Assembly (NCBI RefSeq): GCF_004322855.1
Contig: NZ_CP036402.1
Location: 2,108,001 to 2,172,000, forward strand
Direction: 5' to 3'
DNA from: Egibacter rhizosphaerae
Lineage (GTDB): Bacteria > Actinomycetota > Nitriliruptoria > Euzebyales > Egibacteraceae
Length of the DNA stretch: 64,000 nucleotides
Shown here: in pieces, positions 1-64,000 of the stretch
How the letters are laid out: each line of letters starts with the position of its first letter
Numbering within the stretch: the stretch's first letter is position 1
The notes under the pieces: model-generated
Told to the model about the DNA's origin: nothing
What the model saw: the letters and a program-made list of their open reading frames with translations, nothing else
The model's database searches: none
Program-made: the position numbers and the translations under genes

Positions 1-130
1 TGCCGGTCGTCCAGCCGGTGCGGCGTGCCTCCGGCCGGTCCTTGGCCGTGCGCGGCAGGTCCGGTTCTCGCAGTGGCGGGGCCGCTGCGCGTCCGGCGTC
101 GCGATCCGTCGGCTCGCTCACCGCGCTCAC
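1..130 (-). CDS. cbiD: Cobalt-precorrin-5B C1-methyltransferase CbiD, N-terminal fragment
   Basis: Only the first 43 codons are in the window; the gene continues past the left edge. CbiD methylates C1 of the corrin ring in the anaerobic-type cobalamin route. The recognisable part is the motif RRTGWTTG at about residues 35-42, typical of the CbiD amino terminus, after a charged leader. The GTG start at 130 overlaps the cobM stop as GTGA, matching the 4-base overlaps of the upstream operon. A second in-frame GTG lies 3 codons in. The assignment rests on a short motif plus context, so an unrelated leader is possible but unlikely. Confidence 0.72.
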   Translation of the reverse strand, partial: MSAVSEPTDRDAGRAAAPPLREPDLPRTAKDRPEARRTGWTTG

Positions 131-981
131 CCGGTCCCCGAGCCGCCGGGATCCGTCGCCCGAACCGCGGGACCGAGACGGGAATGATGGCGGAAGCCGG
201 GGTCGTAGAGGTGGCTGCGCGTCGCGCCGGGTGTCGCACCGATCGCGTCGCCGACGAGCACGAGCGTGTGGCGGACGTACCCGCCGGCCCGCAGCGTGGC
301 CGCGAGCTCGTCGAGCCGACAGCGGTGCACGGCCTCGTCCGGCCACGTCACGCGGTACACCACGGCGCACGGCGTCTCCGGCGGGTAGCCGCCGGCGCGC
401 AGCTCGGCCTCGAGCCGCTTGCTGCGCTTGGCCGAGAGGAAGAGCGCCATCGTGGTGCCGTGCGCCGCGAAGGCGCGGACGTCCTCGCCCTCGGGCATCG
501 GTGTGGCCGTTGCCAGGCGGGTGAGGATCGTCGACTGCGCCACTTCCGGCACGGTCAGCTCGGCACCGAGGGCTGCCGCGGCGGCTCCCAGGGAGGAGAC
601 ACCGGCGACCACCTCCCAGTCGAGGTCGCGGACGGCGACCTCGGCGAGCTGTTCCACGAGCGCTCCGTACAGGCTCGGATCGCCGGACGCCAGGCGTGCG
701 ACGTGCAGCCCCTCGGCTCGGGCGCGGTCGTAGACGTCGGCAAGTCCCTCCAGGGTCTGCGCCCGCGAGTCGAGGACCTCGGCATCGGGAGGCGCGTGGG
801 TGGTGACCTCGGCGGGCACGAGGCTGCCGGGGTAGATGACCACGTCGGCCGCGGCGATGCGATCGCGGCCCCGGAGGGTGAGCAGGTCGGGCGCCCCCGG
901 CCCCGCGCCCACGAAGGTCACCCGACCGCGAGGAGCGGCCTCGGGCGTGACGCCGTTACTGGCATGGGCGGGCGTCCTCAC
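127..981 (-). CDS. cobM: Precorrin-4 C11-methyltransferase CobM
   Basis: 284 aa SAM-dependent tetrapyrrole methylase that adds the C11 methyl group during corrin ring contraction. The family signature FVGAGPGAPDLLTLRG lies near residue 18. IYPGSLVP follows, then the SAM-site segment LASGDPSLYGA and the late THE-like segment PCAVVYRVTWPDE. Length is normal for CobM/CbiF. The GTG start at 981 was chosen because GGAGGTG lies about 5 bases upstream and the start overlaps the cobI stop (GTGA); longer frames upstream are shadow of cobI. It is in the middle of the riboswitch-led cobalamin operon, upstream of cbiD. Confidence 0.93.
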   Translation of the reverse strand: MRTPAHASNGVTPEAAPRGRVTFVGAGPGAPDLLTLRGRDRIAAADVVIYPGSLVPAEVTTHAPPDAEVLDSRAQTLEGLADVYDRARAEGLHVARLASGDPSLYGALVEQLAEVAVRDLDWEVVAGVSSLGAAAAALGAELTVPEVAQSTILTRLATATPMPEGEDVRAFAAHGTTMALFLSAKRSKRLEAELRAGGYPPETPCAVVYRVTWPDEAVHRCRLDELAATLRAGGYVRHTLVLVGDAIGATPGATRSHLYDPGFRHHSRLGPAVRATDPGGSGTG

Positions 982-1718
982 GAGGCACCTCCGGTTCGGG
1001 GGCAGGACGGGCCCGGCACGAGCACCGTCGAGAAGTAGGGCGCCGGCCCGTCGTCGGGGAGGTCGAGCCGTTGGTGCACGCCGCCGAGGTCTGAACCGAC
1101 CACCGCGTCCCCCTCGCGACCGGCACGCCGGAGCGCGCGGCGCAGCGCCGGGAGGTGCCGGCCCGCCTTGTAGACGACCACGGGCCCGCCGTCCGCGAGC
1201 GCCTCCTCGAGCCTGGTCCAGTTGTCGGGCTCGCCCTCGGGCGGGCGCGCGAGCGGGATCCAGGTGAGCGATTCGTCGCCGACCGCCAGCACGGCGCCCG
1301 TCCGGGAGGCGAGATCCTGCGCGGCGGTGATGCCCGGCACACTCGAGATCTGCGCCCGGGGGCGCCGCGCGTGCACCTCCGCGGCCAGCGGCGTGAAGGT
1401 CGCGTAGAGGTGGGGATCCCCGAGCGTCGCGAACGTCACCGTGCGGCCAGCGTCCAAGTGTGCGACGACGATCGAGGCGCTCTCGTCGACCGCGGGGCCT
1501 CGCTCGCTCGCGTCGCCACCGAGCGCGAACGGGAGCCGCTCGACGCGCGCGGGCACGACGTGGGCGGCGACGACCTGCTCCGCCCGGCCCGGCCCGCCGT
1601 CGCGGCTCGCGGGGACGGTCACGACGTCGGCGCGCGCGAGGGTGCGCACCGCGCGAACGGTGAGCAACTCCGGGTCCCCCGGGCCCACACCGACGCCGAC
1701 GAGCCATGAACCGCTCAC
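978..1718 (-). CDS. cobI: Precorrin-2 C20-methyltransferase CobI
   Basis: 246 aa member of the tetrapyrrole methylase family, methylating C20 of precorrin-2 to give precorrin-3. The amino terminus has GVGVGPGDPELLTVRAV, the SAM-binding fold of the family. FATLGDPHLYAT near residue 100 is the second SAM-site segment, and SSVPGITAAQ follows as in CobI/CbiL. The GTG start at 1718 overlaps the cobB stop. The preceding segment that stays open in this frame has no methylase similarity and is shadow of cobB. Length matches the family. Confidence 0.92.
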   Translation of the reverse strand: MSGSWLVGVGVGPGDPELLTVRAVRTLARADVVTVPASRDGGPGRAEQVVAAHVVPARVERLPFALGGDASERGPAVDESASIVVAHLDAGRTVTFATLGDPHLYATFTPLAAEVHARRPRAQISSVPGITAAQDLASRTGAVLAVGDESLTWIPLARPPEGEPDNWTRLEEALADGGPVVVYKAGRHLPALRRALRRAGREGDAVVGSDLGGVHQRLDLPDDGPAPYFSTVLVPGPSCPRTGGAS

Positions 1719-3133
1719 GGCGCCACCCTCCGCCGGCCGCCCCTCGCGCGGGCTCCTCGCATCACCCGCGCGGCCACGGCCGGGGTCGCGGACCAGTGGG
1801 TGTGCAAGTAGCTCGCGTGCACCGAGCCGGCGACGAAGCCCTCCGGGCGGTCGTCGAGGTGCCACGCGGGCTGCGCGCCCACGCCGGGGGCGATGCGGGT
1901 CCGGTGGAACTCGTGGCCGCGGCTGCGCTCCCCGGCGTGCCACGCGACCGAGTCGGTGGCGGCCGTCGCCTCACGGTAGCCGAGCACGAGCTTCTCGGTC
2001 ATGGCCGCCTCGGCCGGCAGCACGCCGCACATCTCCCGTCCGTCGAGGGCACGCGCGAGGTACAGCAGCCCGCCGCACTCCGCCAGGATCGGCGCATCCC
2101 GGGCCGCGAGGGCGGCGACCTCCGCCCGCAGGGTCGCGTTCGCCGACAGTTCGTCGGCGTAGGTCTCCGGGAAGCCGCCGCCGACCACCAGTGCGTCCGT
2201 GCCCTCGGGCAGGCGTGGATCGCGGACCGGGTCGACGTCGAGGACGTCGGCTCCCGCGGCGGCGAGCAACTCACGGTGCTCGGGGTAGGTGAACGTGAAG
2301 GCGGGGCCTCCCGCGACCGCGACCCGCGGCGCGGGCCCCGGGGCACGCTCGTGCGGGACCTCGCCGTCGACGGCCTCCGCGGGGTCCCACGCCGGATCGT
2401 GCACCGGCGGGGCGTCGGCCGCGATGCGTTCGACGCGCTCGAGGTCGAGCCGCTCGGCGAGCCGCTGGCCGAGGGAGCCGACCGCGCGGCGAGCGTCGGC
2501 GTCCCGCTCCGCGGCGGGCACGAGCCCGAGATGCTTCGAGGGCGCGGCGATCCGCTCGTCGACCGGCAGGGTCCCGAGCATGGGCACCCCCAAGGGATCG
2601 AGGGCCTCGGCGAGCAACTGGGCGTGGCGCTCGGAGCCCACCCGGTTGCAGACCACCCCGGCGACGCGCAGCGCGGGATCGAAGCTCACGAACCCGTGCA
2701 CGATCGCCGCCACCGAGGTGCTGAGCGCGCCCGCGTCGACCACGAGCACGATCGGGGCGTCGAGCAGCCGCGCGACGTGGGCGGTGGAGGCCGGCGCGCC
2801 CGGCCCGGTGTCGCCCGCTTCGGGCAGCGGGCGCGCCGCTCCGTCGAACAACCCCATGACACCCTCGACGACCGCGATGTCGGCGTCGCGGGCACCGTGC
2901 GCGAAGAGCGGGGCGAGACGGTCCGCGCCGGACAGCACCGCGTCGAGGTTGCGGGCGGGGCGGCCGGTCGCGAGCCGGTGGTAGCTCGGGTCGATGAAGT
3001 CCGGACCCACCTTGAACGACGTGACCCTGCGTCCACGGTCGGCGAACGCGGCCATCAGCCCGGTCGCGACCGTGGTCTTGCCGACCCCCGAATGGGTGCC
3101 GGCGACCACCAACCGCGGGATCGTGAGGCTCAT
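1715..3133 (-). CDS. cobB: Cobyrinate / hydrogenobyrinate a,c-diamide synthase CobB (CbiA)
   Basis: 472 aa glutamine-dependent amidotransferase that amidates the a and c side chains of the corrin. The amino-terminal ATP-binding half starts with a P-loop (GTHSGVGKTTVATG, about residues 13-26), followed by FKVGPDFIDP. The carboxyl half is a class I glutamine amidotransferase-like domain with the nucleophile in ILAECGGLLYLA and a terminal HASYLHTHW. The ATG start at 3133 overlaps the stop of the phosphoglycerate-mutase-like gene (ATGA). With cobN also in the operon, the substrate may be hydrogenobyrinate, as expected in an aerobic route. Confidence 0.94.
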   Translation of the reverse strand: MSLTIPRLVVAGTHSGVGKTTVATGLMAAFADRGRRVTSFKVGPDFIDPSYHRLATGRPARNLDAVLSGADRLAPLFAHGARDADIAVVEGVMGLFDGAARPLPEAGDTGPGAPASTAHVARLLDAPIVLVVDAGALSTSVAAIVHGFVSFDPALRVAGVVCNRVGSERHAQLLAEALDPLGVPMLGTLPVDERIAAPSKHLGLVPAAERDADARRAVGSLGQRLAERLDLERVERIAADAPPVHDPAWDPAEAVDGEVPHERAPGPAPRVAVAGGPAFTFTYPEHRELLAAAGADVLDVDPVRDPRLPEGTDALVVGGGFPETYADELSANATLRAEVAALAARDAPILAECGGLLYLARALDGREMCGVLPAEAAMTEKLVLGYREATAATDSVAWHAGERSRGHEFHRTRIAPGVGAQPAWHLDDRPEGFVAGSVHASYLHTHWSATPAVAARVMRGARARGGRRRVAP

Positions 3134-4326
3134 GACGCCACCACCCCCCCGCCTCGAGGGCCCGTGGCGCCTGCCAGCGCCCCGCGCGTCCGCAGGGACC
3201 CGCCCGCGAGTGCCGCGACGAGTTCGGCCACCGGCTCGGCCGGCAGCGCGGCGACGGCACGCTCGGTGGCCCGCGGGGCGGCCTCCCCTTCCCGGGACGT
3301 GCGGGCAGCGGGGTGCCAGGTCACAGCGGGCACCGGCGCCCGGGTGTGCGACCGGGTCGCGGGGTCGCAGCCGTGATCGGCGCACACGAGCAGCGAGCCG
3401 GCGCCACGCTCGCGCAACGCGGCGGCCACGGGCGCGACGATCGTGGCGTCGAAGGTCTCGACGGCAGCGACCTTCGCCGGTGGCTCGCCCGCGTGCGCGG
3501 CCTCGTCCGGTCGTCCGTCGTGGACCAGCAACATCGCGTCGGAGGGTGCCTCGCGGACGAGCGCGGCGATCTCCCCGGTGTCGAGGGCGGCGGTCGGGAC
3601 CTGATGCACCGAGGCGCCCGCCAGCGCCGCGAGCCCCGCCGCCGCCGGGCTCCCGGCGACGACGTCGACCTCGCGTCCGAGCACCGCCGGCGCCGACCCG
3701 TGGGCTCCGCCGACACGACCCCAGGGCCAGACGCGCGCGTCGACCCCCGAACGGCGCAGCGCGCAGGCCGCGGCCTCCGCTGCCTCCGCGAGCGGACCGC
3801 CGACCAGGTTCTCGAGCGGCTCACCGGTCTGGTGAGGGCCGGGCGGCCCGTCACCCCAGGCCGCCGGTCCCACGAGCAGCAGCCGGTGCCCTCCGAGCGC
3901 GCGGACCCGCGCGCCCCTGGCGGCCAGTGCGCGGCCGATCGCCGCGACCGCGTCGGCAGGGGGCGCCTCGGGGGGATCGAGGTCGAGCCGCCAGGCGGCC
4001 TCCCCCGCCTCGAGCGGCTCACCGCAAGCGGCAGCCTCGAGACGGCCGCGCGCCGCGGGCTCGTCGACCGTGAGCCCCAGGAGCCCGGCGAGCCCGACCT
4101 CGGTACCGGCGGGCAATCCCTCGGGGATCGTCGTGACCCGCCGCGGCCGGCCTGACGCGACGAGGTCGTCGAGCGCGGGGGTGGCGGCGAGCTCGAGCGT
4201 CGTGGGCCGCCCGTCGCGGTCCGCCGCACCGAGGTCGTCGGGCGCGCCGTCGGGCACCGCGACGACGAGCGGACCGGCGGGGGCCGGCGCGTGGCCAGCG
4301 TCCGCGGTGTGGTCGTTCGGCCTCAC
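3130..4326 (-). CDS. Alkaline-phosphatase-superfamily metalloenzyme related to archaeal phosphoglycerate mutase
   Basis: 398 aa protein placed tightly inside the cobalamin operon (GTG start overlapping the cobO stop, stop overlapping cobB). It resembles the cofactor-independent archaeal-type phosphoglycerate mutase family. PDG near the amino terminus, DEAAHAG followed by AKVAAVETFD, and ADHGCDPATRSH near residue 310 match that family's metal-ligand motifs. The usual catalytic PGSDTA segment reads PAGTEV here, so the nucleophile appears to be Thr rather than Ser. Related proteins include homoserine kinase-like enzymes. The context suggests either L-threonine kinase or alpha-ribazole phosphatase activity in lower-ligand assembly; which one is inference. 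A glycolytic role seems less likely from its location. Confidence 0.72.
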   Translation of the reverse strand: MRPNDHTADAGHAPAPAGPLVVAVPDGAPDDLGAADRDGRPTTLELAATPALDDLVASGRPRRVTTIPEGLPAGTEVGLAGLLGLTVDEPAARGRLEAAACGEPLEAGEAAWRLDLDPPEAPPADAVAAIGRALAARGARVRALGGHRLLLVGPAAWGDGPPGPHQTGEPLENLVGGPLAEAAEAAACALRRSGVDARVWPWGRVGGAHGSAPAVLGREVDVVAGSPAAAGLAALAGASVHQVPTAALDTGEIAALVREAPSDAMLLVHDGRPDEAAHAGEPPAKVAAVETFDATIVAPVAAALRERGAGSLLVCADHGCDPATRSHTRAPVPAVTWHPAARTSREGEAAPRATERAVAALPAEPVAELVAALAGGSLRTRGALAGATGPRGGGVVAS

Positions 4327-4925
4327 CACTCGATGCCCTTCTGGCCCTTGTGGCCGTCGTCGAACGGATGCTTCACCTTGTGGACCTCGCTCACGAGGTC
4401 GGCGAGGTCGACGAGTTGCTGCGGCGCGTCCCGCCCGGTGACGAGCACGTGCTGGAAGCCGGGGCGATTCGCGATCGTGTCGACCACCTCGTCGGTGTCG
4501 ACCCAGCCGAACGTCATCGGGTACGTGAACTCGTCGAGGACGATGAGGCGATAGGTGGCGTCCTCGATCCGGCGCTTGGCCTCCGCCCAGCCCTCCCGGG
4601 CGAGGTCGGCGGAGTGCTCCAGGTCGCGGGACAGCCACGTCCATCCGTCGCCCCCCTTGAACCAGCTGATGCGACCGCCGTCCTCGGACGCGTCGAGTGC
4701 GGCGGCGGCACGCTGCTCGCCGGTCGGCCACTTCGCCGACTTCACGAACTGGTAGACGCCGACGTGCCATCCCTGCGCCCATCCGCGCTGGATGACCCCG
4801 AACGATGACGTCGACTTGCCCTTGCCGTTCCCGGTGTTGACGAGCACGAGCGGTCGGTCACGCTTGCGCAGGGTGATCTCGTCGGCGCCGGACAGCGCCG
4901 TCTTCTCCGTCGGCTCGGTCGTCAT
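4323..4925 (-). CDS. cobO: Cob(I)yrinic acid a,c-diamide adenosyltransferase CobO
   Basis: 200 aa corrinoid adenosyltransferase of the CobA/CobO/BtuR type, which attaches the 5'-deoxyadenosyl group of ATP to the reduced cobalt. The P-loop NTGNGKGKSTSSFG lies at about residues 30-43. The segments GWAQGWHVGVYQFVK and LIVLDEFTYPM are typical of the family, and the length is normal. The ATG start at 4925 has GGAGGG about 9 bases upstream and overlaps the stop of the chelatase gene. It is followed by the phosphoglycerate-mutase-like gene with a GTGA overlap. Confidence 0.95.
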   Translation of the reverse strand: MTTEPTEKTALSGADEITLRKRDRPLVLVNTGNGKGKSTSSFGVIQRGWAQGWHVGVYQFVKSAKWPTGEQRAAAALDASEDGGRISWFKGGDGWTWLSRDLEHSADLAREGWAEAKRRIEDATYRLIVLDEFTYPMTFGWVDTDEVVDTIANRPGFQHVLVTGRDAPQQLVDLADLVSEVHKVKHPFDDGHKGQKGIEW

Positions 4926-7228
4926 CTCGGAGCCCTCCTGTGGGTGGTGGACCGGTCGGTGGTGCGGCCCGTCGCGGTCCGCACCACCCCCGCGAGCGCG
5001 CCGCTCGCGAGCTCGTCGAGGCGGATGCAGGGCGCGCCGAGCACTGCCGCCAGGGGGGCGGCGAGCCGCAGCCGCAGACGACCCTGCTCGGTGTCGACCA
5101 CGACGCCGGGCACGCCCTGGGCCGCGAGGCCGGCGGCGGCGTCTCGGGCCGCGGCGACCGGGTCACCGTCCTCGCGCGCCGACGTCGCGCGCCCGTCGGT
5201 GAGCAGCACGAGCAGCGGCCGGCGGCGCGGCTCCCGGCGCCGGGCGACGGCGATCACGTCGGCGGCGCGCTCGAGACCGCTCGCCAGCGGGGTGCGGCCG
5301 CCGGTGGGCAGGTCCTCGAGCCTCGCCGCGGCCCGCTCGACCGAGGTCGTCGGGGGGAGCGCGACCTCGGCGTCGTCACCGCGGAACACGACGACGCCTA
5401 CGGTGTCGCGCCGCTGGTAGGCGTCGGCGAGCAGGCTGAGGGCCGCCCCCTTCACCGCCGTCATCCGGCGCCGGGCGGCCATCGAGCCGCTCGCGTCGAC
5501 CACGAACAGGACGAGGTTGCCCTCGCGGCCCTCGCGGACCTTCTCGCGCAGGTCGCCCGGCCGCAGGGCGACGGCCGCACCGCGGCCACGCTGTTGCGTG
5601 GGGGCCTCGACGCGTTCGGCGGCCGCACGGGCAGCGAGCCGGGGGGCCGCCGCACGGAGGCTGGCCGGCAGGTCCACGTCCCGCACGGGGCGGGCGGGGT
5701 CGACGGGCCGCCGAGCCCCGGTGTGACGACCGTGTTCGGAAGGGGCCGGGCTCCGCCGTCCTTCCACTGCGGGCCCACCGCCGAGACGGCCGCCGCCCGC
5801 GGCCTCGAGCCGTACCGGCTGGAATCGCTCACCGGCCGGCAGCACCCGGGTGGCGGCCTCGCCCCCCGCCGTACCCGCTGCCCCTGCCGTATCCGCCTCC
5901 CCCGCCTGGCCCGCAGTACCCGCCTCCTCCCGACCCGCCGAACGGTTACCCGCGGATGCGCGGCTTTCCGTACCAGCCTCCGGCTCGCCCGCGCGGTCAC
6001 CGCCCGCGCCGTCGGCCTCCCCCGGACCCGCCGAACGGTTACCCGCGGATGCGCGGCTCTCCGTACCAGCCTCCGGCTCGCCCGCGCGGTCACCGCCCGC
6101 GTCGCCGGCCTCCCCCGGACCCGCCGAACGGTTACCCGCGGATGCGCGGCTCTCCGTACCACCCTCCGGCTCGCCCGGGCCGCCCGTGCGCTCGTCGCTC
6201 GCCTCCGCCTCGGCTTCCGCGTGCTCGCGCAACGCCTCGTCGAGGGTGTCGTCGTCGAGGCCCGGCTCCTCGAAGGGGCCTCGGCGCCGTCGGTGCGGCA
6301 GGGCGAGGCGCGCCGCGGCGCGCACGTCGGCGACCGCGACCTCCTCCCTGCCGGCCCAGGCGGCGTGGGCGACCGCGGCGCGAGCGGTCACGACGTCGGC
6401 GCGCAACCCGTCGACCTCGACCGCGGTGCAGGCGGCCACGACCGCCTCGAGTGCACGGTCGCCCAGACGCACATGGGCCAGCCGATCGCGCGCGGCCGCC
6501 AGCGCGACCGCGAGCGCGGCCTCCTCCTCCTGCCACGCGGCCGCGAAGCCCTCCGGATCGGCCTCGTGCGCGAGCCGCCGGCGGACCACCTCGGCGCGTT
6601 CGGCCGGCTCGCGGCTCGCGCGCACATCTACCGACAGGCCGAACCGGTCGAGCAGCTGCGGGCGCAGCTCGCCCTCCTCGGGGTTCATCGACCCGATGAG
6701 CTGGAACCGGGCAGCGTGGCGGACGCTGACGCCCTCGCGCTCGACGGTGCACACCCCGCTGGCGGAGGCATCGAGCAGCGCGTCGACGAGGTGGTCGCCG
6801 AGGAGGTTGACCTCGTCGACGTAGAGCACGCCCCGGTGCGCGCTCGCGAGCAGCCCCGGCTCGAACCGTCGCGCGCCCTCGGCGAGGGCGCGTTCGAGGT
6901 CGATGGAGCCGACGAGTCGATCCTCGCTCGCCCCCACGGGCAGCTCCACGAGCCGCGCCGGACGCTGCCGCGCGCCGACGTCGGCCGCGTGCGGGCCGTC
7001 CGGGCAGTCGGCGTCGGGGCGCTGCGGGTCGCAGGCGAAGCGGCAGCCGTCGACCACGGGGACGTCGGGCAGCAGGGTGGCCAGCCCGCGGGCCGCGGTC
7101 GACTTCGCGGTGCCCTTCTCACCGCGGACCAGCACGCCGCCCACCCCCGGGTCCACGGCGGAGAGCGCCAGCGCGAGGCGCAGGTCGTCCGCGCCGACGA
7201 TCGCGGTGAACGGGTACGGTGCGGTCAT
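4922..7228 (-). CDS. Fused ChlI-ChlD-type AAA/vWA chelatase subunit, probable cobaltochelatase partner of CobN
   Basis: 768 aa. The amino half is an AAA+ ATPase of the magnesium-chelatase I type, with Walker A GEKGTAKSTAARG near residue 40 and Walker B GVLYVDEVNLL. The carboxyl part is a von Willebrand A domain with the MIDAS motif VDASGSM near residue 570, as in ChlD. In many actinobacteria such a fusion sits beside cobN and supplies the ATPase for cobalt insertion, so CobS/CobT are replaced by one polypeptide. The linker (about residues 350-430) contains a 31-residue unit repeated nearly three times. The ATG start at 7228 overlaps the cobN stop. Confidence 0.9.
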   Translation of the reverse strand: MTAPYPFTAIVGADDLRLALALSAVDPGVGGVLVRGEKGTAKSTAARGLATLLPDVPVVDGCRFACDPQRPDADCPDGPHAADVGARQRPARLVELPVGASEDRLVGSIDLERALAEGARRFEPGLLASAHRGVLYVDEVNLLGDHLVDALLDASASGVCTVEREGVSVRHAARFQLIGSMNPEEGELRPQLLDRFGLSVDVRASREPAERAEVVRRRLAHEADPEGFAAAWQEEEAALAVALAAARDRLAHVRLGDRALEAVVAACTAVEVDGLRADVVTARAAVAHAAWAGREEVAVADVRAAARLALPHRRRRGPFEEPGLDDDTLDEALREHAEAEAEASDERTGGPGEPEGGTESRASAGNRSAGPGEAGDAGGDRAGEPEAGTESRASAGNRSAGPGEADGAGGDRAGEPEAGTESRASAGNRSAGREEAGTAGQAGEADTAGAAGTAGGEAATRVLPAGERFQPVRLEAAGGGRLGGGPAVEGRRSPAPSEHGRHTGARRPVDPARPVRDVDLPASLRAAAPRLAARAAAERVEAPTQQRGRGAAVALRPGDLREKVREGREGNLVLFVVDASGSMAARRRMTAVKGAALSLLADAYQRRDTVGVVVFRGDDAEVALPPTTSVERAAARLEDLPTGGRTPLASGLERAADVIAVARRREPRRRPLLVLLTDGRATSAREDGDPVAAARDAAAGLAAQGVPGVVVDTEQGRLRLRLAAPLAAVLGAPCIRLDELASGALAGVVRTATGRTTDRSTTHRRAPR
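5941..6180. repeat. 93-bp tandem repeat inside the chelatase linker
   Basis: Units start at 5941, 6034 and 6127. The first two are full 93-bp copies differing at about three bases; the third diverges after about 50 bases. The period equals 31 codons, so the repeat keeps the reading frame. It encodes a Gly/Ala/Glu-rich linker with the core ESRASAGNRSAG between the AAA and vWA domains. The near-identity of the DNA points to recent duplication or gene conversion, and copy number may vary between strains. Confidence 0.9.
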
Positions 7229-10200
7229 CGGGCATCCCCCTCGCCGGCGGTGCGGTCCTCGAGTTCGGCTTCCATCGCCAGCGCCACGTCCCGGAGGCCG
7301 GCGAGCGTGTCCGGGTCCGGTGCGGACCAGAGCCCGCGGTCGGCCGCCTCGAGCAGCCGCTCGGTGATCGCGCGGCGGGCCCACGGGTTCGACTCGCGCG
7401 TGAACTCGGCGACCTGCTCGTCGAAGACGTAGGCCTCGGCCAACCGCTCGTACATCCAGTCGTCCACGACCCCGCTGGTCGCGTCGTAGCCGAAGAGGTA
7501 GTCGACGGTCGCGGCCATCTCGAACGCGCCCTTGTAGCCGTGGCGGCGCATCCCCTCGATCCACTTCGGGTTCACCACCCGCGACCGGAACACGCGCGCG
7601 GTCTCCTCGGCGAGGTCGCGGGTCGCCACGCGGGCGGGATCCGAGGAGTCCCCGACGTAGGCGCGCGGGCTCGCGCCCGTCAGCGCGCGGACCGTGGCGA
7701 CCATCCCGCCGTGATACTGGAAGTAGTCGTCGGCGTCGTAGAGGTCGTGCTCGCGCGTGTCGGTGTTCTTGACCGCGACCTCGAGGCGCGAGAACACGCG
7801 CTCCATGTCCGACCGCGCCGGCTCGCCGTCCAGGCCCCGGCCGTACGCGTAACCGCCCCAGGTCGCGTAGACCTCGGCGAGATCGGCGTCGGTCGACCAG
7901 TTGCCCGCGTCGACCAGGGGCAACAGCCCCGCGCCGTAGGCACCCGGCTTCGACCCGAACACTCGCGCGGTCGCGCGGCGGCGCGGAACCCCGGCGAGCT
8001 CGTCGGCGGCGACGCGCGCGGCGATCGGGTTCTGCTCGGGCGGCTCGTCGGTCGCGTCGGCGGCGAGCTGCACCGCGTCGTCGACGAGCTCCACCAGGTG
8101 GGGGAAGGCATCGCGGAAGAACCCGCTGATCCGTGCGGTCACGTCGACGCGGGGCCGGCCGAGCTCGGCCGGGCCGATCAGCTCCAGCCCGGTCACGCGC
8201 CGCGACTCGCGGTTCCACACCGGCCGCACGCCGAGCAGCGCGAGGATCTCGGCGAGGTCGTCGCCGTGGGTGCGCATCGCCGCGGTCCCCCACACGATCA
8301 GCCCGACGGCGGTGGGGTACTCGCCGGTCTCGTCGAGGTGGCGGCGGACGAGGTCGTCAGCCAGGCGCTGGCCGACCTGCCAGGACAGCTCGCTCGGCAA
8401 CGCCTTCGGATCGACGCCGTAGAAGTTCTTGCCGGTGGGCAGCACGTCGAGGCGCCCGCGGGTGGGCGCGCCGGAGGGTCCGGACGGCACGAAGCGCCCG
8501 TCGAGCGCGCTGACACAGCGGGCGAGCTCGCGGTCGGTCGCGGCGAGCCGCGGGACGACCTGGTCCCCGGCGAGGCGGAGCACGGCCTCGACCTCCTCCC
8601 GAGCGTCGCCCGTCGGCAGGGGCAGCACCGCGTCGAGCACCGAGCCGGCCTCACGCGTGTCCCAGTCCCGGGCTGCGAGCCCGTCGAGCAGGTCGCGGGC
8701 GACGTCCTCCAGCCGGTCGACGAGATCGCCGGCCGTGCGGACCGGCTCACCCCGCTCGGCGAGCGCGGGCGGCGGGTCGACGGGCTGACCCGGGGCGTCG
8801 AGCAGTTTGGCCTCGTCGAGGCCGAGCGCGGCGGCGAGCGCCTGACGCAGACCCGGCAGCCCGGCCTGGGGCAGCCGCAGGATCGCGAGGGCGAGGTCGC
8901 GTCGCGTGTCCCCCTCGGGCGCGGCGCCGAGCACGTGCAGCCCGCCGCGGATCTGGGTGTCCTTGAGCTCGCAGAGGTAACCGTCGACCTCGACGAGCAA
9001 GTCCTCGAACGAGCCCGGCTCGATGGACTCGGCGTCCGCGGCCTCGTCCGGCACGAGGTGGGGCGCGCGGTGCCGCAGGTCCGCGTCGAGCTGGATCGCG
9101 CGCATCACCTGCCACATCTCGCCGCGCAGGGCCGGCGCCTTCGCCGGATCCATCGCCTTCACGTGCTCGTACTCGTCGAGCAGCTGCTCGAGGCGGGTGA
9201 GCTCGTCGTAGGTGTCCGCGCGCGTCATCGGCGGGACGAGGTGATCGACGATGGTCGCGTGCGCTCGGCGTTTGGCCTGCGTGCCTTCGCCGGGGTCGTC
9301 GACGACGAACGGGTAGACGAGCGGCAGGTCGCCGAGCGCCGCGTCCGGCGCGCACGACGCCGACAGACCGAGGCTCTTGCCGGGCAGCCACTCGAGCGTG
9401 CCGTGCTTGCCGAGGTGCACGACCGCGTCCGCGCCCCAGTCCGCGTCGAGCCAGCGGTAGAAGCCGAGGTAGTGGTGCGTCGGCGGCAGATCCGGGTCGT
9501 GGTAGATGGCCACCGGGTCCTCGCCGAACCCGCGGGGCGGCTGGATCGCGAGCAGGACGTTGCCGAAGGCCAGCCCGGCGAAGCAGAGCGTCCCCTCGTG
9601 GGCGTGGATCTCGCCGGGCGCGTCGCCCCACTGCGCGGTCACGGCCGCGACGAGGTCGTCGGGCAACCCCCCGAGCAGTTCGGTGTAGCGGTCACGGCCC
9701 AGGCGGTAGGGGATGCGCGCGAGCTGCTCCTCGGTGAGGAACTCCTCGTCGAACCCGCCTGCGGCGATCAGCGCGTGCACGAGCGCGTCGCCGCGGGGGT
9801 CGGCGAGCTCGACCTCGTCCTCCGCGGCCCGCCCCGCGTCGGGGGGCGGGGTCGAGGCCGCGTCGGGCGGCGGGGTCGAGGCGGGCTCGGGCGCCCAGTG
9901 GCCGGTGCCCCAATCGCCGGTGTCGTAGCCCGCCGCGGTCAGCGCGTCGAGCAGCCGTGCGGCGCTGGCGGGCGTGTCGAGCCCCACGCCGTTGCCGATG
10001 CGGCTGTGCCGGGTCGGGTAGTTCGACAGCACGACCGCGACGCGCTTGTCGGCGTTCGCGGCGTGCCGCAGCCGTGCCAGTCGCGTCGCGATCCCCGCGA
10101 CCCGCCCGCAGCGCTCGCTGTCGGGCACGTAGCGCGGCACGCCTTCGCTGCCGAGCTCCTTGAAGGAGGCGGGCACGGTCACCAGCCGCCCGTCGAACTC

Positions 10201-11148
10201 GGGCACCGCGACCTGCATGGCGGTGTCCATCGGCGAGACGCCCTGGTCGCTCGCCTCCCACGCGGCCCGGGACGAGGTCAGGCACAGGGCCTGCACGATC
10301 GGCACGTCGAGTTCGGCGAGCGCGCCGGCGTCCCAGGCGTCCTCGCTCAGGGCACCCCCGCCGGCGTCGAGGTCGGCCGCACCACGGCCGCCGCTGGCGA
10401 GCACGGTCACGACGAGCGCGTCGACCCGCCCGGCGACCAGGTCGAGCGCCGGGACCCGCCGGTCGCCGTGCCCGTCCGCGCGGGGCCTGAGCGTCGCGGT
10501 GACCACGGGGAGCGCGTTGGCGCCGGCGGCCTCGAGCCGTGCGCAGAGCTCGGCGACGAACTCGGTGTTCCCGCTCATCCAGTGGGTGCGGTAGAAGACG
10601 ATCCCCACGGTCGGACGCGCGGGGTCGAGGCGCGCGTCGGCCTCGCCCGCGTCGATCAGGTCACCGTCGGGACCGGCCGCGCGGTGGTCCCAGATGCCGT
10701 CCTCGGGCAAGGGCTCGGGGGGCGCGTGGCCCAGGCCGTGGCCGAGCAGCCGGTCGGCGATATAGCGCACCAGCTGCGCGGTGTTCGCGACCCCGCCCTC
10801 GGTGAGGTAGCGGAACACCTCCGCGGTCACCTCGGGCGGAGCGGTCGACAGCGCGGTGAGCTCCGCGTCGGCCTCCGCCTCGCCGCTGACGGCCACGAGC
10901 GGCACGTCCGACTCGCGGCACCCCGCGGCGAGCCGGTCCAGCCCGTCGGGCCAGGCGCGACGTCCGCCGAGCAGCCGGACGACGACGACGTCGGGTGCCT
11001 GCGCGAGCAGCGCATCGACGTCGCCGGCGCCGGGCAGATCGCGCACCGGGTTGCGCGCGGACAGCGTCGGTGCCTCCGGGGGGAGCAGGTCCGCGGCCCG
11101 TGCGGCAGCGAGCAGCTCGGTGTCGGCCGTGGTGAGCAGGGTGATCAC
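7225..11148 (-). CDS. cobN: Cobaltochelatase large subunit CobN
   Basis: 1307 aa, the porphyrin-binding subunit that inserts cobalt into hydrogenobyrinate a,c-diamide together with an AAA partner, here the fused ChlI-ChlD gene immediately downstream. The family signature LGKHGTLEWLPGKSLGLS lies near residue 575 and GKNFYGVDPKALPSELSW near 910. A low-complexity insert near residues 420-440 repeats ASTPPPDA twice. The GTG start at 11148 has GAGGTG about 5 bases upstream and overlaps the cobQ stop. Longer upstream frames are shadow of cobQ. Length is slightly above the usual 1,250 aa. Confidence 0.95.
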   Translation of the reverse strand: MITLLTTADTELLAAARAADLLPPEAPTLSARNPVRDLPGAGDVDALLAQAPDVVVVRLLGGRRAWPDGLDRLAAGCRESDVPLVAVSGEAEADAELTALSTAPPEVTAEVFRYLTEGGVANTAQLVRYIADRLLGHGLGHAPPEPLPEDGIWDHRAAGPDGDLIDAGEADARLDPARPTVGIVFYRTHWMSGNTEFVAELCARLEAAGANALPVVTATLRPRADGHGDRRVPALDLVAGRVDALVVTVLASGGRGAADLDAGGGALSEDAWDAGALAELDVPIVQALCLTSSRAAWEASDQGVSPMDTAMQVAVPEFDGRLVTVPASFKELGSEGVPRYVPDSERCGRVAGIATRLARLRHAANADKRVAVVLSNYPTRHSRIGNGVGLDTPASAARLLDALTAAGYDTGDWGTGHWAPEPASTPPPDAASTPPPDAGRAAEDEVELADPRGDALVHALIAAGGFDEEFLTEEQLARIPYRLGRDRYTELLGGLPDDLVAAVTAQWGDAPGEIHAHEGTLCFAGLAFGNVLLAIQPPRGFGEDPVAIYHDPDLPPTHHYLGFYRWLDADWGADAVVHLGKHGTLEWLPGKSLGLSASCAPDAALGDLPLVYPFVVDDPGEGTQAKRRAHATIVDHLVPPMTRADTYDELTRLEQLLDEYEHVKAMDPAKAPALRGEMWQVMRAIQLDADLRHRAPHLVPDEAADAESIEPGSFEDLLVEVDGYLCELKDTQIRGGLHVLGAAPEGDTRRDLALAILRLPQAGLPGLRQALAAALGLDEAKLLDAPGQPVDPPPALAERGEPVRTAGDLVDRLEDVARDLLDGLAARDWDTREAGSVLDAVLPLPTGDAREEVEAVLRLAGDQVVPRLAATDRELARCVSALDGRFVPSGPSGAPTRGRLDVLPTGKNFYGVDPKALPSELSWQVGQRLADDLVRRHLDETGEYPTAVGLIVWGTAAMRTHGDDLAEILALLGVRPVWNRESRRVTGLELIGPAELGRPRVDVTARISGFFRDAFPHLVELVDDAVQLAADATDEPPEQNPIAARVAADELAGVPRRRATARVFGSKPGAYGAGLLPLVDAGNWSTDADLAEVYATWGGYAYGRGLDGEPARSDMERVFSRLEVAVKNTDTREHDLYDADDYFQYHGGMVATVRALTGASPRAYVGDSSDPARVATRDLAEETARVFRSRVVNPKWIEGMRRHGYKGAFEMAATVDYLFGYDATSGVVDDWMYERLAEAYVFDEQVAEFTRESNPWARRAITERLLEAADRGLWSAPDPDTLAGLRDVALAMEAELEDRTAGEGDAR

Positions 11149-12707
11149 GCGGACACCTCGTGGGAGGAGTTGTGGGGGGAGTCGGTGGTGGGGACGGCCG
11201 GAGCGGGGGGGACCACCGGCAGGTCGGCCGGTGCGCCGTGGACGACCAGGGCGCGCAAGGCGGCGGTGTCGGCGTGGTCGGCCACGAGGTCGCCGAGCCG
11301 GTCGAGGTGGCGCTCCCGGACCGCCTCGAAGGACACCTCGCCAGGAACGAACGCCCGACCGCGACGGTCGGCGACCCAGCCGAGCAGCCGGCGGCGGAGC
11401 GCGTCGTGCTCCAGCAGTCCGTGCCAGCTCGTGCCGAGCACCGCCCCGGCGACGCAGCCCTCGACCTCCCCGTCGTCGCTCACGAGCCACGGGTCGCCGT
11501 CCGAGGAGACGCGGCCGTGGCGGATCTCGTAACCCCCCGCGGGGACGCCGCCGAACAGCGGGCTCGTGCCCACTCGCCACGTCGTGTGCTTCTCGGCCCA
11601 GAAGCGCGTGTCGATCGGGAGGAGGCCGAGCCCCTCCACGCGACCGGCCGCCGACTCGACGTCGTCGATGATGGCGCGCCCGAGCATCTGGTAGCCGCCG
11701 CAGAGGCCGAGCACGGGGGCGCCCCGCCGGGCGCGCTCGACCACCGCCCGGGCGAGGCCGCGCTCCCGACAGAACGCGAGGTCGTCCACGGTCGCCTTCG
11801 AACCGGGGATGACCGCCAGGTCGGCGTTCGCGAGCTCGTCGGCCCGGGTGGTGAAGCGCACGTCGACGCCGGGCTCGCACGCGAGCGGATCGAGGTCGGT
11901 GAAGTTGCTCATCCGTGGCAGCCGCGCGACCGCCACGTCGAGGCCCTCGTCGCCGACCGGTGGCTGCGCGAGGACCTCGCGCGCCTCGAGGGTGAGGGAG
12001 TCCTCGACGTCGAGCCAGGCGCCCTCGAGCCACGGCAGGGTGCCCAGCACGCGGCGCCCGGTGAGCGCCGCGAGCTGCTCGAGGCCGGGGGCGAGCACCT
12101 CCGGGTCCCCGCGGAACTTGTTCAGCAGGAACCCGGCGACCAGCCGCTGGTCGGCGGGCTCCAGCAGCGCGAGCGTGCCGTAGAGCGAGGCGAACGCGCC
12201 GCCGCGGTCGATGTCGCCGACGAGCACGACCGGCAGGTCCGCGGCGCGGGCGAGGCCGAGGTTCGCGAGGTCCGCGTGGCGGAGGTTGATCTCGGCGGGG
12301 CTGCCCGCGCCCTCGCACACGACGACGTCGTAGCGTGCGCGCAGGTCCGCGAGTGACTCGGCCACCACCCCGGCCAGGCGCGTCTTTCGTTGCTGGTAGT
12401 CCTGCGCGCCGGCGATCCCGTCGGGGCGTCCCAGGACGACGACCTGGCTCGTGCGCTCCCCGGTGGGCTTCAGCAGGACCGGGTTCATCGCCGCCTCGGT
12501 GGGCGCGCCGGCGGCGGCGGCCTGCAGCGCCTGGGCGCGACCGATCTCTGCACCATCGGCGGCGACGGCGGAGTTCAGGGCCATGTTCTGCGCCTTGAAC
12601 GGCGCCACACGGAGCCCGCAGCGTGCCAGCCAGCGGCAGATTCCCGCGGTGACGAGGGACTTGCCCGCGTCCGAGGAGGTGCCGGTGACCAGGAGCCCCC
12701 CGCTCAC
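11145..12707 (-). CDS. cobQ: Cobyric acid synthase CobQ
   Basis: 520 aa glutamine-dependent amidotransferase that amidates the b, d, e and g side chains of adenosylcobyrinate a,c-diamide. It starts with the dethiobiotin-synthetase-like P-loop VTGTSSDAGKSLVTAG. A class I glutaminase-like domain is in the carboxyl half, with the nucleophile in LGLCGGYQMLG near residue 340 and SWHGLLEHD near 435. The GTG start at 12707 has a strong GGAGGTG site about 6 bases upstream and overlaps the cbiB stop. Length is normal. Confidence 0.95.
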   Translation of the reverse strand: MSGGLLVTGTSSDAGKSLVTAGICRWLARCGLRVAPFKAQNMALNSAVAADGAEIGRAQALQAAAAGAPTEAAMNPVLLKPTGERTSQVVVLGRPDGIAGAQDYQQRKTRLAGVVAESLADLRARYDVVVCEGAGSPAEINLRHADLANLGLARAADLPVVLVGDIDRGGAFASLYGTLALLEPADQRLVAGFLLNKFRGDPEVLAPGLEQLAALTGRRVLGTLPWLEGAWLDVEDSLTLEAREVLAQPPVGDEGLDVAVARLPRMSNFTDLDPLACEPGVDVRFTTRADELANADLAVIPGSKATVDDLAFCRERGLARAVVERARRGAPVLGLCGGYQMLGRAIIDDVESAAGRVEGLGLLPIDTRFWAEKHTTWRVGTSPLFGGVPAGGYEIRHGRVSSDGDPWLVSDDGEVEGCVAGAVLGTSWHGLLEHDALRRRLLGWVADRRGRAFVPGEVSFEAVRERHLDRLGDLVADHADTAALRALVVHGAPADLPVVPPAPAVPTTDSPHNSSHEVSA

Positions 12708-13774
12708 GGGCCACCTCCGTGCCGGGCACGGTCACGAGCCGCGAGCACGACCCCGGTCAGCACCGCGATCACCAGGCCCGCCGCCCGCGAGAGCGCCACG
12801 GCCCGGCGCACGTCCTCCGCGCCCGGGGCGCGGCCGTCGCCGAGCGGTCCTCGTTGCTGGACCCGGGCCACTCCGGGGTAGCGCACCTCGCCGCCCAGCC
12901 GGACGTCGAGCGCACCGGCCATCGCGGCTTCGCAGGGGCCCGCGTTGGGACTGGGGTGGCGCGCCGCGTCGCGCCGCACGACGCGAGCGGCGACCGCCGG
13001 CGAGCCCCCGAAGAGCGGGGCGATCGCGATGAACGCGCTCGTCGTCATCCGGGCGGGCAGCCACCCCAGCGCGTCGTCCAGCCGAGCGGCGGGCTGCCCG
13101 AACCGCTGGTAGCGGGCCGAGCGGTGCCCGACCATCGCGTCGAGCGTGTTCGCCGCCCGGTGCGCCACCACGCCGGCGGGCCCGCCGATCGCAGCCCACA
13201 CGAGCGGTCCGGCGACCGCGTCCGCCGTGTTCTCCGCGACCGACTCCGCGGCGGCGGCGGCGAGGCCTGCCGCGTCGAGCGGTGCCGGGTCGCGCCCGCA
13301 GAGGGCGGGCAGGCGCGCACGCGCGGAGGCGAGGTCCCCGGCGGCCAGCGCGTCACCGACCGCGCGCCCCTCCTCCTCGAGCGACCGGGCCCCGAGCGCG
13401 ATCGCGAGCGCCGCGGCGAGCCACGTCAGCGACGCGGCTGCCGCCCGGCGCTCCAGCCAGCGTCCGACCAGATGACTCGCCGCGGCCGGGGCCCCGACGA
13501 GCAACACGACGTGGAGCGCACCCGCCGAACGCGCATCGCGCCACAGGCGGTGCTCCACCGCCGTCGCGACGGCACCGAACGCCGCGACGGGGTGTGCCCG
13601 CCGGGGATCGCCCACGACGCGATCGGCGAGGAGGCCGACCGCGAGCCCCAGCACCGGGCCCGCGCCGGACGTGGGTCCGAGCGGGGACGCCCCGAGGGCG
13701 CGCGACGGGGCGTCGGGACAGCCGCGACGGCTCGCGCCGTCCCCGAGCCCGCGCGCGAGCTGCGCGCGCGACAT
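12704..13774 (-). CDS. cbiB: Adenosylcobinamide-phosphate synthase CbiB (CobD)
   Basis: 356 aa integral membrane enzyme that condenses adenosylcobyric acid with aminopropanol (phosphate). The family motif SVAENTADAVAGPL lies near residue 180, DAMVGHRSARY near 215, and hydrophobic segments occur near residues 35-50, 85-125 and at the carboxyl end. The ATG start at 13774 follows GAGGG overlapping the stop of the small upstream ORF. This start gives about 30 extra residues before the first conserved membrane segment, so an internal start is possible. It is the first large gene of the riboswitch-led operon. Confidence 0.9.
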   Translation of the reverse strand: MSRAQLARGLGDGASRRGCPDAPSRALGASPLGPTSGAGPVLGLAVGLLADRVVGDPRRAHPVAAFGAVATAVEHRLWRDARSAGALHVVLLVGAPAAASHLVGRWLERRAAAASLTWLAAALAIALGARSLEEEGRAVGDALAAGDLASARARLPALCGRDPAPLDAAGLAAAAAESVAENTADAVAGPLVWAAIGGPAGVVAHRAANTLDAMVGHRSARYQRFGQPAARLDDALGWLPARMTTSAFIAIAPLFGGSPAVAARVVRRDAARHPSPNAGPCEAAMAGALDVRLGGEVRYPGVARVQQRGPLGDGRAPGAEDVRRAVALSRAAGLVIAVLTGVVLAARDRARHGGGP

Positions 13775-13782
13775 GACCGCCC

Positions 13783-13887
13783 TCAGCGGCGGAACACGTC
13801 GCGCACGTGCCACCCCTGGTGAACCCAGCCGGGCGGGAACCCCGACGTCGATGGGTGCGGGGTGGGAGACGCCGTGACCGTCTGCAT
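13783..13887 (-). CDS. Small ORF (34 aa) between cobalamin riboswitch and cbiB
   Basis: A 34-codon frame starts at ATG 13887, preceded by GGAGG with 5 bases of spacing. It ends with TGA at 13783-13785, whose bases form part of the GAGGG site for cbiB. The product is Pro/His/Trp-rich, with PTPHPSTSGFPPGW in the middle and GWHVRDVFRR at the end; there is no membrane segment. I do not recognise the family. The strong ribosome site and position suggest a real leader peptide or small protein translated under riboswitch control, perhaps coupling translation to cbiB. It could also be non-functional coding by chance. Confidence 0.5.
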   Translation of the reverse strand: MQTVTASPTPHPSTSGFPPGWVHQGWHVRDVFRR

Positions 13888-13929
13888 GGAGACCTCCGTG
13901 GGGATGTCCTCGTCCCCGGTCGGGATCGG

Positions 13930-14085
13930 GGCGGCAGGTCAGTCTCCTGGCTTCCGAATCGTTGCTCCCCCGGCCTTCCCACGGCGGCGGCCGCAGTGGC
14001 GTGTCGGGTTCGCTCCTCGGTCACAGTGGCGGGACCGCGCCGGACTCGCACCGGCTTCCTGGTACCTGTCGCCCGCCCGGCCTCC
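13930..14085 (-). promoter_or_regulatory. Cobalamin riboswitch
   Basis: Read on the minus strand, the leader has the conserved elements of the adenosylcobalamin riboswitch. GGAAGCCGGTGCGAGTCCGG is followed by CGCGGTCCCGCCACTGTGA, and near the 3' end the B12-box-like GAAGCCAGGAGACTGACC (13936-13953) leads into CTGCC. It ends about 45 bases before the ATG of the small ORF, with GC-rich pairing segments and the ribosome site between. That spacing suits translational control, although termination is not excluded. An extra 10-bp hairpin (14101-14127) lies just upstream, near the predicted RNA 5' end. Confidence 0.95.
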
Positions 14086-14139
14086 GTCGAAGGCCGGGAC
14101 CGAGCCGCCGCGCGCCGCGGCGGCTCGACAGTGCACGCG

Positions 14140-14167
14140 AAGCTAACGCACGTGCGAGGATCCGCAA
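14140..14167 (-). promoter_or_regulatory. Probable promoter of the cobalamin operon
   Basis: On the minus strand TTGCGG (14167-14162) and TAGCTT (14145-14140) are 16 bases apart, a reasonable sigma-70-type pair in a GC-rich region. Transcription would begin near 14133, about 50 bases before the riboswitch core. It is the only good match between the riboswitch and the divergent transglutaminase-like gene. Confidence 0.5.
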
Positions 14168-14252
14168 GTCCGCGCCGCCCCGCGGGGCCGGCGCGGTCCT
14201 CTGACCGGCCCTGTTCGGCGACGAGCCCCGCACCGGAGCGCTGCTCGATGCC

Positions 14253-14633
14253 GTGAGCGGCTGGGTGCGCACCCACATCGCCTACGACCGCGAGGACTCG
14301 TCCCCCGAGGCGGCGGCCGACACGGTGCTGCTGCGGCGTACCGGGGTGTGCCGCGACCACGCGCACCTGGCCACGAGCCTGCTCCGCGGACTCGGCGTGC
14401 CCGCCCGCGTGGTGGGGGTCTACGCGCCCCGCCTCGACCCCCCGGACTTCCACGCGGTCGTGGAGGCCCACGACGGGCTCGGGTGGCGGCAGCTCGACCC
14501 GACCGGCCTCGCTCCGGTGGACACGGTCGTGCGCGTCGCCACGGGGCGCGACGGCGGGGACATCGCCTGGGCGACCGCGGCCGGCGACCTCACCCTCGAC
14601 CGCCTGCGCGTGGCCGTCGACCTCCTGCCATGA
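14253..14633 (+). CDS. Truncated transglutaminase-like domain protein
   Basis: 126 aa. It contains the papain-like transglutaminase core with an apparent triad: Cys in TGVCRDHAHLA (about residue 32), His in FHAVVEAHD (about 67) and Asp in RQLDPTG (about 82). Relatives are usually around 270 aa with an amino-terminal beta domain, which is absent here. The frame is closed by a TGA near 14201, and the region beyond is the promoter and riboswitch of the divergent cobalamin operon. The GTG at 14253 has no clear ribosome site. It is either a stand-alone catalytic core or a 5'-deleted remnant; the intact triad leaves both possible. Confidence 0.6.
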   Translation: MSGWVRTHIAYDREDSSPEAAADTVLLRRTGVCRDHAHLATSLLRGLGVPARVVGVYAPRLDPPDFHAVVEAHDGLGWRQLDPTGLAPVDTVVRVATGRDGGDIAWATAAGDLTLDRLRVAVDLLP

Positions 14634-14684
14634 GACGCTGGCAGCGATCGGACCACGATCGTCGCCGACCGTCGAGGGGGCGGG

Positions 14685-16649
14685 ATGCGCACCGAGCCGT
14701 ACGGGGCCTGGGAGTCACCGATCTCGCCCGAACTCGTGGTGCAGGGAGCGCGCCGCCTCGGTGAGCTGCGTGTCGACGGGGCCGGCCTCTGGTGGCTCGA
14801 GCAGCGGCCCGACGAAGGCGGCCGCACCGCGATCGTGCGCCGCGACCCGGACGGCACGGTGGCCGATGTCACTCCTGAGGAGGCGAACGTTCGCACCCGG
14901 GTGCACGAGTACGGCGGCGGCGCCTACGCGGTCGACGACGGCACGTGCTGGTACACCGAGTTCGAGGATCAGCGCATCCACCGCCTCGACCCGGGAGGGG
15001 CGCCGCGACCGATCACCCCCGAGCCGAGCGAGCCCGCCGCGCTGCGCTACGCCGACCTCACCCCGACCGCGGACCGTCGACACCTGCTGTGCGTGCGCGA
15101 ACGCCACCACGGCCCGGCCGCGACCGACGTCGTCAACGAGCTCGTCGCGGTCCCCGCCGACGGGCAGGGCGCGCCGACGCGCCTGGCCGGCGGGCACGAC
15201 TTCGTCGCCGCCCCGCGGCCCAGCCCCGACGGGCGGCATCTGGCCTGGGTGGGATGGGACCACCCCAGCATGCCCTGGGACGAGACGACGCTGTGGGTCG
15301 CACGGCTCGAGGGGACCGCCGTGTCCCGGCCCGCGGCCGTCGCCGGCGGCCACGGCAGTGGTGAGAGCGTGATCCTGCCCACGTGGGCGCCCGACGGCGC
15401 GCTGCACTTCATGAGCGATCGGTCCGGCTGGTGGAACCTCCACCGGGTCGAGGATCCGGACGCCGCCGCGGACCGGCAGCCGCAGAACCTCGCGCCGGTC
15501 GCCGACGACCTCGCCCTGCCGCCGTGGCAGTTCGGCCAGACCCCGGCGGCCTTCCTCGACGACGGCCGGATCGCCGTGGTGCGGATCGAGGACGCCGTGG
15601 AGCGGCCGGCCCTCCTCGATCCCGCCGCGGGGACCGTCACGCCGCTGCCGGTCGCACACACCGTCTGCCGCAGCCTTGCCACCGACGGGCGGCGGCTCTG
15701 GTACGTGGGCGCGTCCCCCCGGCTCTTCGAGGAGATCGTGGAGGTGGACGTCGCCGCCTCGACGTGTGAGCCACGCAGCGTCCATCGCTCCCGCGACCTG
15801 CCGGTCGATCCGGACTGGCTGCCCGAGCCCGAATCGGTGTGGCTGCCGACCGGGGACGGAGAGCGGACCCAGGCCTTCGTCTACCCACCGACGAGCCCGA
15901 CGCACCGGGGCCCGGAGGGAGAACGGCCCCCGGCGATCGTCACGAGCCACGGCGGCCCGACCGGCCACAGCCCGCCGTCGCTGTCGTTGTCGACGGCGTT
16001 CTGGACCAGCCGCGGCTTCGCCGTCGCGGACGTGAACTATCGCGGCAGCACGGGTTTCGGACGGGCCTACCGTGACGCGCTCAAGGGACGATGGGGCCTC
16101 GCCGACGTCGACGACTGCGCTTCCTCCGCACGGTTCCTCGCCGAACGCGGGGACGCCGACCCGACACGTCTGGCCATCCGCGGCGGCAGCGCGAGCGGCT
16201 ACACGACGCTCTGCGCGCTGACGTTCACCGACACCTTCGCGGCCGGCGCGAGCCACTTCGGCGTCGCCGATCCCGCCCTGCTCGCCGAGGAGACCCACAA
16301 GTTCGAGTCCCGCTACCTCGACGGCCTGATCGCACCGTTCCCCGAGCGGCGCGACGTCTACGACGCGCGCTCACCGTTGCAGCACGCCGGGCAGGCGAGC
16401 TGTCCGATCATCCTGCTGCAGGGCCTCGAGGACCTCGTGGTGCCCCCGTCGCAGGCGGAGGCGATGGTCGCCGCCCTCGCCGAGCGCGGAATCCCGCACG
16501 CGTACGTCGCCTTCCCGGACGAGCAGCACGGCTTCCGCAAGGCCGAGAACCAGATCGCCGCGCTCGAGGCCGAGCTGTCGTTCTACCTACAGGTGTTCGG
16601 CCTCGAGCACCCGCCCGACCTTCCGCGCGTATCGTTGCGCGGGGCGTGA
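14685..16649 (+). CDS. S9 family prolyl oligopeptidase / acylaminoacyl peptidase
   Basis: 654 aa serine peptidase with an amino-terminal beta-propeller-like half (about residues 20-370) and a carboxyl alpha/beta-hydrolase domain. HGGPTGHSPP marks the start of the catalytic domain, and NYRGSTGFGRAYR follows. The nucleophile Ser is in RGGSASGYT (about 502), the Asp in QGLEDLVVPPSQ (about 581) and the His in PDEQHGFR (about 614). Such enzymes cleave short peptides or acylated amino acids in the cytoplasm. GAGGGGGCGGG precedes the ATG. It sits 51 bases after the transglutaminase-like gene. Confidence 0.92.
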   Translation: MRTEPYGAWESPISPELVVQGARRLGELRVDGAGLWWLEQRPDEGGRTAIVRRDPDGTVADVTPEEANVRTRVHEYGGGAYAVDDGTCWYTEFEDQRIHRLDPGGAPRPITPEPSEPAALRYADLTPTADRRHLLCVRERHHGPAATDVVNELVAVPADGQGAPTRLAGGHDFVAAPRPSPDGRHLAWVGWDHPSMPWDETTLWVARLEGTAVSRPAAVAGGHGSGESVILPTWAPDGALHFMSDRSGWWNLHRVEDPDAAADRQPQNLAPVADDLALPPWQFGQTPAAFLDDGRIAVVRIEDAVERPALLDPAAGTVTPLPVAHTVCRSLATDGRRLWYVGASPRLFEEIVEVDVAASTCEPRSVHRSRDLPVDPDWLPEPESVWLPTGDGERTQAFVYPPTSPTHRGPEGERPPAIVTSHGGPTGHSPPSLSLSTAFWTSRGFAVADVNYRGSTGFGRAYRDALKGRWGLADVDDCASSARFLAERGDADPTRLAIRGGSASGYTTLCALTFTDTFAAGASHFGVADPALLAEETHKFESRYLDGLIAPFPERRDVYDARSPLQHAGQASCPIILLQGLEDLVVPPSQAEAMVAALAERGIPHAYVAFPDEQHGFRKAENQIAALEAELSFYLQVFGLEHPPDLPRVSLRGA

Positions 16650-16852
16650 GCCTCGCCGTGGGTGGAGGGCTCTGGGCCGCCGGCGACGACACCTTCCACC
16701 AGTGGCTGTGGGGACGCGTCCACGCGTGAACTTCCGCGGGGGCGTGCGGTGAGCGCGCACACCCTCGAGGGCGGGACCGAGAAACCCGCCGGTGGCGCGG
16801 AAGCGAGCGAAATCTGCGGCCATTCAGCGCCGAAACCACGTTTGCGCACCAC
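16650..16852. other. Intergenic region upstream of the nitronate monooxygenase-like gene
   Basis: About 300 bases separate the peptidase from the next start at 16951. A 27-codon frame (16646-16729) overlaps the peptidase stop but has no recognisable product. The base composition is less GC-rich from 16800 onward, where the promoter of the next gene is expected. No terminator hairpin with a T-run was seen. Confidence 0.5.
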
Positions 16853-16896
16853 CTACGCTGGCGTAGGCTACGGACCCGTAAGCTACGCTTGCGTAG
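16853..16896. promoter_or_regulatory. Array of palindromic operator-like sites
   Basis: Two nearly identical 14-bp palindromes, CTACGCTGGCGTAG (16853-16866) and CTACGCTTGCGTAG (16883-16896), have centres 30 bases apart. A weaker palindrome TACGGACCCGTA (16869-16880) lies between them, giving roughly 15-base spacing, and the whole block is itself a larger inverted repeat. This is the layout of a repressor operator, for example of a TetR-family protein, about 55-100 bases upstream of the following GTG start. The regulator is not encoded nearby. Confidence 0.7.
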
Positions 16897-16950
16897 GTGC
16901 TCCAGAGCCCGGCGCCTACCCCACCCCGGAGCCGCTTCCGAGGAGGCACC

Positions 16951-18447
16951 GTGCGCACGACCATCCACCCTGCCCGCACACCCGTCGCCGAACGCGGCCC
17001 GCTGCCCGAGATCATCCAGGGCGGCATGGGCGTCGCGGTCAGCCACTGGCCGCTCGCCCAGGAGGTGGCCCGATCAGGGGGCGTGGGCGTCGTCTCGGGC
17101 ACCGCGATCGGCGTCGTCGTCGCCCGCCGACTGCAGGACGGCGATCCGGGCGGACACATGCGCCGCGCCCTCGAGGCGTTCCCGATCCCCGGGGTCGGCG
17201 AGCGCATCATCGACCGCTACTTCGTCGAGGGCGGCCGCCCCGCCGGCAAGCCCTACAAGGCGGTGCCCGCCTGGAACCTCACGCCGAAGCGGCCGCTGGT
17301 CGAGTTGACCGTCGCCGCGAGCTTCGCGGAGGTCTTCCTCGCCGCCGAGGGGCACGACGGGCCCGTCGGGGTGAACCTGCTGCACAAGGTGAAGCTCCCG
17401 AATCCGGCCACGCTGTACGGGGCGGTGCTGGCCGGCGTCGACGTGGCCGTGATGGGTGCGGGTATCCCCCGCGACATCCCCGCGATGCTCGACCGGCTGG
17501 CGACCCACGACGTGGTCGAGATGGCGGTCGAGGTCGCGGGCGAGAAGAACCCCGAGGACGGCTACCTGCGCTTCGACCCGCGGGAGCTGTGGACCGACCC
17601 CAAGAGCGGGGAGGCCCACGAGCCGATCGAGGTCGGACGCCCCAACTTCCTGGCGATCGTCAGTTCCGCGACGCTCGCGGCGGCGCTCGCCCGCGATCCG
17701 GTCACCTGCCCGGACGGGTTCGTCGTCGAGGCCCACGTGGCCGGCGGCCACAACGCCCCGCCGCGAGGACGCCTGCAGCTCGACGACGAGGGACAGCCCG
17801 TCTACGGCGCCAAGGACGAGGTCGACTTCGACAAGGTGGCCGATCTGGGTCTGCCGTTCTGGCTCGCGGGCGGGCAGGGTCATCCCGGCGCGATCGCGGA
17901 CGCCCGGTCGGTGGGCGCACGCGGCATCCAGGTCGGCACCGCCTTCGCCATGTGCCAGGAGTCGGGCATCAGCGAGCCGCTGCGCCAGAGCCTGTTGCAG
18001 CAGGCCCTTGCGGGTGAGGCGAAGGTCCGCACGGACGCCCACGCGTCCCCCACCGGCTTCCCGTTCAAGGTCGCCGAGATGGAGGGGACCATGGACGATG
18101 CGGAGGTCTACGCGCAGCGCGAGCGCATCTGCGACCTCGGCTTCCTCACCCACACCTACCGACGCGAGGACGGCAAACTCGGTCAACGCTGCCCGTCCGA
18201 GCCGGTCGAGGACTACGAGAAGAAGGGCGGCGACGTCGCCGAGACCGAGGGCCGCAAGTGCCTGTGCAACGGGCTGCTCGCCACCGCAGGGTTCGCCCAG
18301 ATCCACAAGGGCGTCACCGAGGCGCCGATCGTGACCTCCGGGGACGACCTCGTGCACGTCGCTCGGTTCGTGCCCGACGGTGCGCAGGACTACTCGGCGC
18401 GGGACGTCCTGCACCGTCTCGGCGTGGAGGTCACGCAGCCGGCCTGA
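16951..18447 (+). CDS. Nitronate monooxygenase / 2-nitropropane dioxygenase-family flavoprotein
   Basis: 498 aa. The amino end EIIQGGMGVAVSHWPLAQ and GGVGVVSGT are the FMN-barrel start of the NMO/2-nitropropane dioxygenase family. EAHVAGGHNAPPRG, FWLAGGQGHP and GIQVGTAFAMCQESG are the phosphate-binding and active-site segments. It is longer than typical NMO (about 350 aa), with a Cys-containing carboxyl extension (KCLCNGLLATAGF), resembling a larger subgroup. It may oxidise nitronates or act on an acyl carrier substrate. The GTG at 16951 was chosen because GAGGAGG lies 5 bases upstream. An upstream ATG at 16897 would place the start next to the palindromes. Confidence 0.8.
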   Translation: MRTTIHPARTPVAERGPLPEIIQGGMGVAVSHWPLAQEVARSGGVGVVSGTAIGVVVARRLQDGDPGGHMRRALEAFPIPGVGERIIDRYFVEGGRPAGKPYKAVPAWNLTPKRPLVELTVAASFAEVFLAAEGHDGPVGVNLLHKVKLPNPATLYGAVLAGVDVAVMGAGIPRDIPAMLDRLATHDVVEMAVEVAGEKNPEDGYLRFDPRELWTDPKSGEAHEPIEVGRPNFLAIVSSATLAAALARDPVTCPDGFVVEAHVAGGHNAPPRGRLQLDDEGQPVYGAKDEVDFDKVADLGLPFWLAGGQGHPGAIADARSVGARGIQVGTAFAMCQESGISEPLRQSLLQQALAGEAKVRTDAHASPTGFPFKVAEMEGTMDDAEVYAQRERICDLGFLTHTYRREDGKLGQRCPSEPVEDYEKKGGDVAETEGRKCLCNGLLATAGFAQIHKGVTEAPIVTSGDDLVHVARFVPDGAQDYSARDVLHRLGVEVTQPA

Positions 18448-18470
18448 TCGTCGCGGGTCGGCAGGCGTGG

Positions 18471-20237
18471 TCAGTCGAGCTCGCGCAGGCGGCCGCCCTC
18501 GAGCCTGACGACCCGGTCGGCGTGCCGCCGGGCGACGGCACGGTGGCTGACCGCGAGCACGGTGCTCGACCCGTCCTCGCGGAGGGCCTTCCACAGCGCC
18601 TGCTCGGTCTCGACGTCCACCGCGCTCGACAGGTCGTCGACGACCAGTAACCGGGGGCGATGCGCCAACGCCCGCGCCGTCGCGGCCCGCTGCACCTGTC
18701 CCCCCGACAGCCGAACACCGCGCGAACCGACCACCGTGTCGAGCCCGTCGGGCATCGCGGCGACCTCGGCGGCGATCTGGGCCCGCTCCGCTGCCGCGTG
18801 GAGTTCCTCGTCGTCGAGGTCGCGCCCCAGCCGCAGGTTGTCGCGCAGCGGCTCGGTGAACAGCCGGGGCACCTGCGCGACGTAGGCGGCGTTCGGGGGC
18901 ACCATGTGCGCGGCGAGGTCGGCGATCGGCTCGCCGTCCCAGCGCACCTCGCCCTCCGTGGGCAGCAGGCCGAGCAGGGCGCGCAGGAACGTGGTCTTGC
19001 CGGCCCCGACCGGACCCGTGACCACCGTCACCGTGCCGGCCGGCAGGTCGAGGTCGACCCCCGCGATGCCCGGGGTGCCGTCCCGGTGCAGGGCCGCGAG
19101 ACCGCGCACCTCGACCGCGACCGGTCCGGCAGGCGCACCCGGGGGGTCGTTGCGGATCGGGGTCTCTCCCGGCTGGTCGATCACCCGGGTGAGCGCCTCG
19201 ACGCGCTCGTCGCGGGGTGCGACCGCCCGGTGGGGATCGTCACCGGGCAACAGCCGAGCCAGCCGGTTGGCGGCCACCTGCAGGTGGCGACCGCGGCTGA
19301 CCAGCAGCCCGGCGAACAGTGGCAGCGCCACCAGCGTCGTCGCGTACGACGCGACCAGGGTGAGGTCCCCGACGGACAAGACCTCGTCGCGCAGGCCACC
19401 GGCCGCCACGAGCAGCACGAGGCCGATCGTGACGGGCACCGAGGCGGTGTTCGCGCCGCGGAGCGCGTCCTCGAGCAGCCGGTCGCGCAGCGCGGTCGTG
19501 CGCCGGCGCGCGTTGCGGACGGCCAGGCGGTCGACCACCGCCCGCTCCGCGCCCGCGGTCTTGATCGTCAGCACCGAGGCGAAGGCGTCGCCGAGGAACC
19601 CGGTCACGCCCTCCGTCGCCTCGCGGTCGGCGCGGCGCCACCGGCGCAGCCACGTCGCGAGTGCGTTGTTCAACGCGAACGACACGGCGACCGGCACGAG
19701 CACCACGGCGGCGACGAGCGGATCGATGCCCGCCATGATCGCCAGCGCCGCGACCGCGAAGACCACGACCCCGGCGGCGTCCATCCACGTGTCGACGAAG
19801 ATCGTGGCGTCGTCGACGTCGTCGCGGAACACGGTCACCGCCGCCGCCGGATCCTCGACGGGCCTCGCGCGTCGGTCCGGCTCGCGGGCGAGTTGGCCGT
19901 CCAGAAGGTTGGCCCGCATCTGGGTCTGGCTGATCACCCACCACCGGATCCACGTGCGTAGCGCTCCACCGAACACGACGATTCGCGTGGCCTCCGCCGC
20001 CAGCACGAGCCCGCCGATCCCCACCAACGATCGCAACGGCGCGCCAGCAGCGATGGTGTCCACGAGCCACCGCAGTCCCAACCCGAACGCGAGCGGCAGG
20101 ACCCAGAAGCCGACCCAGAGCGCGAGTGCTCCCCAGAAGAGCCCGGGACGGAAGCGAGCGATCGCCGCGCCGATGCGCAGGACGTCGCGGACCGTCGCGT
20201 CACCGTCGGCGGCGGCCCGGCCGCTCGGGGCGCTCAT
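18471..20237 (-). CDS. ABC exporter half-transporter with degenerate Walker B
   Basis: 588 aa fusion of a six-helix membrane domain (about residues 15-310) and an ATPase. Walker A is TGPVGAGKTT, the signature is RLSGGQVQRAA, and Walker B reads LLVVDDLSSAVD, with Asp in place of the catalytic Glu. Switch His is in AVSHRAV. The ATG start overlaps the stop of the partner gene 20234-22060. The pair matches a heterodimeric exporter in which this subunit contributes the weak Walker B. The substrate (drug, lipid or peptide) cannot be told from the sequence. Confidence 0.9.
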   Translation of the reverse strand: MSAPSGRAAADGDATVRDVLRIGAAIARFRPGLFWGALALWVGFWVLPLAFGLGLRWLVDTIAAGAPLRSLVGIGGLVLAAEATRIVVFGGALRTWIRWWVISQTQMRANLLDGQLAREPDRRARPVEDPAAAVTVFRDDVDDATIFVDTWMDAAGVVVFAVAALAIMAGIDPLVAAVVLVPVAVSFALNNALATWLRRWRRADREATEGVTGFLGDAFASVLTIKTAGAERAVVDRLAVRNARRRTTALRDRLLEDALRGANTASVPVTIGLVLLVAAGGLRDEVLSVGDLTLVASYATTLVALPLFAGLLVSRGRHLQVAANRLARLLPGDDPHRAVAPRDERVEALTRVIDQPGETPIRNDPPGAPAGPVAVEVRGLAALHRDGTPGIAGVDLDLPAGTVTVVTGPVGAGKTTFLRALLGLLPTEGEVRWDGEPIADLAAHMVPPNAAYVAQVPRLFTEPLRDNLRLGRDLDDEELHAAAERAQIAAEVAAMPDGLDTVVGSRGVRLSGGQVQRAATARALAHRPRLLVVDDLSSAVDVETEQALWKALREDGSSTVLAVSHRAVARRHADRVVRLEGGRLRELD

Positions 20238-22060
20238 GCGGACCCCCAAGGGTCGTCGTGGTCGATCGGGAAGACCGGCTCCTCGTCGGCGGCCTCGGTG
20301 GCGAGCAGGCGCGCCAGGTGCGATCCCGAGTCGGCGGCCAGCTCGCGGGTCGGGCCGTGCTCGACGACCCGACCGGCGGCCATGACCGCGGTGGCATCGC
20401 AGGCACGGATCGTCGACAGCCGGTGGGCGATGACGACGCTCGTGCGCCCGGCGAGCAGCCGCGCGGTGGCCGCGTCGATGCGGGCCTGAGTGGCCGGGTC
20501 GACCCGGCTCGAGGCCTCGTCGAGCACGACGACGCCGGGGTCGCGCAGGAACACCCGGGCCAGGCCGAGCAACTGCGCCTGGCCCGCGGACGTGCCCGAG
20601 CCGCCCGCACCGAGCTCGGTGTCGAGGCCGCCGGGTAGCGCCTCCAGCCACGCGCCGAGCCCGAGCTCCCCGAGCAGGGCCCGCAACGTCGCGTCGGGCG
20701 CCGGGGTCGCGCCGAACAAGGTGAGGTTGTCGCGCAGGGTGCCGCGCAGCAACTGCACGTCCTGCGTCACGATCGCGAGCCGCGCACGGCGGCTGTCGTC
20801 GGCCACGTCCCGCAGGTCGAGGCCTCCGACGCGCACCGCTCCCTTCGTCGGATCCATGAGGCGGAGGGCCAGCCGCGCGAGGGTCGTCTTGCCGCACCCG
20901 GTCCGCCCGACGAGGCCCAGCGTGGTGCCGGCAGGCACCGACAGGTCGACCTCCTCGAGCACGGGCACGCCGTCGTCGGGGTAGGCGAAGCCGACACCGT
21001 CGCACACGACGGACAGCGGGCCGGGCGGCAGCCGCGCATCGCCTCCGGGCTCGAGGCTCGGCTCGGTGTCGAGCAGTCCGGCGATGCGGGCCGCACCGGC
21101 GGCGGCGCGCTGGACCTCCTGCAACTGCTCGGAGACCTCCTCGAGCGGCCGGCGCAGCACGTCGACGTACTGCCACAGCAGCACCACGGTCCCGAGCGTT
21201 ACCGCGCCGGTGAGGTGCAGCCAGCCGCCCGCGAGCAGCATGCCGACCGCGGCCAACGCCGACAGCGCGGTGAGGGTGCCCCACAGGTCAGCCTGCCGCG
21301 CGAACGCCCAGCGAGACGACGTCAGCAGCTCGGCGCTCGCCTGGTGCAGCCGCGCGAGCGCGTGGGGAGCGGCGCCCAGCGCACGCAGGTCCTCGGCTCC
21401 GGCAAGGCGCTCCTCGACCGTGCCGTGCACGCGCGCCTCCGCGCGACTCTGCGCGGTGGAGGCCGGCACGGCGTGGTCGCGCAGCCGCACCACGAGGAGC
21501 GCCCCGACCGCGACGAACGCGCCCAGCCCGGCGGCGACCCGCCAGTCCTCGCGCGCGACGAGAACCATCGCGCCGCCGAGCATCAGTGCCGCCACTGCGA
21601 CGCGCACGACGAAGTCGGTTATGAACCGCGCGATCTCGGTCGCGTCGCCGTCGACGCGCTGGATCAGGGCGCCCGGCCGGGTGTCGCGGTGGTAGGCGAG
21701 GTCGAGCCGCAGGGCGTGCAGGGCGGCACGCTCACGCAGCGCGTTGGTCGCGTCCCACGCGACCCGGTTGGCGGCGTAGGTGACCCCGACGGTGGCGAGC
21801 TGCGCGCCGACCCCCACGGCGAGGTAGGCGCCGGCGATGCCGAGCAGCACCCCCAGCGCCGCCCCTTCGAGGGCCGAGTCGATGAAGGCTCGCAGCAGCT
21901 GCGGTCCCGCGAGCGGCAACGCGCTCGCCACCGCGAGGACGAGAGCGAGGACCGCCACCCGGCCCCGGTGAGGCCGCACGAGGTCGGCGAGCAGGCGCCA
22001 GTGGGCGGCGGGGGTCGTGACCCGACGGGACGGGCGCAGCGATCGGTGCAGGAGCGACAT
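20234..22060 (-). CDS. ABC exporter half-transporter with degenerate signature motif
   Basis: 608 aa, membrane domain then ATPase. Walker A is GRTGCGKTTLARL, Walker B VVVLDEASSRVD with the Glu intact, and switch His in IAHRLST. The signature reads GTSAGQAQLLG instead of LSGGQ. It therefore pairs with the next gene: this Walker A/B plus the partner's good signature makes one active site, and the other site is degenerate. The ATG at 22060 (a GTG lies just before it) has GAGG upstream. Upstream lies a 424-base non-coding stretch. Confidence 0.9.
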   Translation of the reverse strand: MSLLHRSLRPSRRVTTPAAHWRLLADLVRPHRGRVAVLALVLAVASALPLAGPQLLRAFIDSALEGAALGVLLGIAGAYLAVGVGAQLATVGVTYAANRVAWDATNALRERAALHALRLDLAYHRDTRPGALIQRVDGDATEIARFITDFVVRVAVAALMLGGAMVLVAREDWRVAAGLGAFVAVGALLVVRLRDHAVPASTAQSRAEARVHGTVEERLAGAEDLRALGAAPHALARLHQASAELLTSSRWAFARQADLWGTLTALSALAAVGMLLAGGWLHLTGAVTLGTVVLLWQYVDVLRRPLEEVSEQLQEVQRAAAGAARIAGLLDTEPSLEPGGDARLPPGPLSVVCDGVGFAYPDDGVPVLEEVDLSVPAGTTLGLVGRTGCGKTTLARLALRLMDPTKGAVRVGGLDLRDVADDSRRARLAIVTQDVQLLRGTLRDNLTLFGATPAPDATLRALLGELGLGAWLEALPGGLDTELGAGGSGTSAGQAQLLGLARVFLRDPGVVVLDEASSRVDPATQARIDAATARLLAGRTSVVIAHRLSTIRACDATAVMAAGRVVEHGPTRELAADSGSHLARLLATEAADEEPVFPIDHDDPWGSA

Positions 22061-22444
22061 CACGGAGCCTCTGAGCGCACGTGGGCGGATGCGAAGGGGC
22101 GAGGACCGGCGAGGGGTCGTCCGGTGCCGGCCCGGCGGGCGCGCGGTGGTGGCGCTAGCGCGGTCGCCGTTCGGACACGAGTCGCCCGTGGCCCTCGGCA
22201 GCGATGCCGATCCACATCGTTGGCGCCCCCTGCGTCCGTGCCGTGGCACTCCGTCGCGACGTCGCTCGACGTCGCACGTGAGCGTACGCGGTCCGTGCTG
22301 CGGGGGTCAACGGCCACCCCGCCAGGGTCACACCGGTCGGGCTCTCCGCGCGTCGGACGACCCGTTCGGGACCCTCGGTCCGTCGCAGGGACGTTGGTCC
22401 CGCCAGCGAGTGACCTTCGACATAACGATTAGTTAGGCAGTAAG
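22061..22444. other. Divergent intergenic region between ABC exporter and copper lipoprotein
   Basis: The 424 bases from 22061 to 22484 carry the promoters of the leftward exporter pair and the rightward copper protein. Frames on both strands here have no recognisable product and look like chance openings in high-GC DNA. An A/T-richer island at 22415-22450 is the likely promoter of the copper gene, but no convincing -35/-10 pair could be fixed. The last 40 bases form a hairpin, listed separately. Confidence 0.5.
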
Positions 22445-22483
22445 GGATACTCCTCCGGCGAAGGACCACGCCGAGGAGGATCC
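22445..22483 (+). promoter_or_regulatory. Hairpin covering the ribosome site of the copper lipoprotein gene
   Basis: GGAT-A-CTCCTC-C-GGCG (22445-22460) pairs with CGCC-GAGGAG-G-ATCC (22469-22483) around an 8-base loop. The stem has 14 base pairs with one bulge and one mismatch. The right arm contains the GAGGAGG ribosome site, and the ATG follows at 22485. If transcribed, the site would be occluded, suggesting translational control by protein, metal, heat or coupling; the signal is unknown. Confidence 0.55.
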
Positions 22484-22484
22484 C

Positions 22485-23624
22485 ATGAACTGGACGCGAC
22501 CAGGCCTGCTGCTGGCCGCCCTGGCTGCGATCGTGCTACTGGCGGCAGCCTGTGCAACCACCGAGGACTCCGGCGTCGCGGAGGGCGGCCCCGAGGACCT
22601 GGACCTGCCCGACACCGCGAACAACGAGGGCGGCGCCGACGAAGGCGCCGACGAGCCCGCGGACCCCGAGCTCGCCGCCAATGAGGGCGACGAAGCGGAC
22701 GAGGACGGCGGGGACTACGTCGAGCTCGACCCGAACGCCGCGCCGGGTCACGACTTCGAAGCACGCGACCCCCGCCTCGACCCCGCCCCGGAGGGCGACC
22801 ACCACGAGATGGAGATCCGCGCGACCGAGATGGAGCAGGAGGTCGCACCGGGCGTCACCCAACGCGTCTGGGGCTACAACGACCAGGTTCCCGGCCCCGT
22901 GATCCGCGGGTCGGTCGGCGACACGTTCGAGATCACGTTCATCAACGACGGCGAGATGGGTCACTCGATCGACTTCCACGCCTCGAAGGTCGCCCCGAAC
23001 GAGGAGATGCGCACCATTCAACCCGGCGAGGAGCTCACCTACGAGTTCGAGGCGCAGCACGCCGGCATCTTCATGTACCACTGCGGCACGGAGCCGGTGC
23101 TGCAGCACACCGCCCAGGGCCAGCACGGCGCGGTCATCGTCGACCCGCCCGACCTCGAGCCCGTCGACCACGAGTTCTGGCTCGTCCAGCACGAGTACTA
23201 CTTCGGGGAGCAGGGCGGGATCCAGGACTACGACAAGATGGTCGACCGCGACTGGGACGCCGTCGTGTTCAACGGCTACCCCGCCCAGTACGCCCACGAA
23301 CCGATCGACGACGTCGAGCCGGGCGAGCGCGTCCGCGTGTGGCTGCAGAACAACGGACCCAGCGCGTCGAGCTCGTTCCACGTGATCGGCACGATCTTCG
23401 ACACGGTCTTCAAGGAGGGCTCCTACCAGCTCCGGCCGGACGAGGAGACCGAGGGTGGCGCCCAGGTGCTCGGCCTGCAGGCCAGCCAGGGGGGCTTCGC
23501 CGAGTTCACCTTCGACACCGACGGCGTCTACCCGTTTGTTGACCACGAGTTCGCGGACATGGCCCAGGGCGCGGTCGGCGTCTTCGAGGTCGGTGACGTG
23601 GACGCCGACGAGGACGGCCACTAA
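22485..23624 (+). CDS. NirK-like two-domain copper oxidase, lipoprotein
   Basis: 379 aa. It begins with a lipobox signal (LLAAAC, Cys about 23) and an acidic Asp/Glu/Ala linker to about residue 90. Two cupredoxin domains of the copper nitrite reductase type follow. MGHSIDFH (about 159-166) and MYHCGTEPVLQH (about 200-211) supply type 1 and type 2 copper ligands of domain 1, and SSFHVIG (about 299) the type 2 His of domain 2. The position of the usual axial Met reads QGQHG, so the axial ligand appears to be Gln. It probably acts outside the membrane as a nitrite reductase or related oxidase. The next gene encodes a possible electron donor. Confidence 0.85.
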   Translation: MNWTRPGLLLAALAAIVLLAAACATTEDSGVAEGGPEDLDLPDTANNEGGADEGADEPADPELAANEGDEADEDGGDYVELDPNAAPGHDFEARDPRLDPAPEGDHHEMEIRATEMEQEVAPGVTQRVWGYNDQVPGPVIRGSVGDTFEITFINDGEMGHSIDFHASKVAPNEEMRTIQPGEELTYEFEAQHAGIFMYHCGTEPVLQHTAQGQHGAVIVDPPDLEPVDHEFWLVQHEYYFGEQGGIQDYDKMVDRDWDAVVFNGYPAQYAHEPIDDVEPGERVRVWLQNNGPSASSSFHVIGTIFDTVFKEGSYQLRPDEETEGGAQVLGLQASQGGFAEFTFDTDGVYPFVDHEFADMAQGAVGVFEVGDVDADEDGH

Positions 23625-23649
23625 CACCGGGACCCCACCGAACCGGGCC

Positions 23650-23676
23650 GCGCGGGGTGGTCGCACCACCCCGCGC
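23650..23676 (+). terminator. GC-rich hairpin after the copper oxidase gene
   Basis: A perfect 11-bp inverted repeat (GCGCGGGGTGG / CCACCCCGCGC) with a 5-base loop lies 25 bases after the stop. No T-run follows, so it may be a GC-type terminator, an RNA-stabilising element or an attenuator between the two copper genes. Confidence 0.5.
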
Positions 23677-23753
23677 ACTCGCACCCGGCGTCGTGCCATC
23701 CACCCACGACCACACACACACGACCACCCGACACAGCCGAAAGGACGACACCG

Positions 23754-24200
23754 ATGACCCGCACGCTGTTGCTGAGCCTGCTCGCCGGGCTGCTGGCCCT
23801 GGGGCTGGCCGCCTGCGAGACCGACGACGAGCCCGAGGAGACCGCCGCCGCAGGGGAGCAGGAGCTGGACGAACCCGACGAGGCCGATGACGGCGGTGAC
23901 GAAGCCGAGGCGGACGCCGACGGAGCGGTCGTCGAGATTGAGCTCGAGTTGGGCGACATGTTCTTCGAACCCTCCGAGATCGTGGTCCCGGCTGGCGCGA
24001 CGGTCGAGTTCACGCTCGCCAACGAGGGCGGCGCCGAGCACGACCTCGTGTTCGACGGCGAAGGCGAGAGCGACATGGTCAACCCCGGGGAGGCCGGGAC
24101 GTTCCAGGCCGGCCCCTTCGAGGAGGACACCACAGGTTGGTGCGACGTGCCCGGCCACCGCGAGGCCGGCATGGAGCTCGACGTCGTCGTCACCGACTGA
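23754..24200 (+). CDS. Cupredoxin (plastocyanin/azurin-like) lipoprotein
   Basis: 148 aa. A signal with lipobox LGLAAC (Cys about 22) is followed by an acidic linker and one blue-copper domain. The expected ligands are visible: His in GAEHDLVFDG, then Cys, His and Met in WCDVPGHREAGM. It is likely a membrane-tethered electron carrier outside the cell. It lies 129 bases after the NirK-like gene and probably donates electrons to it, as cupredoxins do for copper nitrite reductases; the pairing is inferred from adjacency. The start has AAGGACGAC upstream. Confidence 0.88.
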   Translation: MTRTLLLSLLAGLLALGLAACETDDEPEETAAAGEQELDEPDEADDGGDEAEADADGAVVEIELELGDMFFEPSEIVVPAGATVEFTLANEGGAEHDLVFDGEGESDMVNPGEAGTFQAGPFEEDTTGWCDVPGHREAGMELDVVVTD

Positions 24201-24223
24201 CGCTCCCGCCTGCTCCCGCGCCC

Positions 24224-24277
24224 GAGCAGCCCTCCCGGCGCCGGCCCCTCCGAGTGGCACGGTCGGGAGGGCTCTCG
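24224..24277 (+). terminator. Probable terminator after the cupredoxin gene
   Basis: AGCCCTCCCG (24228-24237) and CGGGAGGGCT (24264-24273) are perfect complements, extended by CGAG/CTCG beyond a single-base bulge. The 26-base loop is GC-rich. No T-run follows. It separates the copper genes from the GTPase pair. Confidence 0.55.
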
Positions 24278-24357
24278 TGGTCGGCTCCCCCGCGGCGGCC
24301 CCGCCCGTGTGGTAGTTGTGCGGGCGGATCCGCGACGTCACCGGCGGGAGCAGCCCC

Positions 24358-26061
24358 ATGACCGACCACAGCCTCGGCACCGGCGCGCAGCCCGGTGAGC
24401 CGGAGGTGCTGCGCCGTCTGGCCGACGAGCTGGGGGAGCTGCCACTCGAGCTGACCGAGGCGCTCGGATCCGGATGGCGTACCGAGCGCGACCGGCTCCA
24501 GCGGCTCCTGCGCGGCCTCGTGGATCGAGCGGCGGAGCCGCGGGCGCCCCTGCTCGTCGTCGTCGCGGGCGGCAGTGGCGCGGGGAAGACGACGACGGTG
24601 AACACGCTGGCCGGTTCGGCGGTCGCCGCTGAGGGGGTCCGCCGGCCGACCACGCGCACCCCCGTCCTGGTCTGCCACCCCGACGACCGCGGCTGGTTCG
24701 ACGCCGAGCGGATCCTGCCCGAGCTCGCCCGGGCTCCGGAAACGGACGACGCCAGCGGACGTGGTCGGCGGCTGATCGTCGCCGAGCGGGACGCGCTGCC
24801 GGTGGGTGTCGCGCTGCTCGACACCCCCGACGTCGACAGCGTCGAGGGCGCCAACCGGCTCCTGGCCGAGGACGCCCTCGACGCGGGCGACGCGTGGCTG
24901 TGGCTCTCGACCCCCCGCACGTACGCGGACGCGGTCGGGGTGGGCTATCTGCGCCGGGCGTCCGAACGTCACGCCCTGATCGCGCTGGTGCTCACCCAGG
25001 TCCGCCCGCACGAGCGTGAGGTCGTCGTCGACGACGCGACCCGCGTGCTCACCGAGCACGCGGCCGCCCCCGACGCCCGGTTCGTCGTTCCCTTCGCGAC
25101 CGTGACCGAGGGGGCGATCCCCGACGTCGCGGTCGCCGAGATCACGAACTGGCTGCGTTCCCTCGCGACCCCCGAGCAGCGCGTCGAGGTCCGGGAGCGG
25201 GCGATCGCCGGGGCACGGCGCGCCCTTCCCGGCGAACTCGGACCGCTGCTCGAGGCCGTCGAGGCCGAGCAGGCGGCGGCGGAGCGCCTACGCGCGGCCG
25301 CCGAGCGGCCGTTCAGCGAGGTCCCCGGCGTCGTCGACGCAGAGCTCGACGCCGGGATCCCGCTGCGCGCCGACGTCCTGAACCGCTGGCGCGCGTTGGT
25401 GGGAGCCAACGAGACGCTCGTGCGCGTGCAGACCACCGCCCAGCGCATGGGGGAGTTCGTGCGTGGCGCCATGGGCCGGCCTCCCGCCGACGAGGCGCGA
25501 CGCGTGCAGGCCGAGGTCGCCGACACCCTCGCCGAAGTGCTCCGCCGCCGGCTGCACGAGGCCCACCGCACCGCGCGCACCGCTTGGGCCGGGGACGCGA
25601 CCGGCCGCCACGTGCTCGATCGCGCCCCCGAGCTCGAGACGGTCTCGACCGACCTCGACCGCCGAGGCCGCGCCGAGATCGATGCCTGGGAGCGGCACGT
25701 CGCCGAGTTGGTCGCCACGATCGGCGCCGAGCGCAAAGCGCGTGCCCGGCGGTGGTCGACCGGGCTGAACGCCGTCGCGACCTCGGCGATCCTCGTGCTC
25801 TTCGCGACCAGCGGTGGCCTCACCGGCGGTGAGGTCGGGATCGCCGCCGCTGCCAGCGCCGCGAGCCAGGCGTTGCTCGTGAAGCTCTTCGGCGAGCAGA
25901 ACCTCAACCGGCTGCTCGAGGAGGCGCGCACCGACCTGCGCGGCCGCGTGGGTCGCCTGGCCGACGTCGAGCGACACCGATTCGATGACGCGCTCGCGGC
26001 CGTCGAGCCACCGGACGAGGCCGTCGCAGCCCTCCGCGCTGCGGTGGGGGCGGACCGTTGA
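24358..26061 (+). CDS. Dynamin-like GTPase, first of a tandem pair
   Basis: 567 aa. The GTPase domain has a P-loop GGSGAGKTTTVNTLAG near residue 80, a switch-like GVRRPTTRTPV and a DTPD box. A standard NKxD is not obvious (VLTQVRPHE at that place). A long helical region follows, then a hydrophobic hairpin near residues 475-515 (SAILVLFATSGGL, GIAAAASAASQALL). This architecture matches bacterial dynamin-like proteins, which act on membranes in pairs, for example in sporulation septation or cell-envelope stress in actinobacteria. The ATG at 24358 has CGGGAG upstream. The stop overlaps the TTG of the second gene. Confidence 0.8.
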   Translation: MTDHSLGTGAQPGEPEVLRRLADELGELPLELTEALGSGWRTERDRLQRLLRGLVDRAAEPRAPLLVVVAGGSGAGKTTTVNTLAGSAVAAEGVRRPTTRTPVLVCHPDDRGWFDAERILPELARAPETDDASGRGRRLIVAERDALPVGVALLDTPDVDSVEGANRLLAEDALDAGDAWLWLSTPRTYADAVGVGYLRRASERHALIALVLTQVRPHEREVVVDDATRVLTEHAAAPDARFVVPFATVTEGAIPDVAVAEITNWLRSLATPEQRVEVRERAIAGARRALPGELGPLLEAVEAEQAAAERLRAAAERPFSEVPGVVDAELDAGIPLRADVLNRWRALVGANETLVRVQTTAQRMGEFVRGAMGRPPADEARRVQAEVADTLAEVLRRRLHEAHRTARTAWAGDATGRHVLDRAPELETVSTDLDRRGRAEIDAWERHVAELVATIGAERKARARRWSTGLNAVATSAILVLFATSGGLTGGEVGIAAAASAASQALLVKLFGEQNLNRLLEEARTDLRGRVGRLADVERHRFDDALAAVEPPDEAVAALRAAVGADR

Positions 26062-27638
26062 CCGGGAACCTCACGTCCCACCCACCGGGTGCCGACGAGC
26101 TCCGTCACGGGCTCGGAGTCGTCGCCGCGGACGGCCCCGGTCGGCTGGACGAGGCGGTCGTCGCGCGTGCCGCCGAGCTCCGCGCGCGTCTGGACGAGCG
26201 TCTCGCCCGAGGAGCCGGTGGGACGGTCGCCGCGCTGGCGGGGGGCACCGGCGTGGGCAAGTCGGCGCTCGCCAACGCCCTCGCCGGCGCCACGGTGGTC
26301 GAGGAGGGCGTGCGACGGCCGACGACCGACGTCCCCACCGCCCTGTTCGCGGACCCGGACGCGGCCGTGGACGAACTGCTCGACTGGCTCGGCATCCCCG
26401 TGCGCCGCGCTCTCGACAGGAGCGAGGCCCCGCGCCAGCACCCGGTCGCCTGGCCGCCCGGCCTCGTGCTGATCGACCTTCCCGACCACGACTCGGTCGT
26501 GCGCCACCACCACGAGACGGCCACACGACTCGTCGAGCGCGTGGACGCGCTCGTGTGGGTCGTCGACCCGCTGAAGTACGCCCGCGCCGACCTGCACGAC
26601 GAGCTGCTGCGGGATCTCTCGGCCCACGCGCGGGTCGTGCTCTGCGCCCTGAACCGCAGCGATGAGCTCGACGACGAGGCGCTGCGCACATGCCGCGACG
26701 ACCTCGCCGACCTGCTGGAGGGGGCGGGGCTCGGGGAGGCCACGCTGGTCGCCACGTCCGCGCACACCGGCCGGGGGGTCGACGCGTTGCGCGACCGACT
26801 CGACGAGCTGGCGCGCAGCCGGAGCGCGGCGCTCACGCGCATCGCCGCCGACGCCGCCGCTCTGGCGGGACCGCTGCGGTCCGCCTTGCCGCCGACACCG
26901 GACGTGCCGCGTCAGCGGGACGCGTTGCTGCCCGCGGCCATGGACGCGCTCGACGGGCATCGCGCGGTCCAGGAGGCCGGGGTCGCCTACGACCGCGAGG
27001 CCCGCGACGCCGCACGCTCGCCCATGGCGTACCTCGGGCGGCTGCCGGTGCAGATCGTGCGCAGCGTGACCGAGGGCGTCGTCGGCGGCCACCGTGCCGA
27101 GTCGACCACGCGCGACGCCGCCGCGAGCCGCCTCACCAGCGCCCTGAACCAGGAGATGCCACGGACCACGCCCGCCCTCGACGCCACCGTGGACACCGCG
27201 GTGCACGACGCGGTGCCGCGCCTGGCAGCAGCGGTTGATCGCGTCGAGCTGCGCCCGGCGCGGCGACGCTGGTGGGCGGCGGCGCGGGTGCTCGGCACTG
27301 CCGCGGAGCTCGCGCTGATCGCCGGTTTCGCCTGGCTCGCGGCGCTCGGGGTGGTGGCGTGGCTGCAGCTGCCCCCGCTGCCGAGCCCCACCGCCGTCGG
27401 CGAGATCCCGTGGCCGACCGCGTTGTTCCTGGGTGGCCTGCTCGGGCGGGTCGTGGTCGGCCTCCTCACCCGCCAGGCACGCCACGTGGGACGACGACGC
27501 CACGAGACCGCCGTTTCGCGCCGCCTGCGCACCCAGCTCGCCGACGAGCTGGACGACGCGCTCCTCGCCCCGTTGCACGCCGACGCACACGCCCACGAAC
27601 GGCTGCGGACGGCCATCGATCGCCTCGCCCACCAATGA
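26058..27638 (+). CDS. Dynamin-like GTPase, second of a tandem pair
   Basis: 526 aa. The P-loop is GGTGVGKSALANALAG (about 56-71), with switch GVRRPTTDVPTA, DLPDHD box and LNRSDEL as the guanine-specificity motif. Two hydrophobic segments near residues 425-475 (LIAGFAWLAALGVVAWL and TALFLGGLLGRVVVGLL) anchor it in the membrane. The switch motif is shared with the upstream gene, indicating an ancient duplication. The TTG at 26058 overlaps the preceding stop as TTGA; this is the only start consistent with coupling. The two proteins likely form a heteromeric membrane-remodelling complex (inference from known pairs). Confidence 0.78.
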   Translation: MTGNLTSHPPGADELRHGLGVVAADGPGRLDEAVVARAAELRARLDERLARGAGGTVAALAGGTGVGKSALANALAGATVVEEGVRRPTTDVPTALFADPDAAVDELLDWLGIPVRRALDRSEAPRQHPVAWPPGLVLIDLPDHDSVVRHHHETATRLVERVDALVWVVDPLKYARADLHDELLRDLSAHARVVLCALNRSDELDDEALRTCRDDLADLLEGAGLGEATLVATSAHTGRGVDALRDRLDELARSRSAALTRIAADAAALAGPLRSALPPTPDVPRQRDALLPAAMDALDGHRAVQEAGVAYDREARDAARSPMAYLGRLPVQIVRSVTEGVVGGHRAESTTRDAAASRLTSALNQEMPRTTPALDATVDTAVHDAVPRLAAAVDRVELRPARRRWWAAARVLGTAAELALIAGFAWLAALGVVAWLQLPPLPSPTAVGEIPWPTALFLGGLLGRVVVGLLTRQARHVGRRRHETAVSRRLRTQLADELDDALLAPLHADAHAHERLRTAIDRLAHQ

Positions 27639-27674
27639 GTAGGCTGGCGCCCGCTCGGTCGCAGGAGATGCCGC

Positions 27675-28493
27675 ATGCGCCCCACCCGGTCCCGGTCGCT
27701 CATCTACGACCTGTTCGGCGCGTACGTCCGCCCGGCCGGGGGATGGATCGCCGTCGCCGACCTCGTCCATCTGCTCGGTGAGCTGGGGGTCGACGAGCAG
27801 GCGGTACGGTCGGCCGTGTCGAGGATGAAGCGCAAGGGCTTGCTCGTCGGCTCACGCCGGGACGGCGTCGCAGGGTACGCCTTGAGCGACGAGGCCGAGC
27901 GCATGTTCGCGGAGGGCGACGTCGCCATCTTCACGACCACCGAGCCGGCCGACCTCGCCGACGGTTGGGTCATCGCGACGTTCTCCGTGCCAGAGGGCGA
28001 GCGGGATCGACGGCACAAGCTGCGGTCGGCGCTTACGTGGCTCGGCTTCGGCAACCTGTCGAGCGGCGTGTGGATCGCCCCGTGGCGCACGTTCGAGCCC
28101 GCGGCGCAGACGGTGCGCGGACTCGGCCTCGAGGGCCACGTCGACCTGTTCCACGCCCATCACGAGGCGTTCCGCGAGCCGCCGGACCTGATCGCCCGGT
28201 GCTGGGACCTGGACGGCCTCGCGGCCCGGTACGCCTCGTTCGTGGCGACCGCGCGGCCGGTGCTGGAACGCTGGGAACGCGACGGCGGCGACCACCGCCA
28301 AGCGTTCGTGGACTACACGCTCCTGCTGCACGAGTGGCGCCAGATGCCCTACCTCGACCCCGGCCTCCCCTCCGAGGTGTTGCCCGCGAACTGGCAGGGC
28401 GAGACGGCGGCGCGCCTGTTCGACACCCTGCTGGAGCGCCTCGAGAAGCCCGCCCGCCTGCACGTCGAGCGGGTCATCAACGCGGCGAGGTAG
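27675..28493 (+). CDS. PaaX-family transcriptional repressor
   Basis: 272 aa. An amino-terminal winged helix-turn-helix (about residues 1-80: AVRSAVSRMKRKGLLVGSR) is followed by the PaaX middle domain, with WVIATFSVPEGERDRRHKLR and LGFGNLSSGVWIAP, and the PaaX C-terminal domain. PaaX proteins repress aromatic catabolic operons and release DNA on binding an aryl-CoA. The next operon, on the opposite strand, handles an aryl-CoA, so this is its likely regulator with 2-aminobenzoyl-CoA as a plausible inducer (inference). AGGAG lies 8 bases before the ATG. It converges with the RidA gene 24 bases downstream. Confidence 0.9.
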   Translation: MRPTRSRSLIYDLFGAYVRPAGGWIAVADLVHLLGELGVDEQAVRSAVSRMKRKGLLVGSRRDGVAGYALSDEAERMFAEGDVAIFTTTEPADLADGWVIATFSVPEGERDRRHKLRSALTWLGFGNLSSGVWIAPWRTFEPAAQTVRGLGLEGHVDLFHAHHEAFREPPDLIARCWDLDGLAARYASFVATARPVLERWERDGGDHRQAFVDYTLLLHEWRQMPYLDPGLPSEVLPANWQGETAARLFDTLLERLEKPARLHVERVINAAR

Positions 28494-28517
28494 GCGGGAC
28501 CCTCGACGCGACGTGAC

Positions 28518-29012
28518 TCACGGCTCGGCCGGCGGCACGACCGCGACGCCCATCAGCTCGACGAGCGCGTCCTCGTCGAACAGGCGAGCCACCCCGAACA
28601 GCCCCATCGCCGGGTAGTGGCGCCCAAAATGGGCGCGCCAGACCCCCCCGAGGTCGCGCAGGCGCGCGCGATAGGCCTCGACGTCGGTGACGAACAGCTG
28701 CAGCGACACCAGGTGGTGGGGTTCGCCACCGGCCGCGGCGAGGGCGCGCAGGAGGTTGCCGGCCGCGCGGTCGAGCTGGGCGACGATGTCCTCGCCCTCG
28801 AGGCCCCCGTCCGGGTTGAGCGCGGTCTGCCCGGCCAGGTACACGGTGCGCCCGGCCGCCGGCACGACCGCGTGCGCGAACCCGGCGGCCGCAGCGTTGC
28901 CCGGCACGTCCGTGATGAGCCGGTGCGTGTGACCGGGGCGTCCGGCCCCGGGGGGCTCGGGGGCCCCGTGGGTCTCGGGAGGCTCGCCGTGGGCGGGGTC
29001 GCTGGTGCTCAT
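28518..29012 (-). CDS. RidA-family imine/enamine deaminase
   Basis: 164 aa. The RidA/YjgF core runs from about residue 50 (HAVVPAAGRTVYLAGQTALNPDGGL) to the end (LVELMGVAVV), after a Pro-rich leader of about 35 residues. Family members hydrolyse reactive enamines or imines to ketones and ammonia. As the last gene of the 31769-28518 operon it could deaminate an intermediate from the amino-bearing ring of 2-aminobenzoyl-CoA. A RidA-like gene in comparable clusters fits this. The ATG at 29012 overlaps the enoyl-CoA hydratase stop. Confidence 0.85.
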   Translation of the reverse strand: MSTSDPAHGEPPETHGAPEPPGAGRPGHTHRLITDVPGNAAAAGFAHAVVPAAGRTVYLAGQTALNPDGGLEGEDIVAQLDRAAGNLLRALAAAGGEPHHLVSLQLFVTDVEAYRARLRDLGGVWRAHFGRHYPAMGLFGVARLFDEDALVELMGVAVVPPAEP

Positions 29013-29836
29013 CGTCCGCGCCATTCGGGGGATCGACCCTCCTGCCACGCTCGGGCGAACTCGGCGTGGTCCTCCGCGCCCATCAGCAGGGCCTGGGTCA
29101 TGGCCTCGGTCTCGATCGCCGCGGACAACCCCATGTCGAGCTCGCGCGTGAGCAGGGACTTCGTGGCCGCGTGCGCCATCGCCGGGCCGTCGGCCAGCTG
29201 CCGGGCGAGCGCCCCGGCCTCGTCGGCGAGCAGCTCGTCGTCGACGAGTCGGGTGACCAGGCCGTAGCGCTCGGCGGTCTCCGCGTCGACGCGGTCACCG
29301 AGCATGAGCAGCTCGGTGGCGCGGCCGAGGCCGACGTGTCGGGGCAGCAGGTAGGCCGCGCCCATGTCGGCGCCGGCGAGGCCCACGCGCGTGAACAGGA
29401 ACGCGAACCTCGCCGAGCGCGCGACGACCCGGAAGTCCGCCGCGAGCGCGAGGACGGCGCCGGCGCCGGCGGCCGTGCCGTTGACACCGGCGACGATCGG
29501 CAGCGGAACCTCGCGCATGCGCTGCACGACCGCGCCGGTCATGCGCGTGAATTCGAGCAGCTCCTTCGGCTCGGCGCCCTGCAGCTCGCCGATGATGTCC
29601 TCGACGTCGCCACCCGAGCAGAACCCCTTGCCGCGTCCGGTCAGCACGACCGCGCGGACGTCGTCGCGGTGCTCGAGCTCGGCGAAGAGGTCGCGCAGGT
29701 CGGCGTAGGCCTCGAAGGTCAACGCGTTCAGGCGATCGGGGCGGTCGAGCGTGATCGTGGCCACGCCGTCGTCGACCGCGAGGTCGAAGTGCTCCCATGC
29801 GCCGGTGAAGCCCGGCGAGGCACGGAACGGGCTCAC
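29009..29836 (-). CDS. Enoyl-CoA hydratase/isomerase family protein
   Basis: 275 aa crotonase-fold enzyme. TLDRPDRLNALT, GKGFCSGGDVEDI and GTAAGAGAVLALAADF form the CoA pocket and oxyanion hole. FTRVGLAGADMGAAYLLPR follows. The position of the first usual catalytic Glu appears to be Val, and the second site has GADMG instead of a Glu-containing segment, so simple hydratase activity is uncertain. Relatives with a nearby Asp act as isomerases or ring-opening hydrolases. It lies between the SDR and RidA genes with 4-base overlaps. Confidence 0.85.
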   Translation of the reverse strand: MSPFRASPGFTGAWEHFDLAVDDGVATITLDRPDRLNALTFEAYADLRDLFAELEHRDDVRAVVLTGRGKGFCSGGDVEDIIGELQGAEPKELLEFTRMTGAVVQRMREVPLPIVAGVNGTAAGAGAVLALAADFRVVARSARFAFLFTRVGLAGADMGAAYLLPRHVGLGRATELLMLGDRVDAETAERYGLVTRLVDDELLADEAGALARQLADGPAMAHAATKSLLTRELDMGLSAAIETEAMTQALLMGAEDHAEFARAWQEGRSPEWRGR

Positions 29837-30609
29837 GTCTGCAACTCACCTCCGTCCATCACGATGGTCTGGCCGTTCACCGCCGACGCGCGCGGTCCAC
29901 ACAGGTAGGCGACCGCGTCGGCGACCTCCTCGGGTTCGAGGAGTCGTCCGAGCGGCGAGGCCTCGAGGAGCGCGTCGAGAGCCTCCTCGCGCGAGCGGCC
30001 GGTCGCCTCGGTGATCGTGGTGATCGTGCGGTCGGTCATCTCCGAGCGCACGAACGATGGGCACACGGCGTTCGCGGTCGCACCCGTGCCCGCCAGCTCG
30101 GCCGCGGCGACGCGCATCAGCCCGACCGCAGCGTGCTTCGAGGCCGTGTAGGCCGCGGTGTAGCGGGCGCCGGCGAGGCCCGCGGTGGAGGCCACGATCA
30201 CGATCCGGCCCTGCCCGCGCTCGCGCATCCCGTCGATCACCGCGCGGGTCATCAGGAACGCGCCGGTCGCGTTCACGTCGAGGCACGCTCGCCACTGGTC
30301 GAGGGACGTGCGCCCGAGCGGCGCGGAGCCGGCCACCCCGGCGTTGTTGACGAGGACCGCCACCGGCCCGGCCTCCGCCGCCAGATCGGCGACCTCCGCC
30401 TCGTCGGTGACGTCGCACTCCCTCACGGTGACTGCACCGCGGCGTCCCGACGCCGCGTCGGCTTCGGCCGCGGCCTCCTCCAGGGTCCCGCGGTCCCGGC
30501 CGGTCGCGACGACGTCGTAGTCCTCGGCGGCGAGGCGGGCCACGACCGCGCGGCCGATGCCCCGACCGCCGCCGGTCACCAGCGCGGTGCGCGCCTCGTC
30601 CGGCGTCAT
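29833..30609 (-). CDS. Short-chain dehydrogenase, probable 3-hydroxyacyl-CoA dehydrogenase
   Basis: 258 aa SDR. It has the cofactor motif TGGGRGIGRAV, NNAGVAG, a catalytic Ser in VASTAGLAG and YTASKHAAVG with the Tyr/Lys pair. Length is normal. Placement between acyl-CoA dehydrogenase and enoyl-CoA hydratase genes suggests that it oxidises a hydroxyacyl-CoA intermediate; the substrate is inferred from context only. The ATG at 30609 overlaps the acyl-CoA dehydrogenase stop. Confidence 0.88.
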   Translation of the reverse strand: MTPDEARTALVTGGGRGIGRAVVARLAAEDYDVVATGRDRGTLEEAAAEADAASGRRGAVTVRECDVTDEAEVADLAAEAGPVAVLVNNAGVAGSAPLGRTSLDQWRACLDVNATGAFLMTRAVIDGMRERGQGRIVIVASTAGLAGARYTAAYTASKHAAVGLMRVAAAELAGTGATANAVCPSFVRSEMTDRTITTITEATGRSREEALDALLEASPLGRLLEPEEVADAVAYLCGPRASAVNGQTIVMDGGELQT

Positions 30610-31769
30610 CCGAGGAGCTCGCGGGCGACGATGGTGCGCTGGATCTCGCTGGCGCCCTCGTAGATGCGGGGCGCGCGGACCTCGCGGTACAGGTGCCCGA
30701 GCAGGTGGCCCTCCTCGAGGCCGGCGGCGCCGTGGAACTGCAGCGCCCGGTCGACGACCCACTGGGCGGTCTCGGTCGCGTGCAGCTTCGCCATGGCCGC
30801 AGCCTGCGTGGCGCGGTGACCCGCGTCGAGCCGGGCGGCCGCATCGTAGACGAGCAGCCGGGCGGCCTGGGTGCGCGTGGCCATCTCCGCGAGGTCGTGC
30901 GCCACCGCCTGGTGCGCGGCCAGCGGTTTGCCGAACGTCTCGCGCTGCTGGGTGTAGGCGATCGCGGCGTCGAGCGCGGCCTGCGCCATGCCGACCGCGA
31001 ACGCGCCGACGCTCGGGCGGAAGCGGTCGAGGGTGGCCATCGCGACGCGCAGCCCCGCGTCGACCTCTCCCAGCACGTCGTCCCGCGAGACGGGCACCGC
31101 GTCGAACGCGAGCCGTCCGACCGCGTGCGGGGCGATCAGGTCGAGCGGCTCCCCGGTGAGCCCGGGCGCGTCGCCGGCCACCACGAACGCGGTCACCCCA
31201 CGGCCGCCCCGGCCGTCGGATGCGGGGCTCGTGCGCGCGAAGACGGTGTAGACGTCCGCGTCGGGCGCGTTCGAGATCCAGGCCTTCTCGCCCGACAACC
31301 GCCAGCCGTCACCGTCGGGCTCGGCCGCGAGCTCCAGCGCCGCCGGGTCGGATCCGGCCTGCGGCTCGGTCAGCGCGAACGACGCCACGGCCTCGCCGCG
31401 GGCCACCGCAGGGATCCACCGCTGCGCGAGCGCCCGGGAGCCCGCCTGCAGGATCGAGAACGCCCCGAGCCCCTGCAACGCGATCGCGGTCTCGGCGGCC
31501 GTGGACGCGCGGGCCGCGCCCTCGCGCAACACGCAGAGCTCGACCGCCGACGCGGCGGCCGGGCCTCGGCCACCGAACTCCTCGGGGAAGATCCGACCGA
31601 TCATCCCCCTCGCGCCGAGTTCGGCCAGCAGCGCACGGTCGACCCGCCCGTCGTCGCGGGCGCCCTCGGCCGACGAGGCGACCGCGTCGCGCACCGCATC
31701 CACGCGTCCGTCGAGATCCAGGGGCAGCGTCATCCCGGCCACGTCGTCGGGGCGGTCGGCGTCGGCCAT
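30606..31769 (-). CDS. Acyl-CoA dehydrogenase
   Basis: 387 aa FAD enzyme. It shows FALTEPQAGSDPAAL (FAD/substrate segment), EKAWISNAPDAD, and RIYEGASEIQRTIVARELLG at the carboxyl end, where the catalytic Glu is in YEG. Length is standard. It is the first gene of the leftward operon, divergent from the bifunctional flavoprotein. AAGGAG lies 6 bases before the ATG at 31769. It likely desaturates a CoA thioester formed after reduction of the aromatic ring. Confidence 0.92.
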   Translation of the reverse strand: MADADRPDDVAGMTLPLDLDGRVDAVRDAVASSAEGARDDGRVDRALLAELGARGMIGRIFPEEFGGRGPAAASAVELCVLREGAARASTAAETAIALQGLGAFSILQAGSRALAQRWIPAVARGEAVASFALTEPQAGSDPAALELAAEPDGDGWRLSGEKAWISNAPDADVYTVFARTSPASDGRGGRGVTAFVVAGDAPGLTGEPLDLIAPHAVGRLAFDAVPVSRDDVLGEVDAGLRVAMATLDRFRPSVGAFAVGMAQAALDAAIAYTQQRETFGKPLAAHQAVAHDLAEMATRTQAARLLVYDAAARLDAGHRATQAAAMAKLHATETAQWVVDRALQFHGAAGLEEGHLLGHLYREVRAPRIYEGASEIQRTIVARELLG

Positions 31770-31860
31770 GGCAGCTCCTTTGCGGGCGGGCTCCCTCAGT
31801 GGGCGGACCACCGCGGGTCGCTCACGGGCTGGCCGCTCACGGACGCTCGGAGCGGGGTGA

Positions 31861-31894
31861 GGCATCTTACCGATGTGACGGCGGTTACGATGCC
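31861..31894. promoter_or_regulatory. Divergent operator-like inverted repeat
   Basis: GGCATCTTACCG (31861-31872) and CGGTTACGATGCC (from 31882) are inverted copies with one inserted base, separated by 9 bases. The block lies in the 198-base region between the acyl-CoA dehydrogenase and bifunctional flavoprotein starts, where one repressor could control both. The PaaX-type gene at 27675 is the obvious candidate. No confident -35/-10 pair was fixed. Confidence 0.55.
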
Positions 31895-31967
31895 GACAGG
31901 TCACGGCCCGCGCGAGCATCGCGGCCCGCGCGGGGTGACGTCGAGCGGCGTCGGAGGGTGACAGACG

Positions 31968-34148
31968 GTGCGAATCACCACGGTCGGGGGTGGCCCCGCG
32001 GGCCTGTACGCCGCGATCCTGCTCAAGCGCGGGGACCCGACGCGCCACGTCACCGTCTACGAGCGCAACGCGCCCGACGACACGTTCGGGTGGGGCGTGG
32101 TGTTCAGCGCCGCGACCCTCGCCGAGCTCGAGGACACCGACGCGATCAGCTACGACCGCCTGCTGCGCGCCTGTGCCCGTTGGGACCCCGTCGACGTCGA
32201 GCACCGCGGGCGCGTCGTGCGGGCGCTCGGCAACCGCTTCGCCGCGATCAGCCGCAAGCGTCTGCTGCAGATCCTGCAGGAGCGTTGCGGCGAGCTGGGC
32301 GTGGACCTGCGGTTCGAGACCGAGGTTGACCCCACCGACCTCGGCGGCGCCGACCTCGTCCTCGCTGCCGACGGCATCAACAGCCGGGTGCGGGACCAGT
32401 ACGCGGACGTGTTCGCGCCGCGGCGGCGGGTCGAAGGGGGACGGTTCATCTGGCTCGGCACGACCCGGCGCTACGACGCCTTCACGTTCGTCTTCGCCGA
32501 GCACGAGGCCGGGGTCTTCCAGGCGCACGCCTACCCGTACGACACCGAGCTGGCCACCTTCATCGTCGAGTGTGCCCCCGAGGTCTGGCAGCGAGCCGGG
32601 CTCGACACCCGGGCCGCCGGTGAGCTCGCGCCCGGCGAGAGCGACCCGCACGCGATCAAGTTCTGCGAGGAGCTGTTCGCCGACCACCTCGGCGGACACC
32701 CCCTGATGGGGAACTACTCCCGCTGGCTGGAGTGGACGACGCTCTCGAACCGCGCGTGGCACCACGACCGCCTCGCCCTCCTCGGCGACGCGGCCCACAC
32801 CGCGCACTTCTCCATCGGCTCGGGCACCAAGCTCGCGATGGAGGACGCCATCGCGCTCGCCCGGGCCGTGGACACCACGACCGACGTGGCGAGCGCGCTC
32901 GTCGCGTACGAGGCCGAGCGCAAGCCGGTGGTCGAGCGCATGCAGGAGGTCGCGCGCGAGAGCCTCCAGTGGTTCTCGCGCACCGACCGCTACGTGCACC
33001 TGCCGACGCCCCAGTTGGCGTTCGGCCTGTTGGCCCGTTCGCGCCTGACCTACGAGCGCATCCGCCAGCGTGACCCGACGTTCGTGACCGCCGTGGACCG
33101 GTGGTTCGCGGCCCGCAGCCAGCCGCGTGGCGAGCCGACGGCCCCGACCGCCGCGCCACCCCCGGCCTTCGCCCCCGCCCGGATCGCCGGGCTCGGGCTC
33201 GGCAATCGCATGGTGCTCGCCAGCGAGGAGGTCGCGACCGGACGCGACGGGCAGCCGGACGAAGCCACTCCGACCCGTCTGGCGGCGCTGGCGGCCGGCG
33301 GCGCGGGTCTCGCGCTGGTCGAGCGCGTCGCGGTGACCCCCGAGGGGCGCATCACCCCGGAGACCCCGGGGTGCTACACCGACGAGCAGGAGGCGGCGTG
33401 GCGCGACGCCCGGGCGGCCGCACGCGAGCGCGCGGACGACGTGGCGGTCGGGATGCAGCTCGTCCACGCGGGTGCCCGCGGCGCGACCCGGCCACGCCGT
33501 GAGGGGGTGGACGTGCCCCTGCGGGACGCCTGGCCGCTGGTCGCCGCCTCCTCCCGTCCCTACACGCCACGGTCGCCGGCACCCACCCCGCTCGACGCGG
33601 AGGGCCGCGTGCGGGTCCGCGAGGCCTTCGCGGACGCGGCCCGCCGAGCGGCGCACGCCGGGTTCGACCTCGTGGAGGTGCACCTCGGCCACGGGTTCCT
33701 GCTCGGCGGCTACTGGTCACCACTCACGGGCGACGCCGACGACTGGCGCGACCGTCTCGCCTACCCCGGCGAGGTCGTCGCGGCGGTGCTCGAAGCCCTG
33801 GACGGGGCGGCGACCCTCTCTGTCTGCTGGTCCGCCAGCGACCTCGAGCGGGGCGGGACCTCGCCCGAGGACGCGGTCGCCGGCGCCCGCACGCTCGCCG
33901 ACGCCGGGGTGGGCCTCTTCAACGTCGTCGCCGGCCAGACCACACCGCGGGGGGCGCCCGGCTACGAGCCCCACTGGGGCGCGGGCTGGTCCGACCTGAT
34001 CCGCAACGAGGCGGGCGTGCCGACGATCGCCTCGGGCGCGATCCGCGATCCGCTCGACGCGAGCCACGTCCTCGCCGGGGGTCAGGCCGACCTGTGCGTG
34101 CTCGGACGCCCCCATCCCGCCGTGCCCGGGTGGGCCCACGACCTGTGA
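31968..34148 (+). CDS. Bifunctional FAD monooxygenase / old-yellow-enzyme-type reductase, 2-aminobenzoyl-CoA type
   Basis: 726 aa. Residues 1-390 are a p-hydroxybenzoate-hydroxylase-like FAD monooxygenase with GGGPAGLYAAILLKR at the start, LAADGINSRVR, and GDAAHTAHFSIGSGTKLAMEDA near residue 270. From about 405 to the end is an FMN-binding TIM-barrel like old yellow enzyme (ARIAGLGLGNRMVLAS, VEVHLGHGFLLGGYWSP). This fusion is known in 2-aminobenzoyl-CoA monooxygenase/reductase and in salicylyl-CoA 5-hydroxylase-like proteins. The kynurenine-to-anthranilate genes downstream favour 2-aminobenzoyl-CoA. GGAGGG precedes the GTG start. Confidence 0.85.
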   Translation: MRITTVGGGPAGLYAAILLKRGDPTRHVTVYERNAPDDTFGWGVVFSAATLAELEDTDAISYDRLLRACARWDPVDVEHRGRVVRALGNRFAAISRKRLLQILQERCGELGVDLRFETEVDPTDLGGADLVLAADGINSRVRDQYADVFAPRRRVEGGRFIWLGTTRRYDAFTFVFAEHEAGVFQAHAYPYDTELATFIVECAPEVWQRAGLDTRAAGELAPGESDPHAIKFCEELFADHLGGHPLMGNYSRWLEWTTLSNRAWHHDRLALLGDAAHTAHFSIGSGTKLAMEDAIALARAVDTTTDVASALVAYEAERKPVVERMQEVARESLQWFSRTDRYVHLPTPQLAFGLLARSRLTYERIRQRDPTFVTAVDRWFAARSQPRGEPTAPTAAPPPAFAPARIAGLGLGNRMVLASEEVATGRDGQPDEATPTRLAALAAGGAGLALVERVAVTPEGRITPETPGCYTDEQEAAWRDARAAARERADDVAVGMQLVHAGARGATRPRREGVDVPLRDAWPLVAASSRPYTPRSPAPTPLDAEGRVRVREAFADAARRAAHAGFDLVEVHLGHGFLLGGYWSPLTGDADDWRDRLAYPGEVVAAVLEALDGAATLSVCWSASDLERGGTSPEDAVAGARTLADAGVGLFNVVAGQTTPRGAPGYEPHWGAGWSDLIRNEAGVPTIASGAIRDPLDASHVLAGGQADLCVLGRPHPAVPGWAHDL

Positions 34149-34158
34149 GGAGCTGGAC

Positions 34159-34998
34159 ATGAAGGTGGGAGTCGGTCTGCCGAGCTGCGTGCCGGGGTGC
34201 AGCCCCGACGTGCTCGTCGACTGGGCCCGTGCGGCGGAAGCGGGGCCGTTCGCCAGCCTCGGCACCGTCGACCGGGTCCGGTACGGCAACTACGAGCCGC
34301 TCGTGGCCCTCTCCGCCGCCGCGGCGGTGACCAGCCGGATCCAGCTCGCGACCTCGATCCTGATCTCGCCGCTGCGGGAGACGACGACGCTCGCGAAGCA
34401 GATCGCGAGCCTGGACGCGCTCGCGGGTGGCCGGCTCGTGCTCGGGGTCGCCGTGGGCGCCCGGAGAGACGACTACGACGAGGGCGAGCACCCGTACGAG
34501 GAGCGAGGCCGGCGGCTCGACGACCAGCTGCGCGCGTTCCGCGAGGTGTGGGAGGACCCGGCGGTCGGCCCACGCGTCGACGGCCGGGACCGTCCGACGG
34601 TGCTCGTCGGCGGGAGCTCGGGGCCGGCGATGGCGCGCATGGCGCGGGAGGGCGACGGCTTCGTGCACGCGGGCGGACCGCCGCGCGCGTTCGCTCGCGC
34701 CGCCGACCAGGCCCGGGCCGCGTGGGCCGACCTGGGCCGTCCCGGAGAGCCGCAGCTGTGGGGCATGGCCTACTTCGCGCTCGGGGACGCAGCGGACCGC
34801 GGCCGCGAGTACCTGCGCGACTACTACGCCTTCACCGGGCACTTCGCGGAGCGGATCGCCGAGGGCCTGCTCGACACGCCCCTCGCCGTCCGCGAGCTCG
34901 TGGAGGGCTACGCCGACGCCGGCTGCGACCACCTGATCCTGTTCCCCGCGGTCGCCGACCGCGACCAGATCGACCGGCTCGCCGACTGCCTCGGCTGA
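34159..34998 (+). CDS. LLM-class flavin-dependent oxidoreductase
   Basis: 279 aa luciferase-like monooxygenase fold (bacterial luciferase / F420-dependent reductase family). VGVGLPSCVPG at the start, ATSILISPLRETTTLAKQIA and GGRLVLGVAVGARRDDY are typical. Whether it uses FMN or F420 cannot be told. GAGGAG lies 6 bases before the ATG. It follows the bifunctional flavoprotein by 10 bases, so the two are likely cotranscribed. It may act on an intermediate of the same pathway or supply an auxiliary oxidation. It ends 5 bases from the convergent ligase. Confidence 0.85.
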   Translation: MKVGVGLPSCVPGCSPDVLVDWARAAEAGPFASLGTVDRVRYGNYEPLVALSAAAAVTSRIQLATSILISPLRETTTLAKQIASLDALAGGRLVLGVAVGARRDDYDEGEHPYEERGRRLDDQLRAFREVWEDPAVGPRVDGRDRPTVLVGGSSGPAMARMAREGDGFVHAGGPPRAFARAADQARAAWADLGRPGEPQLWGMAYFALGDAADRGREYLRDYYAFTGHFAERIAEGLLDTPLAVRELVEGYADAGCDHLILFPAVADRDQIDRLADCLG

Positions 34999-35003
34999 CG
35001 CGC

Positions 35004-36596
35004 TCAGCCGTCGGCGAGCATGGCGCGCAACGCACCGCGGTCGATCTTGCCGAGGTGCGTCGACGGGAAGTCTTCCAACACGACGATCCGGCGCGGCACC
35101 TTGTTCGGCTCCAGCCGGTCCAGCGCGTGCGCCCGCAAGCGCTCGGCCAGCGAGTCCGTGTCGTCCCCGGTGGGCTCGCTCGGCCGCACGAAGGCGACCG
35201 GCTTGGTGAGGCCGTGGTCGTCGGGCACACCGACCACGGCGCACTGGCCGACGGCCTCGTGCTCGATGAGGCAGTCCTCGACCTCCCCCGGCAGGACCCA
35301 CTTGCCGCTCACCTTGAGCGCGTCGTCGCCTCGTCCGACGTAGCTGATCGTGCCGTCCTCGTGCTGCTGCACCAGGTCACCGGCGACGAACCACTCACCG
35401 CGGAAGGCCTCCATCGTCTTGGGCAGGTCCTGCCAGTAGGAGATCGCCCGCGAGTGCCCCCGCACCCACAGTCGGCCCACCTCCCCGGGCGCCACGTCGC
35501 GCCCCTCGGTGTCGCGGACACGCACGTCGAAACCGGGGACCGGGCGTCCGAGGGTGCCGGGCCGCACGTCGCCGGGGCGGTTGGAGACGAAGATGTGCCA
35601 CATCTCGGCGGTGCCGAGACCGTCCAGGAGCTCCACCCCGAACGTGTCGGTCCACCGCTGCAGCAGCGCCGGCGGCAGGGCCTCGCCCGCGCTCGTGGCC
35701 ACCCGCAGGCACGACAGGTCCTCGGTGGCCGCCCGGGGGTGGTTGGTCATCTCGTGCACCATCTTCGGGACGGTCACGAGGATGGTCGGCCGGTGCCACG
35801 CGATCTCGTCGAACAGGACGTCCGCGGTCGGGTGCGCCGAGAACAGCGCCGTCGAGGCGCCGACGGCGAACGGGAAGAGCAGGTTCGAGCCGGTCGCGTA
35901 GCCGAAGTACAGACCCGGGACCGAGATCGTGATGTCGTCCTCGGCGTAGCCGATGACGCCCTGCGCGTAGCAGCGCGTCGTGTTCACGAACGCCCCGTGG
36001 GTCTGCACGACCGCCTTCGGGCGGCCCGTGGTGCCACCGGAGAACAGCCAGACCGCCGGGTCGTCCCGGTGGGTGGGCACGGGGGCCTCGAGCGGCGGCG
36101 TGCCGGGCGCGGGCAACTCCGACGGTTCGGCCTCGGGGTCCAGGTCGAGCCACGCCGGCCGGGCACCCGCCTCGCCGGTGGCGCGCTCGAGCCGCTCGGT
36201 GTCCCCGCGGTCGCACACGATCGCCGCCGGCCGCACGTACGAGACGATCGCCGCGAGGTTCTCGACCGTGAGGCCCGGGTTCACCATGACCGGCACGGCC
36301 CCCAGATGGCTCGCCCCGAAGAACGCGCCGACGAACGCGGGCCCGTCGGGGAGGGCGAGCATCACCCGGTCCTCCCGGCGGGCCCCGAGCTCGGCGAGCG
36401 CGGTGGCGCAGCGGCGAGCGAGCGCGTCGACGTCGGTGTACGACAGCTCCCCGGTCCCGGTCCGCACGGCGGTCCGGTCCCCGCGGCCCTCGCGCAGCCG
36501 CGCGGTGAGGAACCAGTCGGCCAGGTTCAGGGTCTCGGGGAGATTGGGTTCGCCCAGCTCGGCGTCGGACGCTGCGGCGGGCACGGCCTCGGTCAT
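35004..36596 (-). CDS. Benzoate-CoA ligase family protein, probable 2-aminobenzoate-CoA ligase
   Basis: 530 aa AMP-forming ligase. Its ATP motif is LFSGGTTGRPKAVVQTH, LYFGYATGSNLLFP is typical of benzoate-CoA ligases, and VGRGDDALKVSGKWVLP and LGKIDRGALR are late adenylation motifs. With kynureninase producing anthranilate nearby and the aminobenzoyl-CoA flavoenzyme in the cluster, 2-aminobenzoate is the likely substrate. Benzoate or salicylate remain alternatives. The ATG at 36596 has GAGAGGG upstream. It is divergent from kynA over 167 bases. Confidence 0.85.
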   Translation of the reverse strand: MTEAVPAAASDAELGEPNLPETLNLADWFLTARLREGRGDRTAVRTGTGELSYTDVDALARRCATALAELGARREDRVMLALPDGPAFVGAFFGASHLGAVPVMVNPGLTVENLAAIVSYVRPAAIVCDRGDTERLERATGEAGARPAWLDLDPEAEPSELPAPGTPPLEAPVPTHRDDPAVWLFSGGTTGRPKAVVQTHGAFVNTTRCYAQGVIGYAEDDITISVPGLYFGYATGSNLLFPFAVGASTALFSAHPTADVLFDEIAWHRPTILVTVPKMVHEMTNHPRAATEDLSCLRVATSAGEALPPALLQRWTDTFGVELLDGLGTAEMWHIFVSNRPGDVRPGTLGRPVPGFDVRVRDTEGRDVAPGEVGRLWVRGHSRAISYWQDLPKTMEAFRGEWFVAGDLVQQHEDGTISYVGRGDDALKVSGKWVLPGEVEDCLIEHEAVGQCAVVGVPDDHGLTKPVAFVRPSEPTGDDTDSLAERLRAHALDRLEPNKVPRRIVVLEDFPSTHLGKIDRGALRAMLADG

Positions 36597-36763
36597 GGTG
36601 CGATCCCTCTCGGCACACGGGAACCATCGCGTCGGCACCGCGGTCACCGCGCTGGCCGCCGCGCCGCGGGACGCGATTATTGCGCAGTCATGACCCCCGT
36701 CAACGTCTCGTCAGGTAGGCTGCGCTGACGCGGGAGACACGGACGCGGTCGGAGGGCGCTGCC
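36597..36763. promoter_or_regulatory. Divergent promoter region of aryl-CoA ligase and kynA
   Basis: This 167-base stretch carries promoters for both directions. An A/T-richer patch (GATTATTGCG) lies near 36675, and TAGGCT at 36716-36721 could be a rightward -10. A good -35 was not found. No clear copy of the inverted repeat at 31861 is present here, so shared regulation is not supported by the sequence. Confidence 0.4.
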
Positions 36764-37861
36764 ATGGGCACCGAAGGCGAGCTCTACTACTGGGACTACT
36801 TGGGCCTCGACGCGCTGCTGGCGAGCCAGCAGCCGATCAGCGGGGGCGAGGGCGAGCCCGCCCACGACGAGATGCTGTTCATCATCGTCCACCAGTGCTT
36901 CGAGCTGTGGTTCAAGCAGATCCTCGTCGAACTCGACGACGCGGTCGGCACGATGCACGCCGACACGGTGCCGGAGAAGGAGATGGGACGGGTCGTGGAC
37001 CGGCTCGACCGCATCATCGCGATCCAGCGGCTGCTCACCGGGCAGCTCGAGGTGCTCGAGACGATGACCCCCCTCGACTTCCTCGACTTCCGCGAGCAGT
37101 TGGCGCCCGCCTCGGGTTTCCAGAGCGTGCAGTTCCGTCTGGTCGAGAACCGCCTCGGCCTCGATCCCGAGCAGCGGCTCACGATCGCCGGGGCGTCCTA
37201 CACCGACGTCATGTCCGACGAGCACCGTCGAATGATCGAGGAGACGGAACGGGCCCCCAACCTGCGCGACGCCATCGACCGCTGGCTCGCGCGCACCCCG
37301 TTCCTGCGGTTCGGGGACTTCGACTTCTGGGCGGCCTACCGCGAGGCCGTCGACGCCATGCTCGAGCGCGAACGCGCGAAGGTTTCCGAGCACCCGAACC
37401 TCGACGACGCGAGCCGGGACGAGCAGCTGCAGGCCGTCGAGGAGAGCGCCGCGCAGTTCGAGACGCTGTTCGACGCGGAGCAGTACGAGCGCCTCCGCGA
37501 GCGCGGGCACCGTCAACTCTCTCAGGACGCGTTCTGCGCCGCCCTGCTCATCAGCCTCTACCGTGACGAGCCGCTGTTCCAACTCCCGTTCCGCCTGCTG
37601 ACCGCCGTCACGGACATCGACGAGGGCTTCGCCGCGTGGCGCTACCGCCACGCGCTGCTCGCCCACCGCATGATCGGCGGCAAGGTCGGCACCGGGGGCA
37701 CGGCCGGACACACCTACCTCGAGGCCGCGGCCCGCAAGCACCGGGTCTTCCGCGACCTGTTCGACCTCCCGACGTTCTTCGTCCCACGATCCGCGCTTCC
37801 CGAGCTGCCCGCGGAGGTCCGCGAGCAGCTCTCCTTCCGTTACGAGAGCGCCCCGGCGTGA
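36764..37861 (+). CDS. kynA: Tryptophan 2,3-dioxygenase
   Basis: 365 aa haem enzyme that opens the indole ring of L-tryptophan to N-formylkynurenine. The distal-site HQCFELWFKQ is near residue 43. The proximal haem His is in LLAHRMIGGK near residue 302, followed by VGTGGTAGHTYLEAA and LFDLPTFFVPR. Length is slightly above the common bacterial 280-300 aa but resembles larger relatives. GGAGGGCG lies upstream of the ATG. The stop overlaps the kynureninase GTG, and the formamidase gene follows, giving the three steps of the kynurenine branch. Confidence 0.95.
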   Translation: MGTEGELYYWDYLGLDALLASQQPISGGEGEPAHDEMLFIIVHQCFELWFKQILVELDDAVGTMHADTVPEKEMGRVVDRLDRIIAIQRLLTGQLEVLETMTPLDFLDFREQLAPASGFQSVQFRLVENRLGLDPEQRLTIAGASYTDVMSDEHRRMIEETERAPNLRDAIDRWLARTPFLRFGDFDFWAAYREAVDAMLERERAKVSEHPNLDDASRDEQLQAVEESAAQFETLFDAEQYERLRERGHRQLSQDAFCAALLISLYRDEPLFQLPFRLLTAVTDIDEGFAAWRYRHALLAHRMIGGKVGTGGTAGHTYLEAAARKHRVFRDLFDLPTFFVPRSALPELPAEVREQLSFRYESAPA

Positions 37862-39024
37862 GCTACAAGGCGCACTTCGGGCAGGCGCTCGAGGCCGCGC
37901 CGGGTCGGCTGCACTTCGCCGCGCACAGCCATCATCCCTGGCCGGACGTCACCCGCGAGGCGCAGCTCGCCGCCTGGGACCTCGCCGCGCGCCACCTCGA
38001 CGGCAAGTGGGAGCTGCTCTTCGACCGGGTCGTGCCCGAGGCGGCCGGTCACGTCGCGCGTCGCCTCGCGCTGCCCGACCCCGCGACGGTCGCGTTCGCC
38101 CCGAACACCCACGAGTTCCTGCTGCGGATCCTCTCGTGCGTGCCGCCCGGGGTCTCGCGGGTGCTCACCAGCGACGCCGAGTTCCACACGGCCGAGCGCC
38201 AGTTGCGCCGGCTGGAGGAGGCGGGGGCCGCCACCGTCACGCGGGTGGCCGCCGAGCCCTTCGACTCGTTCCCCGACCGCTTCGTCGACGCCGCCCGGGC
38301 CGGCGCGCACGATCTCGTGCTCGTGAGCCACGTGTTCTTCTCCTCCGGGTACGTGGTGCCCGACCTGCCGGGGCTCGTCGCGGCGCTGCCCGAGGATCCG
38401 CTGGTGCTCCTCGATGGCTATCACGGGTTCATGGCGGTCCCGACCGACCTGTCCGGGATCGCCGACCGGGCCTTCTACACCGCCGGCGCGTACAAGTACG
38501 CGATGGCGGGTGAAGGGGCGTGCTTCCTGCACTGCCCGCCGGGCTGGGGCCCGCGACCGCGGGACACCGGCTGGTTCGCCGCCTTCGGCGCCCGAGACGA
38601 GGGGGCCGCCGATCGGGTCGCCTACCCCGACGACGGGCGACGGTTCCTCGGCGCGACGTTCGACCCCACCGGGATCCTGCGCTTCAACGCCGCACAGCGT
38701 TGGGTCGACGAGATGGGCCTCGACGTGGCCGCGATCCACGCCCACGTGGGCGGGCTGCAGCAGCAGGCACTCGACATGCTCAGCGCCGGAGCCGTCGGTG
38801 CCGTCGACCTCGATGGCCTCGTGCCCCCGCCCTGGGTCCCCGACCGCGGGCACTTCCTCACCTTCGAGACCCCCGAGGCCGGCGCGCTGCAAGCCCGCCT
38901 CGCCGAGCGGGACGTCGTCACCGACCGCCGGGGCGACCGGATCCGCTTCGGTTTCGGCATTTACCACGACCCCGCCGACATCGACGCGCTGTTCGACCGC
39001 CTCACCGAGGTCGCCGGGGCATGA
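37858..39024 (+). CDS. kynU: Kynureninase-like PLP enzyme
   Basis: 388 aa aminotransferase-class-V fold. The PLP Lys is in YTAGAYKYAMAGEG near residue 216, and upstream VLLDGYHGFM carries the cofactor Asp. FAPNTHEFLLRIL and HFAAHSHHPWPD are characteristic segments of a kynureninase subgroup. It would cleave kynurenine to anthranilate and alanine. The GTG start at 37858 overlaps the kynA stop, and a longer frame upstream is shadow of kynA. The gene is diverged enough that another cysteine- or kynurenine-lyase activity remains possible. Confidence 0.82.
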   Translation: MSYKAHFGQALEAAPGRLHFAAHSHHPWPDVTREAQLAAWDLAARHLDGKWELLFDRVVPEAAGHVARRLALPDPATVAFAPNTHEFLLRILSCVPPGVSRVLTSDAEFHTAERQLRRLEEAGAATVTRVAAEPFDSFPDRFVDAARAGAHDLVLVSHVFFSSGYVVPDLPGLVAALPEDPLVLLDGYHGFMAVPTDLSGIADRAFYTAGAYKYAMAGEGACFLHCPPGWGPRPRDTGWFAAFGARDEGAADRVAYPDDGRRFLGATFDPTGILRFNAAQRWVDEMGLDVAAIHAHVGGLQQQALDMLSAGAVGAVDLDGLVPPPWVPDRGHFLTFETPEAGALQARLAERDVVTDRRGDRIRFGFGIYHDPADIDALFDRLTEVAGA

Positions 39025-40190
39025 GCAGCGGCACGGTCGCCGTCCTGCTGGGCCCGGGCACCGACCCCACGCGACGCGGGCTCGTGCACCCCGCCCCCGG
39101 GCGGCTCGCCCGGCTCGTCGACTGGATCGAGGGCTGGGCCACCCACCTCGACGTGGAGGCCCGCTGCGAGGAGGTGGACGCCTCCCGGTGCGCCGACCGC
39201 TTGGCCGAGGTCGTCGCGGACGGCGTCGTGGTCCTGGCAGGCGACGCGGCCTTCGACGACCCGCGCGTCGGTGCGGCCACGGCCACACGCGCCGGCCCGG
39301 TGGTGGACCTGCACCTGCGCGACCTCACCCGCCGCGGCCCGGAGCCGCGGACGTCGTTCCTCGCCCGACACGGCGCCCGCGTCATGCACGGACGCGGCAT
39401 CGACGGCGCGTGGTGGGCGCTGCACCACCTCGCCTGGACGCTCGCGTGGCCATCGAGCACGCGGACCTACGGCCGCCACCCCGAGCAGGTCGTCGAGGTG
39501 CGCGAACCGGACCGGGCCCAGCGCGCCGGGGCGGGTCCGGTCCCCGATCCGGACACGGCCGGCGCGGATGGCCCGCTGTCCACCGTCGTGCTCCTGCACG
39601 GCGGGTTCTGGCTCGCTCCCTGGGAGCGCGACCTCATGGACGGACTGGCGGTCGACCTGGCGCAACGTGGAGCCCGCACGTGGAACGCCGAGTACCGCCG
39701 CATCGACACGGACGGCGAGTGGCCGGGGTGCGGTGCGGACGCGCTGGCGGTGCTGACCGCAGCCGACCGGGCGCGCGGTCCCGGCGACCCACCGGTGATG
39801 GTGGTGGGCCACTCGGCCGGCGGACAGCTGGCCCTCTGGGCGGCCGGGCAACCGACTGCTCCACCGCTCGAGGCGGTGATCGCCCTGGCCCCCCTCGCGG
39901 ACCTCGCCAACGCGGGCGATCTGGGCGGCGGTGCGCTCGAGCGGATGCTCGCCGGCGCCGACCCCGGACGGGCCTGCCCCACCGGGGCGGTGCCCACCGA
40001 GGTGCCGCTCACGCTCGTGCACGGCGTCGACGACGACCTGGTGCCCGTGTCCCAGAGCCGCGCGTACGCGACGGTCGCCCGCGCAGCCGGGGCGATCGTG
40101 CAGCTCGACGAACGCGGCGATGCCGACCACTTTTCGCTGGTCTCGCCGGGAGCTGGCTGGTTGGACGTGTTCGCCGATACCGACCGCTGA
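39021..40190 (+). CDS. Dehydroquinase-like domain fused to a kynurenine-formamidase-like hydrolase
   Basis: 389 aa with two parts. Residues 1-145 align by eye with type II 3-dehydroquinate dehydratase (VAVLLGPGTDPTRRG, VVVLAGDAAF, VVDLHLRDLTRRG). The conserved Asn and His of that enzyme are not evident, so it is probably not catalytic. Residues 190-389 are an alpha/beta hydrolase of the kynurenine formamidase type. HGGFW is the oxyanion segment, the nucleophile Ser is in GHSAGGQLAL, the Asp is in HGVDDDLVPVSQ and the His in DADHFSLV. It overlaps kynureninase by ATGA, so hydrolysis of N-formylkynurenine is the likely job. Confidence 0.82.
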   Translation: MSSGTVAVLLGPGTDPTRRGLVHPAPGRLARLVDWIEGWATHLDVEARCEEVDASRCADRLAEVVADGVVVLAGDAAFDDPRVGAATATRAGPVVDLHLRDLTRRGPEPRTSFLARHGARVMHGRGIDGAWWALHHLAWTLAWPSSTRTYGRHPEQVVEVREPDRAQRAGAGPVPDPDTAGADGPLSTVVLLHGGFWLAPWERDLMDGLAVDLAQRGARTWNAEYRRIDTDGEWPGCGADALAVLTAADRARGPGDPPVMVVGHSAGGQLALWAAGQPTAPPLEAVIALAPLADLANAGDLGGGALERMLAGADPGRACPTGAVPTEVPLTLVHGVDDDLVPVSQSRAYATVARAAGAIVQLDERGDADHFSLVSPGAGWLDVFADTDR

Positions 40191-40338
40191 TGAGCCGCTG
40201 ACGCGCCCTTCGGGGGCCGGCCACCGCGAGGCCACCGACCGCGCGCTGGTAGGTTGCCGACCGAGATCACGGTGCCATCAACAGCATGCGGCCCGGCCGG
40301 TGAGCAAGCGCCCGGGTCGGCGCCCGCGGAGGATCAAG

Positions 40339-41463
40339 ATGCCCGAGGACGGTGGGGACACGATCGATCGCCGGCTCCCGGTCGGCTCCGAGCGGGTCTT
40401 GAGCCTGCCGTCGTACGTTGCCGGGCGTTCGGCGCTCGACCTCTGCCATGAGCGCGGCATCACCGACGTGCTCGAGCTCGCGGCCAACCAGAACCCGCTG
40501 GGGGCCTCCCCGCTCGCCCAGAAGGTGCTGCAGGACGCGGCGCATGACGCCCACCTCTATCCGGATGGGGCGAGCAACAGCCTGCGCGCCGCGCTCGGCG
40601 AGGTGCTCGGGGTCGCAGCGAACGCCGTCGTGGCCACCGGAGGGGCCGAGCAGGCGCTCGGCCTGCTGGCCCAGGCGTTCCTCGAGCCGGGGTCCGAGGC
40701 GGTCATGCCGCGCCCCTCGTTCCCGGTCTACCGCATCGCGACGATCGCGTCGGGCGCGACGCCCGTCGAGGTCGACCTCGACGGCTGGGAGTACGACGCG
40801 ACGGCGTTGGCCGACGCGATCACCCCGGCGACCCGGATCGTGTTCGCGGCGACCCCCAACAATCCCACCGGGACGTCGATGGCGCGCGCGGATGTCGAGC
40901 GGCTCCTGGCCGCCCTGCCCGAGGGGGCGTTGCTCGTGCTCGACGAGGCGTACGTGGAGTACAGCGATGCCGACCACCCCGACGGCATCGAGCTGCTCGC
41001 GCAGGATCCACGGATCGTGGCCGTCCGGACCTTCTCGAAGGCCTACGGGCTCGCCGGCCTGCGCGTGGGCTATCTCGTCGGGCATCCGGCGGTGGCCGAC
41101 CTCGTGACCCGCGTGCGCCCCGCCTTCGCATTGAACCGACTGGCCGAGCACGCCGCGGTCGCGGCTCTCGGCGACCATGCGCACCTCGCCAACACCCGCG
41201 AGGTGACCGCGCGCAACCGCCGGTTGCTGACGCAGGCACTGGACGCCCGCGGACTCCCCGTGCCGGCGAGCCAGGCCAACTTCGTGTGGGCCGACACCGG
41301 CCGCGACGACGACCGGGTCTGGGAACGGCTCATCGATCACGGGGTCGTCGTCCGCGGCGGGCGTCTGTGGGGCCACCCCGGCCATCTGCGGATCACGATC
41401 GGCACCGAGTCACAGACCGAACGGCTGCTCCACGCGCTCGACGACGCGATGGACCCGGCCTGA
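40339..41463 (+). CDS. Histidinol-phosphate / aromatic aminotransferase (HisC-like)
   Basis: 374 aa class I/II PLP aminotransferase. It has LAANQNPLGASP near residue 55, YPDGASNSLRAAL, the cofactor Asn/Asp segments TPNNPTGTSM and DEAYVEY, the PLP Lys in RTFSKAYGLAGLRVGY and a terminal LRITIGTESQ. It is not in a histidine operon; it follows the kynurenine genes and precedes a D-2-hydroxyacid dehydrogenase. An aromatic-amino-acid transaminase (tryptophan or phenylalanine) is therefore equally likely. GGAGGA lies 6 bases before the ATG. It is preceded by 148 bases without a gene. Confidence 0.85.
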   Translation: MPEDGGDTIDRRLPVGSERVLSLPSYVAGRSALDLCHERGITDVLELAANQNPLGASPLAQKVLQDAAHDAHLYPDGASNSLRAALGEVLGVAANAVVATGGAEQALGLLAQAFLEPGSEAVMPRPSFPVYRIATIASGATPVEVDLDGWEYDATALADAITPATRIVFAATPNNPTGTSMARADVERLLAALPEGALLVLDEAYVEYSDADHPDGIELLAQDPRIVAVRTFSKAYGLAGLRVGYLVGHPAVADLVTRVRPAFALNRLAEHAAVAALGDHAHLANTREVTARNRRLLTQALDARGLPVPASQANFVWADTGRDDDRVWERLIDHGVVVRGGRLWGHPGHLRITIGTESQTERLLHALDDAMDPA

Positions 41464-41545
41464 CCCTCCGAGGCGCCACCCGGGCCGGCCCCGCCGCGCC
41501 GGGCGAGATCGCCGAGTTCCCTGCCGTCGACGACGAGAGGTCCCG

Positions 41546-42478
41546 ATGCAACGCCGAGGACGGGTGGCGGTCACGCCGACGCGTGTCGAGGAGATCGAAG
41601 CGGCGGTGCAGGCGGGTGGCGCGACGCTGGCCACGCCGGAGACGGCCGACGCCATCGTGTGGACCAGTCCCGCGGACATCGAGGCACTGCGTGCCGTGCT
41701 CGGCCCACAGCACCGTTGGGTGGCGTTGCCGATCGCGGGGGTGGAGCAGTGGCTGGCCTCGGGCATCATCGACGACACTCGCACGTGGACGTGCGCGAAG
41801 GGCGTGTACGCCCCGGGCGTTGCCGAGCACGCCGCGGCGATGGTGCTCGCGGGCGCGAAGCAGCTCCCCGCCGCCGCCAGGGCCGATGAGTGGGGTGCCG
41901 CCCCGGTCGGGCGTCGCCTCGAGCACGCCTCCACGCTCGTCGTCGGCACGGGCGGCATCGGACGCCGGGTCGCGGCGCTGCTCGCGCCGTTCGGGTCCCG
42001 GGTCGTGGGCGTGAACCGCCACGGGCGCCCGGTTCCGGAGTTCGAGCGAACACATCCGGCGGACCAACTGCACGATGCGGCGACCACCGCGGACTTCCTG
42101 GTCCTCTGCTGCGCGCTCACACCCCGCACGCGCGGCCTGGTCGGGCAGGAGCTGCTGGATCGCCTACCGCCGGGCGGGTGGGTGGTGAACGTCGCGCGCG
42201 GTGGACTCGTCGACACCGACGCCCTCGTGCGCTCCCTTCGCTCCGGGCATCTCGGGGGAGCCGCCCTCGACGTCACCGACCCCGAGCCGCTGCCGCGTGA
42301 CCACCCGTTGTGGTCGTTCCCCAACGTCCTGATCACGCCGCACATCGCGAACCCGCACGACGGGATTCCCTGGTCGGCCCACCTGCCCGAGCTCGCCGCC
42401 CACATCGAACGTAACGTCCGTGCCTACCTCTCCGAGGGCGATCTCGAAGGGCGTGTGGACGGCACGGAGGGCTATTGA
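41546..42478 (+). CDS. D-isomer-specific 2-hydroxyacid dehydrogenase
   Basis: 310 aa NAD(P)-dependent enzyme. The nucleotide motif is VVGTGGIGRRVAALLAPFG near residue 133. The catalytic Arg is in NVARGGLVDTD, the Glu in VTDPEPLPRDHPL and the His in ITPHIANP, all as in the family. The amino substrate-binding part is shorter than usual. Together with the upstream aminotransferase it could make or use an aryl 2-hydroxyacid from an aromatic 2-oxoacid (inference). The ATG at 41546 has AGAGGTCCCG upstream. Confidence 0.88.
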   Translation: MQRRGRVAVTPTRVEEIEAAVQAGGATLATPETADAIVWTSPADIEALRAVLGPQHRWVALPIAGVEQWLASGIIDDTRTWTCAKGVYAPGVAEHAAAMVLAGAKQLPAAARADEWGAAPVGRRLEHASTLVVGTGGIGRRVAALLAPFGSRVVGVNRHGRPVPEFERTHPADQLHDAATTADFLVLCCALTPRTRGLVGQELLDRLPPGGWVVNVARGGLVDTDALVRSLRSGHLGGAALDVTDPEPLPRDHPLWSFPNVLITPHIANPHDGIPWSAHLPELAAHIERNVRAYLSEGDLEGRVDGTEGY

Positions 42479-42506
42479 CCAGCGCCAGCCCGTGTATGTT
42501 GCGCTC

Positions 42507-42534
42507 TTGCACGTCGTCACAATCGCGTTATACG
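42507..42534 (+). promoter_or_regulatory. Probable promoter of the ABC importer operon
   Basis: TTGCAC (42507-42512) and TATACG (42529-42534) are 16 bases apart, a good sigma-70-type match in the 116-base gap before the substrate-binding lipoprotein. Transcription would begin near 42541, leaving a leader of about 55 bases. Confidence 0.6.
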
Positions 42535-42594
42535 CTGCTTCGCCACGCACACTCGTCCGCGCCCTCGGCACGGGACCGGACGGAGAGGCCAGCG

Positions 42595-43725
42595 ATGAGG
42601 TTCAGCGGGATACTCGCCATGGTCGTCCTTCTCGCGCTGGTGTTGGCGGCGTGCGACGACGAGGACGTCGCGATCGAGGAGCCGCCGGGCGACGACGAGG
42701 AACCGGACGAGCCGGAACCCGACGAGGAACCCGAGGACGAGGATCCGGCCGACGAGGACGAGCCCGACGACGACGAGGACGAGCCCGACGACGACGAGCC
42801 CGACGACGAGGATCTCGTCACGATCCGCATGGGCTGGGGCGTGCCCGTCGAGGAACACAAGTACGTCATGATGGCCTTCCCCGAGGTCGCCCCCAACCTC
42901 GGTGAGGAGTACGAGGTCGAGTGGCTGCAGTTCGCCGGTACCGCGCTCGGAGTTCAGGGGCTGGCCGCGGGCACGTTGGACGGAGCCACCGTGGGCGGGC
43001 TCTCCAGCGCAAACGGGCTCGCCGAGGGCGCCGACATCGTCCTGACCGGCGCGATGATCGAGGAGCGGGAGATCTGCACGACCCCGTACGTCGTACGGGC
43101 CGACGACGACATCGAGGAGCCAGCCGACCTCGAGGGGCGCGTGCGCGGCACCTCGGCGATCGGGGGCTCCACCCACTACATCGGCCGCGCGGAGTTCGAG
43201 GAGGCCGGACTCACCGAGGACGAGGACTACGAGGTCGTCGAGGTGCCGTTCGCGCAGGGCGAGGAAGCGCTGCGCGAGGGGGAGATCGACGTGATGGAGC
43301 TCGCCAGCTTCTTCGGTATCCAAGCCCTCGACAGCGGCGACTTCGAGACCCTGTTCTGCGTCACCGACGTCGTTGATCCGTTCGTGCAGCTGCTCCAGGG
43401 CTTCCGGGGCGAGTTCATCGAGGAGCATCCCGAGGTCGTCGAGGCCTTCCAGGAGGACTGGCAAACGGTCACCGAATGGGTACTGGATCCGGACAACCGC
43501 GATGACGTGATCACCGCGACCCACGAGGCCACGGAAATGCCCGAGGACCTGCTGGAGGGGTTCCTGCTGATCGACGATCTCGACTACAACCGGCCACCGC
43601 AGGGTGGCTTGGACGTGGAAGCGCTCCAGGACAACTGGGACTTCTTCCACGAGGTCGGCGAGCTCCCCGAGCTCGACGTACGCGAGCACGTGGACGAGGA
43701 GTTCACGCTGGAGGCGGAGGACTGA
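42595..43725 (+). CDS. NMT1/SsuA-type substrate-binding lipoprotein
   Basis: 376 aa. A signal with lipobox (LVLAAC, Cys about 20) is followed by a roughly 50-residue stretch that is almost only Asp, Glu and Pro. A periplasmic-binding-like domain of the nitrate/sulfonate/taurine/thiamine-precursor type begins at ITIRMGWG-like TIRMGWGVPVEE. AAGTLDGATVGGL and LEGRVRGTSAIGGSTHYI fit that family. The substrate is unknown. The ATP-binding and permease genes follow. GGAGAGG precedes the ATG. The acidic linker is longer than needed for tethering and fits a salt-adapted surface. Confidence 0.85.
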   Translation: MRFSGILAMVVLLALVLAACDDEDVAIEEPPGDDEEPDEPEPDEEPEDEDPADEDEPDDDEDEPDDDEPDDEDLVTIRMGWGVPVEEHKYVMMAFPEVAPNLGEEYEVEWLQFAGTALGVQGLAAGTLDGATVGGLSSANGLAEGADIVLTGAMIEEREICTTPYVVRADDDIEEPADLEGRVRGTSAIGGSTHYIGRAEFEEAGLTEDEDYEVVEVPFAQGEEALREGEIDVMELASFFGIQALDSGDFETLFCVTDVVDPFVQLLQGFRGEFIEEHPEVVEAFQEDWQTVTEWVLDPDNRDDVITATHEATEMPEDLLEGFLLIDDLDYNRPPQGGLDVEALQDNWDFFHEVGELPELDVREHVDEEFTLEAED

Positions 43726-43876
43726 CCCGATCAGGAACCTGAACGGGCAACGGGGCGCGCACCCTCCTCTCGCGTCCCCGGCCGCAGCCACCAGATAGCA
43801 CATCGAGGACGCCCTGAGCGACCGCAGCCAACCCCCGCCCCGGGCCACCACCTCGGATCGCGCTACCACCCAGGGC

Positions 43877-44689
43877 ATGGAGGTGCAGGCGCGTGGGGTG
43901 GCGAAGGTGTTCCCCAACCGCCGTCGCGGCGACGTCGAGGCGATCGCCCACGTCGACATGGACGTCGCCCCCGGCGAGTTCGTCTCGATCCTCGGCCCGT
44001 CGGGCTGCGGGAAGTCGACGTTCCTCTACATCGTGGGCGGGTTCGTCGAGGCCACCGGCGGCTCGGTGAGCGTCGGCGGCACCCCCATCACCGGCCCCGG
44101 GCCCGAGCGGGGCATCGTGTTCCAGGAGTTCGCGCTCTTCCCGTGGAAGACGGTGCACGGCAACATCACGTACGGTCTCGCCGAGCAGGGCCTCTCCCGG
44201 CGCGAGCAGCAGGAACGCGCCGAGCACTACATCCACATGGTGGGCCTCCAGGGCATGGAGCGCTTGTACCCCAAGGAGCTGTCCGGGGGGATGAAGCAGC
44301 GGGTCGCGATCGCCCGCACGCTCGCGACCGATCCGGACGTGTTGTTGATGGACGAGCCCCTGGGCGCGCTCGACGCGCAGACCCGCGCAGAGATGCAGAC
44401 CGAGCTCAGTAGCATCTGGGAACGCACGGGCAAGACCGTCCTGTTCGTGACGCACGCGGTCGAGGAGGCACTCTTCTTCTCGGACCGGGTCGTCGTGTTC
44501 TCGCAGCGTCCCGCCCGCATCAAGTCGGTGGTGGACGTGGAGATCCCACGACCGCGCGATCGAAAGGGGATCCTCCGCGATCCCCGCTTCGCCGAGCTGC
44601 ACCACCACCTGTGGGATCTGCTGCACGAGACCAGACCCTCCACGCAGACCGGCGCCGCTACCGCCGAAGCCCCCGTCGATGGCGGCTGA
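43877..44689 (+). CDS. ABC importer ATP-binding protein (nitrate/sulfonate/taurine type)
   Basis: 270 aa ATPase. Walker A is LGPSGCGKSTFL, the Q-loop GIVFQEFALFPWKT, the signature LSGGMKQRVAIAR, Walker B VLLMDEPLGALD and the switch His VTHAVEEAL. The Q-loop and FPWKT are typical of the SsuB/TauB/NrtD group. No ribosome site precedes the ATG at 43877. An in-frame CTG at 43814, preceded by GAGGACGCC, would extend the protein by 21 residues, so a non-standard start is possible. It is followed by two permease genes. Confidence 0.9.
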   Translation: MEVQARGVAKVFPNRRRGDVEAIAHVDMDVAPGEFVSILGPSGCGKSTFLYIVGGFVEATGGSVSVGGTPITGPGPERGIVFQEFALFPWKTVHGNITYGLAEQGLSRREQQERAEHYIHMVGLQGMERLYPKELSGGMKQRVAIARTLATDPDVLLMDEPLGALDAQTRAEMQTELSSIWERTGKTVLFVTHAVEEALFFSDRVVVFSQRPARIKSVVDVEIPRPRDRKGILRDPRFAELHHHLWDLLHETRPSTQTGAATAEAPVDGG

Positions 44690-45488
44690 CGCCTACCCGA
44701 CCGCGGCCACGCCCCGCGCCACCGGTCGGGGGCCCGTCGCGACCGTCCTGCTGCCCACGGCCTCCGTGGCCGTCGTACTGGGATTGTGGGAGCTCGCGCC
44801 ACGGGTGGGCTGGGTGAGCGACGCCGTGATGCCGCCGTTCACCCGCACCGTCGGCGGCCTGGTCCAAGTGCTCGGACATCCGGCCTTCGCTGAGAACATG
44901 GCCGCGACCGCAGGACGATGGGCGCTGGGCTTCGGCATCGCGATCGTTCTGGGGGTGGCGGTGGGGATCCTGATGGGTCGGTCGCGCGTCCTCTTCTACT
45001 TGATCGACCCCATCCTCACGTTGAGCTATCCGGTCCCGCGGGCGGCCCTGATCCTGATCCTGGTGCTCTGGTTCGGGGTCGGTCTGCTGTCGATGGTGGG
45101 CATCGTCGTCCTCGGCGCGATCATCCCGATCGTGATCTCCGCCTACCACGGTGCACAGAACATCAACCCGCACCTGCTGTGGTCGGCCCGTGCCCTGGGC
45201 ACCAGCCGCCGAGCCACCCTCTGGCGAGTGGTCCTGCCGGCCGCGCTGCCGCAGGTCCTCTCGGGGCTGCGCATCGGAATCGCGATCTCGATCTTCACGG
45301 TCCTGGCCTCGGAGCTGCTGATCCGCCAAGCGGGCATCGGCGCCTTCCTCTTCACCAACTGGGACCACGGCCAGAACGTGGTGGTCTGGGCGACGGGCCT
45401 CGTCCTCGCCACCGTCGGGTTCCTGCTCGACTTCGTGTACGTCCGCCTCGTGCGCGTCGCGGTCCCGTGGCTGGAGGGGCAGGTGTGA
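44679..45488 (+). CDS. ABC importer permease (SsuC type), first
   Basis: 269 aa membrane protein with about six helices. It has the EAA-like loop LLWSARALGTSRRATLWRVVLPAALP that contacts the ATPase, and GRWALGFGIAIVLGVAVGILMG near residue 85. The start overlaps the ATPase gene by 11 bases, and the stop overlaps the next permease start (GTGA). It pairs with the following permease to form a heterodimeric channel. Confidence 0.9.
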   Translation: MAADAYPTAATPRATGRGPVATVLLPTASVAVVLGLWELAPRVGWVSDAVMPPFTRTVGGLVQVLGHPAFAENMAATAGRWALGFGIAIVLGVAVGILMGRSRVLFYLIDPILTLSYPVPRAALILILVLWFGVGLLSMVGIVVLGAIIPIVISAYHGAQNINPHLLWSARALGTSRRATLWRVVLPAALPQVLSGLRIGIAISIFTVLASELLIRQAGIGAFLFTNWDHGQNVVVWATGLVLATVGFLLDFVYVRLVRVAVPWLEGQV

Positions 45489-46360
45489 GCAGCCCCACCG
45501 AGCAGAGTCCCCGTGGTCCCACGACCGACTCCGGGCTCGCCGCGCCCGGGGCTGTCGCCACCGAAAGCATCGATCGCGGGGTCCCTGTCCGTGTCGTGGG
45601 CGGCCTCGGCTGGATCGCGCTGCGGGTCTATCCGATCGTGCTCCTGCTGGTGGTCTGGCAGCTGCTCGTCACCGCCGAACTCTTGTCCCCGTTCGTGCTC
45701 CCCGGGCCCGTCTCGGTGGCGGAACGCGCCTGGGAACTGGTCGGCGACGGCAGCCTGCAGGGCGAACTGGTGACCACCCTGGGACGCATCTTCGCCGCGT
45801 ACGGGCTCGCCCTGGTGGTCGGCACGACACTCGGGCTGCTCATGGGACGTCTCACCACCGTGCGCCTCGCACTGCGACCGTTGGTGGCCTACCTGTTCCC
45901 GACGCCCAAGATCGCGATCTACCCCGCGTTGTTGATCATCTTCGGGCTGGGGACGGCCTCGAAGGTGGCCCTCGGCTTCGCGGAGTCGGTCTTTCCCATC
46001 CTGCTCGCGACGGCGGCGGCGAGCTCGCAGATCGACCCGCGGTTGCTGTGGTCCGCGCGAGCGCTCGGCACCAGCGAGCGCCGCACGTTCCCCCGGGTCG
46101 TCCTGCCCGCCTCCCTGCCGGGGATCCTCACCGGGGCACGGATCGGTCTGGTGGGCGCGATCATCGGCGTCTACCTGGGCGAGATGATCGCCGGGGGCGA
46201 CGGCCTCGGGAACATGATGGACGTGGGCTGGCGACTGCTGCGGACCGCGGACATGTACGTCTCCATCGCCGTCATCGCGGTGCTGGGGCTGCTCCTCGAC
46301 CGCGCGTTCCTCACCGCGCGCCGTCGCCTGCTCGCCTGGAGCGACGAGGGGGCCCAATGA
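45485..46360 (+). CDS. ABC importer permease (SsuC type), second
   Basis: 291 aa. A cytoplasmic leader of about 40 residues precedes the helices (VYPIVLLLVVWQLLVTAELL onward). The coupling loop LLWSARALGTSERRTFPRVVLPASLPG closely matches that of the first permease, pointing to a duplication and a heterodimer. The GTG start overlaps the previous stop. Its own stop overlaps the ATG of the amidohydrolase, so uptake and metabolism are cotranscribed. Confidence 0.9.
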   Translation: MSSPTEQSPRGPTTDSGLAAPGAVATESIDRGVPVRVVGGLGWIALRVYPIVLLLVVWQLLVTAELLSPFVLPGPVSVAERAWELVGDGSLQGELVTTLGRIFAAYGLALVVGTTLGLLMGRLTTVRLALRPLVAYLFPTPKIAIYPALLIIFGLGTASKVALGFAESVFPILLATAAASSQIDPRLLWSARALGTSERRTFPRVVLPASLPGILTGARIGLVGAIIGVYLGEMIAGGDGLGNMMDVGWRLLRTADMYVSIAVIAVLGLLLDRAFLTARRRLLAWSDEGAQ

Positions 46361-47751
46361 CCACGATTCTCGCGCACGCGCTCGTGTTGACCGTGGACGA
46401 CCGTCGGCGGGTGCTGCCCGACGGCGCCGTGGCCTTCGACGAGCGGAGCGGGCGCATCACGGCCGTCGGTCCCGCCGACGAGGTGACCGCGGCGGCGCCG
46501 TCGGACGCAGCGATCGTCGACTGCACCGACCGGGTCATCACCCCGGGGTTCGTCGACACGCACGTGCACCTCGGCGAACAGCTGGGCCGCGGTCTGGTGC
46601 CCGACCACGCCGGGCCCACCGAGTGGCTGCCCGACTGGTTGTTCCATCTCTACGGTGCCCTGGAGCCCGACGACGAACGCACCTGCGCGGAGCTCGCGGT
46701 CGCCGAGTTGTTGCTGACCGGTACGACCACGTTCTGCGAGGCGGGCACCCTGCTCGACTGGCGCGCGGCCGCCGACGTGGTGGAGGCCACCGGCATCCGC
46801 GGGCAGCTCGGCCGCTGGACCAGCGACCAGGGACCGGACGGACTCCCCCGCCTCGAGACGACACGTGCGGCGCTCGACGCGAACGAGGCGATGCTCGACG
46901 GCTGCCGCGACGACTACGGGGACCGGGTCAGCGCGTCGGTGATCCTCCTCGGCCTCGGCACCGCCAGCGAGCCCCTCTTGCGGGAGGCCAAGGAGCTGGC
47001 GACCGACCGCGGCGCCGGGGCCGCGGTGATGCACGCGAGCGTCCACCCCGACCACGGCGGCCAGCTCGTGCCCGCCGAGACGCTCGAGGAGCTCGGCTGG
47101 CTCGACGGCGCAACCAAGCTCACCCACGCGGTCTACGTCGACATGGAGGACGTGGAGCGCTTCGCCGAAGCCGGCGTCCGGGTCGCCCACTGCCCGACCG
47201 CCGCCCTTCGGCACGTCAAGGGCCTGCACCGCTACGGGCTGATCCCGGAGATGCTCGAGTCCGGCGTCCCCGTCGGACTCGGCAGTGACAGCGCCAACGG
47301 CTCCAACCACTTCCGGATGCTCCAGCTCATGTACCTCGCGGCGACCCTGTACAAGGACTTCCGGATGGACCAACGCATGATCCCGCCGGAGACGGCGCTC
47401 GAGATGGCGACGCGACAGGGCGCGGCCTGCCTCTGGCTCGACGACGAGATCGGGTCGCTGGAGGTCGGCAAGCGCGCCGACCTCGTGGCGTGGTCGACCG
47501 AGCATCCCGAATGGCGACCGCTCCTGCACCCCGTCCAGAACCTGGTGCTCAACGCGCCCGACCGCAGTGTCGAGAGCGTCTGGGTCAACGGCCAGCAGCT
47601 CGTCGAGCGTGGACGGCTGCGGACCATCGACCTCGATGAGCTGCTTCCCCGCGCCGACGCCGCAGCCAGCGGACTGCTGGCGCGCGCCGATCTGCGGGCC
47701 CCCTGGTCGTGGCCGAGCGAAGGGCCCGGCGCGAGGGGGCATCATGGCTGA
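46357..47751 (+). CDS. Amidohydrolase of the SAH/MTA deaminase type
   Basis: 464 aa TIM-barrel metal hydrolase. HVH in VDTHVHLGEQLGRG (about residues 66-68) and His in THAVYVDM are metal ligands, and Asp is in GLGSDSANGSNHFRM. The usual His-x-x-Glu segment reads MHASVHPDHGG, so the Glu that protonates the purine ring in SAH/MTA deaminases appears absent. The substrate is therefore unclear: a heterocyclic deaminase or cyclic-amide hydrolase acting on the imported compound. AGGGGG lies before the ATG, which overlaps the permease stop. Confidence 0.85.
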   Translation: MTTILAHALVLTVDDRRRVLPDGAVAFDERSGRITAVGPADEVTAAAPSDAAIVDCTDRVITPGFVDTHVHLGEQLGRGLVPDHAGPTEWLPDWLFHLYGALEPDDERTCAELAVAELLLTGTTTFCEAGTLLDWRAAADVVEATGIRGQLGRWTSDQGPDGLPRLETTRAALDANEAMLDGCRDDYGDRVSASVILLGLGTASEPLLREAKELATDRGAGAAVMHASVHPDHGGQLVPAETLEELGWLDGATKLTHAVYVDMEDVERFAEAGVRVAHCPTAALRHVKGLHRYGLIPEMLESGVPVGLGSDSANGSNHFRMLQLMYLAATLYKDFRMDQRMIPPETALEMATRQGAACLWLDDEIGSLEVGKRADLVAWSTEHPEWRPLLHPVQNLVLNAPDRSVESVWVNGQQLVERGRLRTIDLDELLPRADAAASGLLARADLRAPWSWPSEGPGARGHHG

Positions 47752-48523
47752 GCCACCCTCGCTGGCCGGCGAGGTCGCCCTCGTGACGGGCGGCAACCGC
47801 GGCATCGGCCGCGCCATCGCCGAGGAGCTCGCGTCCAGCGGCGCCCGGGTCGGGATCACCGGCCGGGACACCGCTGCGCTCGAAGCCACCTCGGAGCAGC
47901 TGGGGGAGTCGGTGGTGGCCGTCCGGGCCGACGTCGCGCACGAGGAGGACGTGCTCCGAGCGCTCGACGAGACCCACCAGGCATTCGGCCCCGTGACCTG
48001 TCTCGTCAACAACGCCGCGGTCAGCGGGCCGACGGCCCCGGTGCACGAGCTCTCGGCCGACGCGTTCACCTCCACCCTCGAGGCGAACCTCGTCGGGCCG
48101 TTCCTCACGGCTCGGCACGCGCTCCCGGCGATGATCGCCGCGGGCCACGGCAGCATCGTGAACATCGGCTCGGTCGCGGGCGTGCAGTCCTACCCCCTGC
48201 GTGCTCCCTATGCCGCGTCCAAGTGGGGTCTCGAAGGGTTGAGCCGCACCCTCGCCGCGGAGGTGGGCCCCTACGGAATCCGGGTGAACGTCGTCTCGCC
48301 GGGCCCCACGGAGGGGCAACGGTCGACCGACGTGATCGCCCACCGAGCGGAGGCCCTGGGTCAGCCGTTCGACGAGCTGAAGGAGCAGTACGAGGCACGG
48401 ATCCCGTTGCGGCGGTTCGTCACGGGCTCGGAGGTCGCCGCCACCGTGCGGTTCCTGCTCTCCGATGCAGCGAGCGGGATCACGGGCCAATCATTCCGCG
48501 TGAGCGGGGGGATGGAGATCTGA
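47744..48523 (+). CDS. Short-chain dehydrogenase/reductase
   Basis: 259 aa SDR. It has TGGNRGIGRAIAEELASSGA, NNAAVSGPT, NIGSVAGVQ with the catalytic Ser, and YAASKWGLEGLSRT with the Tyr/Lys pair. The carboxyl end RVSGGMEI is normal. It overlaps the amidohydrolase stop by 8 bases and is part of the same rightward operon. The substrate is likely a hydroxy or keto intermediate of the unknown pathway. Confidence 0.88.
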   Translation: MAEPPSLAGEVALVTGGNRGIGRAIAEELASSGARVGITGRDTAALEATSEQLGESVVAVRADVAHEEDVLRALDETHQAFGPVTCLVNNAAVSGPTAPVHELSADAFTSTLEANLVGPFLTARHALPAMIAAGHGSIVNIGSVAGVQSYPLRAPYAASKWGLEGLSRTLAAEVGPYGIRVNVVSPGPTEGQRSTDVIAHRAEALGQPFDELKEQYEARIPLRRFVTGSEVAATVRFLLSDAASGITGQSFRVSGGMEI

Positions 48524-48542
48524 GGTCCCGACGGGCCAAGTC

Positions 48543-48567
48543 GGTCGTCGGGGTGGTGACGACGACC
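48543..48567 (+). terminator. Possible hairpin after the SDR gene
   Basis: GGTCGTC (48543-48549) and GACGACC (48561-48567) can pair around an 11-base GC-rich loop in the 92-base gap before the next gene. There is no T-run, so termination is uncertain; it could reduce expression of the downstream genes. Confidence 0.3.
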
Positions 48568-48615
48568 TGTTAGGGCGAAGACGGCGCTCGAGCAGGCAGG
48601 GCAGGAAGGGCAGCC

Positions 48616-49668
48616 ATGGATCTCGAGCCGCTCGTGGCTCGCGCGCGCGAGCGGATGGGCCAACCGGCGTTCGACTACATCGTCGGCGGCGCCGAGGATG
48701 AGCGGACGCTCCGGGACAACGAGGACGCCTGGCACCGCCTGCGACTTCGGCCACGAGTCCTGCGCGACGTGGGCAGCGTCGACGCCTCGACCACCCTCCT
48801 CGACCGCGCGACCCCCACGCCGATCATGGTGGCTCCCACCGCGATGCACCGGCTGGCACACGTCGACGGTGAACAGGGATCGGCGGCGGCCGCCGCGCAG
48901 GTCGGCGCGGTCTTCGTCGCGGCGACGATGGCGACGCAGTCGCTCGAGTCCGTCGCCCGCGTCGCGCCGGGCGCGCGTCGGTGGTTCCAGCTCTACGTCC
49001 ATCGCGATCGTGGGATGACGCGGGATCTCGTGGACCGTGCGGCCGACACCGGGTTCGAGGCGCTGGTGGTCACCGTCGACGCCCCCGTGCCGGGTATTCG
49101 CCGGCGTGACCGGGCAAACGGATTCGAGCTGCCCGAGGATCTGGAACTCGCGAACGTCCGCGCCAGCCTGAACTCCGACAGTGGCGGCGCCATGGACGAG
49201 TACTCCGACGCGGCCCTGGAGCCCGGCCTGACCTTCGACGACCTGGCCTGGCTCGCCGCGTTGCGCGACCTGCCGCTGTTCGTGAAGGGGGTGCTGCGCG
49301 CGGACGATGCGGCGGCCTGCATCGAGGCCGGTGCGAGCGGCGTCATCGTGTCGAACCACGGCGGCCGCCAGGTCGACGGTGCCGTGTCGACCGTCGACGC
49401 GCTCCGGGAGATCGCGCCGCGCCTCGATGCTGGCGCCGAGCTGTACGTCGACGGCGGCGTCCGCAGCGGCACGGCCGTTGCCGCGGCACTCGCACTGGGC
49501 GCTCGCGGGGTGCTCGTCGGCCGCCCGGTGATCTGGGGGCTCGCCGCGGGCGGTCGCGACGGCGCGGCAGCGGTCCTGACAGAGTTGCACGAGGAGCTCG
49601 AGCGAGCGATGACGCTGCTGGGCGCCCCGACCGTGGCCGACCTTTCGCCCGACCTCGTCGCGACATGA
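48616..49668 (+). CDS. FMN-dependent alpha-hydroxy-acid oxidase
   Basis: 350 aa glycolate/lactate oxidase family. It shows FDYIVGGAEDERTLRDNEDAW, the FMN-barrel segments PIMVAPTAMHRLAH and FQLYVHRD, a Lys in LPLFVKGVLRADDA, and the active-site His/Arg in IVSNHGGRQVDG near residue 250. DGGVRSGTAVAAALALGA binds the FMN phosphate. It oxidises an L-2-hydroxyacid to a 2-oxoacid, making hydrogen peroxide or passing electrons to quinone. GGAAGG lies before the ATG. The stop overlaps the next gene. Confidence 0.92.
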   Translation: MDLEPLVARARERMGQPAFDYIVGGAEDERTLRDNEDAWHRLRLRPRVLRDVGSVDASTTLLDRATPTPIMVAPTAMHRLAHVDGEQGSAAAAAQVGAVFVAATMATQSLESVARVAPGARRWFQLYVHRDRGMTRDLVDRAADTGFEALVVTVDAPVPGIRRRDRANGFELPEDLELANVRASLNSDSGGAMDEYSDAALEPGLTFDDLAWLAALRDLPLFVKGVLRADDAAACIEAGASGVIVSNHGGRQVDGAVSTVDALREIAPRLDAGAELYVDGGVRSGTAVAAALALGARGVLVGRPVIWGLAAGGRDGAAAVLTELHEELERAMTLLGAPTVADLSPDLVAT

Positions 49669-50648
49669 TGCGCGCGGCCTGCCTCGAGGAGGACGGGCGG
49701 ATCACATGCCGACTCGTCCCCGCCCCGCGTCCCCGCTCGGGGGAGCTGCTCGTGCGCACCGAGCTCGCCGCGGTGTGCGGCAGCGACCTCCACGCCGTCC
49801 AGGGCGGCATCGGCGCGGCGTCCCCGCCCTACCATCCCGGTTATCCGGGGCACGAGGGCGTCGGCACGGTCGTTGCCGGTGAGGCCTCGGGCCTGGCCCC
49901 GGGCCGATCCGTGCTGACCGTCCCCGAAGCGCCGACGGCGTCCGGTTTCGCGGAGTACCAGGCGCTGCCGGCGGGCTCGGTCGTGCCGCTGCCGGTCGGC
50001 ATCCCGCCCGCGCGGCTCGTCCTCGCCCAGCACCTCGGCACCGTCCTGGCCGCGCTGGACCGCTTCTGGTCACCCGACGGCGTGGATCATGCCGCCGTCG
50101 TCGGGGCCGGCTCGGCCGGCCTGCTGTTCGTGCAGGAGCTGCGCCGCCGCGACGTCCGGACGATCGTCGTGTCCGATCCCGATCCCGCGCGCCGCGAACG
50201 GGCACGCGCTCTGGGGGCCGAGGCGGCGATCGGAGCGGATGCGGGCGCCCTCGGCGAATCGGTCCTGTCCGTCACGGACGGCCGCGGCGCCGACCTGGTC
50301 GTCGAGGCGGCCGGTCACGATGCCGCTCGGGCCGAGGCCGTCGCCGCCCTGGCCGATCACGGCACCCTGGGCCTGTTCGGCCTCCCCGAGCGCACCGGCT
50401 CCGCGCCCTTCCCGTTCGAGACGCTGTTCCGCCGCCGCGCGTCCGCGCACGCCACGTACGGCGCCCAGAGCGAGCCCGGCCTGCGTTCGTTCCGCGCCGC
50501 GGTCGACCTCATCGAGCGAGGCACCGTGAACGTCGACGGGTGGCTCACGCACACCTACCCGATCGAGCGGATCGGCGACGCGATCGAGCACGCGGCGTCG
50601 CGGCGGGACGATGCCCTCAAAATCGGGATCACGTTCGAAGGACCGTGA
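49665..50648 (+). CDS. Zinc-dependent alcohol dehydrogenase (MDR family)
   Basis: 327 aa. CGSDLHAVQGG and YPGHEGVGTVVAG are catalytic zinc motifs. A nucleotide fold follows (VVGAGSAGLLFVQELRRR). The structural-zinc lobe with four Cys is not evident, so it is a zinc-poor subgroup (as in many threonine or sorbitol dehydrogenase relatives). Two ATG codons in a row overlap the oxidase stop. It likely acts in the same pathway as the SDR and oxidase. Confidence 0.85.
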   Translation: MMRAACLEEDGRITCRLVPAPRPRSGELLVRTELAAVCGSDLHAVQGGIGAASPPYHPGYPGHEGVGTVVAGEASGLAPGRSVLTVPEAPTASGFAEYQALPAGSVVPLPVGIPPARLVLAQHLGTVLAALDRFWSPDGVDHAAVVGAGSAGLLFVQELRRRDVRTIVVSDPDPARRERARALGAEAAIGADAGALGESVLSVTDGRGADLVVEAAGHDAARAEAVAALADHGTLGLFGLPERTGSAPFPFETLFRRRASAHATYGAQSEPGLRSFRAAVDLIERGTVNVDGWLTHTYPIERIGDAIEHAASRRDDALKIGITFEGP

Positions 50649-50673
50649 GTTCGCGAGGGATGAAGGAGAGCCC

Positions 50674-50991
50674 GTGAGCGAGGAGATGCAGCTGTATGAC
50701 CTGCGGGTCACCGTCGACCGGATCGAGGGACGATCGGTGTGCGGGATGGCCCCCGGGGACTGTTTCGAGCTGACCAACTCGAACGAGATCCGCCTGCCCG
50801 AGGGCAAGCACTTCTGCCTGTACGCGCTCCAGGCGGTGCTGCCGCTGCTGCCCGCGAAGCAGCGGGAGCTCGCCGACAGCGACTGGATGGCCCAGGACGC
50901 CGAGGTCGCGTGCCCCGATCCGGACGAGCGGCTCATCATGCGGGTCGAGCGCACCCGGAAGGTCACGCTGCGCACCGACGACCTGACATGA
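50674..50991 (+). CDS. TIGR04076-like small protein
   Basis: 105 aa protein. CGMAPGDCFEL (about residues 25-35), a Cys in GKHFCLYALQAVLPLLP, and EVACPDPDERLIMRVERT fit a small uncharacterised family often named TIGR04076, found near oxidoreductases. No signal or membrane segment is present. The Cys residues could bind a metal. The GTG at 50674 was chosen because GAAGGAG lies 6 bases upstream. The longer frame from 50611 overlaps the dehydrogenase. The stop is next to the following flavoenzyme. Confidence 0.7.
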   Translation: MSEEMQLYDLRVTVDRIEGRSVCGMAPGDCFELTNSNEIRLPEGKHFCLYALQAVLPLLPAKQRELADSDWMAQDAEVACPDPDERLIMRVERTRKVTLRTDDLT

Positions 50992-51038
50992 CCCCATCGC
51001 CCGACGCGCCCCCGCCCGGCGCGAGAACAGGAGCATCC

Positions 51039-52043
51039 ATGCGTCGTGACCGTCCCGAGATCGGGCTGGGGTTCCAGAGCGACAAGACCGCCGAGGAGTA
51101 CGCCGAGCTGGCGAGGGCGGCGGAGGCCGCGGGCTTCGACGTGCTCAGCGTCTTCAGCGACCTCATGTATCAACCGCCGGTCTTCCCGTTGCTCGTCATG
51201 GCGGGGGTCACCGAACGGGTGCGCCTCGGGCCCGCGTGCCTGAACCCGTACTCGCTCGCGCCGTTCGAGATCGCGGGACAGACCGCGGCGCTGGACCTGG
51301 CATCGCACGGGCGCGCCTACGTCGGCATGGCCCGGGGCGCGTGGCTCGGCGACGTGGGCATCGAGCAGACCCGACCGGTCACCACGCTGCGGGAGGCCGC
51401 CACTGTCGTCGGTCGGCTGCTCGGCGCCGACGATCGGGGCTTCGAGGGCGAGGTGTTCCGCCTGGCCCGGGGGACGAGGCTGGCCTACGAGCCCGCACGC
51501 TCGCGCGTGCCGCTGCTCATCGGCACGTGGGGTCCGCGCGCGGCGGCCCTGGCCGGCGAGATCGCCGACGAGGTGAAGATCGGCGGCACCGCCAACCCCG
51601 ACATGGTCAGCGTCATGCGCGAGCGCATCCGGGTCGGCGCGGACGCCGTAGGGCGCGACGTCGACGAGGTCGGCGTGGTCGTCGGCGCGGTCACCGTCGT
51701 CGCGCGCGACGGCGACGAGGCTCGCCGCCACGCCCGGCGCGAGGTCGCGATGTACATCGACGTGGTCGCCGACCTCGACCCCACGCTGGAGCTGCCATCC
51801 GACCTGCTCACCGAGCTGCGCGGCCATCTGCAGGCCGGTCGGCCCCGCGAGGCGGGCGCGGCGATCCCCGACGACCTGCTCGACCGCTTCGCGTTCGCGG
51901 GGGACCCCGACCACGTCGCGGCCATCGCACGCGGTGTGCTCGAGGCCGGTGCCGCCCGCGTCGAGTTCGGCACCCCCCACGGCCTCACCGACCGGGAGGG
52001 GGTCGAGCTGCTCGGCCGGGAGGTCTTGCCGAAGCTGCGCTAA
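51039..52043 (+). CDS. LLM-class flavin-dependent oxidoreductase, F420-reductase-like
   Basis: 334 aa luciferase-like fold. The closest appearance is to the F420-dependent methylene-tetrahydromethanopterin-reductase-like group (IGLGFQSDKTAEEYAELARAAE, RAYVGMARGAWLGDVG). The ATG at 51039 has AGGAG 6 bases upstream. An ATG at 50988 overlapping the previous stop would add 17 poorly conserved residues and is also possible. It is the last gene of the rightward block. Its stop overlaps the stop of the convergent amidohydrolase by 3 bases. Confidence 0.85.
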   Translation: MRRDRPEIGLGFQSDKTAEEYAELARAAEAAGFDVLSVFSDLMYQPPVFPLLVMAGVTERVRLGPACLNPYSLAPFEIAGQTAALDLASHGRAYVGMARGAWLGDVGIEQTRPVTTLREAATVVGRLLGADDRGFEGEVFRLARGTRLAYEPARSRVPLLIGTWGPRAAALAGEIADEVKIGGTANPDMVSVMRERIRVGADAVGRDVDEVGVVVGAVTVVARDGDEARRHARREVAMYIDVVADLDPTLELPSDLLTELRGHLQAGRPREAGAAIPDDLLDRFAFAGDPDHVAAIARGVLEAGAARVEFGTPHGLTDREGVELLGREVLPKLR

Positions 52044-53284
52044 CGCTCGCGGGGCAGGAGCGCGCGGTCGTCGCGGGCCACGCGCCCGTCGCGGAGGACG
52101 AGGTGCAGCCGCCGCAGCGCGGCGATGTCGGCGAGCGGGTCCCCCTCGACCGCGATCAGGTCGGCGCGCTTGCCGACCTCGAGCGTGCCCAGCTGGTCGG
52201 CCGCCCCCAGCCAACGAACCGGCTCCAGGGTCGCGGCCTCGAGCGCGGCCTCGGGCGTCATCCCGCCCTCGACCATGAACTCGAGCTCGCGCACCGTGGC
52301 GGTGGTGTCCTCGTAGGGCTCGGCCGGCAGCATGTCCGAGCCCAGGCCGATGGGAACGCCGGCCTCGAGCGCCGCCGCGAAGGACGCCATGTGCCGCTCG
52401 CCCGCCCCGAGCGCTCGCTCCATCATCCATGCCGGCACGCCCATGCGCTCGAAGTACTCGCGGCAGCGGGTCACCACCAGGGTGGGGACGAGCTGCACGC
52501 CCCGGTCGGCCATCGCCTGCGCGACCTCGGGCGTCAACTCGTAGCCGTGCTCGACGCCGTCGAGGCCGAGCTCGACCGCTTCCGCGATGGCACCGGCGGG
52601 TCCCGCGTGCGCTGTCACTCGGCGACCCCAGGCGTGGGCGACCTCCAGCACTGCCGCGAGCTCGTCGGTCGCCAGCTGGGGCGTGTCGATCCCCTCGTGC
52701 TCGCCGGCGATCCCGCCGCTGATCATCACCTTGATGAGGTCCGCGCCCGCCCGCAGCTGCGCGCGCACGCCGTGACGGAACCCGGCCTCGCCGTCGCACT
52801 CCAGGGTCCCGTCGCCCCCGTGGCCGTGTCCCCCCGTGCAGCAGAGGCCCTGCCCCGCGGTGAACACGCGCGGCCCCGGGACCGTCCCGGCCGCGATCGC
52901 CGCCTGTAGCGCGAAATCCGCGCCACGGCTCTCGCCCACGCAGCGCACCGTCGTGACCCCTGCGCGCAGGGCCGCGGCGGCGTTGCCGGCCATGCGGAAC
53001 GCGAGCTCGGCGTCGCTCTCGGTCGCCAGCAGGGCGCCGGCCGCGCCCGGGTGGCGCAGGCTGAAATGGGTGTGGAGGTTGCCGAGCCCCGGCAGGACGG
53101 TCGCCCCGCCGAGCTCGCACGGGCGCGGCTCCGGCCCATCGCCCTCCCGCGCCCGCGAGCGCACGTCCTCGACGGGGCCGACCGCCGCGACGGCGCCGTC
53201 GCGGATCAGCACGCCGGCGTCGGGGCGCGCCCCGGCTCCCGAGGCGTCCCACACGGTGCAATCGGTCAGTAGCAGGTCGGTCAC
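52040..53284 (-). CDS. Imidazolonepropionase/prolidase-like amidohydrolase
   Basis: 414 aa metal-dependent hydrolase. NLHTHFSLRH supplies the HxH pair, ADLIKVMISGG the carboxylated Lys, RVTAHAG and GVEHGYEL the further His ligands, and IGLGSDMLP the Asp. Such enzymes include Xaa-Pro dipeptidases and imidazolonepropionase. It is the last gene of the oligopeptide-importer operon, so it probably hydrolyses the imported compound, perhaps a cyclic or proline-containing peptide (inference). The GTG has AGGAGGAG upstream and overlaps the preceding ATPase stop. Confidence 0.88.
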   Translation of the reverse strand: MTDLLLTDCTVWDASGAGARPDAGVLIRDGAVAAVGPVEDVRSRAREGDGPEPRPCELGGATVLPGLGNLHTHFSLRHPGAAGALLATESDAELAFRMAGNAAAALRAGVTTVRCVGESRGADFALQAAIAAGTVPGPRVFTAGQGLCCTGGHGHGGDGTLECDGEAGFRHGVRAQLRAGADLIKVMISGGIAGEHEGIDTPQLATDELAAVLEVAHAWGRRVTAHAGPAGAIAEAVELGLDGVEHGYELTPEVAQAMADRGVQLVPTLVVTRCREYFERMGVPAWMMERALGAGERHMASFAAALEAGVPIGLGSDMLPAEPYEDTTATVRELEFMVEGGMTPEAALEAATLEPVRWLGAADQLGTLEVGKRADLIAVEGDPLADIAALRRLHLVLRDGRVARDDRALLPRER

Positions 53285-54297
53285 GGGTGGGCTCCTCCTG
53301 GTCGTTCGCCGGCCGGTGCTCGTGCTGCTTCCTCCGGACGCCGTGCCTGCCCGCCCGGCTCGTGGAGCACGCACGCGACCTGCCGGGCGTCACCGACGGT
53401 CCGCAGTGACGGGTGCTCCGGCATGCAGGCGTCGTGAGCGTACGGACACCTGGGATGGAAGACGCAGCCGTCGGGGGGATCGGCGGGATCGGGAACCTCG
53501 CCGGGCAGCCCGCTCGGCGCGACCCCCACCTGCTCGGGGTGCGGGACGGCGCGGATCAGCGCTTCCGTGTAGGGGTGCAGCGGGAGCCGCCACATGGAGG
53601 CCGTCGGCCCGAGCTCCGCGATGCGGCCGAGGTACATGACCGCGACCCGGTCGCACACGTGCCGTACGAGGGAGAGGTCGTGGCTGATGAACAGGATCGA
53701 TAGTCCGAGATCGCGGCGCAGCTCGACGAGCACGTTGGCCACCTGCGCCTGGATCGACGCGTCGAGCGCGGCGACGGGCTCGTCGGCGACGATCACCCGC
53801 GGCTCGGGTGCGAGCGCCCGGGCGATCGCGATCCGCTGCCGCTGCCCGCCGGAGAACTGATGCGGGTAGCGGGGCGCGTCGCGCGCCTCCAGGCCGACCT
53901 GCTCGAGGAGCGCGCCGGCGCGCCGGCGGCGCTCCTGCCGTGAAGCGTGGCCCCGCAGGGCGTCGGTGATTTGCTCGCCGATCCGGCGCCGCGGGTTCAG
54001 CGACGCGAACGGGTCCTGGAAGACCATCTGCAACTTGCGCTCGCGTTCCGGCCGCGCGCGCCCGCGCACGTGGCGGATCGGCTCGCCGTCGAAGACGACC
54101 TCGCCCCCCGACAGCGGCATCAGCCCCACACCGGCGCGCGCGAGCGTCGACTTCCCGCAGCCCGACTCCCCGACGAGGCCGAGGATCTCGCCCTCCTCCA
54201 GGTCGAGGTCGACCCCGGCGACCGCGTGCACCGGCGCGCGCCCCTTGCGGGCGAACTCAACGTGCACGTCGCGGAACGAGAGCAACCCCATTCTCAT
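53281..54297 (-). CDS. Oligopeptide ABC importer ATPase (DppF/OppF-like)
   Basis: 338 aa. Walker A is LVGESGCGKSTLARA, the Q-loop QMVFQDPFASLNPR, the signature FSGGQRQRIAIARAL, Walker B VIVADEPVAALD and the His switch FISHDLSL. The carboxyl oligopeptide-transporter tail contains GCVFHPRCPYAHDAC with conserved Cys. The ATG at 54297 overlaps the DppD-like stop; an internal ATG at 54291 would shorten it by 2 residues. It works with the preceding ATPase and two permeases. Confidence 0.93.
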   Translation of the reverse strand: MRMGLLSFRDVHVEFARKGRAPVHAVAGVDLDLEEGEILGLVGESGCGKSTLARAGVGLMPLSGGEVVFDGEPIRHVRGRARPERERKLQMVFQDPFASLNPRRRIGEQITDALRGHASRQERRRRAGALLEQVGLEARDAPRYPHQFSGGQRQRIAIARALAPEPRVIVADEPVAALDASIQAQVANVLVELRRDLGLSILFISHDLSLVRHVCDRVAVMYLGRIAELGPTASMWRLPLHPYTEALIRAVPHPEQVGVAPSGLPGEVPDPADPPDGCVFHPRCPYAHDACMPEHPSLRTVGDARQVACVLHEPGGQARRPEEAARAPAGERPGGAHP

Positions 54298-55313
54298 CCC
54301 ATCCGATCCGTCACCGGCACGAGCGGATCGACGGGGCACGCCGAGCGGCGGCCGTCCTCGAGCCTCACGAGGTCGGGGACGTGCTCGCGACAGGAGGCCA
54401 ACGCGTAACCGCACCGGGGGTGGAAGGCGCAGCCGGGGGGCAGCTCGAGCGGGCTCGGCGGTCGCCCGGGGATCGACTGCAGGAACCCGGGTCCCTGCCC
54501 GTCCGGCGACTGGGCGTCCTCGTCGGCGCCTCCCCCGGGCAGGGCCTCCAGCAGCCCGCGGGTGTAGGGATGGCGCGGCTCGGTGAGCAGCTGGTCGGCG
54601 GTGCCGTGCTCGACCACCCGACCGGCGTAGAACACCGCGAGCTCGTCGGCCATCGCGGCCAGCACGCCGAGGTCGTGGGTGATGAGCACGATCGCGATCC
54701 CCAGTTCGTCCCGGAAGCTGTCGAGCAGGCCGAGGATCTCGGCCTGCACCGTCACGTCGAGCGCCGTGGTGGGCTCGTCGGCGATGAGGACGCGGGGCTC
54801 GCAGGCCAGGGCGATCGCGAGCGCGAGCCGCTGGCGCATCCCACCCGAGAACTGGTGCGGGAATGCCCGCAGCGCGCCCTCGGGGTCGGGGACCCGCACC
54901 ATCCGCAAGAGCTCGACCGCGCGGTGGCGCGCCGAGCGGGCCGACGTCCGCCGGTGGTGCCGCAGGTGCTCGGTGAGCAGCCGCTCCACCCGCAGCATGG
55001 GGTGCAGCGTGGTCATGGGGTCCTGGAACACCATCGCGATCTCGTTGCCGCGGATCCGGCGCAGTGCCCGCATCGGCATCCCCAGCAGCTCCTGCCCGCG
55101 GAACCGCACCGAGCCCGAGGCGGTCCCGCCGGGTGGCAGCAGCCCGAGCACCGACGAGGCGGTCAGCGACTTGCCGCTGCCGCTCTCGCCCGCGATGCCG
55201 TGGATCGTGCGCTCGCGGACGTCGAGGTCGATGCCGTGCACGACGGGCACGAGACCGTCGGCCGACGGGAGCCAGACCCGCAGGTCGCGTAGCTCGAGCA
55301 GCGCCTCGGTCAC
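54294..55313 (-). CDS. Oligopeptide ABC importer ATPase (DppD/OppD-like)
   Basis: 339 aa. Walker A is IAGESGSGKSLTASS, Q-loop AMVFQDPMTTLHP, signature FSGGMRQRLALAIAL, Walker B VLIADEPTTALD and switch LITHDLGV. The carboxyl tail has GCAFHPRCGYALASC. The GTG at 55313 overlaps the DppC-like stop. It is one of two ATPases forming the heterodimeric motor. Confidence 0.93.
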   Translation of the reverse strand: MTEALLELRDLRVWLPSADGLVPVVHGIDLDVRERTIHGIAGESGSGKSLTASSVLGLLPPGGTASGSVRFRGQELLGMPMRALRRIRGNEIAMVFQDPMTTLHPMLRVERLLTEHLRHHRRTSARSARHRAVELLRMVRVPDPEGALRAFPHQFSGGMRQRLALAIALACEPRVLIADEPTTALDVTVQAEILGLLDSFRDELGIAIVLITHDLGVLAAMADELAVFYAGRVVEHGTADQLLTEPRHPYTRGLLEALPGGGADEDAQSPDGQGPGFLQSIPGRPPSPLELPPGCAFHPRCGYALASCREHVPDLVRLEDGRRSACPVDPLVPVTDRMG

Positions 55314-56200
55314 AGGGCCCTCCTGCCGAGGCCCTTCGACGTCCTCGGGTCGAGCGCGTCGCGCAGATTGTCGCCGAGCAGGTTGAAGGCGAGCACGATC
55401 GTCACGATCGCGAGCCCGGGGAACATCCCCACCCACCAGGCCGCGAACGAGTCCGCGCCGGCGGCCACCATCGACCCCCACTCGGGAGCGGGAGGTCGGG
55501 CACCGAGGCCGAGGAACGACAGGGCCGACAGCAGGAGCACCGCGTTGCCCATCTCGAGGGTGGCGAGCACGGCGACGCTGCCGGCGACGTTCGGGAGCAC
55601 GTCGCGGCGTAGCGCGGCGGGGCCGGCCACGCCGGCCAACCGGCTGGCCTGGAAGTAGTCCATTTCGCGGATCGACAGGACGAGGCCCCGGACCACCCGC
55701 GCGTACACCGGCCACGACACCACCACGATCGCGATGACCGCGTTGCGCAGGTCAGGGCCGAGCGCCGCGGTGACCGCCATCGCGAGGATGATGTTCGGGA
55801 ACGCGAAGAAGAGGTCCACCAGCCGCATCAGGACGTTGTCGACGACACCGCCCGCGTAGCCCGCGACCGCGCCGACGAGGCTACCGATGGTGGCGGCGAC
55901 GGCGACGATGATCAGCGCCAGCGGGATCGAGGTCCGCGCGCCGTAGAGCACGCGGGTGAGGATGTCGCGACCCACCCGGTCGGTCCCGAACCAGTGGTCG
56001 ATCGAGGGCGGCGCCAACCGCTCGGCGGTCTGCGCGAGCGGCTCGAACGGAGTGATCCACGGGGCGAGCAACGCGAGCACGAGCCACGTGCCGACGATGC
56101 CCGCGCCGATGAGCGCGAGCGGCTGGCGCCAGGGCGAACGGACGAGGCGGCGCTGCTGGCGCCGCATCGCCCGATCGAGGGTGGGGGTCTCGGTGCTCAC
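55310..56200 (-). CDS. Oligopeptide ABC importer permease (DppC-like)
   Basis: 296 aa. A cytoplasmic start is followed by a helix (LIGAGIVGTWLVLALLAPW), then HWFGTDRVGRDILTRVLYGART, typical of DppC, and four to five more helices. The ATPase-coupling segment is ASRLAGVAGPAALRRDVLPN. The GTG start overlaps the DppB-like stop. Confidence 0.93.
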   Translation of the reverse strand: MSTETPTLDRAMRRQQRRLVRSPWRQPLALIGAGIVGTWLVLALLAPWITPFEPLAQTAERLAPPSIDHWFGTDRVGRDILTRVLYGARTSIPLALIIVAVAATIGSLVGAVAGYAGGVVDNVLMRLVDLFFAFPNIILAMAVTAALGPDLRNAVIAIVVVSWPVYARVVRGLVLSIREMDYFQASRLAGVAGPAALRRDVLPNVAGSVAVLATLEMGNAVLLLSALSFLGLGARPPAPEWGSMVAAGADSFAAWWVGMFPGLAIVTIVLAFNLLGDNLRDALDPRTSKGLGRRAL

Positions 56201-57225
56201 TCGATCCGGATCCTCGGGTCGATCACGCCGTACAGCACGTCGACGACGAAGTTGATCGTCACGTACACGAGCGCGACGAAGAGCGACACGCCCATGATCG
56301 CCGGCACGTCGAGGTTGAGCGCGCTGCGGAACGCGTACGAGCCCACCCCGGGCCAGGAGAAGATGCTCTCGATCAGCACCGTACCGGACAGCATGCTGCC
56401 GAACGCGAGGCTCGCGACGGTGATGACCGGCACGAGCGCCGCCCGCAGCACGTGGCCGATCACCACGCGGCGCCCATGCAGGCCCTTGGCCCAGGCGGCG
56501 CGGATGTAGTCCTGCTCGATGACCTCCAGCACGCTCGAGCGCGTGAACCGCGTGAAGAGCCCCACCGCGAAGGCCGCGAGTACCGACGCCGGCAGCACGA
56601 GGTGGTGCAGCGCCGAGCGGAACGCCTCCCAGTCGCCGTCCAGCACGGCGTCCACCGTCATCGCCCCCGTCACGGTCTCTGGAGGGATCAACACGGGGTC
56701 GAGGCGCCCGGAGCTCGGGACGAGGCCGAGCTCGAAGTTGAAGAGGTAGACGGCGACGAGCGCCAACCAGAACGGGGGCATCGACAGGCCGAGCAGCGAC
56801 ACCACCCGCAGGAACTGGTCGATTGACCGGCCGGCACGGACGGCCGCGATGGTGCCGAAGGCCACCCCCAGCAGGACCGCGATGACGATCGCGGTGAGCG
56901 CCAGCTCCATCGTGGCGGGCACGAAGTCGGCGAGGTCCTCGGTGACCGGTCGGCGGCTCTGCTGACTCTCGCCCAGGTCGCCCTGCAGCACGTTGGTCAG
57001 GTAGCGCCCGTACTGCACCGGCAACGGTTGATCGAGGCCGTACCGCTCCTCGAACGCGGCGACGGCCTCGGGGTTCTCGAGCGCCTGCTCCGACAGGTTC
57101 GCCGAGATGGGATCCCCCGGCACGACCTGGGTGAGCAGGAACGAGACCAGCGTCGCCCCGACGGCGAGCAGCACCGCCGCTGCCAACCGCCGGGCGACGA
57201 ACCTCCAGAGCGCCGCGCCCGTCAA
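56197..57225 (-). CDS. Oligopeptide ABC importer permease (DppB-like)
   Basis: 342 aa. FVARRLAAAVLLAVGATLVSF and LTQVVPGDPI at the amino end are typical of DppB. YIRAAWAKGLHGRRVVIGHVLRAALVP is the coupling loop, and six helices are visible. The start is TTG at 57225, 14 bases after the binding-protein stop, with a weak ribosome site. No better start lies nearby. Confidence 0.9.
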   Translation of the reverse strand: MTGAALWRFVARRLAAAVLLAVGATLVSFLLTQVVPGDPISANLSEQALENPEAVAAFEERYGLDQPLPVQYGRYLTNVLQGDLGESQQSRRPVTEDLADFVPATMELALTAIVIAVLLGVAFGTIAAVRAGRSIDQFLRVVSLLGLSMPPFWLALVAVYLFNFELGLVPSSGRLDPVLIPPETVTGAMTVDAVLDGDWEAFRSALHHLVLPASVLAAFAVGLFTRFTRSSVLEVIEQDYIRAAWAKGLHGRRVVIGHVLRAALVPVITVASLAFGSMLSGTVLIESIFSWPGVGSYAFRSALNLDVPAIMGVSLFVALVYVTINFVVDVLYGVIDPRIRIE

Positions 57226-57238
57226 CGGGGAACCCCGG

Positions 57239-58912
57239 CTACTCCCAGCCGAGGTCCGCCAGGTTCACGCGCCAGTTCGAGTCGTAGACCACCCCGGTCA
57301 TCGAGGAGTCGGCGACCAGCGCTTCGGCCGGCTGGAACAACGGGAAGAACGGGGACTCCTCCTGGAGCGCGCGTTGCCACTCCCGGTACGCCTCCTCCCG
57401 GTCGTCGTCGGTCGCGACCCGCGCGGCGTCCCCGACCTCGGTGACCGCGGGCGCGGCGTCCTCGGGCCAGCCCGCGCGCTCGCCGTGCAACGCGCCGGGC
57501 ATGAACGTGAGGTAGGCCTCAGGATCGGGGAAGTTCGGGGCGTTCGGCGACAGCGCCAGCTCCGTGTCCCCGTCGCGATCCCGTTCGAGGAAGGTCTCGA
57601 TGGGGGCGGGATCCAGGACCACCGAGAGCCCCGCCTCGTCCAGTTGCGACTGCACGATCTCGGCCACCGGCTCGAAGGCCAACCCGTTGAAGTTGATGTC
57701 GCTCGGGTACGTCAGCTCGACGTCCTCGCCGTCGTAACCCGCAGCGTCGAGGGACTCCTCCACCCGATCGAGGTCGCGCTCGGGGACCTCGTCCTGCGGG
57801 AGCGCGCCGAGGAACTGCTCGCCGATCACGCTCGGGGCGAAGCGGGTGTCCGGCCCGGCGAAGTCGACGAGCTCCTCGTAGTCGAGCCCGTGGCGCACCG
57901 CCTCCCAGAACTCGGGCGACGCGGTCACGGGGGACAGCTCCTCGTCCGCGTTCGCGCTCATGACCCAGCTGTCTGGCGCCGCGTCGCTGTCGACCTGCAG
58001 GCCGGCCTCGTCCACCTCCTCCAGGTCGCGCCCGGCGAGATCGAGCACCAGGTGGCTCTCGCCGCTCTGGATGTTGAGCCGCTGCGTCTCCGTCTCGACG
58101 TTGCGCAGCACGATGCGTTCGAACTCGGGCACCTCGCCCCAGTAGTCGTCGTTGCGGGTGAACACCACCTGCTCCTCCGCGGAGAAGCTCTCGAGCTCGA
58201 ACGGACCGCTGCCGGCGGACTGCTCGTTGAGGTGGGCCTCGGCCTCGTCGTCCTGGTCGGCGCCCTCCTCGGCGGTGCCGCCGGCGGCCTCGACCTCCTC
58301 GCGGTTGACGATGCCGAGGGCGGGCGAGGTGAGCTTGCTGATGAGCGTCGGCAGGGGCCGCTCGGTCTCCATCTCCACGGTCAGGTCGTCGACCGCCTCG
58401 ATGCGCTCGACCTCCTCGAGCAGGAACGATCCAGAGCCGAGGAGGTTCCGTTGACGCCGCAGGCTGAACTCCACGTCGTCGGCGGTGAGCTGGCTCCCGT
58501 CGGTGAACGTGACGTCGTCGCGCAGTTCGAACGTGAAGTGCTCCGCGTCGTCGTCCATCTCCCAGTCATCGACGAGCATGGGCACCGGCTCGCTCACGTC
58601 GCCGGCCTCGAAGGTGAACAACGTGTCGTAGAGCGCGCGGGCCACCGTGTGACCGGTGGGCTCCCACTGGCGACCGGGGTCCGCGGTCGTGAGCACGAAC
58701 GAGTTGTCCACCACCAGCGAGTCGGGCCGGTCGCCCGCGTCGTCGGGCTCGTCGTCGTCCGGCTCGTCGTCGGGCTCGTCGGTCTCGTCCTCCGCGACGT
58801 CGGCGTCGTCGTCGGCCTCGTCGTCGTCCGGGGCTCCGCACGCGGCCGCGACGAGGACGACGAGCAGCAGGCACACGAGCGAGGCGGATCTGCGACCGAG
58901 CAGAGCGATCAT
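57239..58912 (-). CDS. Oligopeptide-type substrate-binding lipoprotein (DppA-like)
   Basis: 557 aa, family SBP_bac_5. A signal with lipobox (VLVAAAC, Cys about 25) is followed by about 35 Asp/Glu-rich residues, then the binding domain: LYDTLFTFEAGD, FELRDDVTFTDGSQLTADDV, SAGSGPFELESF and NDDYWGEVPEFE. The carboxyl end is shorter in the lid region than in DppA, as in many actinobacterial relatives. GGAAGG is upstream of the ATG. It is the first gene of the leftward operon, so the binding protein sets the substrate; the peptide or other ligand is unknown. Confidence 0.9.
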   Translation of the reverse strand: MIALLGRRSASLVCLLLVVLVAAACGAPDDDEADDDADVAEDETDEPDDEPDDDEPDDAGDRPDSLVVDNSFVLTTADPGRQWEPTGHTVARALYDTLFTFEAGDVSEPVPMLVDDWEMDDDAEHFTFELRDDVTFTDGSQLTADDVEFSLRRQRNLLGSGSFLLEEVERIEAVDDLTVEMETERPLPTLISKLTSPALGIVNREEVEAAGGTAEEGADQDDEAEAHLNEQSAGSGPFELESFSAEEQVVFTRNDDYWGEVPEFERIVLRNVETETQRLNIQSGESHLVLDLAGRDLEEVDEAGLQVDSDAAPDSWVMSANADEELSPVTASPEFWEAVRHGLDYEELVDFAGPDTRFAPSVIGEQFLGALPQDEVPERDLDRVEESLDAAGYDGEDVELTYPSDINFNGLAFEPVAEIVQSQLDEAGLSVVLDPAPIETFLERDRDGDTELALSPNAPNFPDPEAYLTFMPGALHGERAGWPEDAAPAVTEVGDAARVATDDDREEAYREWQRALQEESPFFPLFQPAEALVADSSMTGVVYDSNWRVNLADLGWE

Positions 58913-59014
58913 CTCCCGTCCTTCCTGGGCACCGAGCGTGGGGGTGTCCCGGGTGCCGCCGCCGGCACGGAATGTCTCTTCCGTAACGGTCGCCAGCCGA
59001 CCGGAATAACGAGC

Positions 59015-59043
59015 AGCGTAGGAGCCCCGAACTAGGACCTCAA
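59015..59043 (-). promoter_or_regulatory. Promoter of the oligopeptide-importer operon
   Basis: On the minus strand TTGAGG (59043-59038) and TACGCT (59020-59015) are separated by 17 bases. This is a good match and lies about 100 bases before the dppA-like start, in the 211-base gap. Confidence 0.65.
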
Positions 59044-59090
59044 GCACTTCGGCCGAGGTTCTATAGATTACCGAACAGGGCGTGAACCGG

Positions 59091-59110
59091 CGACCGACGC
59101 GGCTCGGTCG
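59091..59110 (-). terminator. Short hairpin after the membrane-anchored partner gene
   Basis: CGACCGA and TCGGTCG pair perfectly around a 6-base loop, 14 bases after the stop at 59124 on the minus strand. No T-run follows. It may separate the sigma-factor operon from the importer operon promoter. Confidence 0.35.
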
Positions 59111-59123
59111 GGCGCGGACAGCG

Positions 59124-60491
59124 TCAGTCCTCACCCTCCAGTTCGGTGGGCAACTCGAACTCCAGGGTGCCTTGTTCGGTCCGGTGCACGACGATCTCGT
59201 ACTCCCTTGGTCCGACGCCGTCGACCCCGGTCTCGAACAGGCGCAGCACCTCGTCCCCGTCACGATCGACCCATTCGAGCGCCCCGAGGTCCTCCCGGAG
59301 CCCGTCGCCACGGAGCGAGACCTCGTACTCGTCGGGATCGGCGCCATCGACGAGACGGTCGGGACTCCCCCAGTCGGCGACCCGCAGCGTCGGCTGCGGC
59401 CCGGTCTCCAACCATGCGATGGCCGCACCGTCCGGCTGCCAGCGCTCGGCCACCCGTGCTGCGTCGTCCCCACCCAGCACGTACTCGTATGACTCGTCAT
59501 CGTCCGCTCGGGTCGCGATGACCCGTGCCTCGTCTGGTGTGCGCAGCAATCCGCCGAACCGCTCGGCGGTCTGCCCGGGCCATGCAGACGCGCCGAACTC
59601 CCGGCCTTCGACCTCCTCCTCGTGCCACACGTGGAACCGGCCCTCACCGTCCACCGCCCAGCCGAGAACGGGGTCCGGCCCCTCGGATTCGGGGTCCCGT
59701 CCCGACATCAGCCAGCTCAGTACCGCGTCCGAACGGAGCTCCGCCGCTGGCTGCAGGGTGGCCAGGACCTCGGCGACCTCGGCCGTGTCGAGCCCTCGGG
59801 CCTCCACCGCGACGTCGACACCCGGCGCGAGGAAGGTGGACCAGTGCGGCTCTGACGGCACTTCCCGGGCGACCTCCGTGACGAGCGGCGCATCCACTCG
59901 GTGGGCGGGCACCGTTCCGGCGGTGTCGTGCTCCCCATCGGTCAACACCCTCGGCGCCGTGCCCAGACTCGGGAGGACCCTTGCCAGCGGACTGATGGCC
60001 AGACCCCGCCAGTCGTCGAGCAGCTCCGCGCATGTCGCGGCGGGCCCGTCGTCCACGATGAGCAGCACGAATCCATCGGGATCCACGTCGGGGCAGTCGT
60101 CGGCCCCGGGGCCCCCCGCCTCCACGTCCTCGTCGCGGCCGGAAGGCTCCTCGAGGGGGGGTCCGAGACCCCCGTCCCAGTCCTCGGCGGACCCGAACGG
60201 CGGCTCGTGGACCTCCCAGTCGTCGGGCACCGTGAGCACCGCGTTATCGACGGTGACCTCGTCGCCTGCACCGACCGCACCGAGGAACACGTCGGCATGC
60301 CGATCCGGTAGGAGCCAAGCGGTGCCGGCCAGCGCCACTCCCACGAGGACCACCGCGCTCGCGGCGCCACCGGCCCACCGGTGGATGCGGCGCCGCACGA
60401 TGCGTCGGTCCGCGCGGACCCACACCTCGCTCGGATCGGGACCATCGCCTGCACGCCGCTCCAGGGCTCCGCGAATCCTCGGATCCGTCAT
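59124..60491 (-). CDS. Membrane-anchored protein, probable anti-sigma partner
   Basis: 455 aa with no family that I recognise. An amino-terminal cytoplasmic part of about 38 residues (MTDPRIRGALERRAGDGPDP onward) is followed by one membrane segment (SAVVLVGVALAGTAWLLP, about 45-62). A large acidic external domain follows, with two Asp-rich stretches. The topology and the ATGA overlap with the upstream ECF sigma gene suggest an anti-sigma factor or sensor. No zinc-anti-sigma motif (HxxxCxxC) is visible, so its mechanism is unclear. Confidence 0.55.
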   Translation of the reverse strand: MTDPRIRGALERRAGDGPDPSEVWVRADRRIVRRRIHRWAGGAASAVVLVGVALAGTAWLLPDRHADVFLGAVGAGDEVTVDNAVLTVPDDWEVHEPPFGSAEDWDGGLGPPLEEPSGRDEDVEAGGPGADDCPDVDPDGFVLLIVDDGPAATCAELLDDWRGLAISPLARVLPSLGTAPRVLTDGEHDTAGTVPAHRVDAPLVTEVAREVPSEPHWSTFLAPGVDVAVEARGLDTAEVAEVLATLQPAAELRSDAVLSWLMSGRDPESEGPDPVLGWAVDGEGRFHVWHEEEVEGREFGASAWPGQTAERFGGLLRTPDEARVIATRADDDESYEYVLGGDDAARVAERWQPDGAAIAWLETGPQPTLRVADWGSPDRLVDGADPDEYEVSLRGDGLREDLGALEWVDRDGDEVLRLFETGVDGVGPREYEIVVHRTEQGTLEFELPTELEGED

Positions 60492-61012
60492 GGCGCTTCA
60501 CCCTCCCGATCGCCGGCGAGCTCGGCGCCCTCGCGCAGACGGGCCAATCCGCGCGAGAGCAGCGACTTCGCTGTGCCGTTCGGACAGCCCATCGCCTCCG
60601 CGACCTCCTCGACCGACAGGTCGGCCCAGTACCGGAGCACGACGGCGGTGCGTTGCCGCTCGGGGAGCTCCTCGAGCAGCACGCGCACGCGATCGGCATC
60701 GTCGTGCTGCTCGGGCGCCGGGGTGTCCGCACGCCCGTCGCCACGACGGCGACTCTCGAACGTGCGCTGACGCCCGACACGCCGGAAGTGACTGTTGACC
60801 TCGTTGACCACCGCCCGCCGCACGTACCCGGCCACGCGGTCGACGCGCCCGCGCCTCCACTGCTCGTAGGTCTTCGCGAAGGCCTCGGCGGTCGCGTCCC
60901 GGGCGACCTCCGAGTTACCGCACAGAGCTTGCGCGAGTCGTCCCACCTCGCTGACGTGCGCCGCGAAAACCTCCGCGAACTGGTCGCGGTCACCGTTCCG
61001 GAACCCCTGCAT
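60488..61012 (-). CDS. SigE-family ECF RNA polymerase sigma factor
   Basis: 174 aa. Region 2 runs from about residue 8 to 75 (FAEVFAAHVSEVGRLAQALC, DATAEAFAKTYEQW). Region 4 covers about 110-160 (ELPERQRTAVVLRYWADLSV, then AEAMGCPNGTAKSLLSRGLA), a helix-turn-helix for the -35 element. This matches the SigE group of actinobacterial ECF sigma factors. It is cotranscribed with the membrane-anchored gene, which probably holds it inactive until a signal arrives. The ATG at 61012 was kept as the first start with region 2 complete. Confidence 0.88.
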   Translation of the reverse strand: MQGFRNGDRDQFAEVFAAHVSEVGRLAQALCGNSEVARDATAEAFAKTYEQWRRGRVDRVAGYVRRAVVNEVNSHFRRVGRQRTFESRRRGDGRADTPAPEQHDDADRVRVLLEELPERQRTAVVLRYWADLSVEEVAEAMGCPNGTAKSLLSRGLARLREGAELAGDREGEAP

Positions 61013-61123
61013 GACCCCGCTCGATCGGACGCGAGCCTTGGCTTGCTCCTCGTCCGGTCCGACGCCGCCGGGACCTTCGAGGATGCAGCGGTTGGTGGGT
61101 CCGAGGCAACGGCCCCCGACGTG

Positions 61124-61279
61124 CTACTGGAAGCCTTCACCCCACAGCACGGCGATCAGCGCGAGAAGGACGATCAGGGCGACGGTCCAGGCGACCACGC
61201 GTAGAACCCGCAGCAGGATGGTCCGTCCGCGGTTCGTGTGGCCCTGCTCCGTGGGCAGCCACGGATCATCGACGGACAT
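61124..61279 (-). CDS. Small single-span membrane protein
   Basis: 51 aa. A cytoplasmic start of about 22 residues (MSVDDPWLPTEQGHTNRGRT) leads into one hydrophobic helix (VVAWTVALIVLLALIAVLWG) near the end. GGGGGAACC lies upstream of the ATG at 61279. I recognise no family. It lies 111 bases upstream of the sigma gene in the same direction; whether it belongs to that operon is unclear. Longer frames upstream of this ATG are shadow of the ligase region. Confidence 0.5.
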   Translation of the reverse strand: MSVDDPWLPTEQGHTNRGRTILLRVLRVVAWTVALIVLLALIAVLWGEGFQ

Positions 61280-61409
61280 CGGTGGTTCCCCCGGGAATCG
61301 CGAGCTTCGGTACGGGCGCACAGCGCCCGATCCGAACCCTACGTCGCGAGGCGAGTCCCCGTGGCTGGCCTCTCCCGGCCGGCTGGGCACCTCCGCTCGA
61401 GCGGGCCGC

Positions 61410-62951
61410 CTACCGCAGCTCGCGGCGCAGGATCTTGCCCGATGCCGACTTGGGTATCCGGTCGACGAACTCGACCTGTCGGACGCGCTTGTGCGGCGCG
61501 ACCCGCTCGGCGACCCACGCCATGAGGTCCTCGGGATCGAGCTCGCCCGCGGCGACGACCACGGCCTTCGGCAGCTCGCCGGCCTCGGCATCAGGCACGC
61601 CGACGACCGCGCAGTCGGCCACCCCCTCGTGCTCGAGCAGCAGCGCCTCGAGCTCGGCGGGCGGCACCTGGAACCCCTTGTACTTGATGAGCTCCTTCAG
61701 GCGGTCGACGATGCGGAACCGGCCGTCCTCGTCACGCACCGCGAGGTCCCCCGTGCGCAACCATCCGTCGTCGTCGATCGTGTTCGCGGTCTCATCGGGG
61801 CGCCCCAGGTAGCCGCGCATGACCTGCGGCCCGCGTACCACCAGCTCGCCCTCCTCCCCGATGCCGGCCATCGTCCCGTCCGGGTGGCGGATGGCGGCCT
61901 CGGTGTTCGGCACGACGAGCCCGACGGCGTCGTGCCGGTTCCCACCCGGCTGCAGCGACGAGAGGTGGGTGACCGGGCTCGTCTCGGTCAGTCCGTAGCC
62001 CTGCGCGACACCGCAGCCCAGCCGCCGCTCGATCGTGGCGGCCACCTCGGGGCTCAGAGGTGCAGCGCCGGAGAGCACCATGCGCAGGCTGCTGAGATCG
62101 TGCTCGTCGACCGACGGGTCGTGGGCGAGCGCGAGCGCAATGGGCGGGACCACGAAGGCGCGCGTGATGCGCTGCTGCTCGATCACCCCGAGGAACTGGG
62201 CGAGATCGAAGCGGGGAAGGGTCACCACGCGCGCGCCCTGCCACAGCCCGAGGTTGAGCACCACGACCATTCCGTAGATGTGAAAGAACGGCAGCACCGC
62301 CACGACCCGGTCCCACGGCTCGATCTGCAGGAACGGCTGGCTCTGGCAGAGGTTGGCGACCAGGTTGCGGTGGGTGAGCTCGACGCCCTTCGGTAGGCCG
62401 GTGGTGCCGCTCGAGTAGGGCAGCACCGCCAGCGCCGAGTGCGGGTCGCGGGGGTCCTCCTCCAGCCGGGGCTTCGTCGCGAGCAGGTCGTCGAACGCGA
62501 GCGCGCCCTGCGGCGCCTCCCCCACGACGACGAGGGTGAGATCGCCCGCCTTCGACGCGGCGGGCTCGGCCGTCGCCAGCAGCGCGTCGGCGGTGACGAG
62601 CACCTTCGCGGCCGAGTCCGCGAGCTGGTGGCCGAGCTCCTCGGCGGTGTACAGGGGGTTGACGGTCGTCACGATCGCCCCGGCGAGCAGCACGCCGTGG
62701 AACGCCGCGGCGAAGGCCGGACCGTTGGGCAGGTGCAGCGCGACGACGTCGTCGGGGCGGATCCCGAGCCTGCGCAGGGCGGTCGCGAACCCGGCCGCGC
62801 TTCGCGCGAGCTCACTCCGCGACACGACCCGGTTGGTGGCACCGTCGACGATCGCGGGCGCGTCACCGTTGCCCTCGACGCCACCCAGCACGAGCTCGGG
62901 CACCGTGACGTCGGGGATCTCGACGTTCGGAAAGATGCTCCGAGTGATCAT
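61410..62951 (-). CDS. AMP-forming acyl-CoA ligase, 4-coumarate-CoA-ligase-like
   Basis: 513 aa adenylate-forming enzyme. The ATP motif is PYSSGTTGLPKGVELTHRN, A5-type QGYGLTETSPVTH, the hinge TGDLAVRDEDGRFRIVDR, and late YKGFQVPPAELE and KSASGKILRREL. It activates a carboxylic acid (fatty or aryl) to the CoA thioester. Substrate is unknown. AAGGAGG lies 6 bases before the ATG at 62951. It is a monocistronic-looking gene divergent from the lamin-tail protein. Confidence 0.9.
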   Translation of the reverse strand: MITRSIFPNVEIPDVTVPELVLGGVEGNGDAPAIVDGATNRVVSRSELARSAAGFATALRRLGIRPDDVVALHLPNGPAFAAAFHGVLLAGAIVTTVNPLYTAEELGHQLADSAAKVLVTADALLATAEPAASKAGDLTLVVVGEAPQGALAFDDLLATKPRLEEDPRDPHSALAVLPYSSGTTGLPKGVELTHRNLVANLCQSQPFLQIEPWDRVVAVLPFFHIYGMVVVLNLGLWQGARVVTLPRFDLAQFLGVIEQQRITRAFVVPPIALALAHDPSVDEHDLSSLRMVLSGAAPLSPEVAATIERRLGCGVAQGYGLTETSPVTHLSSLQPGGNRHDAVGLVVPNTEAAIRHPDGTMAGIGEEGELVVRGPQVMRGYLGRPDETANTIDDDGWLRTGDLAVRDEDGRFRIVDRLKELIKYKGFQVPPAELEALLLEHEGVADCAVVGVPDAEAGELPKAVVVAAGELDPEDLMAWVAERVAPHKRVRQVEFVDRIPKSASGKILRRELR

Positions 62952-63323
62952 CCCGCCTCCTTCTACTGCCCTCACCTGGACCGTCAGCGCAATGCCTCCC
63001 GAAGGCTGAGCGTAAACGCGGTCGAGTTCCAGTGAAGGACCGCGCCTTCAGGCTCGCGGCTTCGGCACGGCGCCCCTCCGCGCGTGCGACCACCGCATGA
63101 TCCGCGCGGAAGCCGGACTCACGCGCCTCAAGCGCTCGTGGCTCCGTGCGTTCCCGGACCCCTACATGTTGTGTGTCCGGAACGTCCCCTACGGATTCCT
63201 TTCGTTCAACAACTTGGCTTGCAAGGATCCTCGATCCGCTGGGACCCGCACCACGAGGCGGGCCACCCCGGCACCAGCGGTGGCCCCCACATCCACCGCC
63301 CCACAACCTCGAAGGGAGTGGTC
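62952..63323. other. Divergent intergenic region before the lamin-tail protein
   Basis: 372 bases carry the promoters of the leftward ligase and the rightward secreted protein. From 63160 to 63240 the DNA is less GC-rich than elsewhere (GGATTCCTTTCGTTCAACAA near 63193), which probably marks the rightward promoter, but no clear -35/-10 pair was fixed. A plus-strand frame at 63097-63327 has no recognisable product. Nothing else was seen. Confidence 0.45.
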
Positions 63324-64000
63324 ATGAAGGCATCCCGGGCAGCGTTACTGCTCAGCCTGTCCCTACTCGTCGTGCTGGTGATCGGCGCCCCCGTCATCGC
63401 GGATGAGCACGATGACTTTGACGAAGTGTTGATCAACGAGATGGCGACCCGCGGACCCGGCGGAGCCACGGACAATTTCATCCTCGTCACGAACCACGGG
63501 GACGAGGCGGTCGACGCGTCCGGCTGGGAGATCCAGCGGTGCAACAACACCGGCACCGGGTTCGTGGGCACCCAGGTCACCGTCGAGGACGGGACGACCC
63601 TGGAGCCGGGCGACGAGTACCTCGTCGCGCACGATGACGGTTACACGGGCGATCGCGAGCCCGACGCGACCTACGGCGTCTCCATCTCCGACGACGGCGG
63701 CGCGCGCATCAACGACGACGGCGAGATCCTCGACAGCGTCGGCTTCGGGACCAACGCGAACAACTGCACCGTCGGCGATCCCGGGGATCCACTCACCACC
63801 GGGGAGGGCGACGATGGCCTCAGCCACCACCGCGTGGACGACACCGGTGACAACGCGAGCGACTTCGAGAAGGCCGCACGGTCCGTCGACGACACCGCCG
63901 ACGGTGAGGTCCAGTTGGTGGAGATGTCGACGCGTGGACCTGGGGGTGCGCAGGACAACTTCGTGCGCATCGAGAACGTCGGCGGTTCGAACGTCGATGT
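63324..64000 (+). CDS. Secreted lamin-tail-domain protein, amino-terminal part
   Basis: The gene starts at ATG 63324 (GAAGGGAG upstream) and runs off the right edge after about 225 codons. A signal peptide (ALLLSLSLLVVLVIGAPVIA) is followed by a domain that begins VLINEMATRGPGGATDNFIL and contains ASGWEIQRCNNTGTG, LEPGDEYLVA and SVGFG. These are features of the lamin-tail-domain fold. A second copy starts near residue 195 with LVEMSTRGPGGAQDNFV. Bacterial members are cell-surface or secreted, often with nuclease or phosphatase domains; the remainder is outside the window. Confidence 0.75.
   Translation, partial: MKASRAALLLSLSLLVVLVIGAPVIADEHDDFDEVLINEMATRGPGGATDNFILVTNHGDEAVDASGWEIQRCNNTGTGFVGTQVTVEDGTTLEPGDEYLVAHDDGYTGDREPDATYGVSISDDGGARINDDGEILDSVGFGTNANNCTVGDPGDPLTTGEGDDGLSHHRVDDTGDNASDFEKAARSVDDTADGEVQLVEMSTRGPGGAQDNFVRIENVGGSNVD

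Follow-up and report, generated by a model that had tools for sequence, protein, structure and literature searches.

The window analysed here is a stretch of 64,000 nucleotides from Egibacter rhizosphaerae. On its forward strand, positions 39021-40190 hold a gene in which a dead type II 3-dehydroquinate dehydratase (AroQ) domain is fused to an alpha/beta-hydrolase. The gene runs from an ATG at 39021 to a stop codon at 40188-40190 as a single open frame of 389 codons. Residues 1-145 of the 389-residue protein (39021-39455) form the degenerate dehydroquinase domain, recognised by matches to PF01220, to PDB entries and of a profile made from decayed domains only. Residues 150-389 (39468-40187) form the hydrolase domain, which is kynurenine-formamidase-like and is recognised by Pfam BD-FAE (1e-7) and by the profile of its own family. 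Residues 170-182 (39528-39566) are a low-confidence linker insert, with a pLDDT below 50 and a gap in all aligned relatives. The hydrolase has a HGGFW oxyanion motif that is conserved in the alignment (residues 193-197, 39597-39611) and a complete catalytic triad. The nucleophile Ser265, in GHSAG (39813-39815), is invariant in the A1 alignment, and so is Asp338 (40032-40034), which is found in 113 of 116 fusions with a gap in the other three; His370 (40128-40130) is nearly invariant. A pseudogene or frameshift is ruled out by the open frame, the four-base overlap at the start and the conserved triad, and an assembly artefact by the many independent assemblies with the same fusion and by the single contig of the window genome.

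The ATG of the fusion gene overlaps, within ATGA at 39021-39024, the stop codon of a gene for a kynureninase-like PLP enzyme (37858-39024, forward strand; KYNU_C 1.3e-5, with kynureninase 1qz9 at 3.7e-7 as the only PDB match). The GTG of this gene overlaps, within GTGA, the stop codon of a tryptophan 2,3-dioxygenase gene (TDO; 36764-37861, forward strand; PF03301 3.4e-100), i.e. it shares four bases with each of its neighbours. The original prediction had placed the fusion in tryptophan breakdown, and these two overlapping genes bear this out. The cluster also contains a benzoate-CoA-ligase family protein on the reverse strand (35004-36647; TIGR02262 7e-130, above the cut-off), which judging by its context is likely an anthranilate-CoA ligase. 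On the forward strand there are an LLM-class flavin/F420 oxidoreductase (34159-34998; PF00296 2e-35) and an anthraniloyl-CoA-monooxygenase-like flavoprotein, FAD monooxygenase plus OYE (31968-34148; Pfam FAD_binding_3 and Oxidored_FMN), whose match to PRK08255 (6e-233) is below the equivalog cut-off. The cluster suggests a route from tryptophan through N-formylkynurenine, kynurenine and anthranilate to anthraniloyl-CoA chemistry, the last steps being read from what is known of the families.

Residues 1-163 match PF01220 with an E-value of 4.8e-4. The domain scores 20.3 bits and the full-length protein 17.7, both short of the curated Pfam cut-off of 23.3, and TIGR01088 is missed as well (19.3 against 169.85). 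The NCBIfam aroQ models match at 9e-5 to 5e-3, and among 17 PDB matches 16 are AroQ, led by the M. tuberculosis enzyme (E=0.0015). A profile made from ten decayed domains only finds AroQ structures at E=9.5e-13, dozens of them consecutively and with nothing unrelated near, and hhalign aligns it with the AroQ of the own genome (E 6.8e-5, probability 63.5%); the window genome has a separate, normal AroQ elsewhere. In addition, graded relatives connect the window domain to fully intact AroQ domains; the N domain of G050 matches PF01220 at 1.5e-14. Because of the decayed-only profile match and this graded series, a chance resemblance can be ruled out, and at the level of sequence the N domain is confirmed as homologous to type II AroQ across the domain. 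The anatomy that had been proposed, a degenerate AroQ followed by a formamidase-type hydrolase, is thereby supported by homology matches as well as by the intact Ser265-Asp338-His370 and HGGFW.

The original prediction expected a flavodoxin-like AroQ fold. In the model of the whole protein built with 15 relatives (pLDDT 80.8, pTM 0.84), the predicted strands and helices of the N domain alternate in the AroQ order, with low confidence for residues 15-24, the expected position of the AroQ lid loop. The N domain modelled alone and without relatives reaches a pLDDT of only 36.6, and the best 50 Foldseek matches of the full model are all hydrolase-fold proteins. The assignment of the fold therefore rests on the sequence homology and on the relatives-based model.

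The active site was examined with residues numbered as in M. tuberculosis and substitutions read from alignments. In the window domain N12 is replaced by G, N75 by L, H81 by F, R112 by P and E99 by D, and Y24 is not conserved, its loop being reshaped. H101 and R108 are retained and R19 apparently so, leaving the catalytic set N12, R19, Y24, N75, H81, H101 and R112 incomplete. The loss of the active-site Asn and His, which had been noticed earlier, is thus seen at N12, N75 and H81, with H101 still present. As most of the catalytic residues are lost, dehydration of dehydroquinate cannot be expected from a protein with this sequence. At the active-site columns no alternative residue is conserved across the 14 decayed relatives, and in L005 and L006, of the same family as the window protein, the N domain has shrunk by about one third. 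Compared with type II AroQ (PF01220; M. tuberculosis 1h05, 4ckw), the window domain has a homologous sequence, alternating strands and helices in its model, and both H101 and R108, but it is without N12, Y24, N75, H81 and R112, scores under the family cut-off and is fused to a hydrolase; the AroQs known to us are single-domain proteins.

The HGGxW motif marks the alpha/beta-hydrolase kynurenine formamidases and is also present in related esterases. The profile of the hydrolase family matches the Drosophila kynurenine formamidase 4e11 at 3.5e-14. The top PDB relative is the carboxylesterase 9x6a (2.5e-53), which together with other esterases matches the profile equally to or better than 4e11, and the Foldseek matches of the window protein include both kinds. 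The window hydrolase is therefore like the AFMID-type formamidases of Drosophila (4e11/4e15) in its HGGxW motif, its Ser-Asp-His triad, its profile match and its Foldseek match; unlike them it carries an AroQ domain and is closer in sequence to 9x6a, and its activity is predicted.

Within the window's class, of 26 genomes that encode the hydrolase 22 also have TDO, against 8 of the 40 that lack the hydrolase (Fisher p=2e-7, with no correction for kinship), and no genome of this class has a cyclase-type formamidase, KynB (TIGR03035), over the curated cut-off. A KynB elsewhere in the window genome was considered as the true formamidase and rejected, the best match of this type being weak (2.1e-13) and at a locus unlinked to the fusion. 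Given the co-occurrence with TDO and the absence of a cyclase-type formamidase over the cut-off, the context indicates that the window hydrolase is most likely the kynurenine formamidase of the tryptophan-breakdown pathway. Its linkage to TDO and to the kynureninase-like gene, through four-base overlaps and co-occurrence, is that expected of a formamidase, and this hydrolase family probably provides the formamidase step that was missing from tryptophan breakdown in this group of bacteria.

In total, 116 distinct AroQ::hydrolase fusion proteins were found, including the window protein, most of them from an Acidimicrobiia-type class. The search in other genomes, proposed with the original prediction, thus gave 115 further proteins, and in most of these the AroQ half is intact. 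Both halves are intact in 88 of the 116 (all nine AroQ residues and Ser-Asp-His). A dead AroQ is combined with an intact hydrolase in 14, including the window protein; Ser and Asp are present in all of these, and His wherever the contig extends far enough. The hydrolase Ser is replaced in seven (six Ser to Gly, one Ser to Glu), all with an intact AroQ, and two (L236, L237) combine an intact AroQ with a hydrolase remnant that has neither HGGFW nor GHSxG. The remaining five are edge, truncation or single-residue cases, and none of the 116 has both halves dead. The Ser-less fusions are L113 7001-8158, L115 7677-8879, L116 7680-8840, L143, L149, L151 and L157, and their Asp and His stay. L277 and L278, from G620 and G766 of one genus, are the same genes as L236 and L237 with more flank, and show an intact AroQ followed by a shortened hydrolase remnant.

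Intact AroQ halves within the window's class are found in G026 and G028. The sole AroQ of G026 is L011 1423-2601 and that of G028 is L016 1450-2613, both of them fusions. In G050 the AroQ half is recognisable yet dead, and further decayed halves are present in the window genome (G000), G014, G015, G021, G023, G025, G027, G037, G047, G048 and G061. In the class of G118, 395 genomes were searched and at least 95 carry an uninterrupted, essentially full-length fusion; this search also gave an additional decayed lineage in G598 and G622, and four members of the G118 family (L255-L258) have AroQ alone. A junction-based scan of named genomes gave 15 loci, all with an intact AroQ half and mostly labelled Acidimicrobiia or other Actinomycetota, two being labelled Acidobacteria MAGs.

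The literature searches turned up no description of an AroQ::hydrolase fusion, in agreement with what the original prediction stated, and the AroQ set in PMC4314829 consists of single-domain proteins of 15-18 kDa. The fusion is an established family, apparently undescribed in that literature, and most of its members have two intact halves. About one in four sampled genomes of the Acidimicrobiia-type class has it.

The window protein shares the domain order, a GRGxxGYRWAxxHL-type junction motif and the hydrolase family with the intact fusions (L104-L118, L135-L231). Unlike in the window protein, the AroQ residues of these fusions are complete, and the fused AroQ is the sole full AroQ in 17 of 17 genomes checked, one of which (G425) has an extra match to a 41-residue AroQ fragment. 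Of the 11 genomes checked that carry a decayed fusion, 10 also have a separate AroQ; in G037 none was found. As the fusion is the only full dehydroquinase in each genome checked, the shikimate pathway of the intact-fusion genomes probably runs through the fusion protein, of which an annotation may name one half only.

The two groups also differ in their neighbours, given here if a family or BLAST match backs them. Decayed fusions adjoin kynurenine or anthranilate-CoA genes in G021, G023, G027, G050, G015 and G047, and an LLM oxidoreductase gene in G021, G023, G027, G050, G015 and G598, whereas no kynurenine genes lie beside intact fusions in the loci examined. The intact fusions of G026 and G028 adjoin an RNase E/G gene, with a sigma factor also in G026; other neighbours of intact fusions are lipoate-ligase-like genes (L111, L115, L116) and a YhhN gene (L108). 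TDO is present in five of 15 genomes with an intact fusion and absent from the other ten; G118, rated 100% complete, has an intact fusion and no TDO. Since intact fusions are often found in genomes without TDO, the ancestral substrate of the hydrolase was probably not N-formylkynurenine.

We estimated dN/dS with the Nei-Gojobori method; the dS values are approximate, given how divergent the sequences are and their GC contents. The dead N domains have values of 0.32-0.63 versus 0.24-0.42 for their attached hydrolases, and in almost all decayed pairs the N domain has the higher value of the two. Intact and Ser-less fusions give about 0.08-0.33 for both halves. Selection on the dead AroQ domain is relaxed yet still constraining, and as its dN/dS is below 1 a kept structural role is favoured. 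The Ser-less hydrolase halves may be working pseudohydrolases, because their dN/dS stays low (0.14-0.24); four of them were included in the hydrolase tree, where they cluster as a single supported clade.

Three changes between fused and unfused are required on each tree, against shuffled means of 24 for AroQ and 28 for the hydrolase. One origin followed by a few losses or transfers would agree with this, although a single origin is not proved since the backbones of both trees lack resolution. On either tree, L180 and L203 from the G118 class group with the intact fusions of G026 and G028, whose congeners G024 and G029 have a distant stand-alone AroQ. This suggests that the whole fusion was transferred into G026 and G028, where an essential gene was likely replaced horizontally.

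We consider it probable that the window protein is the formamidase of the operon, carrying a dead but structurally constrained AroQ domain and derived from an active AroQ::hydrolase ancestor. The account starts from the observed homology of both halves, the residue loss, the operon overlaps, the copy-number pattern and the spread of the fusion; from these we infer the formamidase activity, the direction of evolution and the structural role. The ancestral gene would have encoded an active type II dehydroquinase fused to a hydrolase. Where it was the sole AroQ of a genome, the fused AroQ would have retained all catalytic residues, and in lineages with a separate AroQ the hydrolase would have come to work within a tryptophan-breakdown cluster while the catalytic residues of the fused AroQ were lost. 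In the window operon, TDO would make N-formylkynurenine from tryptophan, the hydrolase would convert this to kynurenine and the kynureninase-like enzyme would produce anthranilate, which the operon would carry onward to anthraniloyl-CoA products. The dead AroQ would remain, under relaxed purifying selection, as a folded structural part that serves the packing, solubility or assembly of the hydrolase. The pattern fits genomes that keep another AroQ and have lost the redundant catalytic half, with a structural constraint remaining; the shrunken N domain of L005 and L006 speaks against retention for a full AroQ-type oligomer. With decay that has hit either half but in no protein the two together, the family serves as a natural experiment on the fate of fused enzymes after one activity turns redundant.

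The substrate could be a different one. With a carboxylesterase as the top PDB relative and intact fusions in genomes without TDO, e.g. G118, the hydrolase might be an aryl esterase or amidase whose position in the operon serves a side reaction; the four-base overlaps with the TDO and kynureninase-like genes, the co-occurrence with TDO in the window's class and the lack of any other good formamidase candidate make this unlikely. The N domain, in turn, could be a functionless relic, in frame merely because it lies upstream of the hydrolase in the gene. Its dN/dS above that of the hydrolase, its scattered catalytic residues and its shrinkage in L005 and L006 agree with this, but values of 0.32-0.63 are well below 1 and motifs like GRGxxGFxWALxHL are widely kept, and we find a pure relic doubtful.

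The original prediction gave the domain a more active part, as a sensor of a shikimate-like or aromatic compound that tunes the formamidase. The constraint on the domain (dN/dS <1), the retained H101 and R108 and the location in a tryptophan-breakdown operon are in line with such a regulator. However, the pocket residues N12, N75, H81 and R112 are lost with no conserved replacement among the decayed relatives, so a regulatory ligand site is unsupported; the lid region is of low confidence in the model, and the domain is shortened in L005 and L006. We regard a tuning role as very improbable. It is also conceivable, and we hold this only tentatively, that AroQ and hydrolase depend on each other physically, as a joint assembly whose halves can each lose their chemistry and stay selected as a scaffold or an allosteric partner of the other. 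If so, aromatic amino-acid synthesis could be coupled to an aromatic hydrolysis step, and both the Ser-less hydrolases (L113/L116/L143 group) and the dead AroQ halves would be working pseudoenzymes.

Two minor observations were made in the same genomes. Short TDO matches, mostly two pieces of one frame with weak E-values, are found in G004, G008, G013, G016, G020, G431 and G434, and perhaps represent a shortened TDO-like family. In the window, positions 42475-43725 of the forward strand encode a lipoprotein-like protein with a very long acidic stretch rich in Asp, Glu and Pro after the signal; it is followed by ABC transporter genes from 43877 on, and is probably a solute-binding protein.
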